Shown here one piece after another: positions 1 to 56,101 of a DNA stretch of 56,101 nucleotides. Source of the DNA: an uncultured Christensenella sp. (GTDB lineage: Bacteria; Bacillota; Clostridia; Christensenellales; UBA1242); NCBI GenBank assembly GCA_949300385.1, contig CASGDZ010000005.1, positions 1 to 56,101 on the forward strand, read 5' to 3'. The stretch's first letter is position 1. Every line of letters begins with the position of its first letter. The notes below the pieces were generated by a model. That model saw only the letters and a list, made by a program, of their open reading frames with translations, was not told the DNA's origin and searched no databases. A program made the translations under genes and the position numbers.

Positions 1-1
1 G

Positions 2-526
2 CAAATTGATTTAAAAGCACTTGCAAAGAAGATAACAGAAATTTATAACAAAAGCATAGAAGAAAATCACGAACTTAAAGCACTTGAAAAAGAACTTGCA
101 GACATAAATAAAAAACTCAAAAATCTTCTTTCTGCAATAGAAAATGGAATTTTTAATGATACCACAAATCAAAGAATGAAAGAACTTGAAATATCTAAAA
201 AAGAGTTAGAAGAAAAGATTGCACAAACTTCTGCTCAATCAATTCAACCATTTAATGAAGAACAAATTTATACATATCTTTTGTCATTTAAAGACATAGA
301 CCAAAACAACATAAAAGCCAAACAAAGACTAATTGATATGTTTATCAATAAAGTTGTGTTGTTTGACGACCATATTGACATTTATTTCAACACAAGCGAT
401 GACAAGAAAACACACTTAAAACTCAAAGAAATTCCAGAAGATGGCGAATTTTTTGATAGTTATTTAAACAAAAAACAACCCGAAACCGCAAAGGGTTCGG
501 ATTGCTTGCACTTGGCGGAGGGCTAG
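2..526 (+). CDS. Large serine recombinase, C-terminal part (5' truncated by window edge)
   Basis: The frame is open from base 2, so only the last ~174 residues are visible. They form a long charged coiled coil (ELKALEKELADINKKLKNLL region) followed by an FNEEQIYTYLLSF...RLIDMFINKVVLFDDHIDIYFN segment, the typical C-terminal arrangement of clostridial large serine recombinases after the zinc ribbon. The catalytic resolvase domain and zinc ribbon lie outside the window. The last residues (about GSDCLHLAEG) are translated from the antisense strand of the tRNA-Ser 3' end, and the stop codon lies inside the tRNA gene. This is the usual layout for a recombinase placed at the attachment edge of its own element, which would then lie to the left. 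The family call is confident; activity cannot be judged. Confidence 0.85.
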   Translation, partial: QIDLKALAKKITEIYNKSIEENHELKALEKELADINKKLKNLLSAIENGIFNDTTNQRMKELEISKKELEEKIAQTSAQSIQPFNEEQIYTYLLSFKDIDQNNIKAKQRLIDMFINKVVLFDDHIDIYFNTSDDKKTHLKLKEIPEDGEFFDSYLNKKQPETAKGSDCLHLAEG

Positions 527-600
527 GGATTCGAACCCCAGGAGGCTTTCACCTCGGCAGTTTTCAAGACTGCTGTATTAGACCACTCTACCAGCCCTCC
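513..600 (-). tRNA. tRNA-Ser (anticodon UGA), CCA encoded
   Basis: On the minus strand the acceptor arm GGAGGGC (600-594) pairs with GCCCTCC (523-517), followed by discriminator G and an encoded CCA (515-513). The anticodon stem GCAGT/ACTGC holds loop CTTGAAA, giving anticodon TGA (566-564). A class II variable arm (CCGAGGTGAAAGCCTC) is present, and the T loop has GGTTCGAATCC. The 3' end is overlapped by the serine recombinase stop codon and is the probable attachment site. Confidence 0.97.
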
Positions 601-610
601 AAACTATATT

Positions 611-639
611 AGTATACACTATATTTTTTATTTTTTCAA
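611..639 (-). promoter_or_regulatory. Promoter for tRNA-Ser
   Basis: On the minus strand TTGAAA, 17 bp, TATACT, ending 10 nt before the tRNA 5' end. Confidence 0.65.
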
Positions 640-911
640 CTATTTTTTAAAATTTTTTATATCTTTTTTTATTATATCACAATTTTGTTGATTGTCATTA
701 GTTTTTTAATATCTTATTTTATAAAATTGACTTGAAATAAAAAAATATTACGTATTTTTGATTAATGTTTTTTTAAGATATAATATTCATATAATATTGT
801 ATTTGCATTTTATGAATATATAATATAAATGTAAATAATATTTAATTATCTTAAATTTTATATATAATGGAGAAATCAAGAAAAATACAAGATATTTTAA
901 ACTAAAAATTG

Positions 912-940
912 TTTAGATTTTAAAAATATTGTGTTATAAT
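912..940 (+). promoter_or_regulatory. Promoter giving a leaderless transcript for the 948 gene
   Basis: TTTAGA, 17 bp, TATAAT (935-940). The ATG at 948 lies 7 nt after the -10 box, and no Shine-Dalgarno lies in between. Transcription would start at or next to the start codon. Confidence 0.65.
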
Positions 941-947
941 AATAAGC

Positions 948-1484
948 ATGGAAAAAATATATATAATTTTAAGTCAAACGGGGAATTTTATCTCGCGTGC
1001 ATTAAAATTCTTTACACATGATGAATATAATCATGTTTCTATTTCATTTGATCAAAATTTGGAAACAATGTATTCATTTGGTAGGCTAAATCCATATAAT
1101 CCTTTTCATGGCGGATTTGTTGTAGAAGGTAAAGAAATAGGGACATTTAAGCGGTTTCAAAAAACTAAATCAATGGTATTAGAATTGCCAATAGATGACG
1201 AAAAATACAATAGTTTAAAAATTTTCATATCAGAATTCTTACATCAAAAAGAAAAATATAAGTATAATTATATGGGAGTATTACTTGCATATTTTCATAA
1301 AGATTATGCGCCAAAGTGGAAGTATTATTGTTCTCAATTTGTTAGGGAATGCCTGGCAAACAGTCATGTTGAGAATTTAGATAAAATACCAAAAATTGCT
1401 AGACCAATAGACTTTTTAGCATTACCAAACAAAAAAATTATTTATGAAGGAAAACTTAAAGATTATAATACATTATCAGATTAA
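948..1484 (+). CDS. Permuted papain-like (YiiX/C92, NlpC/P60-related) protein
   Basis: A 178-aa protein with the two signatures of circularly permuted NlpC/P60 or C92 papain-like folds: an early histidine in a DEYNHVSIS strand (His29), and a late cysteine in a YYCSQFV helix start (Cys128). The family covers amidases, peptidases and lipid-modifying enzymes; the substrate cannot be told. There is no signal peptide, so it probably acts in the cytoplasm. It is monocistronic, with no Shine-Dalgarno and a -10 box 7 nt before the ATG. An alternative is an inactive member, although both expected catalytic residues are present. Confidence 0.7.
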   Translation: MEKIYIILSQTGNFISRALKFFTHDEYNHVSISFDQNLETMYSFGRLNPYNPFHGGFVVEGKEIGTFKRFQKTKSMVLELPIDDEKYNSLKIFISEFLHQKEKYKYNYMGVLLAYFHKDYAPKWKYYCSQFVRECLANSHVENLDKIPKIARPIDFLALPNKKIIYEGKLKDYNTLSD

Positions 1485-1600
1485 AAATTTTAAACAAAAT
1501 GACAAAACAAATATTATAAAATATTCAACGAAAAGTTTATGCAAAATAACTTAGTTTATCAAATTTGTAGAAATTTCATAAAATTTATATAATAATAAAA

Positions 1601-1630
1601 AGGCGGACTTAAATGCTCGCCTATTTTTAT
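1601..1630 (-). terminator. Intrinsic terminator of gap
   Basis: Hairpin AGGCG/CGCCT (1601-1622) with a U-rich tail on the minus strand, directly after gap. A T-rich run on the other side may make it bidirectional. Confidence 0.75.
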
Positions 1631-1637
1631 TTTAAAA

Positions 1638-2714
<1,077 letters not shown>

Positions 2715-2787
2715 TTATAAAAGAACAATTTAGCAGTTATTTTCATCACCCTTTTTAGTTTTATTTTATAATATTTTAAAATTTTTA

Positions 2788-3378
2788 ATGTTGGCAAAAA
2801 TTATATTAATGGAGTATATTTTAATTGGCTATTTTATGGGTATTATAATTGTGATTTTTTTTGTAAATCGCATATCCTTTATTGCGCAGCCAATATATGG
2901 ATTGAAACTATCAAAAAACGGATTAAAATTTTACTCTAAGAAGAGGCATAGAATTTATGTCGGTGAATGTCGTATAATGCAAATAAAGGATAGAATTTAC
3001 ATTAAGCGCGACAAGAAAATTATCATTTTAAACAATGTGGATAGGGTGATATATAAAAAAGGATATGTATATTTTAGAGCATTGGGAAAAGTAAATATTA
3101 TTTTTGACGCAAGAGCGTTTTATAAATATTTTAACATTGATATAAAAAGTCCGATGTTTGATTTGTCCGAGATAAAAAACGAAGCATTAATTTCAATAAC
3201 AAAAAATTTGTTCAACACACAAACTAAAGAAGTTACGCGTTATTTAAATTTAATTATCAACATTTTAAAAATACAGATTACAGACAAATCTATTGCCGTC
3301 AAACAAAATAAATATAATTTAAAATTTCAAATAAGATATGTGGCAAGAGACAAATTAAAGACTATTAACATCACTTAA
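2788..3378 (+). CDS. Unknown protein with N-terminal membrane segment
   Basis: 196 aa. Residues ~5-28 form one hydrophobic segment; the rest is basic, rich in Lys, Ile and Tyr, and predicted mainly beta then alpha (YFRALGKVNIIFDARAFYKYF). No known family is recognised. The start is uncertain: ATG 2788 lies 5 nt after TAAAAT and 15 nt after TATAAT, and there is no Shine-Dalgarno; a second ATG at 2812 would still keep the membrane segment. It is divergent from gap and 39 bp before rarA, but rarA has its own promoter. Confidence 0.6.
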   Translation: MLAKIILMEYILIGYFMGIIIVIFFVNRISFIAQPIYGLKLSKNGLKFYSKKRHRIYVGECRIMQIKDRIYIKRDKKIIILNNVDRVIYKKGYVYFRALGKVNIIFDARAFYKYFNIDIKSPMFDLSEIKNEALISITKNLFNTQTKEVTRYLNLIINILKIQITDKSIAVKQNKYNLKFQIRYVARDKLKTINIT

Positions 3379-3382
3379 ACAT

Positions 3383-3411
3383 TTGTACATTTGTTCATAG
3401 TTTGGTATAAT
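3383..3411 (+). promoter_or_regulatory. rarA promoter, leaderless geometry
   Basis: TTGTAC (3383-3388), 17 bp, TATAAT (3406-3411), then 6 nt and ATG at 3418. The predicted transcription start coincides with the start codon. Confidence 0.75.
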
Positions 3412-3417
3412 ATAAAT

Positions 3418-4731
3418 ATGAGTAAAAAGGATAACGAAAATAAGTTAGACAATACGCAGGAATTAGATTTTAGCATTGATTCAACGCCACTTGCCGAGCG
3501 TATGCGTGCGCGCAATTTAGACGAATTTGTTGGACAAAAACATATTGTGGGGAAGGATAGCCTTATTAGGCGCGCACTCTCTACAAATAGATTAGGCAGT
3601 TGTATTTTTTATGGCAATCCAGGAGTTGGGAAAACTACGCTTGCTTTTATTATCGCAGATAGTTTGTCATTAAATTATGTCAAATTAAATGCTGTTTCAA
3701 GTGGGGTGGCGGATGCTAAACGCGTTATTGATGACGCCAAACGCAACTTTGAATTAACAGGGAAAAGTACAATTTTAATACTAGATGAATGCCATAGATG
3801 GAGTAAAGCACAGAGTGATAGTGTGCTTGAAGCGATAGAGCGAGGGTATATCATGTTTATAGGCACAACAACAGAAAATCCGCATATAAGCATGACGCCC
3901 GCTATTGTAAGCAGATGTAGGTTATTTAAGTTTACACCGCTCGATAAAGAAGACATAAAGGACGCACTTGTGCGTGCGATTAAAGACGAAAAACGCGGAT
4001 ATGGCAAAATAAAAGTAAAAGTGGATAGCGAAGCGCTTAACCATTTAGCAATGTTTTCAAACGGGGATTTGCGCTCGGCATACAACGCATTAGAATTAGC
4101 GGTCACGACTACGAAACCGAACAAATCAAATGAAATAGTTATAGACAAACTAGTCGCAAGTCAATGTATACAAGAACCGGTTATATCGGTCGATGAAAAT
4201 TTGTACTATGATATGCTTAGCGCTTTTTGTAAAAGTCTAAGGGGTAGCGATAGTGATGCGGCGTTATATTGGTCACAAAGATTAATAAGCGCGGGATGTG
4301 ACCCGTTGATCATATGTAGGAGATTAATTGCTCACGCGAGTGAAGATGTCGGTATGGCGGATAGTAATGCTTCACTTATGGCAATGGTTGCAATGTATGC
4401 TGTCAAAAATTTGGGTATGCCAGAAGGGAATATTCCATTAGCACATGCAATTATTTATGTATGTGAGGCAGAGAAATCAAATAGTGTAATTAATGCACTA
4501 AATTTGGCAAAATATGATGTCGAAAATAATGTGGACGATAATGTTCCAGAGCATTTAAAAAATTATCATTATGATATAAAAAATCCACCAAAATATAAAT
4601 ATCCTCACGATTATGGTGGATATGTGAAACAGCAATATTTGCCAGATAGACTGAAAGATAGAGTTTATTATACCCCTAGCAAAAATGGAAAAGAGCGCGG
4701 ATTAATAAAAAAGAAAGATAAATTAAAATAG
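3418..4731 (+). CDS. rarA: Replication-associated recombination protein A (MgsA/RarA AAA+ ATPase)
   Basis: A clamp-loader-like AAA+ ATPase acting at stalled replication forks and related to DnaX and RuvB. The order is: substrate-recognition start [20 protein letters not shown], Walker [10 protein letters not shown] (about residues 67-75), Walker [11 protein letters not shown] (about 120-129), sensor 1 GTTTENP, arginine-finger region VSRC, then the C-terminal tetramerisation part with [10 protein letters not shown]. The length, 437 aa, is normal. The start at 3418 is chosen because a 27-nt longer start would lie upstream of the -10 box. No Shine-Dalgarno is present, so translation of a leaderless mRNA is inferred. 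Confidence 0.95.
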
Positions 4732-4747
4732 ACAAGTATAAAAATAT

Positions 4748-4775
4748 TTGCTTTTTATTTAAAAATTTGTATAAT
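4748..4775 (+). promoter_or_regulatory. Rubrerythrin promoter
   Basis: TTGCTT, 16 bp, TATAAT; the transcript start would be about 35 nt before the ATG. Confidence 0.6.
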
Positions 4776-4814
4776 CAATATAGAGTTAAATCTCAAAAAC
4801 ATTTAGGAGGAAAT

Positions 4815-5354
4815 ATGAATTTAAAGGGAACTCAAACAGAGAAGAATTTAATGACTGCTTTTGCTGGTGAATCACAAGCAAGAAATAAATACACATTTTA
4901 TGCAAGCCAAGCTAAAAAGGATGGATATGAGCAAATAGCTGAAATCTTCCAAATCACTGCAGATAATGAGAAAGAACATGCTAAAATGTGGTTTAAACTT
5001 TTACACGATGGAGCTGTGCCAGACACTATTACAAACTTAAAAGATGCTGCTGCTGGCGAAAACTATGAGTGGACAGAGATGTATAAAGATTTTGCAAAAG
5101 TTGCTAAGAAAGAAGGTTTTACTGAAATTGCTAAAATGTTTGAAGGCGTAGCAAAGATAGAAGCAGAGCATGAAGCAAGATATAACGCATTGCTTGAGAA
5201 TGTAAGCAAAAAGAAATGTTTTGTTAAGAAAGAAGCAGTAGTATGGGTATGCCGTAATTGTGGACATAAGCATATAGGTAAGAGTGCGCCAAAAGTATGC
5301 CCAGTTTGTTCACACCCACAATCATTCTTCGAAGTTGAAGCAAAGAATTATTAA
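4815..5354 (+). CDS. rbr: Rubrerythrin
   Basis: Non-haem di-iron peroxidase that reduces H2O2 in anaerobes using rubredoxin-type electron transfer. The 179-aa chain has the N-terminal ferritin-like four-helix domain ([20 protein letters not shown], with E and ExxH ligand motifs at DNEKEHA and IEAEHEARY) and a C-terminal rubredoxin-like iron site with two CxxC pairs (CRNC near 146 and CPVC near 162). The start has AGGAGG 6 nt upstream; the 48-nt longer alternative has no Shine-Dalgarno. It has its own promoter and a strong terminator. This points to an obligate anaerobe coping with oxidative stress. Confidence 0.96.
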
Positions 5355-5370
5355 AATATTAAGAATCATG

Positions 5371-5397
5371 ACTCTCACAAAATGTGGGAGTTTTTTA
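5371..5397 (+). terminator. Rubrerythrin terminator
   Basis: 9-bp hairpin ACTCTCACA/TGTGGGAGT, then six T. The right arm end plus T tract is duplicated in tandem just downstream (about 18 nt twice, 5387-5422). Confidence 0.85.
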
Positions 5398-5499
5398 TTT
5401 ATTGGGAGTTTTTTATTTATTTTGATTAATTATATTTTGTTATAATTTGCTTATTTTATATTATAAATACTATATATTAAAAATTTGATATTAGATAAT

Positions 5500-5529
5500 A
5501 AAAACTCTAACATTTATGTTAGAGTTTTT
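5500..5529. terminator. Bidirectional terminator facing the 653-aa gene
   Basis: A perfect 13-bp hairpin with loop TTTA and A/T runs at both ends. It lies 20 bp after the minus-strand stop codon at 5549. Confidence 0.85.
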
Positions 5530-5548
5530 GTAATATTATATTAATATT

Positions 5549-7510
5549 TTATACCTCTCTTATTTGTACATTAATTCCTTCTGGAACTTCTACAACTACT
5601 TTTTTGCTATCAAGAGTAGGCATTTCACTTACTCGAGAAGAAAATGATTCTATTTTTGTATGAGTATAATTCCATTTATTTTCTAATTCTTTTTTAAAGT
5701 CGTTTAATTCAACTTTATATTCACTATATTTTTTATTTTTAATCATAGTCAAAATGGTATTAATAGCTTTTGCAAGGGAATCATTTTTTGATGTTAATTT
5801 TCCTAAATTGTTAGTAATTTTTTTATAATTTGAAGTTTTGCTTTTTTCTGTTTTAGCGGTATTATAGCTACTGAAATTTGTTTCTACATATCTTACATAT
5901 GTATCAATACTCTCTAATAAAGATCTAGATCTTTCAATAAATTTTTCTTTCTTAGTTTTAGCTTCATCTTCAACTTTGGCTTGGGAATCTTGTTCAGCGT
6001 TCTGTGTATCTTTATTTAAGGTTGGTTGGTTAGTGTTTTCTTCCGTATTAGTGCCCGTTGATGGAGTTTTGCTTTCTTCATCTACATTAATTGAGGATGT
6101 TTCGTTCGAGTTTGTTGATGAGCTTTGTCTTAAACTTTCGATTAAGTTTTGTTGATATTCCTGAGCTTTTTTAATCTTATTTATTCTTTCTTCGGCTTTT
6201 GGACTTAATCCAATTAACAATTGTTCAGGTGTTTTGTTTTCATTTTTAGTATTATTTGTAACAATAGGCTCATCATCATTTTTCTTAATATTTCTTTTAT
6301 TGTTAGTTTTATTTAGATTATCTTTAGTTAAAGTATTTTTATAATGATTCTGAATCATCTTTTTAAACACTGGTACAAATATTCTTTGATCGTTAAATCC
6401 TTCGCGTTTGCCTTTTTCATCCCTTGGTAAATTATATCGTGCGACTAAGTCACCATATCTTCTTGGACTTGAAATTAAACTATTTCTATTGCTTTTTAAC
6501 ATTTCATTTATTAATTTAAGGTTCCCATTTTCACCATTTTTCAAATTATCGTCAAAGAAATCTATGGTTTGGCTCAAGGCATGAATACGATTTCTGTTTG
6601 TTTTCACTTTAAAATAGTTTAGTAATTTATGTACTATTGGATGTTTCTTTTCTGTTTCTCTTATATTTTCTTCAGTAGATTTAATTTTGTTCCAAAGTTT
6701 CATGATTGGAAGAGATTGTAATTTTTCGTTAACAACTTCTTTATCCTTTATGTTACTGATATCTAAATCGCTAGCTAATTTTATATTTTTAGCTTTTTTA
6801 CCATAGCGACGATTGTAATATGCTTTAGTTAACGCATTTTTTGTAAGGATGATAGTTGGTGTTGCGACAATACCAACTACACCACCTAATAGAGCAAATG
6901 AACCCACAGTGGTTGCTAACGAATCAGTAATTAATCCAGGTAGAGCAGTGGCAGATAATGGCATGAAAGCAATTATGGCCATAGCCGCAGCTAAAGTAGC
7001 AGCAGTAATTAGAGTAGGAGCAACAATCTTTTTCAATACCCAATTTGTCTTTTTATGTGTTTTCTTTATCTTAGTGTGATTTTCCCTTTTAGAGTGTCTA
7101 TCTGAAGGAAAAATAATAGTTAGTAATGCTTCGGCTTGTTTATCTGTCAAACCTAAATTTATATTGTTAGCAGAAGCTTCTTCGATGATCGGAAAAGCTA
7201 AATTCGATATTGTTCGTCTGATTTCTAATTTGTCCTTTCTTGGCGCATCTTTATAAGATGCTATAGTACCCAATAATTTTTCTAAATATTCTTTGAAAAT
7301 GTTTGGGTTCAATGTTAATTTGTCTAAAGGAGTCCTATAAGCGAGCGTGCTTTCAAGGTTATCCTTTTCATCGTTAAAAAATTTAGAAAAAGATCTTGGT
7401 TTAGATTTAGAATCTATACCATCGATTACGTCAAAATCATCTAAATATTTTAAATATTTATTAAATATATTAGCAATGTCTTCTGGTGATAAAGTTTTAT
7501 TTTTTGCCAT
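5549..7510 (-). CDS. Unknown 653-aa protein with two membrane segments and a low-complexity linker
   Basis: Residues 1-150 are soluble and helical. Two strongly hydrophobic segments at about 160-188 and 198-226 are rich in Ala, Ile and Val. A basic stretch follows, then a Ser/Thr/Asn/Glu-rich disordered linker (about 405-520), then a C-terminal helical domain of ~130 aa ending in a beta-like VVVEVPEGINVQIREV. There is no signal peptide and no recognised family. With a membrane hairpin in the middle, both ends should be on the same side, probably cytoplasmic. GGAGGGGG lies 3 nt before the ATG. It has its own consensus promoter and terminator. Confidence 0.75.
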   Translation of the reverse strand: MAKNKTLSPEDIANIFNKYLKYLDDFDVIDGIDSKSKPRSFSKFFNDEKDNLESTLAYRTPLDKLTLNPNIFKEYLEKLLGTIASYKDAPRKDKLEIRRTISNLAFPIIEEASANNINLGLTDKQAEALLTIIFPSDRHSKRENHTKIKKTHKKTNWVLKKIVAPTLITAATLAAAMAIIAFMPLSATALPGLITDSLATTVGSFALLGGVVGIVATPTIILTKNALTKAYYNRRYGKKAKNIKLASDLDISNIKDKEVVNEKLQSLPIMKLWNKIKSTEENIRETEKKHPIVHKLLNYFKVKTNRNRIHALSQTIDFFDDNLKNGENGNLKLINEMLKSNRNSLISSPRRYGDLVARYNLPRDEKGKREGFNDQRIFVPVFKKMIQNHYKNTLTKDNLNKTNNKRNIKKNDDEPIVTNNTKNENKTPEQLLIGLSPKAEERINKIKKAQEYQQNLIESLRQSSSTNSNETSSINVDEESKTPSTGTNTEENTNQPTLNKDTQNAEQDSQAKVEDEAKTKKEKFIERSRSLLESIDTYVRYVETNFSSYNTAKTEKSKTSNYKKITNNLGKLTSKNDSLAKAINTILTMIKNKKYSEYKVELNDFKKELENKWNYTHTKIESFSSRVSEMPTLDSKKVVVEVPEGINVQIREV

Positions 7511-7532
7511 ATCCCCCTCCGTTTATGCCTAG

Positions 7533-7561
7533 ATTATAATGCATAAGTGTGTTTTTGTCAA
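7533..7561 (-). promoter_or_regulatory. Strong sigma-A promoter of the 653-aa gene
   Basis: Minus strand TTGACA, 17 bp, TATAAT, a full consensus match, 22 nt before the start codon. Confidence 0.85.
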
Positions 7562-7717
7562 TACCCATTTTTTAAAAAAATAATGGATTTATATATTTTT
7601 ATGTTAAAATAAGGTTAGAAAGTCGTTTTTTTTTAATATATTAGGAAGTATTTTTATATATTATCATTTTATTTATAATTTAAAATTGGATTTAAATATC
7701 AATTTGTGTTTGTTTAA

Positions 7718-8275
7718 TTATATAACAATGATAGAAATTACATTGTTATAAATTAAATTTAAATAATCTTTTAATTTTGCAAGCAAATTTAGTTCTAGAT
7801 ACATTGAAGAAGTTAAATCTTCATTGAAATCAAAAGAGTTAGTGATTTTTTCTAAAACACTGATTGAGATATCGATAAATGTATTTAAATTGTATTTTTT
7901 GATGTTTGATATCATCTGTTTAGCTAGGTCTAAAAAGTTTTTACTTAACGCGATAAAGTCATTATCTATGTTGTCCAGATTTACAACATTTTCGTATAAA
8001 TATCCGTCAATGAATTTGTAATAATTACGAGAGATTTCAGGATTTTTAACCAAATGAATTTTAACTTCATCAAAATCTTCGTTTATATTTAGTGAATTGT
8101 AAATTAAAGTTAATATGCGGTAAAAAAGATTAATATAATCTAAAAGAGCTTTATTTTTAAAAGTTGAATTGACTTGTTGCAGATATAAATTCGTTATGAT
8201 TAAATAATCTTTATAATTTTCTTTTTTTAATAATCTTTTTTCTAATTCGTCGTAAAAATCATCATTTTCTTGCAT
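7718..8275 (-). CDS. Unknown helical protein
   Basis: 185 aa from the ATG at 8275, which has GAGGT 5 nt upstream; a longer in-frame start at 8374 adds only an AT-rich hydrophobic stretch that overlaps the promoter and is not supported. The protein is almost all alpha-helical, rich in Leu, Asn, Ile and Asp (YYKFIDGYLYENVVNLDNID), with no membrane segment and no recognised motif. Its promoter sits between it and cmk. The last ten codons form a perfect 10-bp inverted repeat (7721-7750) without a U tract, possibly an mRNA 3' stabiliser. Confidence 0.7.
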   Translation of the reverse strand: MQENDDFYDELEKRLLKKENYKDYLIITNLYLQQVNSTFKNKALLDYINLFYRILTLIYNSLNINEDFDEVKIHLVKNPEISRNYYKFIDGYLYENVVNLDNIDNDFIALSKNFLDLAKQMISNIKKYNLNTFIDISISVLEKITNSFDFNEDLTSSMYLELNLLAKLKDYLNLIYNNVISIIVI

Positions 8276-8301
8276 ATTTACCTCGTTGTTATTTAAATTA
8301 T

Positions 8302-8329
8302 ATTCTACGAGTTTTTGAATTTTTGTCAA
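8302..8329 (-). promoter_or_regulatory. Promoter of the 8275 gene
   Basis: Minus strand TTGACA, 16 bp, TAGAAT. A TATAAT follows 5 nt later, but its spacing to TTGACA (21 bp) is too long. Confidence 0.55.
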
Positions 8330-8383
8330 TATCAAAAATAAAAACAATGTAAAAAATAAAATGGACAGTGCCATTTTATAAGA

Positions 8384-9040
8384 TTAAGAATTTTTTATAT
8401 TGATATATTGTAACATTTTTTCAACGACTTGTTCTGGACTCAGCGAAGTAGAGTCTATTATGATAGCGTTGTCAGGAATGACTAAAGGAGAAATTGGTTT
8501 ATTCATGTCAAATTTATCACGCGCAATAATTTGTTGTTTTATTTCGTCTATGTCGATATTTGGATTTTTAATTTTTTCTTCATTATATCGTCTTTTTGCG
8601 CGCTCGTCTATATCGCAAGTTAAATAAAATTTAATATCAGCATTTGGAAAAACATGGCTACCTATGTCACGACCATCTATGACTAAATTATTGTTTTTTG
8701 CAAAATCGCGTTGACAATCATCAATTATTTTTCTAAATTCTGGTATAGCACTTACAATTGGCGCTCTTTTGCTTACTTCATTGTCGCGCAAATGATTGGA
8801 AAAATTTTGAGAATTTACAAAAATTAGTTGATTTTTGCCGTCAAAAATGGTTTTAATGCGCAATTTTTTAATTTTTTTCTCATCAATATGATTAATATCT
8901 GTATTTTGAGAAATCAAAAATGCGGTTATTCCTCTAAATAATGACCCAGAATTGAAATGCACAAAACCCAACTTTTCTGCCAACATTTTTGCTACAGTGG
9001 ATTTTCCTGCACCTGCTGGGCCGTCAATAGTAATAATCAT
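8384..9040 (-). CDS. cmk: Cytidylate kinase
   Basis: Phosphorylates CMP and dCMP with ATP. The 218-aa protein starts [18 protein letters not shown] with the P-loop at about residues 7-14, followed by [15 protein letters not shown] (the family usually has xxYLDTGxxYR) and the [22 protein letters not shown] motif, then the RAKRRYNE substrate-binding helix. The start overlaps the enolase stop codon as ATGA, with GAGGT 9 nt upstream, so the gene is translationally coupled to eno. Confidence 0.95.
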
Positions 9041-10293
9041 AATTTATACCTCGCTTTTTTCTTTAGTTCGCGCTCAATTCTTAAAAGTCGATTGTACTTT
9101 GCAACTCTATCCGTTCTACAAATTGAGCCCGATTTAATCTGTCCTGAATTAGTTGCCACTGCTAAATCTGCAATAAATGTATCTTCACTTTCACCTGAGC
9201 GGTGCGATATTATTGTAGCGTAACCATTTTGTTGAGCCAAACGAATTGTTTCAAGCGTTTCTGTTAGGGTTCCTATTTGATTTAATTTTATTAAAATTGC
9301 ATTGCCGATTTTTTCGTCAATACCATGCTTTAAAATTTTCGGGTTTGTGACAAATATATCGTCACCAACTAATTGAACTTTTTTGCCTAATTTTTTTGTA
9401 ATTTTTTTCCAACCTGACCAGTCGTTTTCGCCCAATGGGTCTTCAATAGAGATGATAGGATATTTCTTTATTAATTCTTCATACCAACTAATCAACTCTT
9501 CGCTTGTTAAACTGCCAGCACCACTTTTCGTCAAATCGTATTTTTTCGTTTCACTATTGTAAAATTCGCTTGACGCAATATCAAGCGCGATTGCTATGTC
9601 TTTTTTGGGCGTGTATCCTGCATTTTTAATTGCATCGACTATTGCAATTAATGGTTCCTCGTTATTTTTAAAGTTTGGAGCAAATCCACCTTCATCGCCA
9701 ACTGCAGTGGCATAGCCTTTGGATTTTAAAACTTTCTTTAACTCAAAAAATGTTTCGCTTGCCATTTGTATTGCTTCTCTAAAGGTTTTTGCACCTATAG
9801 GTACAATCATGTATTCTTGAAAATCTACATTAGAGTCAGCGTGTGCACCGCCGTTAATAACATTCATTAATGGGAGTGGAAGAGTGGTGCCATTACCTAA
9901 TGTTTTGTATAAAGGTTTGTTTTTTGATAGTGCGTTTGCGCGTGGTACTGCAAGGCTTACGGATAATATAGCATTCGCACCTAAATTTGTTTTATATTCC
10001 GTTCCGTCTAGTTCAATCAAAGTTTTGTCTATCAATTCTTGTTTACTTACATCTTTCCCGATAATTGCTTTTGATATAATCTTATTTACATTTTCAACAG
10101 CGTGCAAAACTCCTTTTCCATGAAAACGCTTTCCTCCGTCTCTTAACTCAAGTGCTTCGCGTTCTCCTGTAGACGCACCACTAGGAACTATTGCAGTTGC
10201 CGTCATCATATTCTCTAATGTAACTTTACACTCAATGGTTGGATTGCCTCTGCTGTCGATTACTTCATATGCTTCTATCTGTTTAATTTTCAT
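9037..10293 (-). CDS. eno: Enolase
   Basis: Interconverts 2-phosphoglycerate and phosphoenolpyruvate in glycolysis, with Mg2+. 418 aa: N-terminal [18 protein letters not shown], metal and active-site segments [21 protein letters not shown] and VGDDIFVTN, the family signature [14 protein letters not shown], and the [18 protein letters not shown] segment. AAGGAG lies 7 nt before the ATG. It forms an overlapping pair with cmk. The length is slightly shorter than the usual ~430 aa because the C-terminus is shorter. Confidence 0.97.
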
Positions 10294-10314
10294 AAATGCT
10301 CCTTTATGTTAATA

Positions 10315-10342
10315 ATTATATCATAGATGAAAAATTGTTAAA
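10315..10342 (-). promoter_or_regulatory. eno-cmk promoter
   Basis: Minus strand TTTAAC, 16 bp, TATAAT; moderate -35 match. Confidence 0.5.
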
Positions 10343-10648
10343 AACATTTTATTATAATTTTTTTTGATTTTACTTAAGTGAAGATCGTTTAACAATAAAG
10401 TATTTGTATACATTTAAAATAAAAATTAAAAAATTATTGAAAAACGACATTATTTTTATTAATTATTGATGAAATTTTGATAAATTTAAAAAATTTTTAC
10501 AATTTTAATTTATTTTTTATTATTAAATTATGTTTTTATTTCAAAAATAAGAATACAAAAATATATCATCTATTTTTCGCCACAATTTTTTTATATTAAT
10601 TAAATTAATATATATTTTGAATTTATTCAACAAAATATTTAAATTTAC

Positions 10649-10677
10649 TACACAAAAATTTGTAAATTTGGTATACT
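10649..10677 (+). promoter_or_regulatory. Promoter of the giant surface-protein gene
   Basis: TACACA, 17 bp, TATACT. The leader of about 74 nt ends in AAGGGG 8 nt before the ATG. Confidence 0.55.
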
Positions 10678-10757
10678 AAAAACAAGTGATGATATATGCG
10701 TTTAAATAAGACGACATAAGTTGTTAAATTATAAATAATAATTTAAGGGGTTAGATT

Positions 10758-13700
10758 ATGATTAAAATAACAAAAAAAATATTAATTACTTGTGTGTTTC
10801 TATTGTTAGCAACAGGTGTTTTTGTTGGAGGTGTGGCATATCTAAACGCAAAAAAAGAATACCCTTATGAAAGTTCAAGTGATGCAGCAATTGTTGGACC
10901 TGGGTTAACTTATGATATTTACTGTAATGTAAATTTTAAATTAAATGAGAACGGCAATACTATAACTATTAGAATGTTAAAAGGAAGAAACAACAATGGT
11001 GTGGTAATTATTTTACCTTCTAAAGGTTTGTCTAGTACTATTGTAAATAATCTTTTGGAAAATATAGATACCCCGAATTATACATATGCGGATTGCTCTT
11101 TAATTAATGTAACGGATAGTATAAAAAACGAAGTTAACGAATATTATAAAAAGTTAAGTGTTAATATCAACGAAACAATAGAATTTACTGGTAATGGAAC
11201 TCAAACAATTGGTATCGGTGTTGTAGAGTCGGATTTTTATATCGGAAGTCGTTCAGATTTAGAAGAAATGAGAAGTTTTGTAAATAATGGAAGTACTTCA
11301 ACTGACGGATACTTATATTCTAACACATACAAATTAATCGATGATATCGATATGGGTGGGAAAGATAATCCATGGACGGAAGGAATTGGAACATTAACTA
11401 ATCCGTTTACTGGGACATTTGATGGGCAAGGCTACACTATCAGTAATTTATTTATAAATAATTCTTATAATTTTTCTAATAGTGGTGATAGAGTCGGACT
11501 ATTTGGATGTGTTCAAGCAGGAGAACTGGGTAATACAACAAAAATTACTAATTTAAACTTAGATACATTCAAAGTCTATATATCAGGTGGTCAAGGAAAC
11601 ACCGAATCGAATATTTCCGATTATGTCGGTGTGTTATGCGGAGAAATCTATTCAGGATATAACTCAACTAAGCCAATTAATAATATTGAAATTAGTAATA
11701 TATCTGCATATGCAAACGAATCAGTTACAAGTTCATGGATTGATGACAATGGTGCAAAAAATTATGCCGTATTTGTTCGTGATACTTATTGGTGGAATGT
11801 AGGGTGGTTGCCAACATACCGCTATGGAGCGCCTCAAAGTGCTGGAGGTTTAATAGGTTGTATTGATACAGGTAATTCACGGGCTGAAGCATATGGAGCA
11901 AATAACAATGTTACTATCAAGAATATTATATATAGAGGGAATGTAGCGGCAGAGATTTCTACACAGGGTTCTCGAATTAATGTAGGCGGGATTGTTGGTT
12001 TTATCGGAAATTACTTAGAAACGACAAATCCTTTTTATAATTATGCATCTGGTTCTATTGATGCTAATCCTGGAGAAGAGGAATTGGCCTATTTAAAGGA
12101 GACAAATCCAAATTATTCTTATATTGATCCGAAGATAAAAGTATATTTTTATAATTGTTTATATGAAGGAAGCTTATCTGTGGCGAATGATCAAGGTAGA
12201 GAGATTGCAGTAGATAGTGACGATAGCTCCCGATTGCTTACTGTAGGTGGAATTTGTGGGGTAATGTTCAGGCCTGCGACTTTTGTCGGATGCGTTAGTC
12301 AAGTTAAAATTTTTAAGAACCCAGGATTAGCTTATTCATCTTACGAAGATTGGAATAATCGTAAACCAGAATCATTTGGCAGTATTACTGCAGGGTATAT
12401 AGTCTTAACGGAAGGAGCCGGTATTGCCGGCAACTATGGGTATTTGTTTTTTACAGAAGAGAATAGGTTAAAATATAATTATGTGCAATATATTCCTTCC
12501 GGAGTTACAGGAGGATTTGACTGGTTCTCTATTGATGGGGACATATTGTGCAACTGTTCTTCAAATGCAATAGAAACAGAAAATGACCTAACTAATAAAA
12601 AGACTTATGATGATTTAAATTCTGTAATAGACCCGAATTATGAAGATTTAATAATAAATATAACTGAAGAAACAAACGAACAAAATAATTTCAACAAAAA
12701 TGCAGAGTGGTTTATCAACTCTAAAATAAATGGTGGATATCCTATACCAATGACTTTATTAAGAATTAAAGACTATACATTGAATTTTAAAATTGAAGGG
12801 GAAGTCGAACAATTTACTATTAATGGTGTGGATATAATACCTACTCAATCAGGAGATATTAAAACATACTCATGTACAGTCCCTGGTAGTGCTGTGTATA
12901 CTATCGAAATGGCGCCTAATTATAATTTAAATGGTAGAGCATTCTATTATTTAGGGACAGAATACATAATAAAAGTTGATTCGTCACCTTACAATCAAGT
13001 TGGTCCAACTACAAATGAAAATTCTTTAATTATAGAGTATTCGTTTACGAGACAAGAGGTAACATTCTATTTTAATAAATCGGGATCTACTACATTGGAT
13101 GGTCAGACATTTGGATGGGAAATTTCTTCGTATACTGGTAACTTAAATAGTTCGGGAAGTTCTTTATATTATAAACAATTGCTCGTCGGAACAAAATTAT
13201 TCTTTACTGAAAATTCAATTGTGGCATATAAATGGAATACTCTGATAGAAGAAGATCAATATGGCAATATTACAAATATTGATGGAGAACTAATTTTTAC
13301 ATTATATTATCAATATGACGATAGATGCATTCAATGCAAAAATTATAAATCATCTGATAGTGATATTTATTATGGAATCTATTTTGATACATATACATTG
13401 GATAAAGTTATAGAAGTGGTATATAGATCATATGAAGACGATTATGCAGGATATGAATATATAACTCCGCAATTTGAATTTGTTACATATGTATTAAGTG
13501 ATGACAATTTATCGTTTGCTATAGATCCTGATTATGGACAAGGGAATATCGATCAAGATTTAATGGGAGAGTTTACTATAAATGGCAGTTTATCCGGATT
13601 TTATAATTTAAAGTTGACTGCTTCAGGAAATGAGATAAAACTCAAATATGATTCATTTTCTAATACTCAGGCTACTATTACGGCAAATCCAAATGATAAC

Positions 13701-16700
13701 ATATTTGAACAAAATGTTAGCAAGTGGCAATATCTATCAGCGGAAGATAATAATTGGCATGATATACCGACTACTGGTGTAGAGATATATAAAGTTGGCG
13801 CGTTAAGGGCATATGTAACTCCAGTCGAATATCAACTTAAAATGAATTACAACTCTGCTCAGCAGACGAATTATGACAGTGTCTTTTCAAATATTTATAA
13901 TATCATATCAAATGAAATAGATTTAAATATATGTGAAATAGACTCTTCATTAATTCCAAAAGGTAAAGTGTTCGGTGGTTGGTTATTATTGAATCAGGGG
14001 ACATATACATATAGCGATGTAAACTATAAAATAGAGCAAGATTCAAATTTAGAAATTGTTATAGTAAAAGATAATAATGGCTATGGACAATGGGCCTTTA
14101 ATTATAGCGGAATTTATACAGCGATAGATGGAAAGAGTTATTATCTTTTAGATAAATTTATACCATATTATAATAAAGATATTTATAGTTTTGGTGACCT
14201 TAATTCTACTAATACAAGTGATCCACTTATTAGAGTATATTGGTCAAATACATATAATGTAGAGATATTAAATGAAGCAATAAATACATTATGGGCAGGC
14301 AATGATTTAAATAGTTCTTACAAATATGCTGGCGTAAATAATGAATTAAATGGAACTACAAATTTTAAACCCCAAAATAAAATAAATATACAAATATCAT
14401 TCAACAAGAAAAATCAATATCCATTTGCGTCTAGTGTATCTAGTACAGGTACTGGTATTTCAATGTATACTTTAGACGATTTTACAAGACAAGATTCAGT
14501 ATCTAAGATTAATGGTAGTAATTATTTCTATTATGTATATGCGTATGGATATAAAATATCAGCATGGACTATATCTTTCATGTATGAAGATATAACTTAT
14601 TATTTAATATGCGAAGAAGAGCAAAATGATCCAGGAAATCTGACATGGTCATATACGACAACTTCCTATTCTAACGATATTGGTTCATTGTTGAATTCAA
14701 GCACGAATGATCTCGCTTTCTACGCAGACGATCTAGACATATTGTTTATGGGTATGAGTCAGACATCTACTATAACAATGACGCCAGTTTGGGAGGCTGT
14801 CAATATAGAACCAATATCAAGTGCTGGATCTGGTACATCATTTGCATATAATAGCAATTATAATTTAGAGTCAATGTTCGTAAATGACCTATCTCAACTG
14901 GGTATGTCTATCGCATACTTTAGTAGTTCAGATAATAGTTGGATAGCACTATCTGGAACATGGAATTATTATAATTTGAAGAATGACCAATTTAGTTATG
15001 ATTCTACTTATGACAAATATACTATAAAATTATCTCCTCAATATACCGATAATATATATAAGGTTATTTTAAATGGAATTTCTTCTGCTGAGTTAGATGA
15101 AAATTATACAAATTATGCACAAAACAATAGCGAAAATGTGCCAACTGAAAATAAATATACATTTAAAGATTTTGGATATACTACTTATACAAGTGGATAT
15201 ATTGAAACATATATCAATGATGAGTTAAAAGGATATGTAAATACTTATATATCTTCAATAGGTAATAGTCCTAACTATTACGCAAAACAGATATATACAG
15301 ATGGCTCCAATACATACATATATTTAGCGAACAACAGATCAGTAGGCGAATTGCCAGTCTACACAACGGGAAATAAGATATTAATTGCATGGAACAATAG
15401 TACAACTAATGAAGATAGCAAAAAATATTCATATTTAACCTCTGCCTACGATGAAGATATCCATAAGAATTTAGCAAATTTATATATAGAGGTTGAGGTA
15501 AATGGCGTTTGGACATATAGTCAAGTATATGACGGGACAAACAATGTAATTACATTTGATCCTTTCTTCTATAGAAAATCATTTAATTTAGATATGAATA
15601 TTCTATATAATAACATTGATACTAATGTTGGATATGTTATTTTGCAAGTGGACGATAAAGATGAAACTACTAATTTAAATGGTAAATACCTTTTCGTAAA
15701 TCAAATAGACGGAAATAAAACTGAATTGCTTATTTATGACATATCAAACATTTCTAATTTTAGTTTAGATTCGTATATGCAATCGTCAGGTAAGGTCTTA
15801 GTAACTGATTTCTTCCTATATGCAGATTGCGACTTCACATTTACAACCTACGATCAAAGTAAAGACATTGCTTCAGTAAATGAAAATTATCGTGATACAA
15901 TGTTGGGCTATAGGCTAGATAGTATATCAAGTCAATCGTTCAATAATATGTATGATAATTCCGAGAATAGATATGAATATAAAATAACCGCAGAAGATAT
16001 ATTCAACAATAACTATCAAAATGGTGCCACATTAGATTTTATTGCAAATTTTACAAAGATTAATTACACAACTTCAGTGCGATTAGATAATGCCGATGCT
16101 GGATATCTAAACATTTATTTACCTGATGGTACAATGTTAACTAGAATTACGAATAGTGAAGCAATAGATTTTGTTGTCGATGATCAAATTAAAATTGAAT
16201 ATATAGCATATATTGGCTATGAGTTTAAAGAGAACACTATCATTATTGAGTACTCAAACAATGTCATTAATTTAGTAACAGACTCAGAAATGATAAATCA
16301 ACAATATACATTCTTCCTAAATGCAAGTTGGCTACAAAATAATTATTATAGGCCATATGACAACACATATTCTGTACCTTCTACAAGAGATGAAAAAGTC
16401 GATATTGGAGCATTAAAAGTACAAACTCAACTAATAGAATTTGATGTTAAAGTTAAGTTATATAATGGTACGAATGAATTAGATGAAATATATCTAAAAG
16501 ACGAAAATTATACTTGGTCATTAGACGATGCAAGCATTAATTTAAAATCACTTTTCTCTTCTACGGGGCGAATTGATGGACGCGATATATATGGCTTAAT
16601 CTATGCTGACAACAAATATGCAATAATATCTAGTTGGTTATATATTCCTAAACGACCAACGGATACTAGAAATTATTATACTACATATGCTTTCCCTAAT

Positions 16701-18815
16701 TATGAAATCTCAACTCGAGATTATATTATTACAAGCGATTTGTTAGCCAGCATGGTAATAACAGGTTCGGGCGAAATTGTACCGATAGAGAACAGAACGA
16801 TTTACTTTTCAATAGAAGTTTACGAACAATACGAAATAACTGCTCAAGTAAAAGCTTTAGATCATGATACAAATAGTACTAATAGATCTACTACTATTTC
16901 GGCAACATCACGAATATATGTAAATACATTAAATCTTACAGGAAATTCTACCATAGACGAAAGCACTAATATGTATACAACAATGGTACATTTCTACACA
17001 TACGAAGGTTTAATATTTGCATTGAATAGTTCTTATGACTCTAAGAGATATAGCGGAGTGGAATATGAATATGATGGAACAAAAATAGAAAATTCTATTG
17101 CCTTTACTAAAGATAATATAAGTGAGAATAAAAATGGTACTCTAACAATAAGTTTCATTCCAAAAAATTTACAAGTAACTAAAAAATACTATATAGAAGA
17201 CGATGGAAATATTGCTGAAATAAGTGAAACAGAAGTGGCAAATATTGTAAAGGTCATATTGTCGTCAGATGAATATATCTATGTTGATAGTGAAATTGGT
17301 ATAAGCATCACCCCTGTTGATACAAAAGAGTTTAATAAATACAACTTATCTGTATCGGTAGGAATTGACCCAAAAGAGAACATATCTAATGAAAATCAAA
17401 AAAGTAATGACAAATTTATTGGCAGTCATATCGTAAGCGATTCTGTGGACTATGCTGCAGGTGAAGTAGTTGTAAATATAACACTTCAAATGAAGAGCCA
17501 TGATAGTGTGAATTTAACTTTTGCGCTAACGGATGAAGAATATTGGACAGGAGAAAGTACTTCTTTAAAAAATACTCGTAGTTTGGCAGATGACGAATAT
17601 GGTAGTATAACATTATATGTTGATGGCGAAGAAGTTACAGAAAGCGGTTTTAGCATTATAGCTGGACAAAAGGTAGAAGTTGAAGTAAACTTAAACTTTG
17701 GTTATACATTAAGAGGATATAGGAAAAATATAGGATCTATACAAGCAGTCTCAACAGCACGATTCACATTGACAGAGCATTTTGACGCAACTGAAAATGT
17801 AGGAGATGGCGGATATTATACAATATTCATATCAAAAGATTTGTACGATGCTGTTTTGACTATTGGAGAAAATACTTTAAAGAATTATCAAATTGAAAGT
17901 AGCGGAAGTATAAAGACGCAAAATGCCGATCAGAGCATAATTCGTTTGAATAATATTTATATCGGAAAAACTATTACATTTAATCAGATTCGCGAGATAG
18001 AGAATGAGCGCTTAGATCATTATTATTATAAAAACAAGGATAACGAAGAAATAACAATCATTTTAAATAATAACGAACTAAAAATAGATGAAAACATACT
18101 TGCCAATACTAGTGATGACGAAATTAATTTTGGAGTTGTAACTATTAAACGATATAAGTTGGAGATTAATACGACTGTTGGAGAATCTTTAATTGGAGAT
18201 ATAACGACAAGTTTGCCTATCAAAGAAGAGAATGGTAAAGTTATATATTATGATGCTGGCACTTCAATTAGCGTTAAAATAACTACTATTCAGCCAGGCA
18301 AATATATAATTAACCTTTTAGGTTCAATAGTTTCAAGTGGATTTACTATAAATGTAGATATAGTTTTAGATAAGGATAAAAATTTAGAAGTGCAAATTAC
18401 GCCAGATAGTTATAGTGTGAGCATAGATGAATATGTCTATAGCAACATCGGGGATTTGAACACTGGCGCGAATAAAACAGATGATATGGTTAGCGCATTA
18501 GAGTCAAGTGCACAATATTACAATAGTAAAGCAAGTATAAGTGTCAAATTAGAAGGCGATAACCGTATACTTACAAGTTTGCATTTTGTAAGTGGAGATG
18601 TTGCCTATGAATTAAATGTCAAAGATAATCAGTTGACCTGCAATAGAGATGGAGCAGTATTAACAGATGAGAAATTAATCATAACTATAGGTGATAAAGT
18701 TTATGAATACGAAATCACAATAATAAACGGAAGGCTCGTGATTTCATATACAAGTATGGACGATATAAATTTAAGTGCGTACTACACTGAATTAAAAGAT
18801 ATCAATCCGGCATAA
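10758..18815 (+). CDS. Giant secreted or surface protein with GLUG repeats (2685 aa)
   Basis: The N-terminus KITKKILITCVFLLLATGVFVGGVAYLNAKK is a signal peptide or uncleaved anchor resembling SipW-type leaders. Residues ~160-580 contain five GLUG-type units (F-x-G-T-FDGQGYTISNLFI, then VGLFG, VGVLCG, AGGLIG, VGGIVG and VGGICG), found in bacterial surface adhesins. The remaining ~2000 residues are Asn-, Tyr-, Ser-, Thr- and Asp-rich, beta-strand-like modules, some similar to InlB-type repeats (YTLNFKIEGEVEQFTINGVDI). No LPxTG motif, S-layer domain or C-terminal membrane segment is present, so retention would need the N-terminal anchor. It is monocistronic, with its own promoter and a 12-bp terminator. 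The likely role is adhesion or an extracellular matrix; the substrate is unknown. Confidence 0.8.
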   Translation: MIKITKKILITCVFLLLATGVFVGGVAYLNAKKEYPYESSSDAAIVGPGLTYDIYCNVNFKLNENGNTITIRMLKGRNNNGVVIILPSKGLSSTIVNNLLENIDTPNYTYADCSLINVTDSIKNEVNEYYKKLSVNINETIEFTGNGTQTIGIGVVESDFYIGSRSDLEEMRSFVNNGSTSTDGYLYSNTYKLIDDIDMGGKDNPWTEGIGTLTNPFTGTFDGQGYTISNLFINNSYNFSNSGDRVGLFGCVQAGELGNTTKITNLNLDTFKVYISGGQGNTESNISDYVGVLCGEIYSGYNSTKPINNIEISNISAYANESVTSSWIDDNGAKNYAVFVRDTYWWNVGWLPTYRYGAPQSAGGLIGCIDTGNSRAEAYGANNNVTIKNIIYRGNVAAEISTQGSRINVGGIVGFIGNYLETTNPFYNYASGSIDANPGEEELAYLKETNPNYSYIDPKIKVYFYNCLYEGSLSVANDQGREIAVDSDDSSRLLTVGGICGVMFRPATFVGCVSQVKIFKNPGLAYSSYEDWNNRKPESFGSITAGYIVLTEGAGIAGNYGYLFFTEENRLKYNYVQYIPSGVTGGFDWFSIDGDILCNCSSNAIETENDLTNKKTYDDLNSVIDPNYEDLIINITEETNEQNNFNKNAEWFINSKINGGYPIPMTLLRIKDYTLNFKIEGEVEQFTINGVDIIPTQSGDIKTYSCTVPGSAVYTIEMAPNYNLNGRAFYYLGTEYIIKVDSSPYNQVGPTTNENSLIIEYSFTRQEVTFYFNKSGSTTLDGQTFGWEISSYTGNLNSSGSSLYYKQLLVGTKLFFTENSIVAYKWNTLIEEDQYGNITNIDGELIFTLYYQYDDRCIQCKNYKSSDSDIYYGIYFDTYTLDKVIEVVYRSYEDDYAGYEYITPQFEFVTYVLSDDNLSFAIDPDYGQGNIDQDLMGEFTINGSLSGFYNLKLTASGNEIKLKYDSFSNTQATITANPNDNIFEQNVSKWQYLSAEDNNWHDIPTTGVEIYKVGALRAYVTPVEYQLKMNYNSAQQTNYDSVFSNIYNIISNEIDLNICEIDSSLIPKGKVFGGWLLLNQGTYTYSDVNYKIEQDSNLEIVIVKDNNGYGQWAFNYSGIYTAIDGKSYYLLDKFIPYYNKDIYSFGDLNSTNTSDPLIRVYWSNTYNVEILNEAINTLWAGNDLNSSYKYAGVNNELNGTTNFKPQNKINIQISFNKKNQYPFASSVSSTGTGISMYTLDDFTRQDSVSKINGSNYFYYVYAYGYKISAWTISFMYEDITYYLICEEEQNDPGNLTWSYTTTSYSNDIGSLLNSSTNDLAFYADDLDILFMGMSQTSTITMTPVWEAVNIEPISSAGSGTSFAYNSNYNLESMFVNDLSQLGMSIAYFSSSDNSWIALSGTWNYYNLKNDQFSYDSTYDKYTIKLSPQYTDNIYKVILNGISSAELDENYTNYAQNNSENVPTENKYTFKDFGYTTYTSGYIETYINDELKGYVNTYISSIGNSPNYYAKQIYTDGSNTYIYLANNRSVGELPVYTTGNKILIAWNNSTTNEDSKKYSYLTSAYDEDIHKNLANLYIEVEVNGVWTYSQVYDGTNNVITFDPFFYRKSFNLDMNILYNNIDTNVGYVILQVDDKDETTNLNGKYLFVNQIDGNKTELLIYDISNISNFSLDSYMQSSGKVLVTDFFLYADCDFTFTTYDQSKDIASVNENYRDTMLGYRLDSISSQSFNNMYDNSENRYEYKITAEDIFNNNYQNGATLDFIANFTKINYTTSVRLDNADAGYLNIYLPDGTMLTRITNSEAIDFVVDDQIKIEYIAYIGYEFKENTIIIEYSNNVINLVTDSEMINQQYTFFLNASWLQNNYYRPYDNTYSVPSTRDEKVDIGALKVQTQLIEFDVKVKLYNGTNELDEIYLKDENYTWSLDDASINLKSLFSSTGRIDGRDIYGLIYADNKYAIISSWLYIPKRPTDTRNYYTTYAFPNYEISTRDYIITSDLLASMVITGSGEIVPIENRTIYFSIEVYEQYEITAQVKALDHDTNSTNRSTTISATSRIYVNTLNLTGNSTIDESTNMYTTMVHFYTYEGLIFALNSSYDSKRYSGVEYEYDGTKIENSIAFTKDNISENKNGTLTISFIPKNLQVTKKYYIEDDGNIAEISETEVANIVKVILSSDEYIYVDSEIGISITPVDTKEFNKYNLSVSVGIDPKENISNENQKSNDKFIGSHIVSDSVDYAAGEVVVNITLQMKSHDSVNLTFALTDEEYWTGESTSLKNTRSLADDEYGSITLYVDGEEVTESGFSIIAGQKVEVEVNLNFGYTLRGYRKNIGSIQAVSTARFTLTEHFDATENVGDGGYYTIFISKDLYDAVLTIGENTLKNYQIESSGSIKTQNADQSIIRLNNIYIGKTITFNQIREIENERLDHYYYKNKDNEEITIILNNNELKIDENILANTSDDEINFGVVTIKRYKLEINTTVGESLIGDITTSLPIKEENGKVIYYDAGTSISVKITTIQPGKYIINLLGSIVSSGFTINVDIVLDKDKNLEVQITPDSYSVSIDEYVYSNIGDLNTGANKTDDMVSALESSAQYYNSKASISVKLEGDNRILTSLHFVSGDVAYELNVKDNQLTCNRDGAVLTDEKLIITIGDKVYEYEITIINGRLVISYTSMDDINLSAYYTELKDINPA

Positions 18816-18822
18816 TGCAATA

Positions 18823-18852
18823 AAAAATTGCTCATATTTGAGCAATTTTTTA
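18823..18852 (+). terminator. Terminator of the giant gene
   Basis: 12-bp hairpin (18823-18834 with 18839-18850), loop TATT, with a T run. Confidence 0.9.
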
Positions 18853-18920
18853 CTTTATTGTTATAATATAAAAATATTTATGGTTATAATCACTTAAAAA
18901 TAAAAATTTTATGTTTTTGC

Positions 18921-18949
18921 TACACATTATACTTTTATTTTGCTATAAT
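18921..18949 (+). promoter_or_regulatory. recX promoter, leaderless geometry
   Basis: TACACA, 17 bp, TATAAT (18944-18949), then 6 nt to the ATG at 18956. No Shine-Dalgarno. Confidence 0.65.
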
Positions 18950-18955
18950 TAAATT

Positions 18956-19561
18956 ATGGAATTATTATCGTTAAAACTGAAGAGCAAAAATAACCCTAAT
19001 ATATTTTTAGTAACGACATCAAAAGGTGAATACATGTTACATAGCGATATTATTGTGAAATATAATATCGCGGTGGGAGATATTGATGAAAATCTATTTT
19101 TAAAATGTGTTAATCAAAGCCTTGAAATAATAGCACTAGATTCGGCAGTGAAATATCTTGCCCATTCATTAAAGACAACAAAGCAGGTTCGTGATTATTT
19201 AAAGAAAAAAGGATACGAAAAGGTAACTATAAACGCCGTAATTGACAAACTGAACGAATATAAATTGATAGATGATGAAAATTTTATTACAAGTTATATA
19301 AACTCAAATCCTAATTTTAGTAAATCAAAACTTAAACAAAAACTATTGTCTTTTGGTTTAAAAAATGATATGATAGAGCATGGTATATCAGAAATTAATG
19401 AATATTCAGCATGTAAAGTACAGGTAGAAAAGTTTATAAAAAATAAAAGTTTGGATCATTCGCTATATGAAAAGTTAATTAGACGATTGATGTATCAAGG
19501 GTATGCTTGGGAGACTATTAAAAGCGTTGTAAATGAGTTTGATTTTAAGGAGGAAGTGTGA
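18956..19561 (+). CDS. recX: Regulatory protein RecX
   Basis: Modulates RecA filaments. The 201-aa protein has the typical three-helix tandem repeats: YLAHSLKTTKQVRDYLKKKG, VIDKLNEYKLIDDENFITSYI, and the later SKLKQKLLSFGLKNDMIE and LIRRLMYQGYAWETIKSVV. The first ~55 residues form a small beta domain, as in longer Firmicute RecX proteins. There is no Shine-Dalgarno and the ATG is 6 nt after TATAAT. The 3' end overlaps acpS by 4 nt and carries the acpS Shine-Dalgarno, so the two are coupled. Confidence 0.9.
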   Translation: MELLSLKLKSKNNPNIFLVTTSKGEYMLHSDIIVKYNIAVGDIDENLFLKCVNQSLEIIALDSAVKYLAHSLKTTKQVRDYLKKKGYEKVTINAVIDKLNEYKLIDDENFITSYINSNPNFSKSKLKQKLLSFGLKNDMIEHGISEINEYSACKVQVEKFIKNKSLDHSLYEKLIRRLMYQGYAWETIKSVVNEFDFKEEV

Positions 19562-19905
19562 TTGGAATTGACATGGAAGAAATATCCCATTTCCAATCTA
19601 TAAGCGAAGAGAAATTTGATAGGATATTTACTCAAACAGAAATAGATTATGCAAAAAAGTTTTCTAACTACCAACAGCATTTGGCGGGAATGTTTTGTGC
19701 AAAAGAAGCTTTGGTCAAAGCCTTGGATAATAAAAATCTAATATATAATAAAATCTCAATAGAGCATACACAGAGCGGAAGACCTTTCTTCTTAATAAAT
19801 AATTATTTAAAATCGATCTTAGATATATGTAGAATAAAATCATTAAATTTAAGTATATCGCATACGAATACGCATGCAATTGCGGTTGTTACAATATTTG
19901 AATAA
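19558..19905 (+). CDS. acpS: Holo-[acyl-carrier-protein] synthase
   Basis: Transfers 4'-phosphopantetheine from CoA to acyl carrier protein. 115 aa starting at GTG: MIGIDMEEISHF carries the Mg-binding Asp of the GxDxxxI motif, FCAKEALVKAL is the second signature (usually FxxKEAxxKAL), and the C-terminal LNLSISHTNTHAIAVV strand matches the family. The start is fixed by AAGGAGG 4 nt upstream inside recX. The overlap with recX (GTGTGA) suggests coupling. Confidence 0.93.
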   Translation: MIGIDMEEISHFQSISEEKFDRIFTQTEIDYAKKFSNYQQHLAGMFCAKEALVKALDNKNLIYNKISIEHTQSGRPFFLINNYLKSILDICRIKSLNLSISHTNTHAIAVVTIFE

Positions 19906-19920
19906 AAAAAAGGAGTTATT

Positions 19921-20319
19921 ATGAAAAATTTGATTAATAAAAATACAAAAAGAAGTAAAAAAGTAAATGTTGAAGAGATTTTGCCTATGGTTAATGAAAA
20001 TCAAGAAGAGTCAATTGTGCTAGCGGATAAAAGAGATTCGTTCAAAAAATTTTCGTTAAATTATATTTCATATAACAAGCATGAAGATTTCTTTTATGAT
20101 ATACCAAAGGAATTTGATACCATTGAAAATTGGAAGAGATTAGAAGATTATGCCTCTGCTTATTACAAATTAAAATACGATGAAATAGACGCAGGGCTTG
20201 ATAAATATTCATATAGTGGAAAGAAAAATAATTTTATTAAACAGCAAAAAGAATTGAATAATGCTATACATGAGCGCATACAAAAATTACAAGAGAATGG
20301 GAAAACTATTAATAAATAA
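19921..20319 (+). CDS. Unknown 132-aa soluble protein
   Basis: Basic N-terminus (NLINKNTKRSKKVNVEE), then an acidic stretch and an amphipathic helical C-terminal half rich in Tyr, Lys and Glu (RLEDYASAYYKLKYDEIDAGL). AAAGGAG lies 6 nt before the ATG, 15 bp after acpS, so it is probably the third gene of the recX transcript. No recognised family. It ends before a bidirectional terminator shared with rpsI. Confidence 0.7.
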   Translation: MKNLINKNTKRSKKVNVEEILPMVNENQEESIVLADKRDSFKKFSLNYISYNKHEDFFYDIPKEFDTIENWKRLEDYASAYYKLKYDEIDAGLDKYSYSGKKNNFIKQQKELNNAIHERIQKLQENGKTINK

Positions 20320-20380
20320 TTTTAATTAAAATAATTTTACTTTACAAAAAATATTATACATTTAACGACATATTAAATAA

Positions 20381-20432
20381 AAAAACTGAATTTAAAATTT
20401 CAATCAAATTGAAAGTCAAATTCAGTTTTTTA
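20381..20432. terminator. Bidirectional terminator between the 19921 gene and rpsI
   Basis: Nested hairpin: outer AAAAACTGAATTT/AAATTCAGTTTTT, inner TTTCAAT/ATTGAAA, with A and T runs on both sides. Confidence 0.85.
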
Positions 20433-20435
20433 TTA

Positions 20436-20930
20436 TTATCTCTTACTAAATTGAGGTGCACGACGCGCTTTCTTTAATCCGTATTTCTTACGCTCTTTCT
20501 TACGAGCATCACGAGTTAAGAAACCAGCCTTTTTAAGTTCAGCTCTAAGTTCTGGGCGGAATTCTTCAAGTGCACGAGCGATACCATGACGCAAAGCGCC
20601 TGCTTGACCAGATTTTCCACCGCCATAAATATTAGCGACGATATCAACAGTATTTTCAGTTTCAGTTAAAACTAAAGGTTGTTTAACGATAGAGATAAGA
20701 GTCTCTAAATCAAAATATTCTTTTAATCCTAAACCATTGACAACAATTTTACCTGTTCCAACTACCATGCGCACACGAGCAACTGATGATTTGCGTCTGC
20801 CTGTGCCTAAGAATTCTTGAACTTTAACTTTAGCCTTAGCAGTTTTAGTTGTCTTAGCAACCTTTGTAGTTTTCTTTTCAGTAGTTGCAGTTTCAGTCTT
20901 AGCAACTTTCTTTTCTTTAACTTCTGCCAT
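20436..20930 (-). CDS. rpsI: 30S ribosomal protein S9 with a Lys/Thr/Ala-rich N-terminal extension
   Basis: The conserved S9 core begins near residue 38 ([20 protein letters not shown]) and ends with the invariant [13 protein letters not shown] tail that reaches the P site. Ahead of it lies a ~36-residue low-complexity extension of Lys, Thr, Ala and Val ([18 protein letters not shown]) not found in typical S9. The ATG overlaps the rplM stop codon as TAATG and has GGAGGT upstream, so the extension is translated from the normal operon start. The extension resembles the tail of the membrane protein at 44234. Confidence 0.96.
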
Positions 20931-21367
20931 TAGATTTTACCTCCGTTCCAAACTTCTGGTTTTTGTGCTTGATTGTTGTGTTCAGCACCTTTGTAGATAT
21001 GGCAATGAGTAGCCATTTTTCTGCCTAAACTATTTTTAGGAAGCATTCCTTTAATAGCGCGAAGCAATGCAACATCGCTGTGTTCAGCCATCATCTGCTT
21101 ATATTGAGTTAAGTTCAACCCAGATTGATAACCAGAATAACGTTTGAAGTATTTTTGTTCTTCTTTTTTACCTGTAAGAATTAGTTTGTCACTATTTATA
21201 ATAATAACATTGTCACCACAGTCAACATTAGGTGTGAAAGTAGGTTTATGCTTACCGCGAAGAAGTGAAGCTGCTTCACTAGCAACACGACCTAAAGCCT
21301 TGCCTTCAGCATCGATGATATACCATTTCTTTTCAACTGTGGCAGGGTTTGCCATAATTGTTTTCAT
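20930..21367 (-). CDS. rplM: 50S ribosomal protein L13
   Basis: 145 aa with the family motifs [39 protein letters not shown], the [23 protein letters not shown] segment and a C-terminal [13 protein letters not shown]. The first ATG (21367) has AAGGAG 7 nt upstream; a second ATG four codons later is not needed. It forms the standard rplM-rpsI operon, behind a structured leader. Confidence 0.97.
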
Positions 21368-21531
21368 AATTTCTCCTTATATATTTTGGTTTTTAATAGA
21401 TTAATTTTTAGATAATCGCAATATATCCATTAGCGATACCTTTTAATAAAGTAGTTGTACCATATTTCGCGTTCTGGTACGATTAAGTTCTATCCGCCGT
21501 GTGGCAACGAATACGACTTAATTAGCAATAC
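21368..21531 (-). ncRNA. Structured 5' leader of rplM-rpsI (L13-leader-like)
   Basis: The ~164-nt leader can fold into three hairpins: TTAAGT/ACTTAA with an inner GCC-ACAC-GGC (21484-21523), GTACCA/TGGTAC (21457-21480), and ATCGC/GCGAT (21414-21437). The Shine-Dalgarno follows. This matches the position and size of the known autoregulatory L13 leaders of Firmicutes. Membership of that RNA family is inferred from position and structure, not from a covariance-model match. Confidence 0.55.
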
Positions 21532-21537
21532 TTTGAA

Positions 21538-21566
21538 AGTATATAAAAAAACTAAAAAAATGTCAA
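21538..21566 (-). promoter_or_regulatory. Strong promoter of rplM-rpsI
   Basis: Minus strand TTGACA, 17 bp (almost all T), TATACT. Confidence 0.85.
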
Positions 21567-21611
21567 TAGTTTTTTCATAATTTATAAATATTTAGTTGTT
21601 AAACATAAGTT

Positions 21612-22334
21612 TTATTTTTCATATTTAACATCTAATAGATATAAATATTCAGGCTTGACGGTGTATGTTGATTTGTAGGTCGTGAATATAGTATTTTTTA
21701 ATTTAGTCAAATCAATTTTCTTTTCGCCGACTTTTAGCATAGTGCCAACAATGTTTCGTACCATTTTATATAAAAATCCGTTGCCTGTAATGTAAAGATT
21801 AAGGTATATACCTTCGCGCTTTAATTTTGCTTTATAAATTTTTCGTACACTGCTCTCAGTAGAACTACCGCTTGCTCTAAATCCAGAAAAATCATGTTCG
21901 CCGATAAGTAATTTTAAAAATTTTTTCATATCTTTAATATTTATGTTTGGACTAATTTGTAGTGCGTCACGACAAAGTGGCAATTCAATACTTGATACAT
22001 ACATTTTATATAGATATGTTTTTCTTTTAGCAGAAAATCGTGCGTGTATATTTGTTTGTACAACAGACAACACTTTTATATCTTCAGGTAAAATTCCATT
22101 GATAGAATGTAGAAACTTTCTTTCATCTAGTGTTTTCTTAATATCAAAATGGACAGGTTGACAGTAGGCGTTTACTTTGGCATCAGTGCGCCCACTAGCA
22201 ACACATTCTACATTTTCTTTTGTTATGATTTTTATAGCGCTCTCAATTTCTTCTTGTATAGAGTTCGCGCTTTTCTGTCTTTGCCAACCCGAATATTTTT
22301 CTCCGTAGTACGAAATAATCATTAAATATCTCAT
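21612..22334 (-). CDS. truA: tRNA pseudouridine(38-40) synthase
   Basis: Converts U38-U40 in the anticodon arm of tRNAs to pseudouridine. 240 aa: start YLMIISYYGEKYSGWQRQ, catalytic ASGRTDAKVNA motif with the essential Asp near residue 52, ARFSAKRKTYLYKMY, and the C-terminal GNGFLYKMVRNIVGTMLKVG signature. All landmark motifs are intact and the length is normal. It has no Shine-Dalgarno, and a promoter places the transcript start on the ATG. Confidence 0.95.
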   Translation of the reverse strand: MRYLMIISYYGEKYSGWQRQKSANSIQEEIESAIKIITKENVECVASGRTDAKVNAYCQPVHFDIKKTLDERKFLHSINGILPEDIKVLSVVQTNIHARFSAKRKTYLYKMYVSSIELPLCRDALQISPNINIKDMKKFLKLLIGEHDFSGFRASGSSTESSVRKIYKAKLKREGIYLNLYITGNGFLYKMVRNIVGTMLKVGEKKIDLTKLKNTIFTTYKSTYTVKPEYLYLLDVKYEK

Positions 22335-22340
22335 AATACG

Positions 22341-22369
22341 ATAATATCATATTTTTTTCATTTATTCAA
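22341..22369 (-). promoter_or_regulatory. truA promoter, leaderless geometry
   Basis: Minus strand TTGAAT, 17 bp, TATTAT (22346-22341), then 6 nt to the ATG at 22334. Confidence 0.7.
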
Positions 22370-22595
22370 TAAAATATTAAAAATAACATATTAAATACAG
22401 AATTTAAAATTAATAAAATAAAATCGATTTATGATTAACTTAAAATAAAAATTAAAAAATTTTATAAAAGTGACAAAAATATTTATAAAAAGCGTGAAAA
22501 TTTGACAAAATTTAAAGATTTTTTATAAAAAATTAATTTTAAATTTTTATTAACATAACTTAGTATTTAAAATTATTTTTAATTTTTTAAATTAT

Positions 22596-22624
22596 TTGTA
22601 AAAAAAATTTTAATGTGATAATAT
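22596..22624 (+). promoter_or_regulatory. nifJ promoter
   Basis: TTGTAA, 17 bp, TAATAT with an extended TGA. The leader is ~12 nt, containing AGAGGTGA. Confidence 0.65.
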
Positions 22625-22642
22625 TTTATCAGAGGTGAAGAT

Positions 22643-25600
22643 ATGAAAAAAATGACTGTTGATGGAAATTATGTAGCATCTAATATCGCATACATGATGA
22701 ACGATGTTGCAGTAATTTATCCAATAACGCCTAGTAGTCCCATGGCAGAGAATTGCGACCAATTTGCTTGTGAGGATAGGAAAAATATTTTTGGGAATAA
22801 ATTACTTATAACTCAAATGCAGAGCGAGGCAGGTGTAGCAGGGGCAGTGCATGGAAGTTTAATATCTGGTGCAAAAACTACTACATTTACATCAAGTCAA
22901 GGGTTGCTACTTATGATCCCTAATATGTATAAAATTGCGGGAGAAGGTCTTCCCACTGTGTTCTATGTTGCAGCGCGTTCACTAGCAACACATGCTTTAA
23001 GTATATTCTGTGATTATAGCGACATTTATTCTTGCACGAAAACGGGATTCAATATCATAAACTGCTCGTCCGTTCAAGAAGTTAATGACATGGCTATTGC
23101 CTGTGAGATTGCGAGCCAAAGGACGAAAACACCATTTATTTGTTTTTTTGATGGTTTTAGAACAAGTCATGAATTAAGCACCGTTTATGTTAGCGAATTA
23201 GAAGATTTAAAAAAGGTTGTTGATTTTAGCGACATAAAAGAATTTAAACAAAATGCTATAAACAATCATGCTCCATATTCGGCAGGGACTAACCAAAATC
23301 CCGATGTATTTATGCAAAATAGGGTGCTAGCATTATCTAGATATAAAAATGTCATTAATGAAGTAAAAAACGCCTTTAAAATACAAAGCGAAATAACCTC
23401 GCGCGAGTATGATACAATCGAATTTTTTGGCGATAACAATGCAAAAGATGTTGTGGTGGCGATAGGTTCGTGTGCAGATGTGCTTAAATTGGCAAAAACT
23501 CAGTACAAAGAAAAAGTTGGTATTGTAAAGGTTAGATTATTAAAACCTTTTGATGAAGAAAATTTTATAAACAAATTGCCTAAAGGTGTTAAAAATATCA
23601 CGATTTTAGAGCGCAATTTAGATGTAAATGGTAGTGATACTTTAACAAGCATAGTTTGTACAGCACTTCAAAAGCATGGAATAAATGTAAAAATATATTC
23701 TGGTTGCTATGGATTGGGTGGTAAAGAATTTACTCCCAATATGGCAATCGCGGTATTTGATAACATGCGCGGTAGAGAAAAAGAATTTTTCACATTAGGT
23801 GTATACGACGATGTAAATCAAACTAGCCTTGAAATCAAAGATGTATTTAAAGACAATATCAGTGATTTTAGCATGCGAGTATATGGCTTTGGTAGTGATG
23901 GAAGCGTTAGTTCGGTTAAAAATACTATTAAAATTTTAGGTGATGAAACGACGAGTTATATGCAAGGATATTTTGATTATGACTCGAAGAAATCTGGTAG
24001 TCTAACAATAAGTCATTTGCGATCTAGTTTCTTACCAATAAACGCGCCTTTTAATCCTAGAGAAGTAGATTTGTGTATGTGCAACAATGTTGGATTTATT
24101 GAGAAATATGATTTAACAGAATGTATAAAACAAAATGGAATTTTCCTTATCAATTCACATTATGACATTGAGACACTGGACAAAAAAATGCCAGATAAGA
24201 TGAAGCATGACATTATTGATAAAAATTTGAAAGTGTACACAATAGATGCAAACAAAATTGCGCGTGAACATAATTTAGGCGTTAAAATTAACACTATTAT
24301 GCAAACAGCATTATTTTTGATAAGTGATTTATTGCCATTTGATGTCGCGTTAAAAAATATAGAAGATAGCATTATAAAGACCTATTCAAAAAAAGGTCAA
24401 AAAATAGTTGACGCAAACCTTAAAGCAATAAAAAATGTTGAAGGAGAAGTTTCATTAGTAGACAATAATTCATTCCATTTTACAAACGCATTGTCATGCC
24501 GTGTTTTACAAAGCGAATATTACGAAAACATTATAGTTCCTACTAGTACCCAGCAGGGAGATGAAATTCCAGTAAGTAGATTTGATGAGTCGGGACATAT
24601 GCCAACCGATACATCGAAATTTGAGAAACGCGCATTAGCAACACAAATGCCAAATTGGATAAGTGAGAAATGTATTCAATGCGGAAGGTGTACTTTGATG
24701 TGCCCGCATGCTGCTATTAGGCCAGTGATATTTGATAGTAAGAAAAAAGTTCCAAAGACCTTTACAAGTAAAAAAGCATATATATGTGAAGGGAATTATC
24801 GTATGCAAGTCGACACACTCGACTGCACAGGTTGTGGAGTGTGTAGTGAAGTTTGCCCGGTAAAAGCACTTATAATGACGGACAGCGAGAAAATAAGGGA
24901 CAAAGAAGTTGCAAATGAAGAATTTATGCTTACTCTTCCAACGATAACTCCGTTTGCTCCAAATACTGTTAAAGGTGTACAATTCAAAAAACCATATTTT
25001 GAATTTAGTGGAGCATGCGCAGGTTGCGGAGAAACACCATACATAAAACTTGCCACTCAACTCTTTGGCGATAGAATGTTAATTGCTAACGCTACTGGTT
25101 GCTCGTCCATTTATGGGGGAACTTATCCTACTTGTCCGTATGCAAAAGATAAGCAAGGATTTGGTCCTAGTTGGGCAAATTCACTCTTTGAAGATAATGC
25201 AGAATTTGGATATGGAATTGCCATTGCAAGACGAAATGAACGCAAAAATTTCATAGAAAATTTAAAAAACATGCATTTTTCTAAGAAAATTAACGATTTT
25301 ATTACAGAATTTTTAAAAAATACAGAAAATCATGAATTTAATAAAAGACTTATTTTAGCGTTAAAAGACTATAAGCGCGGTCATGCAATTAAGGGCGACG
25401 ACAAATACATATTTGATAATTTGAATTTGATTACAAGCCCTAGCATTTGGATAATCGGTGGAGATGGTTGGGCATACGACATAGGATTTGGCGGATTGGA
25501 TCATGTGGTTGCTAGTGGTGAGAATGTAAACATTTTAATTCTTGATAGCGAAGTTTATTCAAACACTGGCGGGCAGACTAGCAAATCAACGCCACGCGGT

Positions 25601-26095
25601 GCTACGGCGAAATTTAATATGCTTGGCAAAGAGAATAAGAAAAAAGATTTAGCAAGTATGTATATGACATACAAAGATGTCTATGTAGCAACGGTTGCCA
25701 TGGGTGCTAACCCTGATCAGTGCGTATCTGCTTTTGTTGAGGCTGAGAATTATCCGGGTCCAAGTGTGATTATCGCATATGCGCCATGTATTAACCATGG
25801 ATACGACATGCGATATAGTGAGCAACATTCGTTCGACTCTGTTAAGAGCGGATACAATACGCTATTTAGATATAATCCAACAGCAAAAGAAAAAATGCAT
25901 GTAGATAGTTATGAGCCAACTATGAACTATAGAGACTATGTTGAAACGGAAAATAGATTTTCGATTTTATCTAAGGTTAATAGCAAAAACAAGAACAAAT
26001 TACTAAAATTAAGTGAACAGGACGCAAAGGCAAGGCGAACGGCATATCTTAATCAACAAAAATTATCTAAAGAAACAAATCAAGAGAATAAATAA
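22643..26095 (+). CDS. nifJ: Pyruvate:ferredoxin (flavodoxin) oxidoreductase
   Basis: Oxidises pyruvate with CoA to acetyl-CoA and CO2 and reduces ferredoxin, the central anaerobic step. It is the homodimeric single-chain form at 1150 aa. Domain I starts VDGNYVASNIAYMMNDVAVIYPITPSSPMAE. The domain V ferredoxin part has CIQCGRCTLMCPHA (from about Cys677) and CTGCGVCSEVCPVKA (from about Cys728). The proximal-cluster and TPP domain has CAGCGETP (about 792) and the TPP motif GGDGWAYDIGFGG with LDSEVYSNTGGQ. All cluster cysteines are present. AGAGGTGA lies upstream and a terminator downstream; it is monocistronic. Confidence 0.97.
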   Translation: MKKMTVDGNYVASNIAYMMNDVAVIYPITPSSPMAENCDQFACEDRKNIFGNKLLITQMQSEAGVAGAVHGSLISGAKTTTFTSSQGLLLMIPNMYKIAGEGLPTVFYVAARSLATHALSIFCDYSDIYSCTKTGFNIINCSSVQEVNDMAIACEIASQRTKTPFICFFDGFRTSHELSTVYVSELEDLKKVVDFSDIKEFKQNAINNHAPYSAGTNQNPDVFMQNRVLALSRYKNVINEVKNAFKIQSEITSREYDTIEFFGDNNAKDVVVAIGSCADVLKLAKTQYKEKVGIVKVRLLKPFDEENFINKLPKGVKNITILERNLDVNGSDTLTSIVCTALQKHGINVKIYSGCYGLGGKEFTPNMAIAVFDNMRGREKEFFTLGVYDDVNQTSLEIKDVFKDNISDFSMRVYGFGSDGSVSSVKNTIKILGDETTSYMQGYFDYDSKKSGSLTISHLRSSFLPINAPFNPREVDLCMCNNVGFIEKYDLTECIKQNGIFLINSHYDIETLDKKMPDKMKHDIIDKNLKVYTIDANKIAREHNLGVKINTIMQTALFLISDLLPFDVALKNIEDSIIKTYSKKGQKIVDANLKAIKNVEGEVSLVDNNSFHFTNALSCRVLQSEYYENIIVPTSTQQGDEIPVSRFDESGHMPTDTSKFEKRALATQMPNWISEKCIQCGRCTLMCPHAAIRPVIFDSKKKVPKTFTSKKAYICEGNYRMQVDTLDCTGCGVCSEVCPVKALIMTDSEKIRDKEVANEEFMLTLPTITPFAPNTVKGVQFKKPYFEFSGACAGCGETPYIKLATQLFGDRMLIANATGCSSIYGGTYPTCPYAKDKQGFGPSWANSLFEDNAEFGYGIAIARRNERKNFIENLKNMHFSKKINDFITEFLKNTENHEFNKRLILALKDYKRGHAIKGDDKYIFDNLNLITSPSIWIIGGDGWAYDIGFGGLDHVVASGENVNILILDSEVYSNTGGQTSKSTPRGATAKFNMLGKENKKKDLASMYMTYKDVYVATVAMGANPDQCVSAFVEAENYPGPSVIIAYAPCINHGYDMRYSEQHSFDSVKSGYNTLFRYNPTAKEKMHVDSYEPTMNYRDYVETENRFSILSKVNSKNKNKLLKLSEQDAKARRTAYLNQQKLSKETNQENK

Positions 26096-26136
26096 TCATT
26101 GTTAAGATTAAGGACATAACAATTTTAATATAAATA

Positions 26137-26165
26137 AAACTACGGCAATTTTGTCGTAGTTTTTT
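26137..26165 (+). terminator. nifJ terminator
   Basis: Hairpin AAACTACGGCA/TGTCGTAGTTT (one G-U pair), then T run. Confidence 0.9.
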
Positions 26166-26173
26166 CAAAATGT

Positions 26174-26202
26174 TTGGAAAATAAAATTAAATTTGCTATA
26201 AT
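26174..26202 (+). promoter_or_regulatory. tex promoter
   Basis: TTGGAA, 17 bp, TATAAT. The ~52-nt leader has AAGGAG. An ATG-TGA pair occurs 5 nt after the -10 and is probably chance. Confidence 0.65.
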
Positions 26203-26260
26203 AATTTATGTGATTAAATTTACAAGATTTAATTAAAAATAAGGAGAAAAATTTAAATTT

Positions 26261-28414
26261 ATGGAATTACAAAAGCAATTAGCATACGAGTTTAATTTAA
26301 AAGAAATATATGCAGAAAACATTATCAATTTAATAGATGAAGGAAATACAATACCATTTATCGCGCGTTATAGAAAGGAAATGCATGGCGCATGCGATGA
26401 CCAAGTTTTGCGTGATTTTGCCGATAGATTGAATTATCTTAGAAATTTAAATAAAGAAAAAGAAAAAGTTGAGAAAGTAATTCGCGAACAAGAGAAGTGG
26501 ACGGATGAAATTGCAAAGGCGTTAGAAGACGCACTTACATTAACCGAAGTGGAGGATATATACAGACCATATAAACCTAAGAGAAAGACGCGTGCGACCG
26601 TCGCTATAGCAAAGGGATTAGAACCACTTGCAGACATCATTCAAGCGCAAGATATAAAAGAACCAGTAGAAGAGATTGCAAAGGCATATGTCGATGAAGA
26701 AAAGGGCGTAATGGATGTAGATGAAGCGATTGCAGGAGCAAAAGATATAATCGCTGAAAGAATAAGCGATGACGCGAATTTAAGAAAAACACTTCGTGAG
26801 ATTATAGCAAAAAAGGCAAACATTGTAGCCGCTTGGGATGAAGAAGCGGACGAGAAAAAGACTTATGAAAACTATAAAGATTTCAAAGGCGAAGTAGCGA
26901 AAATACCTTCTCATAGAATTTTGGCATTAAATCGTGGCGAGAAAGAAAAGTGCTTAAAAGTAGACATTGAAATTAATCCAAAATTGACAATTAGCGAGAT
27001 CGAAAAAGTATACAAAAAAGAAAATGAATTTATTGATCAAATAATTTTAGATACTATTTTAGATAGTTATGATAGATTGCTATTCCCATCATTAGAGCGT
27101 GAGTGTAGGTCAAGCCTAACAGACCGAGCAGATGAGCAAGCGATTAAGATGTTTGAAGTAAATTTAAAACCACTTCTAATGCAGGCACCTTTAAAGAACA
27201 ATGTAATCATGGGTTATGACCCTGGATATTATAATGGTTGTAAAATTGCGGTTATTGACACCAAAGGCGATGTGCTTGATACGGCGGTTGTATACCCAAC
27301 TCCTCCACAAAATAAAGTGGAAGAAGCAAAGAAAAAACTTACTGACATGATTGTTAAAAATAAAGTAGATATCATAGCAATCGGTAATGGTACAGCGAGC
27401 AAAGAAAGTGAAATTTTAGTCGCTGACCTTATTAAACAATGTCCTAGAAAAGTAAGTTATGCAATGGTAAATGAAGCGGGAGCGTCTGTATATAGTGCAT
27501 CAAAATTGGCAGCAAAAGAGTTCCCAGACTATGATGTAAATTTGCGTAGCGCAGTTTCAATCGCGCGTAGATTGCAAGACCCATTAGCAGAATTAATAAA
27601 AATTGATGTAAAATCAATCGGTGTAGGTCAATATCAACATGATATGCCACAAAATAGATTGACTGAAGTTTTAAATGGCACTGTGGAAGACTGCGTAAAT
27701 AGCGTTGGTGTGGACCTTAATACTGCATCAGTGAGTCTTCTTAGTTATGTATCTGGAATATCGGGTAGCCTTGCTGAAAATATAGTTGATTATCGTTCAC
27801 AAGTAAAACACATTGATTCGCGAGATGAACTATTAAATGTTAAGAAAATGGGTCCAAAGGCATATGAACAATGTGCTGGTTTCTTGCGTATAACGGACGG
27901 AAAAAATATTTTAGATAATACAGCAGTGCACCCTGAAAGTTATACCGCAGTTGAAAAATTATTAAAATTATTTAACTTAACTGATGAGCAAATCAAATCT
28001 GGCGAATTGACGGTCCTTCCTCAACTTATTCACGAAAAAGGTGAGAGCAAAGTCGCTGAAGAAATAGGAGTAGGATTGCCTACTTTAAACGATATAGTCA
28101 GCGAATTATTAAAACCAGGGCGTGATGTGCGTGAAAACATGCCATTACCTGAACTTAGAAGTGATATCCTATCTATGGAAGATTTAAAACCAGATATGGT
28201 ATTGGACGGCACTGTGCGTAATGTTATTGATTTTGGCGCGTTTGTAGATATCGGTGTACACCAAGACGGACTTGTCCATATTTCACAAATCAGTGATAGT
28301 TTTATCTCTCATCCGAGTGATGTTTTAAAAGTTGGTGATAGGGTTAAAGTGAAAGTTTTATCTGTTGATTTAAATAAAAAGAGAATATCATTAACAATGA
28401 AAGGAATTGAATAA
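26261..28414 (+). CDS. tex: Tex-family S1 RNA-binding protein
   Basis: 717 aa. The N-terminal helical domain (ENIINLIDEGNTIPFIARYRKEMHG) is followed by the YqgF/RNase H-like domain (GYDPGYYNGCKIAVIDTKGDVLDTAVVYP), tandem helix-hairpin-helix motifs (LNTASVSLLSYVSGISGSLAENIV; LNVKKMGPKAYEQCAGFLR), and a C-terminal S1 domain (LDGTVRNVIDFGAFVDIGVHQDGLVHISQ). Tex binds nucleic acid and is linked to transcription and toxin-gene expression in other bacteria; the exact role here is unknown. The start has AAGGAG. It has its own promoter and terminator. Confidence 0.95.
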   Translation: MELQKQLAYEFNLKEIYAENIINLIDEGNTIPFIARYRKEMHGACDDQVLRDFADRLNYLRNLNKEKEKVEKVIREQEKWTDEIAKALEDALTLTEVEDIYRPYKPKRKTRATVAIAKGLEPLADIIQAQDIKEPVEEIAKAYVDEEKGVMDVDEAIAGAKDIIAERISDDANLRKTLREIIAKKANIVAAWDEEADEKKTYENYKDFKGEVAKIPSHRILALNRGEKEKCLKVDIEINPKLTISEIEKVYKKENEFIDQIILDTILDSYDRLLFPSLERECRSSLTDRADEQAIKMFEVNLKPLLMQAPLKNNVIMGYDPGYYNGCKIAVIDTKGDVLDTAVVYPTPPQNKVEEAKKKLTDMIVKNKVDIIAIGNGTASKESEILVADLIKQCPRKVSYAMVNEAGASVYSASKLAAKEFPDYDVNLRSAVSIARRLQDPLAELIKIDVKSIGVGQYQHDMPQNRLTEVLNGTVEDCVNSVGVDLNTASVSLLSYVSGISGSLAENIVDYRSQVKHIDSRDELLNVKKMGPKAYEQCAGFLRITDGKNILDNTAVHPESYTAVEKLLKLFNLTDEQIKSGELTVLPQLIHEKGESKVAEEIGVGLPTLNDIVSELLKPGRDVRENMPLPELRSDILSMEDLKPDMVLDGTVRNVIDFGAFVDIGVHQDGLVHISQISDSFISHPSDVLKVGDRVKVKVLSVDLNKKRISLTMKGIE

Positions 28415-28423
28415 TAATAGGGT

Positions 28424-28450
28424 AAAAACTCGCTATTTTGCGAGTTTTTT
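28424..28450 (+). terminator. tex terminator
   Basis: 10-bp hairpin AAAAACTCGC/GCGAGTTTTT, loop TATTTT, T run. Confidence 0.9.
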
Positions 28451-28567
28451 GTTTATTTATTATGTCATAAATATCTATGAGATTATTATATTTAAATCAA
28501 AAAATTATTTTTTATTGCTAAAAATAAAACATTTTGTAAAAAAATATACAATTTTGTACAAATATGT

Positions 28568-28596
28568 TTGACATATACTATTTTTTATGGTAATTT
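28568..28596 (+). promoter_or_regulatory. Promoter of the Spo0A-C-like gene
   Basis: TTGACA, 17 bp, TAATTT with an extended TGG before the -10. Confidence 0.6.
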
Positions 28597-28637
28597 TAAT
28601 CTCATATTCGCTTTTTTAACGATTTAAAAGGATAAAT

Positions 28638-29003
28638 ATGGGGTTAAAGAGAGAACATTGTTCGAAATTAGTTTGTACAAACTATTATGTTAGAAAACGC
28701 ATTAAAGATTTAGGTATTTCAAATGATTATATTGCTTATTATTATTTAGTAGATATATTGGATTTTTTAATGAATGAAGGGAGAAGAGTCCATTCCTTTT
28801 CAAAAGAGATATACCCAAAACTTGCTAAGAAATACAACAAAAATGATTGCACAGTAGAGCGTGATATAAGGAATGTGATTAATATCTTTTGGAACGATAA
28901 AATGCGTATAAAATTAAATCCTTATTGGGACGCGAACACTCGTCCAAGTTGTTGCAAATTTATCTATTTAATAAAAAATTATTTACTGAGTGAAATCGCA
29001 TAG
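28638..29003 (+). CDS. Stand-alone Spo0A C-terminal (sigma-A effector) DNA-binding domain protein
   Basis: 121 aa. Residues ~20-105 match the Spo0A effector domain: DLGISNDYIAYYYLVDILDFL resembles the LGVPAHIKGYLYLREAI helix, and the recognition part YPKLAKKYNKNDCTVERDIR resembles YPxIAKKYxTTxxxVERAIR of Spo0A. The response-regulator receiver domain is absent, so phosphorelay control in the usual way is impossible. AAAAGGA lies 6 nt before the ATG. A Spo0A-box lies 59 bp downstream of its stop codon, before the next gene. It may act as a constitutive or antagonistic 0A-box binder. The domain call is by motif and fairly sure; the function is inferred. Confidence 0.8.
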   Translation: MGLKREHCSKLVCTNYYVRKRIKDLGISNDYIAYYYLVDILDFLMNEGRRVHSFSKEIYPKLAKKYNKNDCTVERDIRNVINIFWNDKMRIKLNPYWDANTRPSCCKFIYLIKNYLLSEIA

Positions 29004-29061
29004 TTTTTTCTACTATTTGATTAACTTAATATCAAAACAAATATACATTATTTATTAAAAA

Positions 29062-29070
29062 TTTGTCGAA
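29062..29070 (+). promoter_or_regulatory. Candidate Spo0A box
   Basis: TTTGTCGAA contains the 0A core TGTCGAA and lies 23 bp before the -35 box of the SipW-type gene, and right after a gene for a Spo0A-C protein. Confidence 0.55.
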
Positions 29071-29093
29071 TTATAGTTTTTTTTAATAATTAT

Positions 29094-29122
29094 TTGACTT
29101 TAATTGATTATATTTATAAACT
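29094..29122 (+). promoter_or_regulatory. Promoter of the SipW-type secreted protein gene
   Basis: TTGACT, 17 bp, TAAACT; the leader is ~10 nt with AGGGGA. Confidence 0.6.
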
Positions 29123-29138
29123 AAGAATAGGGGAAAAT

Positions 29139-29846
29139 ATGACAAGAAAACTTTCAGGACAAACTATAACTATAATAATACTTGCAATATTGTTGCTTTT
29201 TGTTTCTGTATGTGGTGGTGTATACGCGTATTATAGTTATAATTCAAATAAGATTTCTGGTTATATTACTTTAGGCAATTTAAAGATTTCAATGACGGGA
29301 AATTCCGATCCTGAAGGTAGCGGTTCAAGTTATATTTATATGACTAGCGGACTATGTGTTCCAAATCAATCATTAGAGAATAGTCCACTTACAATTTTGA
29401 ATTATTCGAATGTTCCTATATATTTAGTTGTTTTGTATTCAGTCACTGCTGTTAATGTCGATGACCCTTCTATAACAATTGATACAACCGAGCGTGATCA
29501 TGTTTTAGATATTGGTAATAATGATTGGGTTGATTATAAATATTCATACATTATAGAAGATAACGACGAAGAGAGTTTAGATCCTCAAACAAATGTAATT
29601 AGAAGTTTTGTAAATCTTACACCATTTGAATCGACAAGTCAAAATATTGAAGTTATCGGCGAAAACAGACTAAAATTACATAGAGATGTAGGAAATGAAT
29701 TTCAATCAAAGCGTATTAATTTATCGTTCCAAGCATTTGCAATTGCAAGTCAAGGTTTAGATCTCGATAACAAAACAGATGATGAAAAATGTAAAATTAT
29801 AATGGACGCAATATATGACTCTGTGCGTGGTGATTTTGGGGTATAA
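29139..29846 (+). CDS. SipW-dependent-type (TasA/camelysin-like) secreted protein
   Basis: 235 aa. The leader (RKLSGQTITIIILAILLLFVSVCGGVYAYYSYNS) has the long hydrophobic core and GxYAYxS end typical of signal peptides cut by SipW-type signal peptidases. The mature part is beta-rich (GYITLGNLKISMTG, then LTILNYSNVPIYLVVLYSV), as in TasA/CalY fibre proteins, but similarity beyond the leader and first strands is weak. No SipW gene is in the window. AGGGGA lies 6 nt before the chosen ATG; a start 45 nt upstream lacks one and lies inside the promoter. A hairpin terminator begins in the stop codon. Confidence 0.75.
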   Translation: MTRKLSGQTITIIILAILLLFVSVCGGVYAYYSYNSNKISGYITLGNLKISMTGNSDPEGSGSSYIYMTSGLCVPNQSLENSPLTILNYSNVPIYLVVLYSVTAVNVDDPSITIDTTERDHVLDIGNNDWVDYKYSYIIEDNDEESLDPQTNVIRSFVNLTPFESTSQNIEVIGENRLKLHRDVGNEFQSKRINLSFQAFAIASQGLDLDNKTDDEKCKIIMDAIYDSVRGDFGV

Positions 29847-29874
29847 GATAGGGAATGTTCCCTATCTTTTTTTA
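29846..29874 (+). terminator. Terminator of the SipW-type gene
   Basis: 10-bp hairpin AGATAGGGAA/TTCCCTATCT with a 2-nt loop, then T run; the first base is the last base of the stop codon. Confidence 0.9.
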
Positions 29875-29917
29875 TAAAAAGGATATTCACAACCTTAAAT
29901 TAAGGTAGGACAAACTT

Positions 29918-29946
29918 TCATAGTTTCTCAAATTGAAGCATAGATT
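29918..29946 (+). promoter_or_regulatory. Sigma-E-type promoter of spmA-spmB, leaderless geometry
   Basis: TCATAGT, 14 nt, CATAGATT, close to the sporulation sigma-E pattern (KMATATT, 14, CATACAHT). From the CATAGA part there are 6 nt to the ATG at 29951, so the mRNA should start at the start codon. Confidence 0.65.
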
Positions 29947-29950
29947 ACAT

Positions 29951-30517
29951 ATGAGCAAAATTTGGGTTGTAATGATTTTATCTAGTTTAGTTTTAACAGC
30001 GATATTTGCACCTTCTACCATTGTAGCAACTATGATGGAAGCAGCGAAAATGGGCATTACTATGTGTATTGAATTCATAGGCATTTATGCAGTTTGGATG
30101 GGTATAATGCAGGTGTTAGATGATTGCAAGTTAAGTCATAAATTATCAAAGATATTAAGTCGCCCAGTTCAATACATTTTTGGTAAAACGGACGCTGAAA
30201 CGGAGAAAAACATCTGTTTAAATATAGCATCTAACATAATAGGTATAGGCAGTGCAGCAACACCATATGGCATAAAAGCGATGCAAGGACTAGACAAAGG
30301 GGATAAGCATGCGACACGCGCTATGATTATGTTAGTAGTTATCAACTCTACAGGTATTCAACTACTACCTACAACCGTTATTGGAATGAGAGCGCTTGCG
30401 GGAAGTGTTAGTCCAAGTTCTATTTTGTGGCCAACTATTGTTTCTACATTTATTCCTACGATTTTAGGTGTGCTGTTAGTGTCAGTAATCTATAGGAGGA
30501 AGAAACAAAATGGCTGA
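29951..30517 (+). CDS. spmA: Spore maturation protein A
   Basis: 188 aa, ~5 membrane segments, nucleoside-recognition (Gate) domain: IEFIGIYAVWMGIMQVLDDCKL and the highly conserved NIASNIIGIGSAATPYGIKAMQGLDK loop, then VINSTGIQLLPTTVIGMRALAGS. In Bacillus SpmA and SpmB are needed for spore core dehydration, acting in the spore or mother-cell membrane. The ATG at 29951 has no Shine-Dalgarno and follows a sigma-E-like promoter; a TTG 18 nt upstream is an unlikely alternative. It overlaps spmB by 8 nt. Confidence 0.93.
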   Translation: MSKIWVVMILSSLVLTAIFAPSTIVATMMEAAKMGITMCIEFIGIYAVWMGIMQVLDDCKLSHKLSKILSRPVQYIFGKTDAETEKNICLNIASNIIGIGSAATPYGIKAMQGLDKGDKHATRAMIMLVVINSTGIQLLPTTVIGMRALAGSVSPSSILWPTIVSTFIPTILGVLLVSVIYRRKKQNG

Positions 30518-31016
30518 CTTGTTTATTCCAATTTTGATTGCTTTCATTATGATATATGCAACGATAAAGGGTGTAGACGCATATACTTCGTTCGTCAATG
30601 GAGCAAAGGGAGCATTGCCACTCATGGCGTCCTTAATGCCTTATATAATAGCGATGTTTGTTGCGGTTGAACTATTTAGAAATAGCGGACTCAGTGGATA
30701 TTTATGCGATTTTTTATCTCCTGTCTTTAGATTTATAGGGATACCGCCCGAAGTATGCGAATTGACATTAATTCGTCCGTTTAGTTCAAATGCAGCATAT
30801 GTATTGTTGCGCGATATATTTGCAAATTATGGCGCGGATAGTTATATAGGCAAATGCGCTAGCGTCATAATGGGAAGCAGTGATACGATTTTTTATGTAA
30901 GTAGTATATATTTTGCTTCAACTAGCGTAAAAAAGACGCTTTTAACTATACCTATTGCATTAATATGTAATGTAGCCTGCGCAATAATTGCTTGCTTTTG
31001 TTGTCGTTTTATTTAA
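30510..31016 (+). CDS. spmB: Spore maturation protein B
   Basis: 168 aa with ~4 membrane segments. Family motifs: GVDAYTSFVNGAKGALPLMASLMPYIIAMFVAVELFRNSG and LIRPFSSNAAYVLL, and the gate-like IMGSSDTIFYVSSIYFAS. It is the partner of SpmA, translated from the same mRNA with TAGGAGGAAG upstream inside spmA. The pair implies a sporulating ancestor or present sporulation. Confidence 0.94.
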   Translation: MADLFIPILIAFIMIYATIKGVDAYTSFVNGAKGALPLMASLMPYIIAMFVAVELFRNSGLSGYLCDFLSPVFRFIGIPPEVCELTLIRPFSSNAAYVLLRDIFANYGADSYIGKCASVIMGSSDTIFYVSSIYFASTSVKKTLLTIPIALICNVACAIIACFCCRFI

Positions 31017-31041
31017 ATACATTATAAGGTATTTATTATAT

Positions 31042-31070
31042 TTGACAAAGATTTCTATATTTAGTATAAT
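31042..31070 (+). promoter_or_regulatory. Consensus promoter of the metal-exporter gene
   Basis: TTGACA, 17 bp, TATAAT, a perfect sigma-A match; the ~34-nt leader has GGAG. Confidence 0.88.
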
Positions 31071-31110
31071 ACAAGCACAATTATTACTAATTATGGAGTT
31101 ATAAATCGTT

Positions 31111-32091
31111 ATGGAAGAATATTGGCATGCTATTTTAGAAGCATTAATAGATACGGCAAGAATGTTGCCTATTCTTTTTATTGTCTACTATTTAATTGAA
31201 CTTTTAGAGTTCAAATATGCGTTTAAAATACAAAATAGCAAATGGCTTAAAGGTAAAGCAAGTCCTGTTTTTGGTGCAGTCGTTGGTTGCATACCGCAAT
31301 GCGGATTTTCTGTAATATCAACCGATTTATACACAAAACGGGCAATTTCAGTCGGTGCGCTTATTGCTGTCTATATAGCGACAAGTGATGAAGCAATACC
31401 ATTAATGATTTTAGACTATAACTACATACCTTGGATGCTCGCAATGATAGGTGTAAAGATTGTTATGGGTATAGGCGTTGGATATTTAGCAAACTGGTTA
31501 TATAAAATCATATTTAAAAAATCAATTTTGACTAACGCAAATGAACTGACTGAATCAAATATTGCTGTGGAAAATTCGGAAGATGAAAAAGAACACTCAC
31601 ACGAAGAGAGTCATGCGATTGAATCTAAAGATGAGATGACAGAAGAAAATAAAGTTGAGGCTACATTACATGGCGGATGTTGCCACCACCATGTAGACAC
31701 TAAGTCATTTGATTGGTTGCACCCACTTTTACATTGCTTAAAAATTAGTGCATTTATTTTAGTTATAAACATTATTTTTACATTGATTACCCATGTTTGG
31801 ATAGGAGAGAGCGCGTTAACCAATTTCTTATCAAATAGTCGAATTTTACAACCATTGTTAGCCGTTTTGATTGGACTAATACCAAACTGCGCCTCTAGTG
31901 TAGTGTTAACTCAACTATTTATGATGGGTGGACTGTCGTTTGGCGCACTGATAGCAGGATTGTCAGTTAATGCTGGCTTAGGATTAGTGGTTTTATTAAA
32001 ACAAAACAAAAATGCAAAAGAAAATATTTTCATCATTTTAACACTTCTAATTTCAAGTTTGTTAGTTGGTTACATTTTTAACTTTATTTAG
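31111..32091 (+). CDS. Putative 10TM heavy-metal exporter (ArsP_2-like permease)
   Basis: 326 aa with 8-10 membrane segments in two related halves, each with a GxIPxC motif: AVVGCIPQCGFSVISTDLYTKR and LIGLIPNCASSVVLTQLFMMGG. Between them (about residues 150-200) is a cytosolic acidic loop with many His and Cys (EKEHSHEESH; HGGCCHHHV) that likely binds metal. The family is annotated as arsenic or manganese efflux; the metal here is unknown. GGAG lies 12 nt before the ATG, a little far. It is monocistronic with strong promoter and terminator. Confidence 0.8.
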   Translation: MEEYWHAILEALIDTARMLPILFIVYYLIELLEFKYAFKIQNSKWLKGKASPVFGAVVGCIPQCGFSVISTDLYTKRAISVGALIAVYIATSDEAIPLMILDYNYIPWMLAMIGVKIVMGIGVGYLANWLYKIIFKKSILTNANELTESNIAVENSEDEKEHSHEESHAIESKDEMTEENKVEATLHGGCCHHHVDTKSFDWLHPLLHCLKISAFILVINIIFTLITHVWIGESALTNFLSNSRILQPLLAVLIGLIPNCASSVVLTQLFMMGGLSFGALIAGLSVNAGLGLVVLLKQNKNAKENIFIILTLLISSLLVGYIFNFI

Positions 32092-32095
32092 ATCG

Positions 32096-32118
32096 AAGAC
32101 TTCTCCGGTCTTTTTTTT
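32096..32118 (+). terminator. Metal-exporter terminator
   Basis: Short hairpin AAGAC/GTCTT, loop TTCTCCG, followed by an eight-T run. Confidence 0.75.
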
Positions 32119-32187
32119 GATAATAAAATTATCATTTTTTAACGCATAATTCTTTTTTAGTCGCAAACACTATTTGTGGAGGAATCT

Positions 32188-32628
32188 ATGGAAAAAAATG
32201 AGTATTTGCTTTTAAATAGAATATATCAAGACTGCGAAGTCGGTATGCAGTCTATTGACAAAGTTTTAAAAAAGATAGAAAATGAGACTCTTAAAAATCA
32301 ATTTAAAAATCAGTTTGAAGCATATGAAAAAATCATGAATAGAGCGGACGCGTTAGCAATGACTAACAACAAGGAATTGAAAGACAATAATGTTTTCAAA
32401 AAAATCAAACAGACGGTTATGATATATCTTTCTTTATGGACAGATAAAACACCGCGACACATTGTCGAGATGATGATACAGGGCACTGTAATGGGGATAG
32501 TCGATACTATTAAAGCGGGTAAAGATTTGAAGACAAAAAATGAAAATATTAATAATTTATTTGACGATTTTTTGAAAATGCAGGAAGATTTTTACGGAAA
32601 ATTGAAAAAACAACTATCTAAGGTTTAA
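32188..32628 (+). CDS. Unknown helical-bundle protein (possibly DUF2383-like)
   Basis: 146 aa, nearly all alpha-helical: LLNRIYQDCEVGMQSIDKVL, LKNQFKNQFEAYEKIMNRAD, a middle helix IVEMMIQGTVMGIVDTIKAGK and a C-terminal amphipathic helix. The pattern looks like ferritin-like stress proteins of the DUF2383 kind, but metal ligands are not evident, so the assignment is weak. GGAGGA is 5 nt before the ATG; a GTG 12 nt upstream overlaps it. It lies 22 bp before the small gene of the mazF pair, possibly one transcript. Confidence 0.65.
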   Translation: MEKNEYLLLNRIYQDCEVGMQSIDKVLKKIENETLKNQFKNQFEAYEKIMNRADALAMTNNKELKDNNVFKKIKQTVMIYLSLWTDKTPRHIVEMMIQGTVMGIVDTIKAGKDLKTKNENINNLFDDFLKMQEDFYGKLKKQLSKV

Positions 32629-32650
32629 TTGTTTTTAAAAGGGGGAAAAT

Positions 32651-32851
32651 ATGAATGAATTGATACGCGAGTATATCGAATATATCGCGCACTTGAAAGA
32701 AATCGATCGCCCTAAAATGCCAAAATTTGACCCTTCAGCATATACTGAGAGTGAATACACTTATGCAATTAATGATCTTATGGCACTTTATGATAAGGTC
32801 GATGATTTCGAGTTAACATTGCAATTCATAAAAGGGGTAGACTTCACTTAA
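32651..32851 (+). CDS. Small acidic protein preceding MazF, candidate antitoxin
   Basis: 66 aa, acidic, helical ([42 protein letters not shown]). AAGGGGG lies 6 nt before the ATG. The stop codon overlaps the mazF start as TAATG, the arrangement expected of an antitoxin-toxin pair. It does not show the ribbon-helix-helix pattern of the usual EndoAI/MazE antitoxins. It could also be an unrelated coupled gene. Confidence 0.65.
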
Positions 32852-33198
32852 TGGAAATCAATCGAGGCGATATATTCTATGCAGATTTAAGTCCGGTCGT
32901 AGGGAGCGAACAGGGTGGCGTTCGTCCCGTTTTGGTTGTCCAAAATGATGTGGGCAATAAATATAGCCCTACAGTTATTATCGCCGCGATAACTAGCCAA
33001 CTGAGTAAAGCGAAATTGCCAACTCACATTGAATTAGATAAAATCAGTTACAATCTTCCTAAAGATAGCGTTGTCCTTTTGGAGCAGATTCGTACGCTAG
33101 ATAAGCGAAGATTAAGAGATAAGTTGTCAACCTTAGATAATAATACTATGCACAAAGTAGATGTTGCCATACTGATAAGTTTAGGGATAACAGCATAA
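32851..33198 (+). CDS. mazF: MazF/PemK-type mRNA endoribonuclease (EndoA)
   Basis: 115 aa, the complete fold: start [31 protein letters not shown] (conserved RGDIxxxDL...GSEQGGxRPxLVxQND), then [23 protein letters not shown] and [16 protein letters not shown], where Gln-Ile-Arg-Thr-x-Asp carries catalytic and binding residues. It is a sequence-specific RNase of the Bacillus EndoA class. The start overlaps the previous gene, so it is translationally coupled. No terminator is visible directly downstream. Confidence 0.95.
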
Positions 33199-33419
33199 AA
33201 CATAAAAAAACAAAAAATAAATTAATTTTATATAAAATATAGTAAAAATATTAAAAAATTAAATAAAAATATTAAATTTTAGTATTTATGACCAATTTTT
33301 AGTGTGTTAAAATAAAATATGAATATAGGAATTAAACGCTTTTACTAGCAAAAAATAATGCAAACCAAAATTTGTCAAATATGGCTGAGAATAAAGAATG
33401 GGTTTTTGTACAAAAATAC

Positions 33420-33448
33420 TTTACTTTATTTTTTTTATATGTTAGAAT
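33420..33448 (+). promoter_or_regulatory. Promoter of the Rho-like gene
   Basis: TTTACT, 17 bp, TAGAAT with an extended TGT. The short leader begins near the AAAGGA Shine-Dalgarno. Confidence 0.6.
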
Positions 33449-33468
33449 GTAAGCAAAGGAAATATAGT

Positions 33469-34554
33469 ATGAACTACGATCAATTAAACGAACTTAGCAT
33501 ATTTGCTCTCAGAGAACTTGCGCGTCGCACAGGAGTTTATTCGCCTACAAGTAAGAAAAAAGATGAACTCATAAGTGATATACTTGATATACTTGAAGGA
33601 AAGAAAGAACCTTATGTCCCTAAGACAAGACAAGGTCGACCACCTAAAAATTATGGTTATTCATTTGCAGATGTATTATATCATAATTCTAGTGCACAAC
33701 AAGCATATCAGGGTCCTGTTTTAGCACAGAATGTTCCAACATTTAAATACGAAACGAGCGGGCTTATTAGCGGATATGTAGAGATAGTATCGCCCGTATC
33801 TGCTTGTTTGTGGGTTAGAGATGACCTTAAATTTAATTGCATTTATATTCCTAATAGTTTAGTTAATATGTATGGACTTAAGACAGGTGATTTCATACAC
33901 GCACATTTAGAACAAGAAGACGGTCAAACTATAGTAGGAAGTGTATCGAATATCAATAATTGTCCAATAAAAAAATATGAGAAAAATAAGCGCTTAGATT
34001 ATGTTGATATTAAACACATAATTCCGTCGAAATTAATTCAATTTGATAAGAGTGAATATAATGAGTTAGATATATTGTTAGGAGAGAGTATATATCTGTA
34101 TGGCAATGATAACAATGACAATACTTCCACAATCATTAATCTATTAAATTCTTCTAGCGCTACCAAAAAGATATATATAAATACCGTAGTAGCAGATAAA
34201 AATAAGATTTTTTTAGAAGAAATGAATGGTGCAGTGGAATTGTTCACATCTAGCATTACGGATACATCTGAGAATGCTCAACATATAGTTAACCTTGCCA
34301 TTGAGCGCGCAAAACGAATATTAGAGCGCGGAGATGATGTAATTGTTGCAGTTGATGATGTAAAGTCTGTTATTGGCATAGATAATGATGATATGAGCAT
34401 TACAAAAAATTTAATGTCAGTTACGAAAGACGGCGAAAATGCAGGAACAATAACACTTTTTGCCGTTATGCCAATGGATAAGAGTGCATCATTATTCGAA
34501 AAATTAGCGGATAAAAAATTTAAGATTGCAGAACATAAGTTGTTTATAATATAA
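33469..34554 (+). CDS. Degenerate Rho-like protein with Rho_N, AT-hook-like and cold-shock-type domains but no P-loop
   Basis: 361 aa. Residues 1-42 are a Rho N-terminal helical domain (LNELSIFALRELARRTGVYS). Residues 52-61 hold an AT-hook-like KTRQGRPPKN. Residues 97-160 resemble Rho's RNA-binding domain (SGYVEIVSPVSACLWVRDD then CIYIPNSLVNMYGLKTGDFI). Residues 185-361 align in pattern with Rho's ATPase (RAKRILERGDDVIVAVDDVKS matches RAKRLVExGKDVVILLDSITR), but the Walker A PPKAGKTT is replaced by GNDNNDNTST and the Q- and R-loops are gone. It cannot be an ATP-driven terminator; a nucleic-acid-binding or regulatory role is inferred. AAAGGA lies 8 nt before the ATG. Confidence 0.75.
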   Translation: MNYDQLNELSIFALRELARRTGVYSPTSKKKDELISDILDILEGKKEPYVPKTRQGRPPKNYGYSFADVLYHNSSAQQAYQGPVLAQNVPTFKYETSGLISGYVEIVSPVSACLWVRDDLKFNCIYIPNSLVNMYGLKTGDFIHAHLEQEDGQTIVGSVSNINNCPIKKYEKNKRLDYVDIKHIIPSKLIQFDKSEYNELDILLGESIYLYGNDNNDNTSTIINLLNSSSATKKIYINTVVADKNKIFLEEMNGAVELFTSSITDTSENAQHIVNLAIERAKRILERGDDVIVAVDDVKSVIGIDNDDMSITKNLMSVTKDGENAGTITLFAVMPMDKSASLFEKLADKKFKIAEHKLFII

Positions 34555-34569
34555 TAATTTTCATCTGCA

Positions 34570-34596
34570 AAAAACCGACTTTTGTCGGTATTTTTT
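34570..34596. terminator. Bidirectional terminator, Rho-like gene and ileS
   Basis: Hairpin ACCGAC/GTCGGT with loop TTTT and six-base A and T runs at the two sides. Confidence 0.88.
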
Positions 34597-37500
34597 ATCT
34601 TTTCATTTTTATTGTTATTTTTTCGTCAGCGATATCGATAGTTTGTTCAATTTCAGGGTTGTTGATTTTTATTATATCTTTAACCAACAATTCAGATTTA
34701 ATTTTGTCTGAAAATTTATTTAAAATTTCTTTTAAATCTTCGCCAGATGTTTCAAATTCGATATAAATTCTATCATCTACATTGAAATTTGCTTCTTTTC
34801 TCATAACTTGCGCAGAACGAATCAATTCACGAGATAGACCCTCAAGCATAAGTTCACGATCAATAGTTATGTCAAGCACAACCGTTATATCATTATCACT
34901 TGCAATAACATATTCTTGTTTAGGCTTTGTCGTTAAAACGAATAGCGAACTATCTAAGTTTTTGAATTCTCCAACATTGACCTTTCCAGATTTAAATTCT
35001 TTAACCATTTTGTCCATGTCGTCCTTAGTTGCGTCTAACAATAATTGTTTTACCTTTTGAACATTTGATTTTAAAACTGCACCTGCTTTTCTAAAATCCA
35101 GTGAAAGTAATTCATCATTGAATATTGAATTGTCATGTTCCATAATGACATTTTTTATATTTAATTCGCTTTCTATAACATCGAGATATAGATTAACAGC
35201 ATCCGCTACCAACTTGTTTCCGTTAATGTACATGGTTTTTAGCGGTTGTTTTACTTTGATTTGATTTTCATTTCGTAGTTTACTAGCCATAGTAAATATG
35301 TCGCGCACTATGTCTGTTTTCTCTACATAACCATTATCTTTAACTGAAAATTCACCTACATTATATCCGTTTAATGCTACGCTTAAAGTTGCATTTTTGT
35401 CCAATTCTCTAACAGCATTTTGCCATAAATATTCGCTTATAAATGGAACAATAGGGAACATAACCATGCAAATATTTTTAATTGCATAATGTAAGCAGAA
35501 ATAAGCGTTCATTGTGTCGTAATTGTTTTCACTTTTATAGAATCTACGCCTATTATTTCTAATATACCAATTTGTCAATTCGTCAACAAGGTTTTCAAAA
35601 TCTTTTGCAACTTTTCCAAACTCTTGCACTGAATAATTTTCTTTTGCGGATTTAGTAAATTCATTTACGCGGGTTATCAACCATTTATCCATGAAAGTCA
35701 TTTCATTTTCATTTGGGGTATAATTTGTTAAATCAGGTTTATCAATGTAAGCATAAGTATTTAAGAAAATATATGCGTTCCATAAGCCGAGCAATTTCTT
35801 TTTAACTTCGTCGCACGATTCACGACCAAATTTAACATCGCTTGTTAGTGGGGTTGCAACAAAATTATATCTAATAATATCTGCACCAATCTCTTTAAAT
35901 GCGTCATCAAGCGGAATATTGTTTGGACTTGATTTGGACAACTTTTTTCCGTCTTGTGCGAGCAACATTGGGGTAGTACCTATTCGCTTATAAGGCGCTT
36001 TACCTGTTAACACGACACTCATAACGAGTAGTGAATAGAACCATAATCGTATTTGTTCTTTTCCTTCGATTACGCATTCAATAGGGAAATTTTTATTAAA
36101 GAATTCTTTATCAGTAAAGTATTTTTTAGTGCTGAAAGGTGTAATACCAGCGTCAAGCCAAGCATCACCAACTTCCTTAATTCGCTCAACCTTGCTTCCG
36201 CAATGTGGACAAGTGATTTTAATTTTATCAATATATGGTCGATGAATGTGAGGCATAGCATCAACATCTTCTGAGTTAGAAAGTTTTTTAAGTTCATCTA
36301 ATGAGCCGACGACTGTCAATTTGCCACAATGTTGGCATTTATAGAAAGGAAGAGGTAAACCATAATATCTATTTCTACTAATTGACCAATCACCCATATT
36401 ATTTAACCAGTCAAGCATGCGCTTTTTCATGAAAGGCGGATTAAATTCAACATTGTCGATAGCAAAAATGAGTTCAGGGCGAATTTCGTCCATTTTTATA
36501 ACCCATTGAGAGATTAGTCGGTATACAAGTGGGCGCTTACATCTATGGCAGTGTGGGTAGCGGTGAGTATATTTATGAGTATAGTATACTTTTCCGCGTT
36601 CTTTTAGCACTTCAAATATAAAATCTCTAGTTTCATCACTATTAGCATTTTTACCAGCCAAAACACCGAAATTAGGATAGAATAAACCTGCTTCATCTAT
36701 CGGTATTATGTTTTTAAGTCCGATTGATTTACCTAAATCATAGTCACTTTCACCGCAACCAGGAGCAATATGAACAGCGCCAGCACCTTCAGTTGCGTCC
36801 ACTTGATCCCATGCCACGATTTTATGTTCGAATTGCTGTTCGTCAAGTTCAGGGAAGCATGTCTCATAAGTTAGTCCAACAAGTTCGCTACCTTTAATGG
36901 TCTTTATAACATGGTCAACATCGTCTTTTAAAACTTTGATTAAATTTGACATAATAATTAAATTTCTATCGCTAGATTTAATTTTTACAATACTATATTC
37001 AAATTCAGGATTAACGGCAACTGCAACATTCGCGCATAGAGTCCAAGGAGTAGTCGTCCATACTAATATATCATTATTTGTACTTTTAATAGGGCATTTA
37101 AAGAATATTGCTTGGCAAGTATCGTCGCGATATACATCGTCGCCAGACATATCATTCTCTGCAATGCTAGTGCCACAACGCGTACACCATGGAGTAGGGC
37201 GGTATGATTGTTGAATCCAGCCCTTTTCATGACATTTCTTTAAAAAATACCAAATTGCAGTAATGTTGCTATCGCTATTTGTGTAATAACTATCATCCCA
37301 ATTCATCCATTGACCAAGGCGTATAGAAGATAGCGTTTGAGAAGCAGAATACTTTTTAACAGAATCCATACACGCTTGGACAAACTTGTCTATTCCATAT
37401 CGTTCAATATCTTTTTTACTATCTAGACCTAAAGCTTCTTCAACCTTTTTCTCAACGGGCAGTCCGTGTGCGTCAAAGCCGTTTTGATAGTGTTGGTCAT

Positions 37501-37729
37501 AACCACAAAGTGCTTCAAACTTAATCATAGCATCTTTAAAAGTTCTATTATATGCGTGGTGAAGTCCCATATTATAGTTTGCAGTAATTGGGCCATCAAG
37601 AGTAGCAAAATACTTACCCGTCTTTTTGTTTTTCTCCTTTAATTTATCGAATATTGAATTGTCTTGCCAAAATTTCAATATTCCTTCTTCCATTTTCACA
37701 TAGTCAAGATTGCCTTGTTCTTTTTTCAT
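34595..37729 (-). CDS. ileS: Isoleucine--tRNA ligase
   Basis: Class I synthetase charging tRNA-Ile with isoleucine. 1044 aa, the long type. The HIGH-type motif is MGLHHAYNRTF in DGPITANYNMGLHHAYNRTF. The editing domain runs roughly from residue 200 to 400, with zinc-like CxxC pairs flanking it (CTRC near 180, CHRC near 395, and CQHC with CPHC near 465-505). KMSKS appears as KLSKS in DGKKLSKSSPNN, followed by the anticodon-binding helical domain and a C-terminal beta extension. AAGGAG precedes the ATG. A leader ORF and attenuator lie directly upstream. The stop is next to a shared terminator. Confidence 0.96.
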   Translation of the reverse strand: MKKEQGNLDYVKMEEGILKFWQDNSIFDKLKEKNKKTGKYFATLDGPITANYNMGLHHAYNRTFKDAMIKFEALCGYDQHYQNGFDAHGLPVEKKVEEALGLDSKKDIERYGIDKFVQACMDSVKKYSASQTLSSIRLGQWMNWDDSYYTNSDSNITAIWYFLKKCHEKGWIQQSYRPTPWCTRCGTSIAENDMSGDDVYRDDTCQAIFFKCPIKSTNNDILVWTTTPWTLCANVAVAVNPEFEYSIVKIKSSDRNLIIMSNLIKVLKDDVDHVIKTIKGSELVGLTYETCFPELDEQQFEHKIVAWDQVDATEGAGAVHIAPGCGESDYDLGKSIGLKNIIPIDEAGLFYPNFGVLAGKNANSDETRDFIFEVLKERGKVYYTHKYTHRYPHCHRCKRPLVYRLISQWVIKMDEIRPELIFAIDNVEFNPPFMKKRMLDWLNNMGDWSISRNRYYGLPLPFYKCQHCGKLTVVGSLDELKKLSNSEDVDAMPHIHRPYIDKIKITCPHCGSKVERIKEVGDAWLDAGITPFSTKKYFTDKEFFNKNFPIECVIEGKEQIRLWFYSLLVMSVVLTGKAPYKRIGTTPMLLAQDGKKLSKSSPNNIPLDDAFKEIGADIIRYNFVATPLTSDVKFGRESCDEVKKKLLGLWNAYIFLNTYAYIDKPDLTNYTPNENEMTFMDKWLITRVNEFTKSAKENYSVQEFGKVAKDFENLVDELTNWYIRNNRRRFYKSENNYDTMNAYFCLHYAIKNICMVMFPIVPFISEYLWQNAVRELDKNATLSVALNGYNVGEFSVKDNGYVEKTDIVRDIFTMASKLRNENQIKVKQPLKTMYINGNKLVADAVNLYLDVIESELNIKNVIMEHDNSIFNDELLSLDFRKAGAVLKSNVQKVKQLLLDATKDDMDKMVKEFKSGKVNVGEFKNLDSSLFVLTTKPKQEYVIASDNDITVVLDITIDRELMLEGLSRELIRSAQVMRKEANFNVDDRIYIEFETSGEDLKEILNKFSDKIKSELLVKDIIKINNPEIEQTIDIADEKITIKMKR

Positions 37730-37750
37730 AATATCTCCTTGTTACAATTT

Positions 37751-37776
37751 AAAAAATGCCAGCGCTTGCTGGTCAT
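37751..37776 (-). terminator. ileS leader attenuator (intrinsic terminator before the Shine-Dalgarno)
   Basis: On the minus strand an 8-bp hairpin with one bulged A: ATG-A-CCAGC / GCTGG-CAT, loop AAGC, then six T (37756-37751). It ends 21 nt before the ileS ATG, so it can only serve to stop transcription ahead of ileS. Its 5' arm (37771-37766 CAGCAA) also pairs with TTGCTG at 37790-37785, the alternative antiterminator. Confidence 0.85.
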
Positions 37777-37799
37777 GATTATCACAGCAAAACGCACAC

Positions 37800-37850
37800 C
37801 TATAATATAGATGTAATTATTTTGCCATTGATAATAATTGTATTTTTCAT
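37800..37850 (-). CDS. ileS leader peptide (16 aa, six Ile)
   Basis: MKNTIIINGKIITSIL: Ile at positions 5, 6, 7, 11, 12 and 15, encoded by ATT, ATT, ATC, ATA, ATT and ATA. The ATG lies 6 nt after TAATAT of a TTGACA-17-TAATAT promoter, with no Shine-Dalgarno, so the transcript is probably leaderless. The stop codon TAG lies 9 nt before the antiterminator strand, so a ribosome finishing the peptide would cover that strand and let the terminator form; a ribosome held at the Ile codons would cover the competing strand (37825-37820) instead. Composition, position and RNA pairings together make a ribosome-mediated attenuator. It has not been tested. Confidence 0.85.
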   Translation of the reverse strand: MKNTIIINGKIITSIL

Positions 37851-37856
37851 GTTCTT

Positions 37857-37885
37857 ATATTATCAAAAACGAATAGAATTGTCAA
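37857..37885 (-). promoter_or_regulatory. ileS leader promoter
   Basis: Minus strand TTGACA (37885-37880), 17 bp, TAATAT (37862-37857); the predicted start is at the leader-peptide ATG. Confidence 0.85.
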
Positions 37886-37922
37886 ATAAATTATCTATTC
37901 AAAAACTAATCTAATTAAAAAA

Positions 37923-37991
37923 TTAAAATTTAATAGGTAGAAACATCCACCCAAGCATAACTATTAAAAGCACAAATTGATATACTGTCAT
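37923..37991 (-). CDS. 22-codon hydrophobic micro-ORF, leaderless
   Basis: A very small ORF encoding a single probable membrane helix: MTVYQFVLLIVMLGW then MFLPIKF. It starts 6 nt after TAAAAT of a consensus promoter and has no Shine-Dalgarno, the same geometry as other leaderless genes here. No terminator separates it from the ileS leader, so read-through into ileS is possible. It could be a small membrane protein, a type I toxin-like peptide, or a second leader peptide. The ORF is certain; that it is a gene is inferred from promoter position. Confidence 0.55.
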   Translation of the reverse strand: MTVYQFVLLIVMLGWMFLPIKF

Positions 37992-37997
37992 GCAAGT

Positions 37998-38026
37998 ATT
38001 TTATATCTAATTTCTTGTTTTGTCAA
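37998..38026 (-). promoter_or_regulatory. Promoter of the micro-ORF
   Basis: Minus strand TTGACA (38026-38021), 17 bp, TAAAAT (38003-37998), 6 nt, ATG. Confidence 0.8.
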
Positions 38027-38055
38027 TATAGGAAATTTGATAAATTTAAAATTTA

Positions 38056-38721
38056 TTATAACTTCCAATCAATTTCTTTTATACCTTGCTCAGACAAAAA
38101 TTTATTGCATTTAGAGAAGTGTTTGCAACCAAAGAAACCATTTCGTGCAGAGAACGGGCTAGGGTGGGCAGATTGTAAAACTAAATGATTAGGGTTATTT
38201 AATAGTGGAATGAATTGCTTAGCGTGATTACCCCACAGCATAAAGACGATAGGTTGATTTAATGTGTTTAAAATTTTAATAATTTCGCGTGTAAAGGTGT
38301 GCCATAATTCGTTTGAATGACTTGCAGGTTGATGCTCAATAACTGTCAAACTCGTGTTTAGAAGAAGTACACCTTGCTCTGCCCATGAAGTCAAATCAGT
38401 ATTTCCACTCATTTTTATACCTAAATCACTTTCTATTTCTTTAAAGATATTTTTTAGGCTAGGTTGAGGCGTCCCATTATGACAACTAAACGCTAGTCCG
38501 TCCGCCTGGCCATAAACATGGTAAGGATCTTGACCGACTATAACAACTTTGACTTTATCTATAGGCACTAAATTGAGCGCATTAAAAACTTTTTCTTTAG
38601 GCGGGAAAATAACTTTGCTATTGTACTCGTTTTCTAACCAACTAAATAATTCGCGTTTATAGTTGATATCGAAATGCGATTTTAGTGCTTCACTCCAATT
38701 TTCAGATAATACATAATTCAT
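38056..38721 (-). CDS. ung: Uracil-DNA glycosylase, family 1
   Basis: Removes uracil from DNA. 221 aa with the catalytic water-activating motif VVIVGQDPYHVYGQADGLAFS, the WAEQGVLLLNTSLTV segment and the DNA-intercalation loop HPSPFSARNGFFGCKHFSKCN. The start at 38721 (NYVLSENWSEAL) agrees with the family; a 69-nt upstream in-frame extension overlaps the promoter. No Shine-Dalgarno; the -10 box is 6 nt before the ATG. Confidence 0.96.
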   Translation of the reverse strand: MNYVLSENWSEALKSHFDINYKRELFSWLENEYNSKVIFPPKEKVFNALNLVPIDKVKVVIVGQDPYHVYGQADGLAFSCHNGTPQPSLKNIFKEIESDLGIKMSGNTDLTSWAEQGVLLLNTSLTVIEHQPASHSNELWHTFTREIIKILNTLNQPIVFMLWGNHAKQFIPLLNNPNHLVLQSAHPSPFSARNGFFGCKHFSKCNKFLSEQGIKEIDWKL

Positions 38722-38727
38722 ATGATT

Positions 38728-38756
38728 ATTATATAAAAAAATCTTAGATAAGTAAA
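38728..38756 (-). promoter_or_regulatory. ung promoter, leaderless geometry
   Basis: Minus strand TTTACT, 17 bp, TATAAT (38733-38728), 6 nt, ATG at 38721. Confidence 0.7.
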
Positions 38757-38959
38757 ATACAATTAACCACTTTAAATGTAACAACTTCAAATAATAACTT
38801 AAATATCAAGTAACAAAATTAAATATGGATAAATATTTTTATTATAAAAAATGAGTGACAAATAATGCAAATTCATTTTTAGTTAAGGTATCGAATAGAA
38901 AAAATTTTTTTAAATTTTTAAAAAATAGTGCGAAAAAGCAATAAAAAACATATGAAATT

Positions 38960-40225
38960 TTAAATTTTTATTAAATTTTTTATATTTTTTATAATATTTC
39001 TTGTTTTTTCTTCATTATCACTTTCTCCCATTATTCTAATTAAAGGTTCTGTACCACTTTCTCTAATAATTATTTTTACACCCTTTTCTTCATAACTTTT
39101 TATAATAGATTTAATGTCAGACGACAATGAGAATTTATTTGTCAATTTAATATTGTCATAGAGTTGGAAAAATTCTTGATATCCATTCATAAGTTCATTT
39201 AATGTTAGTTTTGTAGAAGCAATAATATTGCAAAGAATAATAGCGGTGAGTAGACCATCACCTGTATTTGAAAAAGGTTTTATTATAATATGCCCTGAAT
39301 TTTCTCCGCCTAAAATAGCCCTATATTTTTTCATATCAGAATATACGAATTTATCGCCGACTTGACTTCTAATTAATTTTATTCCACGATTATTTAAAGA
39401 ATTTTCTAAACCTTTGTTTGTGTAAATTGTACCGATACAATAATCTTTAGATCTTAAAAAGAATTTAGAAAGTATATACAAAATTTTGTCGCCAGTAAGT
39501 AAATTTCCAAACTCGTCAATGACATTTAATCTGTCGCCGTCGCCATCTAAAGCAAAGCCGATTTTTCGTTCTTTTATACATTCATTGCGTAATATATCGA
39601 TATTAGTGCAACCAGACATATGGTTAATATTTCGTCCATTATACGAAGCATTGATTATTTTAGAGTGGGGAAAGATAGTTCGGCACATTTCGCTTGTTCC
39701 GCCATACGCACAGTCTATTATACATGAAATATTAGAGTGTTTTAAATTTTTTAAATGTGTTATATAATGCGATAAATATTCTTTAACCGATTTAGATTGG
39801 GCGTGTTCGCGTTTTTTTAACTGTTTGACATTGTCCATAAAATATTCAATTTCTTTTTCATATTCAGTAGACAATTTTTCGCCCAATGAATTAAAAAATT
39901 TTATGCCATTATATTCGTGAGTATTGTGCGATGCTGAAATCATCATTGACATAGGGAAGTGCAATTTTTTTGTAAGATAGGCAAGAGAGGGGCTTGAGCA
40001 TACTCCTACATTTTCAACCGATATGCCATGTGAGAGCAGTACACTTTCTATTTCAGATAATATGTAATCGCTAGATTCTCTGCTGTCATTTCCTACAAGT
40101 AATACTCTTTTGAATTTATATTTGTCATAAAATTTAACTAAAGCACGACCTATAGAGTGTAAAAATTTGCTATTAAATTTTTTTTCTACAAGTCCGCGTA
40201 TACCATCTGTTCCAAAATACTTCAT
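38960..40225 (-). CDS. glmM: Phosphoglucosamine mutase
   Basis: Converts glucosamine-6-phosphate to glucosamine-1-phosphate for peptidoglycan synthesis. 421 aa from KYFGTDGIRG. The phosphoserine loop is MISASHNTHEYNGIKFF, the Mg2+ loop DGDGDR (ALDGDGDRLNVID), the sugar loop GGENSGH and the phosphate-binding RESGTEPLIRIM. The frame is open 123 nt further upstream, but that part is AT-rich and not conserved; family alignment favours 40225. No Shine-Dalgarno is visible. It is slightly shorter than the usual ~448 aa. The 5' side faces lgt. Confidence 0.92.
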   Translation of the reverse strand: MKYFGTDGIRGLVEKKFNSKFLHSIGRALVKFYDKYKFKRVLLVGNDSRESSDYILSEIESVLLSHGISVENVGVCSSPSLAYLTKKLHFPMSMMISASHNTHEYNGIKFFNSLGEKLSTEYEKEIEYFMDNVKQLKKREHAQSKSVKEYLSHYITHLKNLKHSNISCIIDCAYGGTSEMCRTIFPHSKIINASYNGRNINHMSGCTNIDILRNECIKERKIGFALDGDGDRLNVIDEFGNLLTGDKILYILSKFFLRSKDYCIGTIYTNKGLENSLNNRGIKLIRSQVGDKFVYSDMKKYRAILGGENSGHIIIKPFSNTGDGLLTAIILCNIIASTKLTLNELMNGYQEFFQLYDNIKLTNKFSLSSDIKSIIKSYEEKGVKIIIRESGTEPLIRIMGESDNEEKTRNIIKNIKNLIKI

Positions 40226-40324
40226 ATATTTTAATATGTTTTTATTTAAAATTTTGTTATATATGTATTTATATAAATAATTTAGTCGAATAAGTTTCAT
40301 TATTTTATTTATTGAGTTAAATAG

Positions 40325-40353
40325 TTGCATTTTGTTTAGTTTTATCATAAAAT
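40325..40353 (+). promoter_or_regulatory. lgt promoter, near-leaderless
   Basis: TTGCAT, 17 bp, TAAAAT, then 9 nt to the ATG; the leader would be 2-3 nt. Confidence 0.55.
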
Positions 40354-40362
40354 TATGCTGTT

Positions 40363-41157
40363 ATGAATTTATATTATATTCCGCCAAAAGGTTTTTATAT
40401 TGGTGATTTTGAGATTAGGTTTTATGGTATAATCATGGCTCTTTCCATGCTTGCAGGTATATTGCTTGCATGTAAACTTGCAAAAAAGCGAGGATTAAAA
40501 AGTGATGATATAATTATGCTTGCACTAATCGTAATTCCGCTCGCTGTGGTAGGTGCAAGACTATATTATTGCATATTTTACACACATGACTATACTTTCT
40601 TAGAACTAATTAATCTTAAGGAAGGTGGGCTTGCAATTTATGGCGGAGTCATTGGTGGAATAATTGGTGTTATAATATTCTGCTTAATAAAGAAGGACTT
40701 TAAATTGATCGGCTTACTTTGTGATGTATGTGCACCATGCTTACTTTTAGGTCAGGCGATTGGAAGATGGGGCAATTTCTTTAATCAAGAAGCGTATGGC
40801 AATATTATAACAAATGAAAATTTACAATTTTTCCCATTTGCTGTATTTATAGAAGATGAAAATGCATGGTTTCAAGCGGCATTTTTCTATGAAAGTTTAT
40901 GGAATTTAGTAGGAGTATTCTTATTGATTATTGCGTTTAATAAATCGAAAATAACTGGAACGACTACCGCGTGCTATCTAATTTGGTATGGGATAGGTCG
41001 TGCAATAATTGAAGGTCTTAGATCAGATAGTTTATACATAGGCAGTACTGGTATTCGTGTATCGCAACTTCTCAGTATTATTCTAGTTTTAGTTGGTATA
41101 ATATTGATAGTTTTTAACATTATTAGAAGGAGGAAAATGAATGGGCAAAAAGTCTAG
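40363..41157 (+). CDS. lgt: Prolipoprotein diacylglyceryl transferase
   Basis: Attaches diacylglycerol to the lipobox cysteine of prolipoproteins. 264 aa, about seven membrane segments. Motifs: FEIRFYGIIMALSMLAG, GGLAIYGGVIGGIIG, the signature GQAIGRWGNFFNQEAYG with the essential Arg, and the C-terminal YLIWYGIGRAIIEGLRSDSLY. No Shine-Dalgarno lies before the ATG. It is the first gene of a three-gene operon, overlapping the next by 17 nt. Confidence 0.95.
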   Translation: MNLYYIPPKGFYIGDFEIRFYGIIMALSMLAGILLACKLAKKRGLKSDDIIMLALIVIPLAVVGARLYYCIFYTHDYTFLELINLKEGGLAIYGGVIGGIIGVIIFCLIKKDFKLIGLLCDVCAPCLLLGQAIGRWGNFFNQEAYGNIITNENLQFFPFAVFIEDENAWFQAAFFYESLWNLVGVFLLIIAFNKSKITGTTTACYLIWYGIGRAIIEGLRSDSLYIGSTGIRVSQLLSIILVLVGIILIVFNIIRRRKMNGQKV

Positions 41158-41638
41158 AATATTTTACTTTTCCGTATTATTAGTAAACATTGTCTGCTTT
41201 GTTTTGGACTTGCTACCTATAGACTTTCCATTTTTTAGAATAAGTTTTGCAGTCTCTTTAATGTTAATAGGAATATTGCTATTAATTCGCGCCTTTGGAT
41301 TAAAAATTGATAGTAGCATGTTCTTTGGGTTTACTCTATTTGGTTGCGGTGTAATAAATTTTGTGCTATACTTTTTACAGACTTATCTAAATGTCGATCA
41401 AAATCAATTTTGGCCGTATTATTTCTTTGTACTTGCTCTCGCTAGTATGATAACCGCTATTTATTTCAAAGATAAGTTGCAGGCTAAATTATTTGTTTTA
41501 TTTTTTGGTTTTGGGTTTATTTCGCTATTATTTGTCCAATATTTGATTAACTTATATGTCTTTATAGGACTTATAATCGCGTGGTTTATATTATATTTTG
41601 TTGTAAATATAATTATCGCAAAGAGGAGGAAAAAGTGA
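41141..41638 (+). CDS. Unknown membrane protein, ~5 segments
   Basis: 165 aa, nearly all membrane: segments at roughly residues 7-24, 30-50, 57-78, 84-104 and 110-160, ending KRRKK. AGGAGG is inside the end of lgt. The stop codon overlaps the next start (TGATG). The tight coupling to lgt and a coiled-coil protein suggests an envelope role, which is inference. Confidence 0.75.
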   Translation: MGKKSRIFYFSVLLVNIVCFVLDLLPIDFPFFRISFAVSLMLIGILLLIRAFGLKIDSSMFFGFTLFGCGVINFVLYFLQTYLNVDQNQFWPYYFFVLALASMITAIYFKDKLQAKLFVLFFGFGFISLLFVQYLINLYVFIGLIIAWFILYFVVNIIIAKRRKK

Positions 41639-42261
41639 TGGATAAAAAATTGGACGCTATGCAAAACGAGATAAATTCTTTAAAAGCAAAGATAAGTGAG
41701 CAAAATGACATAATTGCACGCCAGCGTGTTACCATTGAAGAATTTAAGAAAAAGGAGCAGTCTATATCTAGCGCAATAATTGCTAGCATGGATCACGCCA
41801 ATCAATTAGAAGCGAGTAGAAAAAAATTGTATTCGTTAGATATTCAGCGCAGTCGATTATTGTATTTGCGCATGGAACAGGTTATAGATACCTTATATAA
41901 ACGCTATCCAGAACTTAGGTCTGACCCTAACTTAAATGATTTATCGGCGCGCTTTAAATCTATGGTATACTCTGATCTCAATGATAATAGCGCTAAGGTT
42001 ATGTCACAAAATTATAAAAGAAATACTATTACAGAAGACCCAATAAAAAAATTGTTGCATAATATTATTGATTGTATTGATAATAAAAAAGTTGATGTTG
42101 CGGATAGCCAGCGTGCAGGTTTGAGCGAAGAACTTATCAACAATACTTCTGCTAGTGGATTTGATTTTAATGAGGCACTTCATCCAACAATGGGTTTAGA
42201 AGAAATAATGAAGTCATTTAATTTAAACGTAAAAAAGAAAGGAACAAACAATAATAATTAA
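41638..42261 (+). CDS. Unknown coiled-coil protein of the lgt operon
   Basis: 207 aa. Residues 1-45 form a coiled coil (KLDAMQNEINSLKAKISEQND), then a conserved-looking helical part (SAIIASMDHANQLEASRKKL) that resembles DivIVA/GpsB-type cytoplasmic proteins in style only; the C-terminus is disordered and ends with a run of Asn. GAGGAGG is 8 nt upstream, and the ATG overlaps the upstream stop codon. Function unknown. Confidence 0.75.
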   Translation: MDKKLDAMQNEINSLKAKISEQNDIIARQRVTIEEFKKKEQSISSAIIASMDHANQLEASRKKLYSLDIQRSRLLYLRMEQVIDTLYKRYPELRSDPNLNDLSARFKSMVYSDLNDNSAKVMSQNYKRNTITEDPIKKLLHNIIDCIDNKKVDVADSQRAGLSEELINNTSASGFDFNEALHPTMGLEEIMKSFNLNVKKKGTNNNN

Positions 42262-42269
42262 ATATAATT

Positions 42270-42293
42270 GGACATATTGTTATGTCCTTTTTT
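42270..42293 (+). terminator. lgt operon terminator
   Basis: Hairpin GGACATA/TATGTCC, loop TTGT, T run. Confidence 0.9.
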
Positions 42294-42392
42294 ATTTGCT
42301 AATAATATTATTCGGATAATATATGAAAGGTTTAATATTAAATATATGCTAGCGCATTAAATATTCGTTATTAATATATTTTTCATTTTTTG

Positions 42393-42421
42393 TCATAAAT
42401 GCGTTGTCGCTCACATAAGTT
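42393..42421 (+). promoter_or_regulatory. Sigma-E-type promoter of spoIVA
   Basis: TCATAAA, 14 nt, CATAAGTT, matching the sigma-E pattern KMATATT-14-CATACAHT in spacing and most positions. spoIVA is a sigma-E gene in Bacillus and Clostridium. The spmA promoter here has the same form. Confidence 0.7.
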
Positions 42422-42441
42422 AAACTAAATTGGAGGAGATA

Positions 42442-43920
42442 ATGGACAAAAACGCAAACATCTACTCAGATATTGCAAGGCGCACTAATGGAGATGTTTA
42501 TATTGGAGTGGTTGGGCCAGTAAGATGTGGTAAATCAACCTTTATTCAAAAATTTATACAAAATTTTGTATTGGTGAATATCACTAACAAAAACGACCGC
42601 GAGCGAGCAAAAGATGAATTGCCACAGGCAAGTGCTGGCAATATGGTTATGACTACAAAACCGCAATTTATACCTAATGAAGCAGTTAAAATTATAGTTG
42701 GCAATGCAACCATGTCTGTTCGCCTAATAGATAGTGTTGGTTACATGGTTGAAGGTGCGATAGGAGCATATGACGGGGATAAGCCACGAATGGTAAATAC
42801 CCCTTGGGACGATGAGCCAATACCATTTACTCAAGCGGCAGTAATAGGCACAGATAAGGTAATAAATGACCATTCGACTATCGCACTAGCGATAACCACT
42901 GATGGCACAATTTGTGATATACCGCGTGAAAATTATATATCGGCAGAAGAGCGCACAATATCGCAATTAAAATCAACAAATAAGCCTTTTGTTATAATAT
43001 TAAACAGCACTAAACCTGCGGACGAAAATACTATCAATTTAAGCAAAAATTTATCTGAAAAATATGGCGTAAGCGTCATACCTATGAATGTGAATGAATT
43101 AGACAAGGAGAATGTAGATAAAATTATGACAGAAATATTAAAACAATTTCCATTAGAAGTAGTAAATATTCGTATGCCAAAATGGTTGAAACCGCTACCA
43201 CTCGATAATCCGACTATTAAGGAAATAATTGACACGATAGACAATGCAATCAGCGACACTAATGCGATAGGAGAGTATGATTCAAATAAAGTTTTATTTA
43301 ATGACAGCGAATCGTTCGAACCTATTTTAAATAGTGGTGTAGAAATGGGCAATGGAGCAATAACTTTTGAAATTGTGCCAAAACAGGGATTATTCTATCG
43401 AGTTTTAAGCGAGCAATGTGGTACTGAAATAAAAGATGATTTTGAACTTGTAAATTGTCTTAAAGAATTGACATATGCAAAAAAGAAATACGACAAAATA
43501 AGTTCGGCACTCAATCAAGTAAATGAAACAGGGTATGGCATTGTTATACCTTCGCTTGATGAAATGGAATTAAAAGAGCCGGAAATAGTACATCAAGGTG
43601 GGAAATGCGGTGTTAAATTAAAAGCGCAAGCACCAAGCCTACATATCATGAAGGTAGATGTAGAGACAGAAGTGAGTCCTATCATGGGTGGATATGAACA
43701 AAGTGAAGACTTGGCTAAATATTTACTTCAAGAATTTGAAAATAATCCGCAAGGAATTTGGCAAACAAATATGTTTGGTAAATCACTAGAAAGTTTAGTA
43801 AATGAGGGATTAAACAATAAACTCACATCTATGCCAGTAAATTTACAAAATAAATTGCGGCGTACTCTATCACGAATTGTAAATGAAGGTAAAGGTGGAA
43901 TATTGTGTATATTATTGTAA
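42442..43920 (+). CDS. spoIVA: Stage IV sporulation protein A
   Basis: Spore-coat base ATPase that polymerises around the forespore. 492 aa, the exact family length. The Walker A is GVVGPVRCGKST (residues 22-33), followed by LPQASAGNMVMTTKPQFIPNEAV, LIDSVGYMVEGAIG, the TDGTICDIPRENYISAEERTI segment and ILNSTKP. The C-terminal EGKGGILCILL is the membrane-targeting end that binds SpoVM-marked membrane. One small oddity is Cys in place of the usual Thr in the P-loop. GGAGGA lies before the ATG. It shows that the sporulation programme exists in this lineage. Confidence 0.96.
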   Translation: MDKNANIYSDIARRTNGDVYIGVVGPVRCGKSTFIQKFIQNFVLVNITNKNDRERAKDELPQASAGNMVMTTKPQFIPNEAVKIIVGNATMSVRLIDSVGYMVEGAIGAYDGDKPRMVNTPWDDEPIPFTQAAVIGTDKVINDHSTIALAITTDGTICDIPRENYISAEERTISQLKSTNKPFVIILNSTKPADENTINLSKNLSEKYGVSVIPMNVNELDKENVDKIMTEILKQFPLEVVNIRMPKWLKPLPLDNPTIKEIIDTIDNAISDTNAIGEYDSNKVLFNDSESFEPILNSGVEMGNGAITFEIVPKQGLFYRVLSEQCGTEIKDDFELVNCLKELTYAKKKYDKISSALNQVNETGYGIVIPSLDEMELKEPEIVHQGGKCGVKLKAQAPSLHIMKVDVETEVSPIMGGYEQSEDLAKYLLQEFENNPQGIWQTNMFGKSLESLVNEGLNNKLTSMPVNLQNKLRRTLSRIVNEGKGGILCILL

Positions 43921-44080
43921 TATAAAATAATATAACATTATTTATATAATAAGGAATAACATTATATATTTAATTATAATGAAGAATATTATAGACTTAA
44001 CAAGAAATCATATATAATACTTATAATAACAAAATAAATAATAGACAAATAAAAATATACATTAAAATAACTATTATAAA

Positions 44081-44110
44081 AATTGGGTGATTATGCACTC
44101 AATTTTTTTT
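44081..44110 (+). terminator. Terminator downstream of spoIVA
   Basis: Hairpin AATTGGGTG/CACTCAATT (one G-U), loop ATTATG, eight T. Confidence 0.8.
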
Positions 44111-44175
44111 AGCACTAAATATAAAAAATAAATAAAAAATATTGTTAAAAATTTTAAAAACATATCGAAAAATGT

Positions 44176-44204
44176 TTGTATTTGTCTAAATTATGTGATA
44201 AAAT
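44176..44204 (+). promoter_or_regulatory. Promoter of the Lys/Thr/Ala-rich membrane protein
   Basis: TTGTAT, 17 bp, TAAAAT with an extended TGA. Confidence 0.6.
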
Positions 44205-44233
44205 AATAAAACAATTAAAAGGGGATAAAAATT

Positions 44234-45088
44234 ATGGATTTTATAGCAAATAATTGGTGGTGGATGGTTATGATTATTGTCGCAATTATCATAGCACTCA
44301 TCGTAGTTCTAATCCTTATGGATAGAAAGGATAAGAAAATCATGCGTGATTTTCAAGACAAGATTTTGGCAGTTGAAAGTGATGATTCGCTAAAACCTAG
44401 TGAGACAGAAACAAAGGCTAGTGAAGTTGTTGCAAAGCCAGTTGCAAACGAAGTTGCAACTTCAGTTCCTGAGACAAAACCTGCTAGCAAAACTAGTAAG
44501 TCAACATCTTCAAAAACTACTAAGTCTACGGCTAAAACTAGCCCAAAAACTGCAACTAAGTCTAGTGCGACAAAGACTACTAAATCAACAGCAAAGACAG
44601 TAGCAAATAATTCTAAAGCAAAGACAACTTCAAAGAAAGTCGAAGAGAAAAAGGTTGAAGTAAAGCCAGCAGAAGTGGCTCCTACAACTGAGACTCAAGT
44701 TAAATCTAGCAAAGTTCCTGCAACTAAGACTGCGACTAAGACTGCTACAAAGGCTAGTGCAAAAACTACTAAAAAGACGACTACTCCTAAGACAAGTGCT
44801 AAGTCTAGCGCTAAAGTTGTTAGCGCTCCAGCAGTGGCAGAAGTTGAAACAAAGGTAGAGACAAAGGTAGAAGAACCAAAGGTTGAAAAGACTGCTACTA
44901 AATCAGCAACAACAAAGGCAAAAACTGCTAAAACTCCAGCAAAGACAAGCACAAAGACTAGTGCAAAATCAGAGACAAAGAAGGCTAGTTCGGCAACAAA
45001 ATCTGCAAGCACTAAGACAACTAAAACGAAATCTAGTGCAATTTCAACTAAATCTACAGCAAAGACAACAAAGAAATCTGCTAAATAA
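44234..45088 (+). CDS. Membrane-anchored protein with a histone-H1-like Lys/Thr/Ala/Ser tail
   Basis: 284 aa. An N-terminal single membrane segment (WWWMVMIIVAIIIALIVVLIL), a short charged part (MDRKDKKIMRDFQDKIL), then ~230 residues of low-complexity K/T/A/S repeats (TKSTAKTSPKTATKSSATK) with two short Glu/Val/Pro-rich inserts. The tail resembles bacterial histone H1-like and AlgP-like DNA-binding tails, so it could hold DNA or another polyanion at the membrane, or be extracellular; topology is not certain. AAGGGG is upstream. The next gene is a short paralogue of its N-terminus. Confidence 0.75.
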   Translation: MDFIANNWWWMVMIIVAIIIALIVVLILMDRKDKKIMRDFQDKILAVESDDSLKPSETETKASEVVAKPVANEVATSVPETKPASKTSKSTSSKTTKSTAKTSPKTATKSSATKTTKSTAKTVANNSKAKTTSKKVEEKKVEVKPAEVAPTTETQVKSSKVPATKTATKTATKASAKTTKKTTTPKTSAKSSAKVVSAPAVAEVETKVETKVEEPKVEKTATKSATTKAKTAKTPAKTSTKTSAKSETKKASSATKSASTKTTKTKSSAISTKSTAKTTKKSAK

Positions 45089-45113
45089 TCAATTTAGATA
45101 TAAATTAGAAATT

Positions 45114-45144
45114 AAAAAGTTCTCAATTTTGAGAACTTTTTTAA
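45114..45144 (+). terminator. Terminator of the 44234 gene
   Basis: 12-bp hairpin AAAAAGTTCTCA/TGAGAACTTTTT, loop ATTT, T run. Confidence 0.9.
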
Positions 45145-45194
45145 AATGCTAGACAAAGACAGAATAATATTGTAATATATAAATAGAGGTAAAT

Positions 45195-45398
45195 ATGTTT
45201 TTTGTATTTTCAAGTTGGTATATAGTCCTTGCAATATTGTTAGTTGCTGTTATAGTAATGGCAGTAGTGTTTTTTAAAATGGACAAAACTGATCGCACTT
45301 TAATTCAAGAGTTTGTGGCTCAAAACGCACAAAATAGTGACAAGGAAAACGAACCTAGCGAAATTAAACAAGAGATTAAATCGAATAAGAAAAAGTAA
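45195..45398 (+). CDS. Small single-pass membrane protein, paralogue of the 44234 N-terminus
   Basis: 67 aa. A membrane segment (WYIVLAILLVAVIVMAVVFF) followed by KMDKTDRTLIQEFVAQN, which matches LMDRKDKKIMRDFQDKI after the membrane segment of the preceding gene, then an Asn/Glu/Lys-rich tail ending KKK. Probably a tandem duplicate that lacks the long basic tail. AGAGGT is 6 nt before the ATG. Confidence 0.75.
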   Translation: MFFVFSSWYIVLAILLVAVIVMAVVFFKMDKTDRTLIQEFVAQNAQNSDKENEPSEIKQEIKSNKKK

Positions 45399-45405
45399 TA
45401 AATAT

Positions 45406-45431
45406 AATCTGGCATGCGCCAGATTTTTTTA
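45406..45431 (+). terminator. Terminator after the 67-aa gene
   Basis: 8-bp hairpin AATCTGGC/GCCAGATT, loop ATGC, T run. Confidence 0.92.
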
Positions 45432-45439
45432 AAAAAGAG

Positions 45440-45468
45440 TTGTAAAAATTTCAAAATTAATTTAATAT
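45440..45468 (+). promoter_or_regulatory. rsmD promoter, leaderless geometry
   Basis: TTGTAA, 17 bp, TAATAT (45463-45468), 6 nt, ATG at 45475. No Shine-Dalgarno. Confidence 0.7.
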
Positions 45469-45474
45469 ATTGTC

Positions 45475-46005
45475 ATGAGAGTTATATCAGGAAAATATCG
45501 TGGGAAAAAATTAAAAGAATTTAATTTAGTGACAACAAAACCAACGCTTGATAGAGTGAAAGAATCGATGTTTAATCTCATTCAGTTTGATATACAAGAT
45601 GCAGTAGTATGTGATTTGTTTTCAGGTACGGGCGCGCTAGGTATAGAATGTATATCGCGTGGCGCAAAAAAAGTCTATATGATTGATAAAGACAAACAAG
45701 CCATATCAATAATAAAATCTAATTTAATTAATATTGACGGAGAATACGAAGTAATACAAAGCGATTATTTAGATTTTCTATCTAGTAATATAAAATTTGA
45801 TATTTTGCTTTTAGACCCACCTTTTAAAACTGATTATGGATTAAAAGCAATTGAGTATGTTGTTGAGCATAATTTATTAAATGAAGACGCAATAATTTTA
45901 TTTGAAACAAGTGCGGAGAAAGAGTTTGATTTTTCGCACCTACCACTAAATTGTATAAGAAAGAAATATGGAACGGTTGCGGTATATAAATTTACAAAAG
46001 AGTGA
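45475..46005 (+). CDS. rsmD: 16S rRNA (guanine(966)-N2)-methyltransferase
   Basis: SAM-dependent methylation of G966 in 16S rRNA. 176 aa: RVISGKYRGKKL, PTLDRVKESMFNL, the SAM motif VCDLFSGTGALGIECISRGA and catalytic LLLDPPF. Full length. The start is fixed by the RVISGxxRG beginning. No Shine-Dalgarno; the ATG is 6 nt after TAATAT. It overlaps or abuts the ogg gene. Confidence 0.95.
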   Translation: MRVISGKYRGKKLKEFNLVTTKPTLDRVKESMFNLIQFDIQDAVVCDLFSGTGALGIECISRGAKKVYMIDKDKQAISIIKSNLINIDGEYEVIQSDYLDFLSSNIKFDILLLDPPFKTDYGLKAIEYVVEHNLLNEDAIILFETSAEKEFDFSHLPLNCIRKKYGTVAVYKFTKE

Positions 46006-46007
46006 TT

Positions 46008-46844
46008 ATGAATATTGAACGATTAAAAGATAAAATAATAATACATGACCCGCAAGATTTTAATGTAGAACAGACGCTTAATTGCGGTCAAATTTTTCGC
46101 TATCAAATAGATGACAATCATGCACAAGTTTGCTCTAAGGATAAATTTGCCGAACTTTATACATACCCAGATAGGATAGAGATAATATCGTCCGATTTAG
46201 ATTATTTCTATAACTTTTTTGATTTTGAGCGCGATTATTCTATAATAAAAAAAGAATTGACCAAAGATGAATTTTTGTTCCCTGCTGTAAAATATGGTTA
46301 TGGTATAAGGATATTAAATAATGACCCATACGAGATGATAATTAGTTTCATAATCTCTGCGAACAACAACATTGGCAGGATTAAACGCTCTATCGAATAT
46401 TTATGTAGTCATTTTGGCAAAAATATGGGCAAATATTTTGCATTTCCAACCCTTGATGAGTTAAAGTCGGTAACAATAGAAGATTATAAAAATGCGGGTT
46501 TGGGATATCGCGCTGAACAGATGTATGAAACAGTACAAACGCTAACTATTGACGCACTTGATAATCTAAAATCTGTGTCGAGAACTGAACAATTAAATTA
46601 TTTAGTTTCATTAAAAGGAATAGGCGAAAAAGTTGCAAATTGTATACTTCTGTTCGGTTTAGGTGCCAAAGATGTTTTCCCTGTTGACACATGGATAAAC
46701 AAAGTTTACAATAATCTAACAAAAAGCAATGAACATGACCGCGAAAAAATCACTCGCGAATTGACTGCTCGATACGGAAACTTATCTGGTTTTGCACAAC
46801 AATACTTTTTCTATTACTACCGCGAAAATAAGATAAAAGTATAA
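46008..46844 (+). CDS. ogg: 8-oxoguanine DNA glycosylase (Ogg1-like)
   Basis: Excises 8-oxoguanine with AP-lyase activity. 278 aa: N-terminal domain with NVEQTLNCGQIFRY, a helical core with IISFIISANNNIGRIKRSIEYL, then the helix-hairpin-helix LVSLKGIGEKVANCILLFGLG with the catalytic Lys, and VFPVDTWINK with the catalytic Asp. It matches clostridial Ogg1-type enzymes. A GTG at 46002 overlapping the rsmD stop codon is an alternative start. Pairing with rsmD suggests one transcript. Confidence 0.93.
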   Translation: MNIERLKDKIIIHDPQDFNVEQTLNCGQIFRYQIDDNHAQVCSKDKFAELYTYPDRIEIISSDLDYFYNFFDFERDYSIIKKELTKDEFLFPAVKYGYGIRILNNDPYEMIISFIISANNNIGRIKRSIEYLCSHFGKNMGKYFAFPTLDELKSVTIEDYKNAGLGYRAEQMYETVQTLTIDALDNLKSVSRTEQLNYLVSLKGIGEKVANCILLFGLGAKDVFPVDTWINKVYNNLTKSNEHDREKITRELTARYGNLSGFAQQYFFYYYRENKIKV

Positions 46845-47059
46845 TTTGTTGAATTTAATAATGGGGGCAACTAATTTGTAAAATAACTTGTCAACCTTGT
46901 ATTTAATAGTATATAATAATATAAATAAGATTTATTCATTATAATCATAAGCGACCCATAGGTGATATAGTGTGTATATCAGATGCATGAACAATAAATA
47001 AAAACGATACATTAATCAGTTTATAATAATCTATGTTAATTTGTTCAAAGGAGAAAATT
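46845..47059. other. Intergenic region with possible leader structure
   Basis: 215 bp. Two TATAAT-like boxes (near 46914 and 46941) and a small hairpin GATATA/TATATC (near 46963-46980). A TATAAT at 47022 lies 5 nt before an in-frame ATG at 47033, nine codons upstream of the Shine-Dalgarno-backed start of the next gene. Confidence 0.4.
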
Positions 47060-47419
47060 ATGTTTTGTAATCAATGTGGGGAAGAAAATAGGAACGATAG
47101 AAAATTTTGCTCTAATTGTGGTGCACCTTTGCGCGATTATACTAAACCAAGAGAAAATTTAATAATGCCTGAAGATGTATTAGAAGCAGAGAAAATTCAA
47201 AAGAAGATAAAAAAAGCGAACAAAATCTTTAATATTATTTTGGGAATAATGTTATTTTGTGGAATAGTATTTTTGCTTACGACATTTTTTGTTGAAAAGG
47301 ACTTACAACTCGCTTTTTCGATTACTAGTTTGTCGTGTTTAATAGTATATATAATCATTGCTACAATAAAAATGTCGTATAATAAAAAACATAAGGTTGA
47401 GAATGAAACGCTCAAGTAG
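47060..47419 (+). CDS. Zinc-ribbon membrane protein
   Basis: 119 aa. The N-terminus MFCNQCGEENRNDRKFCSNCG is a four-cysteine zinc ribbon, common in Firmicute membrane proteins. After a charged linker there are two membrane segments (FNIILGIMLFCGIVFLLTTFF and FSITSLSCLIVYIIIATI). AAGGAG is 8 nt before the chosen ATG. The function is unknown; the ribbon usually faces the cytoplasm. Confidence 0.8.
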   Translation: MFCNQCGEENRNDRKFCSNCGAPLRDYTKPRENLIMPEDVLEAEKIQKKIKKANKIFNIILGIMLFCGIVFLLTTFFVEKDLQLAFSITSLSCLIVYIIIATIKMSYNKKHKVENETLK

Positions 47420-47430
47420 GGCGTTTTTTA
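47407..47430 (+). terminator. Terminator overlapping the zinc-ribbon gene end
   Basis: 7-bp hairpin AACGCTC/GGGCGTT (one G-U) that includes the stop codon, then T run. Confidence 0.75.
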
Positions 47431-47450
47431 CGTGATTTTAAAAAAGGGTA

Positions 47451-47479
47451 TTGACGATTTTGAGTTTTAGTTGTATAAT
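47451..47479 (+). promoter_or_regulatory. nfeD-floA promoter
   Basis: TTGACG, 17 bp, TATAAT; the leader is ~14 nt with AGGAG. Confidence 0.85.
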
Positions 47480-47499
47480 GCAGTCAACAGGAGTTAGAT

Positions 47500-48012
47500 A
47501 TGGATTTTGCATTGATATTTACTGAGATGGGTTGGATCCCAGCAGTGTTGTTATGTGTCGGAGCGATTTTTATTATCGTTGAAGTGTTCATGCCTGGATT
47601 TGGATTTTTCGGTATATCTGGAGGAGTCTTAGTACTGGCAGGAATCATTGTCCGAATTGTAGAAGGTTTAAATGTTTTACAGAGCATTATGCTTATCCTT
47701 ATGGTTTTAGGATTCTTCCTATTATGCTTTATAATAATGGTTATAGGCGCAAAGAGTGGCATAATCAGTTCAGGGTTATTTGAGAACAAAAGTACACTAT
47801 CGAACGATTATAACAAAGCAAGCAAGGAACTAAGAAAACTTGTTGGAAGGTCGGGCAAGACAATTAGTCAATTAAATCTTGGCGGTAAGGCGAAGATTAA
47901 TGGTAAAATTTATGATGTTCAATCAATTAATTCATTCATAGAGAAAGGCGCACATATTAAAGTCGTTCAAATTAAAGATAATCAAATCATGGTGCGCAAG
48001 TGGTTTGAGTAG
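47500..48012 (+). CDS. nfeD: NfeD-family membrane protein
   Basis: 170 aa, three to four membrane segments (IPAVLLCVGAIFIIVEVFMPGFGFFGISGG is the family signature), then a C-terminal OB-fold domain (VGRSGKTISQLNLGGKAKINGKIYDVQS). It is the usual partner of flotillins and is encoded 6 bp before floA, with AGGAGG between them. A role in membrane microdomain organisation is known for the family. Confidence 0.9.
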   Translation: MDFALIFTEMGWIPAVLLCVGAIFIIVEVFMPGFGFFGISGGVLVLAGIIVRIVEGLNVLQSIMLILMVLGFFLLCFIIMVIGAKSGIISSGLFENKSTLSNDYNKASKELRKLVGRSGKTISQLNLGGKAKINGKIYDVQSINSFIEKGAHIKVVQIKDNQIMVRKWFE

Positions 48013-48018
48013 GAGGAA

Positions 48019-49053
48019 ATGATGACTAATTCAATGATTTTAGCAATTCCTGTATGGGGAATATGGTTAATTGTTCTTGCATGTGTTCTTGCTTTACTCA
48101 TAGGGCTGTTATTTTTAGTACCAACAAATGTTTGGTTTAGAGCACTTGTATCGGGTGCACATGTGTCAATGTTCCGTTTAATAGGAATGAAAATGCGAAA
48201 GGTTGACTATAAAAAACTTGTAAATATCTATATAGTTTCGCAAAAGGCGGGTCTTGATATTCCTATTGTAGAATTAGAGACTCATCTTATGGCAGGCGGA
48301 GATATTGAGAAAGTCGTTGACGCGCTCATTGCTGCGCATAGTGCTAAAATGGATTTAACATTAGAGCAGGCTAAAGCGATAGATTTGGCAGGTAGAGATG
48401 TTGTCGAAGCGGTTAAAACAAGTGTCACTCCACGAGTTATAAAAACTGGTTGGATAGAAGCTGTGGCTAAAAACGGAATTCAAGTAAAGGCAATGGCGCA
48501 AGTCACTATACGTGCTAGACTAGATAAACAAATAGGTATGGCAGACACTGAGACTATTTTGGCGCGTGTAGGAGAAGGGGTAGTTACAGCTATCGGTAAA
48601 TCAAACTCACATTTAGATATCATGGCCGATCCGTCAATAATTTCAAAAACTATTTTGCAGGACAATCTCGATAAACAAACTGCTTACGAAATTGTATCTA
48701 TTGATATTTGCGATGTAGATATAGGTCAAAATATTGGCGCAAAATTAAAAATAGAGGATGCAGAAGCTAAAAAGAAGATAAGTCAGGCAGCAGCTGAAGA
48801 AAGAAAAGCACAGGCAATTGCGCTTGAACAAGAAATGAAAGCAAAGACTCAAGAAATGAAGGCAATAGTCCTTGCCGCTGAAAGTAAAGTGCATGAAGCG
48901 ATGGCTACTGCTATGAAAAATGGAAAGTTTGGCGTTATGGATTACTATAAGTTGCAAAATATGGTGGCGGACACTAATATGCGCAATTCTATCAGCAATG
49001 CGAAAGATAAAGATGATAAATCTAATGGTAATGGTCGTCCAAATATGGACTAA
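48019..49053 (+). CDS. floA: Flotillin-like protein FloA
   Basis: 344 aa. N-terminal membrane hairpin (PVWGIWLIVLACVLALLIGLLFLVP), then the SPFH-type body with VSQKAGLDIPIVELETHLMAGGDIEKVVDALIAAH, ATVTIRAR-like AQVTIRARLDKQIGMADTETILARVGEG, and a C-terminal Glu/Ala-rich coiled coil. It scaffolds functional membrane microdomains. Two consecutive ATG codons (48019 and 48022) follow AGGAGG; either may be used. Second gene of the nfeD operon. Confidence 0.95.
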   Translation: MMTNSMILAIPVWGIWLIVLACVLALLIGLLFLVPTNVWFRALVSGAHVSMFRLIGMKMRKVDYKKLVNIYIVSQKAGLDIPIVELETHLMAGGDIEKVVDALIAAHSAKMDLTLEQAKAIDLAGRDVVEAVKTSVTPRVIKTGWIEAVAKNGIQVKAMAQVTIRARLDKQIGMADTETILARVGEGVVTAIGKSNSHLDIMADPSIISKTILQDNLDKQTAYEIVSIDICDVDIGQNIGAKLKIEDAEAKKKISQAAAEERKAQAIALEQEMKAKTQEMKAIVLAAESKVHEAMATAMKNGKFGVMDYYKLQNMVADTNMRNSISNAKDKDDKSNGNGRPNMD

Positions 49054-49079
49054 TAAAGTTTAAGGGTTAAGGATAACTT

Positions 49080-49529
49080 ATGTCTAATATGGAAATTTTC
49101 ATCATAATATGTGCATGTTTAATTCCAATCGTGGCATTGGTTATCCTTTTTCCTAAAATAAGATTAAAAAAGAAAGAAAAAAAAGTTAAAACCGAACCTA
49201 AACAAACAGAGATAGAGAAATATGTGCCAGAAACAAAAATAGTTGAAGAACCTAAAATTCAAACAAAAAATGAAGATATAAAGTACGACCCTAGCGAATT
49301 TAAAGATTATTTAAAACAAAAAAAATCTAAAATCGATACTCCTACCAAAAAAGAACTTCCTGACGATTTTATAGATTTTAGTTCAAGATTTACTAGAGAT
49401 AATAATTTAAGAATGCAAAAATCCACTAAAAAAGATAGCATTGCTAGCGAAATTAAGTCTTTAAGCCCAGAATTAAAAGCATTATTGTTATCTGGCGCGT
49501 TAGACAAAAAAGATTTTGACGAAGAGTGA
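49080..49529 (+). CDS. Unknown single-pass membrane protein after floA
   Basis: 149 aa. One membrane segment (IFIIICACLIPIVALVILF), then a Lys/Glu/Pro-rich disordered cytoplasmic part and a short conserved-looking C-terminus (SEIKSLSPELKALLLSGALDKKDF). AAGGAT lies 7 nt before the ATG, 26 bp after floA, so it is probably co-transcribed and may work with the flotillin. Family not recognised. Confidence 0.75.
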   Translation: MSNMEIFIIICACLIPIVALVILFPKIRLKKKEKKVKTEPKQTEIEKYVPETKIVEEPKIQTKNEDIKYDPSEFKDYLKQKKSKIDTPTKKELPDDFIDFSSRFTRDNNLRMQKSTKKDSIASEIKSLSPELKALLLSGALDKKDFDEE

Positions 49530-49545
49530 AATTTCACTCTTTTTT
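49522..49545 (+). terminator. nfeD-floA operon terminator
   Basis: Palindrome AAGAGTGAAA/TTTCACTCTT overlapping the stop codon, then T run. Confidence 0.85.
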
Positions 49546-49690
49546 CATTATTAATTTTATTATAAAGGTATATTATATATTTTTATGATGAAAATTACGG
49601 CTATTTTTACATTGTGATAATTAATTTTTTACTAAAAATAAATAAATTAAAAAAAATTTAAAAATTTTATAAAAAATTTATTAAAAATGC

Positions 49691-49719
49691 TTGCATTTAT
49701 TTTTTACATGTGCTAATAT
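49691..49719 (+). promoter_or_regulatory. rRNA promoter P1
   Basis: TTGCAT, 17 bp, TAATAT with an extended TGC. The transcript would begin at or next to a CGGTCA/TGACCG hairpin (49726-49744). Confidence 0.65.
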
Positions 49720-49764
49720 AACTCACGGTCACATCAGATGACCGCAATAATTAACACTTTAATA

Positions 49765-49774
49765 TTTGTCGAAA
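49765..49774 (+). promoter_or_regulatory. Candidate Spo0A box between the rRNA promoters
   Basis: TTTGTCGAAA, an exact match to the 0A-box pattern, 55 bp upstream of the P2 -35 box. Confidence 0.45.
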
Positions 49775-49829
49775 ATTTTAAGATTTTGAAAAAATTTTAA
49801 AAATTTATAAAAAAAGTTTGAAAAAACTG

Positions 49830-49858
49830 TTGACAAAAATATTATAGTATGTTATTAT
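49830..49858 (+). promoter_or_regulatory. rRNA promoter P2
   Basis: TTGACA (49830-49835), 17 bp, TATTAT (49853-49858) with an extended TGT. It lies ~205 bp before the mature 23S end. Confidence 0.85.
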
Positions 49859-50068
49859 TACAATGCAACTACCGCGGGGAAACAATAAATTTACTTGCGA
49901 GTTGCCTGTATAATAGTAACTTTTGTTACTTAAATTATACAGATTGAGAACAATGACAACTGCATATTTTGATAAAATACAAATACGAGAAGTAATTGCA
50001 CTTAGCAATTTATTTCAATTTCATTTGTAATTTTGCCAAAGAACATTAATCAAAGGAACAAAAAGACG
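49859..50068 (+). other. Pre-23S leader with processing stem
   Basis: The leader begins with a GCAACT/AGTTGC hairpin (49865-49905), then a 15-bp hairpin CTGTATAAT AGTAAC/GTTACT TAA ATTATACAG (49906-49942). Bases 49948-49970 are perfectly complementary over 23 nt to 53044-53066 beyond the 23S 3' end, and AATTTTGCC lower down pairs with GGCAAAATT at 53022-53030, together forming the processing stalk of precursor 23S rRNA. Confidence 0.8.
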
Positions 50069-52993
<2,925 letters not shown>

Positions 52994-53098
52994 ACCTTCC
53001 TTTTGAGAAATGAATTCTTTAAGGCAAAATTATATCGTATTAAAAAATATGCAGTTGTCATTGTTCTAAACTAACGATAGTTAGTGTTCAATGAACCA

Positions 53099-53216
53099 TG
53101 ATGGTGATTATTGCTGAGAGGTTCCACTTGTTCCCATTCCGAACACAAAAGTTAAGCTCTCACGCGTCGACGATATTTGGCTGGAGACGGCCCGAGAAAA
53201 TAGATCGTTGCCATCA
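53099..53216 (+). rRNA. 5S ribosomal RNA
   Basis: About 118 nt with GATGG/CCATC closing helix, the conserved CCATTCCGAACACAAAAGTTAAG (loop B and helix III area) and the CGTTGCCATC 3' end. It follows 23S by ~105 bp in the same transcript. End positions are accurate to one or two bases. Confidence 0.95.
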
Positions 53217-53223
53217 ACCTATT

Positions 53224-53252
53224 AAACTCTGCTAATCAGCAGAGTTTTTTTA
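53224..53252 (+). terminator. rRNA operon terminator
   Basis: 10-bp hairpin AAACTCTGCT/AGCAGAGTTT, loop AATC, T run. Confidence 0.92.
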
Positions 53253-53351
53253 TTGCAGTTTTAAATAAATTGAAAAATTATATATAAATGGTTTAATAAA
53301 ATTGTTTAAAATAATTATAAGTGCAATTTAAACTTTTAAATTAAACTAGTA

Positions 53352-53379
53352 TTGACAAATTCTATAATTATGATATAAT
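53352..53379 (+). promoter_or_regulatory. Promoter of the 53407 gene
   Basis: TTGACA, 16 bp, TATAAT. Confidence 0.75.
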
Positions 53380-53406
53380 TTGTTACCAACGGAGAAATAC
53401 AAAATT

Positions 53407-53817
53407 ATGAAAATCAAACAATTAATAATTTTAGATGGAGAAAGTGATGAGAAGGCACATATATCTATTACTAAAGATATTGACGATATTAATACATTAG
53501 TAGAATTAACGATAGATAAATTTAATAAAGAAGATGAGAATAGAGAAATTGTTGCATGTTATAAAGATTTTACTTTTTTAGATGCAGTTCAATTATTATT
53601 AGGCATTGATATAATACATAATAACAAATATAAAATGTTTGATTATAATAAAATTTTATCATATTTAAAAAGTCGTCAGCAATCTATTACTATAGATTCA
53701 AATGGTACATTGGGCTTTTATGATAAAAAATATGGAATATTTACATGGATGACATATGATTTATCCAAATTTTTAGAATATATAGAAAATTTATATAATA
53801 ACCAATATACATTGTAG
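53407..53817 (+). CDS. Unknown 136-aa protein
   Basis: Starts IKQLIILDGESDEKAHISI after the initial Met-Lys; soluble, acidic, with alternating beta and alpha pattern (FTFLDAVQLLLGIDII; GTLGFYDKKYGIFTWM). It has no recognised motif. GGAGA is 12 nt before the ATG, rather far. The A+T content is higher than that of housekeeping genes nearby. It precedes a small coiled-coil gene by 11 bp; together they look like an accessory two-gene operon between rRNA and rsmI. Confidence 0.65.
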   Translation: MKIKQLIILDGESDEKAHISITKDIDDINTLVELTIDKFNKEDENREIVACYKDFTFLDAVQLLLGIDIIHNNKYKMFDYNKILSYLKSRQQSITIDSNGTLGFYDKKYGIFTWMTYDLSKFLEYIENLYNNQYTL

Positions 53818-53828
53818 TGGAGATAAAA

Positions 53829-54047
53829 ATGAAAAATATAGAATACACTTATGATAATTTTGTAGAGAGAAAAAACGAATTAATTGAATTAGAAAGAAGT
53901 TTAAAAGAAGAATTAAAACATAATAATAAATATACTGTAAAAAAATATTTTTATTTAAAATTAAAAGAAGTACAAAGCGATTTATTATCAATAACAAATA
54001 AAATAAGACAAATGCGCAAGCAATTTTGTATAAAAAAAGAGCAATAA
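53829..54047 (+). CDS. Unknown 72-aa coiled-coil protein
   Basis: Basic, fully helical (YDNFVERKNELIELERSLKE; LKLKEVQSDLLSITNKIRQM). GGAGAT lies 5-6 nt before the ATG; a GTG 12 nt upstream is in frame but covers the Shine-Dalgarno. Eleven bp after the previous gene. It may be its binding partner; function unknown. Confidence 0.6.
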   Translation: MKNIEYTYDNFVERKNELIELERSLKEELKHNNKYTVKKYFYLKLKEVQSDLLSITNKIRQMRKQFCIKKEQ

Positions 54048-54078
54048 CTATGACTAAAATAATATTCTTAACTCAAAT

Positions 54079-54119
54079 AAATGAACTTTACTTAATGCGT
54101 ATTGTTCATTTTTTTTTAT
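54079..54119 (+). terminator. Terminator after the 53829 gene
   Basis: AAATGAAC/GTTCATTT with a small inner stem (AAT/ATT), nine T. Confidence 0.8.
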
Positions 54120-54189
54120 TTTGTTAGTTTATAAATATTAAACTTCAATCACGTTAGTAATAATATAATAGTATAATTGAAAATATCAT

Positions 54190-54226
54190 AATAAAAAAGA
54201 AACTATGTATTTAAAGTAAGTTCCTT
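54190..54226 (-). terminator. rsmI terminator
   Basis: Minus strand AAGGAAC/GTTTCTT (one G-U), loop ~16 nt, then TTTTTTATT. Confidence 0.6.
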
Positions 54227-54268
54227 TTTATTTTAATTTCAAATCTAATAAAACAAAATTACTATCTA

Positions 54269-55078
54269 TTATTTGTTTTTATTTTTTTCATATAAATTGT
54301 AAATATATGATTTAGCAATATTGTATTTTTGCTTTAAAATTTTGATTGCATCATTTTTGGCATTGTCGCACAATAGCGTTATTAGTTCTTCATATAATTC
54401 ACTATCAGTTGGTCGATTCGTTGGTATTTTTTCACTATCTTTTATAACAATGGCATATTCACCTTTGGGATTTGTGAGAGTGTATGGCAATGTTACAATT
54501 TCAGTGCTCTCATGTAACTTTGTTATCTCACTAACTATTGCAACTTGTACTTCTCCTAATGCTTTAAAAATTGCCTCTAAATCTTTATTTATATTGTATT
54601 TTGAAGAATATAATATTTTAGTGCCATTAAATTTTGATATTTCTTCGAGTTGGGCTTTTAACTCTTTATTTTTTTCACTTAAAAAACCGAAAAAAGCAAA
54701 TTTTGTCGCGTCAAATCCAGATAAAATGAGTGCGCATAAACCTGCGTTTGCTCCAGGTATGATTGTATATTTTATATTTTCTTTGTGTAAACGGGCGGTT
54801 AGTACAGCTCCCGGGTCATTTATTATTGGCATACCTGCGTCGCTTATAATTGCTACATTTTTGCCTTCTTTTAATAGAGCAATTATACCTTCTGAGCTAT
54901 TTTTTTCATTAAATTTGTGGTAAGCAATAGTTTTGGCATGAATATCATAGTGGTCAAGCAAAATTTTGCTATGACGCGTATCTTCGCACGCAATAATATC
55001 GCACGATTTTAAAACTGAAATCGCACGAAAACTAATATCATCTAAATTGCCAATAGGAGTAGAAACAAAATATAACAT
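54269..55078 (-). CDS. rsmI: 16S rRNA (cytidine(1402)-2'-O)-methyltransferase
   Basis: SAM-dependent 2'-O-methylation of C1402. 269 aa, tetrapyrrole-methylase fold: LYFVSTPIGNLDDISFRAI, ACEDTRHSKILLDHY, the NVAIISDAGMPIINDPG loop, YTIIPGANAGLCALILSG, FFGFLSEKNKEL and the C-terminal NPKGEYAIVI. AGAGGT is 5 nt before the ATG. It neighbours trmN6 on the same strand, as in Bacillus yabB-yazA-yabC order; yazA is missing here. Confidence 0.95.
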   Translation of the reverse strand: MLYFVSTPIGNLDDISFRAISVLKSCDIIACEDTRHSKILLDHYDIHAKTIAYHKFNEKNSSEGIIALLKEGKNVAIISDAGMPIINDPGAVLTARLHKENIKYTIIPGANAGLCALILSGFDATKFAFFGFLSEKNKELKAQLEEISKFNGTKILYSSKYNINKDLEAIFKALGEVQVAIVSEITKLHESTEIVTLPYTLTNPKGEYAIVIKDSEKIPTNRPTDSELYEELITLLCDNAKNDAIKILKQKYNIAKSYIYNLYEKNKNK

Positions 55079-55238
55079 AAAACCTCTACAATTATTTTAT
55101 CATTATGATAGGATATTGTAAAGCAATTAATTATTTAGAAAAACTAAATCAATAAGCAAATTATTAAAATACACATAATATTTTTATAATAAGAGTCTTA
55201 TACAATATTTATAATATGAGTTAATGTATAGTCAATGT

Positions 55239-55310
55239 AAAAACAAAAAAGGAAAGTTATTTTTATGAACGAATTATAGTCATTTTATATTAAACTATCC
55301 TTTTGTTTCG
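55239..55310 (-). terminator. Possible trmN6 terminator
   Basis: Long imperfect inverted repeat between AACAAAAAAGGAAAGTT and AACTATCCTTTTGTTT, with T-rich tail on the minus strand. Bulges reduce the confidence. Confidence 0.45.
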
Positions 55311-55331
55311 TGATAAAAGATTTTAAAATAA

Positions 55332-56000
55332 TTAATTTTTCATAATTCGAACACCAGATTTTGCGCCTTTAACTGCTTCAATGAGTATTAAGTAAGCATC
55401 TTTTTCGCCGTTGAAGATAAACTTCATTTGTTTTATTTCCATATTATATTTATTGCATAATACGGCTAGTTCGGTAGTTCGTGACGCAAGATGTACCATG
55501 TATAAACGACCTTTATCTTTAAGTAGTTCGCTAGATTTTTTTATGATATCTTCTAAAGTTGATTCAATTTCGTGCCTAGCAAGGGCAATTTCGCGCTTTT
55601 CATTAATTAAACTATTATCGTTCACTTTTTGATAGGGTGGATTGCAAATTATAACATCTATAGGTTTAGAAAAATCTGATAATTTTAAATCTTTCAAATT
55701 GCAATTAAAAACCTTACTTCTGCGTTTAAAATTGTTAAATTTGATGTTTTCATCAATAATTTCGCACATTTCTGGTTGTATTTCATTAAAGTATAAATGA
55801 TTAAAATTACATAATGAATATACATAAAAACTTATTACACCACTACCAGCACAAAGTTCCAACACATCATCACTATGTTTTATATTGCAAAATTTCGCAA
55901 GCAGTATAGCGTCTTGCGTAAATTTATAATAATTGTCACTTTGGTAAATTGCGATACCATTATCAAAGTGTTCTAGTTTAAAGTTATCAATTTTTTTCAT
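55332..56000 (-). CDS. trmN6: tRNA1(Val) (adenine(37)-N6)-methyltransferase-like protein
   Basis: 222 aa. QSDNYYKFTQDAILLAKF start, SAM motif VLELCAGSGVISFYVYSL, catalytic IICNPPYQ, then the family ending LILIEAVKGAKSGVRIM. It methylates N6 of adenine in tRNA or a similar substrate (Bacillus YabB group). The start at 56000 is chosen by the KKIDNFKLEHFDNG beginning; TATTTT is 6 nt upstream, again with no Shine-Dalgarno. An ATG two codons upstream is an alternative. It lies next to rsmI. Confidence 0.9.
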   Translation of the reverse strand: MKKIDNFKLEHFDNGIAIYQSDNYYKFTQDAILLAKFCNIKHSDDVLELCAGSGVISFYVYSLCNFNHLYFNEIQPEMCEIIDENIKFNNFKRRSKVFNCNLKDLKLSDFSKPIDVIICNPPYQKVNDNSLINEKREIALARHEIESTLEDIIKKSSELLKDKGRLYMVHLASRTTELAVLCNKYNMEIKQMKFIFNGEKDAYLILIEAVKGAKSGVRIMKN

Positions 56001-56036
56001 AGGCATAAAATAAATTAAGGTTAGGAGCAATTTACT

Positions 56037-56101
56037 CAGGCACTACAAGAATTATTATAAGAGAAAGGTAAGAGAGTGCCTGCTAATTGCGATACCATTA
56101 T
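56037..56101. repeat. Inverted repeat and repeated 17-mer at the window end
   Basis: CAGGCACT (56037-56044) and AGTGCCTG (56075-56082) form an inverted repeat. The final 17 bases, 56085-56101, are identical to 55947-55963 within trmN6, so the end may be a contig-end duplication or a second partial copy. Confidence 0.5.

Follow-up and report, generated by a model that had tools for sequence, protein, structure and literature searches.

The gene for isoleucyl-tRNA synthetase, ileS, occupies positions 34595..37729 on the minus strand of the window (the whole 56,101-nucleotide stretch of DNA analysed here). Its ORF encodes a protein of 1044 aa, which matched the NCBIfam ileS model TIGR00392 with 719 bits (cut-off 621.4), and the IleS search recovered homologues in all 34 genomes of the host genus, presumably Onthoplasma. 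All the features of the upstream region described here lie on the same strand. The consensus scan predicted a sigma-70-type promoter at 37857..37885, composed of TTGACA (37885-37880), a 17-base spacer and TAATAT (37862-37857), with similar spacing in relatives. Six bases past the -10 box, at 37850, lies the ATG of a short ORF (37800..37850, including the stop codon TAG at 37802-37800), which is predicted to be leaderless and encodes the peptide MKNTIIINGKIITSIL. Six of its 16 sense codons (codons 5-7, 11, 12 and 15) specify isoleucine. Region 1 (37819..37835; leader bases 16-32, counted from the ATG) extends from Ile codons 6-7 through GGCAAAA, and a predicted hairpin around the stop codon (37795..37815) pairs leader bases 36-44 with 48-56. 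Region 2, GCGTTTTGCTG with its flank (37778..37795; leader bases 56-73), has two alternative partners in the predicted folds, namely region 1 and region 3, CAGCAAGCGC (37762..37771); the latter has region 2 as its antiterminator partner or pairs, partly, with region 4. Regions 3 and 4 form an intrinsic terminator at 37751..37776, with the sequence (ATG)A CCAGC-AAGC-GCTGG (CAT) followed by six T, which was recognised by the terminator scan and by folding. The six-T tail ends 21 bases before the ATG of ileS (37729), and the motif AAGGAG at 37735..37740 is the likely ileS Shine-Dalgarno site.

An earlier note, made from the sequence alone, had placed the promoter, leader ORF, stop codon, terminator, spacings and pairing coordinates, and all of these elements were directly observed where it had put them. 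The pairings that it listed were also right, namely GCAAAA (leader bases 26-31, 37825-37820) with TTTTGC (59-64), TTGCTG (61-66) with CAGCAA (80-85), and CCAGC with GCTGG (79-92). The helices were understated in that description. In the predicted fold of the free RNA, leader bases 16-32 were paired with 58-73, so that Ile codons 6 and 7 lie inside the 1:2 helix; the 2:3 pairing was extended by GCG (56-58) with CGC (87-89), and the stop-codon hairpin (36-44 with 48-56) was likewise underrated. Two terminator-like sites were observed at 37600-38100 versus 0.1 expected, the second one being weak. Promoter-like sites in the same interval numbered six versus 4.0 expected, and the promoter match alone thus proves little. 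Among the 573 ATG ORFs of 10-25 codons in the window (nested starts counted), three, including the leader ORF, contained III and at least 30% Ile.

A second short promoter-proximal ORF, MTVYQFVLLIVMLGWMFLPIKF, lies farther upstream on the minus strand (37921..37989) and starts six bases past its own promoter-like match (38026-37998). Similar ORFs were found upstream in loci L004 and L019, where the counterparts end in FLPIKF and FLPVKF. As the end of MTVYQFVLLIVMLGWMFLPIKF resembles the ..ILPIKL of leaders from other lineages, this ORF is possibly the remnant of an older, decayed ileS leader, or it may encode a small membrane protein. Elsewhere in the window, Rfam matches at 50068-53216 corresponded to 23S and 5S rRNA genes; no 16S match was obtained in the window, which indicates that the 16S gene is not directly upstream.

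The strongest evidence that the putative ileS leader is real is its conservation in relatives. In 34/34 genus genomes, ileS was preceded by a promoter-like match, a short ORF rich in Ile and a T-tailed hairpin; among the short ORFs located behind a promoter-like match within 900 bases, a script chose the one richest in Ile as the leader. The earlier note had named conserved Ile codons and a conserved terminator as support to be sought in related genomes, and both were kept, with adjacent Ile residues in 33/34 leaders and the terminator, by sequence, in 34/34. The leaders contained on average 38.5% Ile, versus 10.2% in the 573 short ORFs of the window; 28 of the 34 reached at least 30% Ile and 24 contained III. 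The weakest leader was that of G008, with three scattered Ile residues, none of them adjacent. The layout varied in two genomes: in G005, approximately 150 bases were inserted between the leader stop codon and region 2, and in G022 (L026) a gene was located between the attenuator and ileS, the leader being approximately 709 bases upstream of ileS, where the switch would control a two-gene unit.

A model of the RNA (R1) was built from 31 genus sequences, which it finds by construction. Apart from these, it gave no strong match in the genus and, with stricter filters, none in the other 294 of 297 genomes of the order. The possibility that the same RNA controls many genes was rejected, as the R1 matches beyond ileS in the genus were all weak (E 8e-4 and above); some of them led to the leuS leaders described below. 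Six weak R1 matches in other families (E 0.0014 to 0.0082) had the look of plain terminator-like sites lacking an Ile leader and were discarded. In the window's genome, the region preceding the valS-like gene (locus L003, 1000-1490) was also read; it contains a promoter-like site and a T-tailed hairpin approximately 200 bases before that gene, and no Ile- or Val-run leader was seen in it.

The conservation of the three pairings was assessed across four sequence types: A (20 genomes, mostly GCGTTTTGCTG), B (six genomes, GCGATTTGCT), C (five genomes, TTTTGATGC) and D (three genomes forming one clade in the enzyme tree, CGCTATATG with the terminator arm CATATAGCG). Type D kept all three pairings despite its unrelated sequence. 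When regions were exchanged among all 34 genomes, the duplex energies for a genome's own partners versus partners from other groups were -13.8 versus -9.7 kcal/mol for 2:3, -12.1 versus -8.4 kcal/mol for 3:4 and -13.2 versus -9.8 kcal/mol for 1:2, values reached in 0/5000 permutations for each pairing, the permutations ignoring relatedness. Swaps within the same group gave -14.1 (2:3), -10.8 (3:4) and -11.4 (1:2); since they paired as well as the own partners for 2:3, the test rests on about four sequence types rather than on 34 independent cases. The protecting 1:2 pairing held in the window and overall in the swap test, and group C was the exception (-7.0 own versus -9.3 swapped). The 2:3 pairing was better than that of a shuffled region 2 (z under -1.64) in 29/34 genomes, the exceptions being four members of group C and G030. 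In the alignment of 31 genomes (A1, which comprises all but the group D genomes G005, G006 and G009), 93.1% of cells were paired for 3:4 and 91.0% for 2:3, versus at most 56% and 78%, respectively, for slid helices. Column covariation in A1 was weak, the scores being reached by 119/500 shuffles for 2:3 and by 23/500 for 3:4, with no two-sided change in the latter; regions 2, 3 and 4 are mutually constrained and hardly vary within a type. The stop-codon hairpin was paired in 58% of cells versus 64% when slid by one column, and its equivalents in relatives were seen by eye. The covariation anticipated in the earlier note was borne out as concerted differences of the three pairings between sequence types, and weakly at the level of alignment columns.

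The 135 bases before ileS very probably constitute a ribosome-mediated, predicted leaderless transcription attenuator sensing the charging of Ile tRNA, and the interpretation of the earlier note is supported. The first transcribed base would be the A of the leader ATG or one close to it, and the 5' end of the RNA would be where a 70S ribosome loads; we infer both from the six-base spacing, and the ribosome stall and termination from the modelled folds. When charged Ile tRNA is scarce, the ribosome would stall on the Ile codons and ileS would be transcribed: a ribosome at Ile codon 6, 7, 11, 12 or 15 is modelled to cover region 1 partly or wholly, which would leave region 2 free for region 3 and prevent formation of the terminator. 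With ample charged tRNA, translation would continue to the stop codon, where the ribosome would mask the 5' half of region 2 until it left; after its release, region 1 would capture region 2, and regions 3 and 4 would form the terminator. The 1:2 pairing would also lead to termination if the leader were not translated. Ribosome blocking is positional, and stalls at neighbouring codons would act alike.

The folding model, in which the ribosome footprint extended to 14 bases past the first base of the P site, was applied to all 34 genomes. In the window, P(terminator) was 0.91 in the free RNA and 0.83 with a ribosome at the stop codon. The claim that stalling on Ile disarms the terminator was reproduced for Ile codons 6-15 (0.00-0.08) and failed for codon 5 (0.93); for codon 11, the energies of the best terminator fold and the best antiterminator fold were nearly equal (-14.7 and -14.4). 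Before region 4 is made, 2:3 pairing was predicted at Ile stalls in 34/34 genomes, at the stop codon in 34/34 (0.52 or more) and in the free RNA in 24/34, hence this stage does not discriminate a stall from a stop. With region 4 present, P(terminator) exceeded 0.5 at the stop codon in 30/34 genomes (not G002, G015, G027 and G030) and in the free RNA in 32/34 (not G005 and G026), and fell below 0.5 at some Ile codon in 20/34, or in 21/34 when the alternative hairpin set was used. The stop codon is farther from region 2 in G002, G015 and group B, which suggests that termination there would proceed through release of the ribosome and then 1:2 pairing, instead of ribosome cover. The full equilibrium switch (off when stalled, on at the stop codon, on in the free RNA) was predicted in 14/34 genomes, including that of the window, and the remaining genomes would need kinetics. 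A kinetic dependence is normal for attenuators.

It is improbable that the hairpin is a constitutive terminator, or that it ends a very small transcript lacking any regulatory role, and that ileS is reached by read-through or has another promoter. The prediction that the terminator is favoured at equilibrium despite a stalled ribosome in 14/34 genomes would suit such an arrangement, which would nevertheless have no need to keep the Ile codons and the antiterminator strand; moreover, from one sequence type to the next, this alternative strand and the terminator arm change in concert, a matched difference that was observed directly.

The codon usage of the leaders is consistent with the attenuator reading for the main type of peptide. 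In the 12 stop-aligned main-type leaders, codon differences involving Ile were synonymous in 157 of 306 pairs, versus 50 of 423 for the others, and the peptide, including that of the window, varied freely except for its Ile runs. In ten LPIK-type leaders, the corresponding figures were 78 of 266 and 104 of 360, with no excess, which suggests that the whole peptide, or the RNA beneath it, is constrained there; the two sets comprise 12 and 10 of the 34 leaders, and pairs of related genomes are not independent. The LPIK-like C-terminus was kept as a peptide in G003, G004, G007, G021, G022, G024, G026, G029, G032 and G033, and its conservation exceeds the obvious need of the stop-codon hairpin.

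Leu-rich leaders were found before leuS in 15/34 genus genomes (loci L217-L223, L228, L230, L235, L238, L244, L246, L204 and L252), the window's own genome having none. The leuS upstream regions were read in 32/34 genomes; G026 and G033 were searched with a second model (R2) alone. This model was built from 14 leuS leaders, and the leader of G001 was then found with it and read. The peptides, e.g., MKINSLALLLR and MLNKLLALLL, mostly start six bases past the -10 box, and the ORF is followed by GGTTGTGC, a hairpin and the terminator GACAGC/GCTGTC. LLL was present in 12 of the 14 leaders (not in G012 and G032). In G020, a three-way change was seen by eye, GACGGC/GCCGTC and GTGCC together replacing GACAGC/GCTGTC and GTGCTG. 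Model R2 weakly matched 12 ileS attenuators (E 1.8e-4 to 0.08), which made up 12 of its 17 non-leuS rows and suggest common descent of the two devices; the leuS attenuators are likely paralogous with the ileS device. Two weak R2 matches outside the genus were set aside.

The possibility that the leader is an arrest peptide, i.e., that its hydrophobic nascent chain stalls the ribosome in response to a small molecule or a membrane state and the same pairings read that stall, has two observations in its favour: the LPIK type keeps a hydrophobic C-terminal end, ..LPIK(L/M/R), ahead of the stop codon in several lineages, and differences at its Ile codons are synonymous no more frequently than those at the others. 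We consider it decidedly improbable, as the main-type peptide is free to vary outside the Ile runs and the Leu runs of the leuS leader match its enzyme.

The spacing between the -10 box and the ATG, from which a leaderless start is predicted, was six bases in 26/34 and 6-8 bases in 32/34 genus genomes. The promoter-ATG pattern occurred at 37 sites in the window's genome, versus eight for a reversed control pattern. When 25 of the 37 sites were examined (of the other 12, five had been excluded by eye and seven lacked a locus), 14 were found to start ORFs of 84 aa or more, which include those we take to encode LepA, RecF, EngB/YsxC and endonuclease III. Leaderless starts thus look ordinary in this genome, judging from the sequence pattern. 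Leaderless loading would spare a Shine-Dalgarno site and fit a complete attenuator into approximately 100 bases.

The Rfam T-box model (RF00230) did not match anywhere in the window, nor next to ileS in the genus genomes, in agreement with the earlier statement that a T-box is absent. Matches elsewhere were present in 34/34 genus genomes, several of them beside genes taken for valS. Control of ileS by a T-box or other riboswitch, with the short ORF being incidental, was already disfavoured and appears extremely improbable: matches at ileS in other genera of the family and elsewhere in 34/34 genus genomes (above the curated cut-off in 5/34) speak for it, while no match lies at ileS in the genus, no stem I with an Ile specifier was found upstream, the approximately 100 bases from promoter to terminator are shorter than the 219-position model, and the leader ORF keeps its Ile codons.

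Outside the genus, T-box matches were observed at the same place: 50 stretches upstream of ileS were taken from other genera of the family, and 16 of them matched, as did six outgroup loci that partly repeat the 50; all of these matches were below the Rfam cut-off, but in place. The pattern search revealed no Ile leader in these 50 stretches, which represent 50 of the 86 family genomes with an ileS match and of which three were shorter than 210 bases. We infer that an ancestral ileS T-box was replaced by the leader-peptide attenuator in the genus; other histories are possible because the enzyme genes appear to have moved. The IleS of G012 was 33% identical to that of the window, and those of G003, G004 and G008 were 56-57% identical, while the leaders of these genomes are of type A. 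The identity of the upstream neighbour ung, compared for two of these four genomes, was 76.9% in G004 and 75.6% in G008, within the genus range of 66.5-83.3%. In a tree of 26 of the 34 genus enzymes and seven outgroups, which carries a long-branch warning and is not a species tree, L017 was placed within the genus radiation and G003, G004 and G008 outside it; the T-box match of L017 was weak (E 1.4e-4). We read the tree placements and the ung comparison as gene exchange, in which the leader seems to have been retained and the IleS enzyme replaced, likely on two occasions. At L161 (G012), L068 (G008) and L069 (G004), IleS was apparently replaced in place and the attenuator retained. The LeuS enzymes of G003 and G004 were 50% and 61% identical to that of G013, and the leuS leader was kept in both genomes.

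Leader-peptide attenuators are well known from proteobacterial trp, his, leu, ilv and pheST. The ileS leader resembles them in its run of regulatory codons, a stop codon near region 2, the 1:2, 2:3 and 3:4 pairings and the intrinsic terminator, and differs from them in being predicted to be leaderless, in its target ileS and in its lineage, Christensenellales, in which T-box matches occur at the ileS of other genera of the family. Many T-box leaders act by terminator read-through. The ileS T-box (RF00230) serves the same gene and the same physiological signal; unlike the proposed attenuator, it senses uncharged tRNA directly, through a longer structured RNA and with no translation.

The earlier note had called an attenuator on a start-codon-first mRNA unusual; this holds, although the arrangement has a precedent in mycobacteria, for which leaderless poly-Cys ORF attenuators have been described (Canestrari et al. 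2020, as reported in the review PMC9031893). Like the ileS leader, these are leaderless short ORFs that precede the genes under control and contain consecutive codons for the amino acid being sensed, and they differ in amino acid, target and phylum. Candidate cys leaders of Mycobacterium are reported in PMC1262725 as lacking obvious terminators, in contrast to the conserved intrinsic terminator of the ileS leader. The same source lists candidate attenuators for trpS2 and leuS of Streptomyces avermitilis, which likewise place a leader-peptide attenuator before a synthetase gene outside proteobacteria; that organism belongs to Actinobacteria, and its ileS has T-boxes predicted there to act on translation. 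The ilv-leu operon of Staphylococcus aureus has a Leu-rich attenuator (PMC5794164), in which a leader peptide attenuates genes for branched-chain amino acids within Bacillota; its target is a biosynthetic operon and not a synthetase, and S. aureus ileS is mentioned in that paper as having a characterised T-box leader. The principle is hence that of a classical leader-peptide attenuator, and leaderless attenuators are already known from mycobacteria. Among the open-licence PMC papers searched, no ileS leader-peptide attenuator and no leaderless synthetase attenuator was described. As far as the searches show, the target ileS, the lineage, the displacement of a T-box and the persistence over exchanged enzymes are new within that literature.

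Onthoplasma, a genus of gut bacteria, has been placed in the family UBA1242 of Christensenellales and described as having reduced genomes in which amino acid pathways are missing (PMC12306168); where amino acids are not synthesised, the synthetase itself would be a sensible point of control. A broader history, which in our judgement is about evenly poised between right and wrong, is that in Onthoplasma a small paralogous family of leaderless attenuators displaced T-box control of ileS, also controls leuS, has diversified through duplication and changes of codons (Ile or Leu runs) and outlives synthetases swapped by horizontal transfer, and that, because initiation is leaderless, it may read the pool of 70S ribosomes besides tRNA charging. 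If true, this would be a natural example in which one gene, with its signal unchanged, passed from one RNA logic to another, direct tRNA sensing by a T-box giving way to charging read through the translating ribosome. The leuS version suggests a way in which such switches may be duplicated and adapted to a different amino acid; if leaders persist through exchanges of the enzyme, the regulatory leader would be the more stable element of the locus, compared with the coding sequence that it controls.
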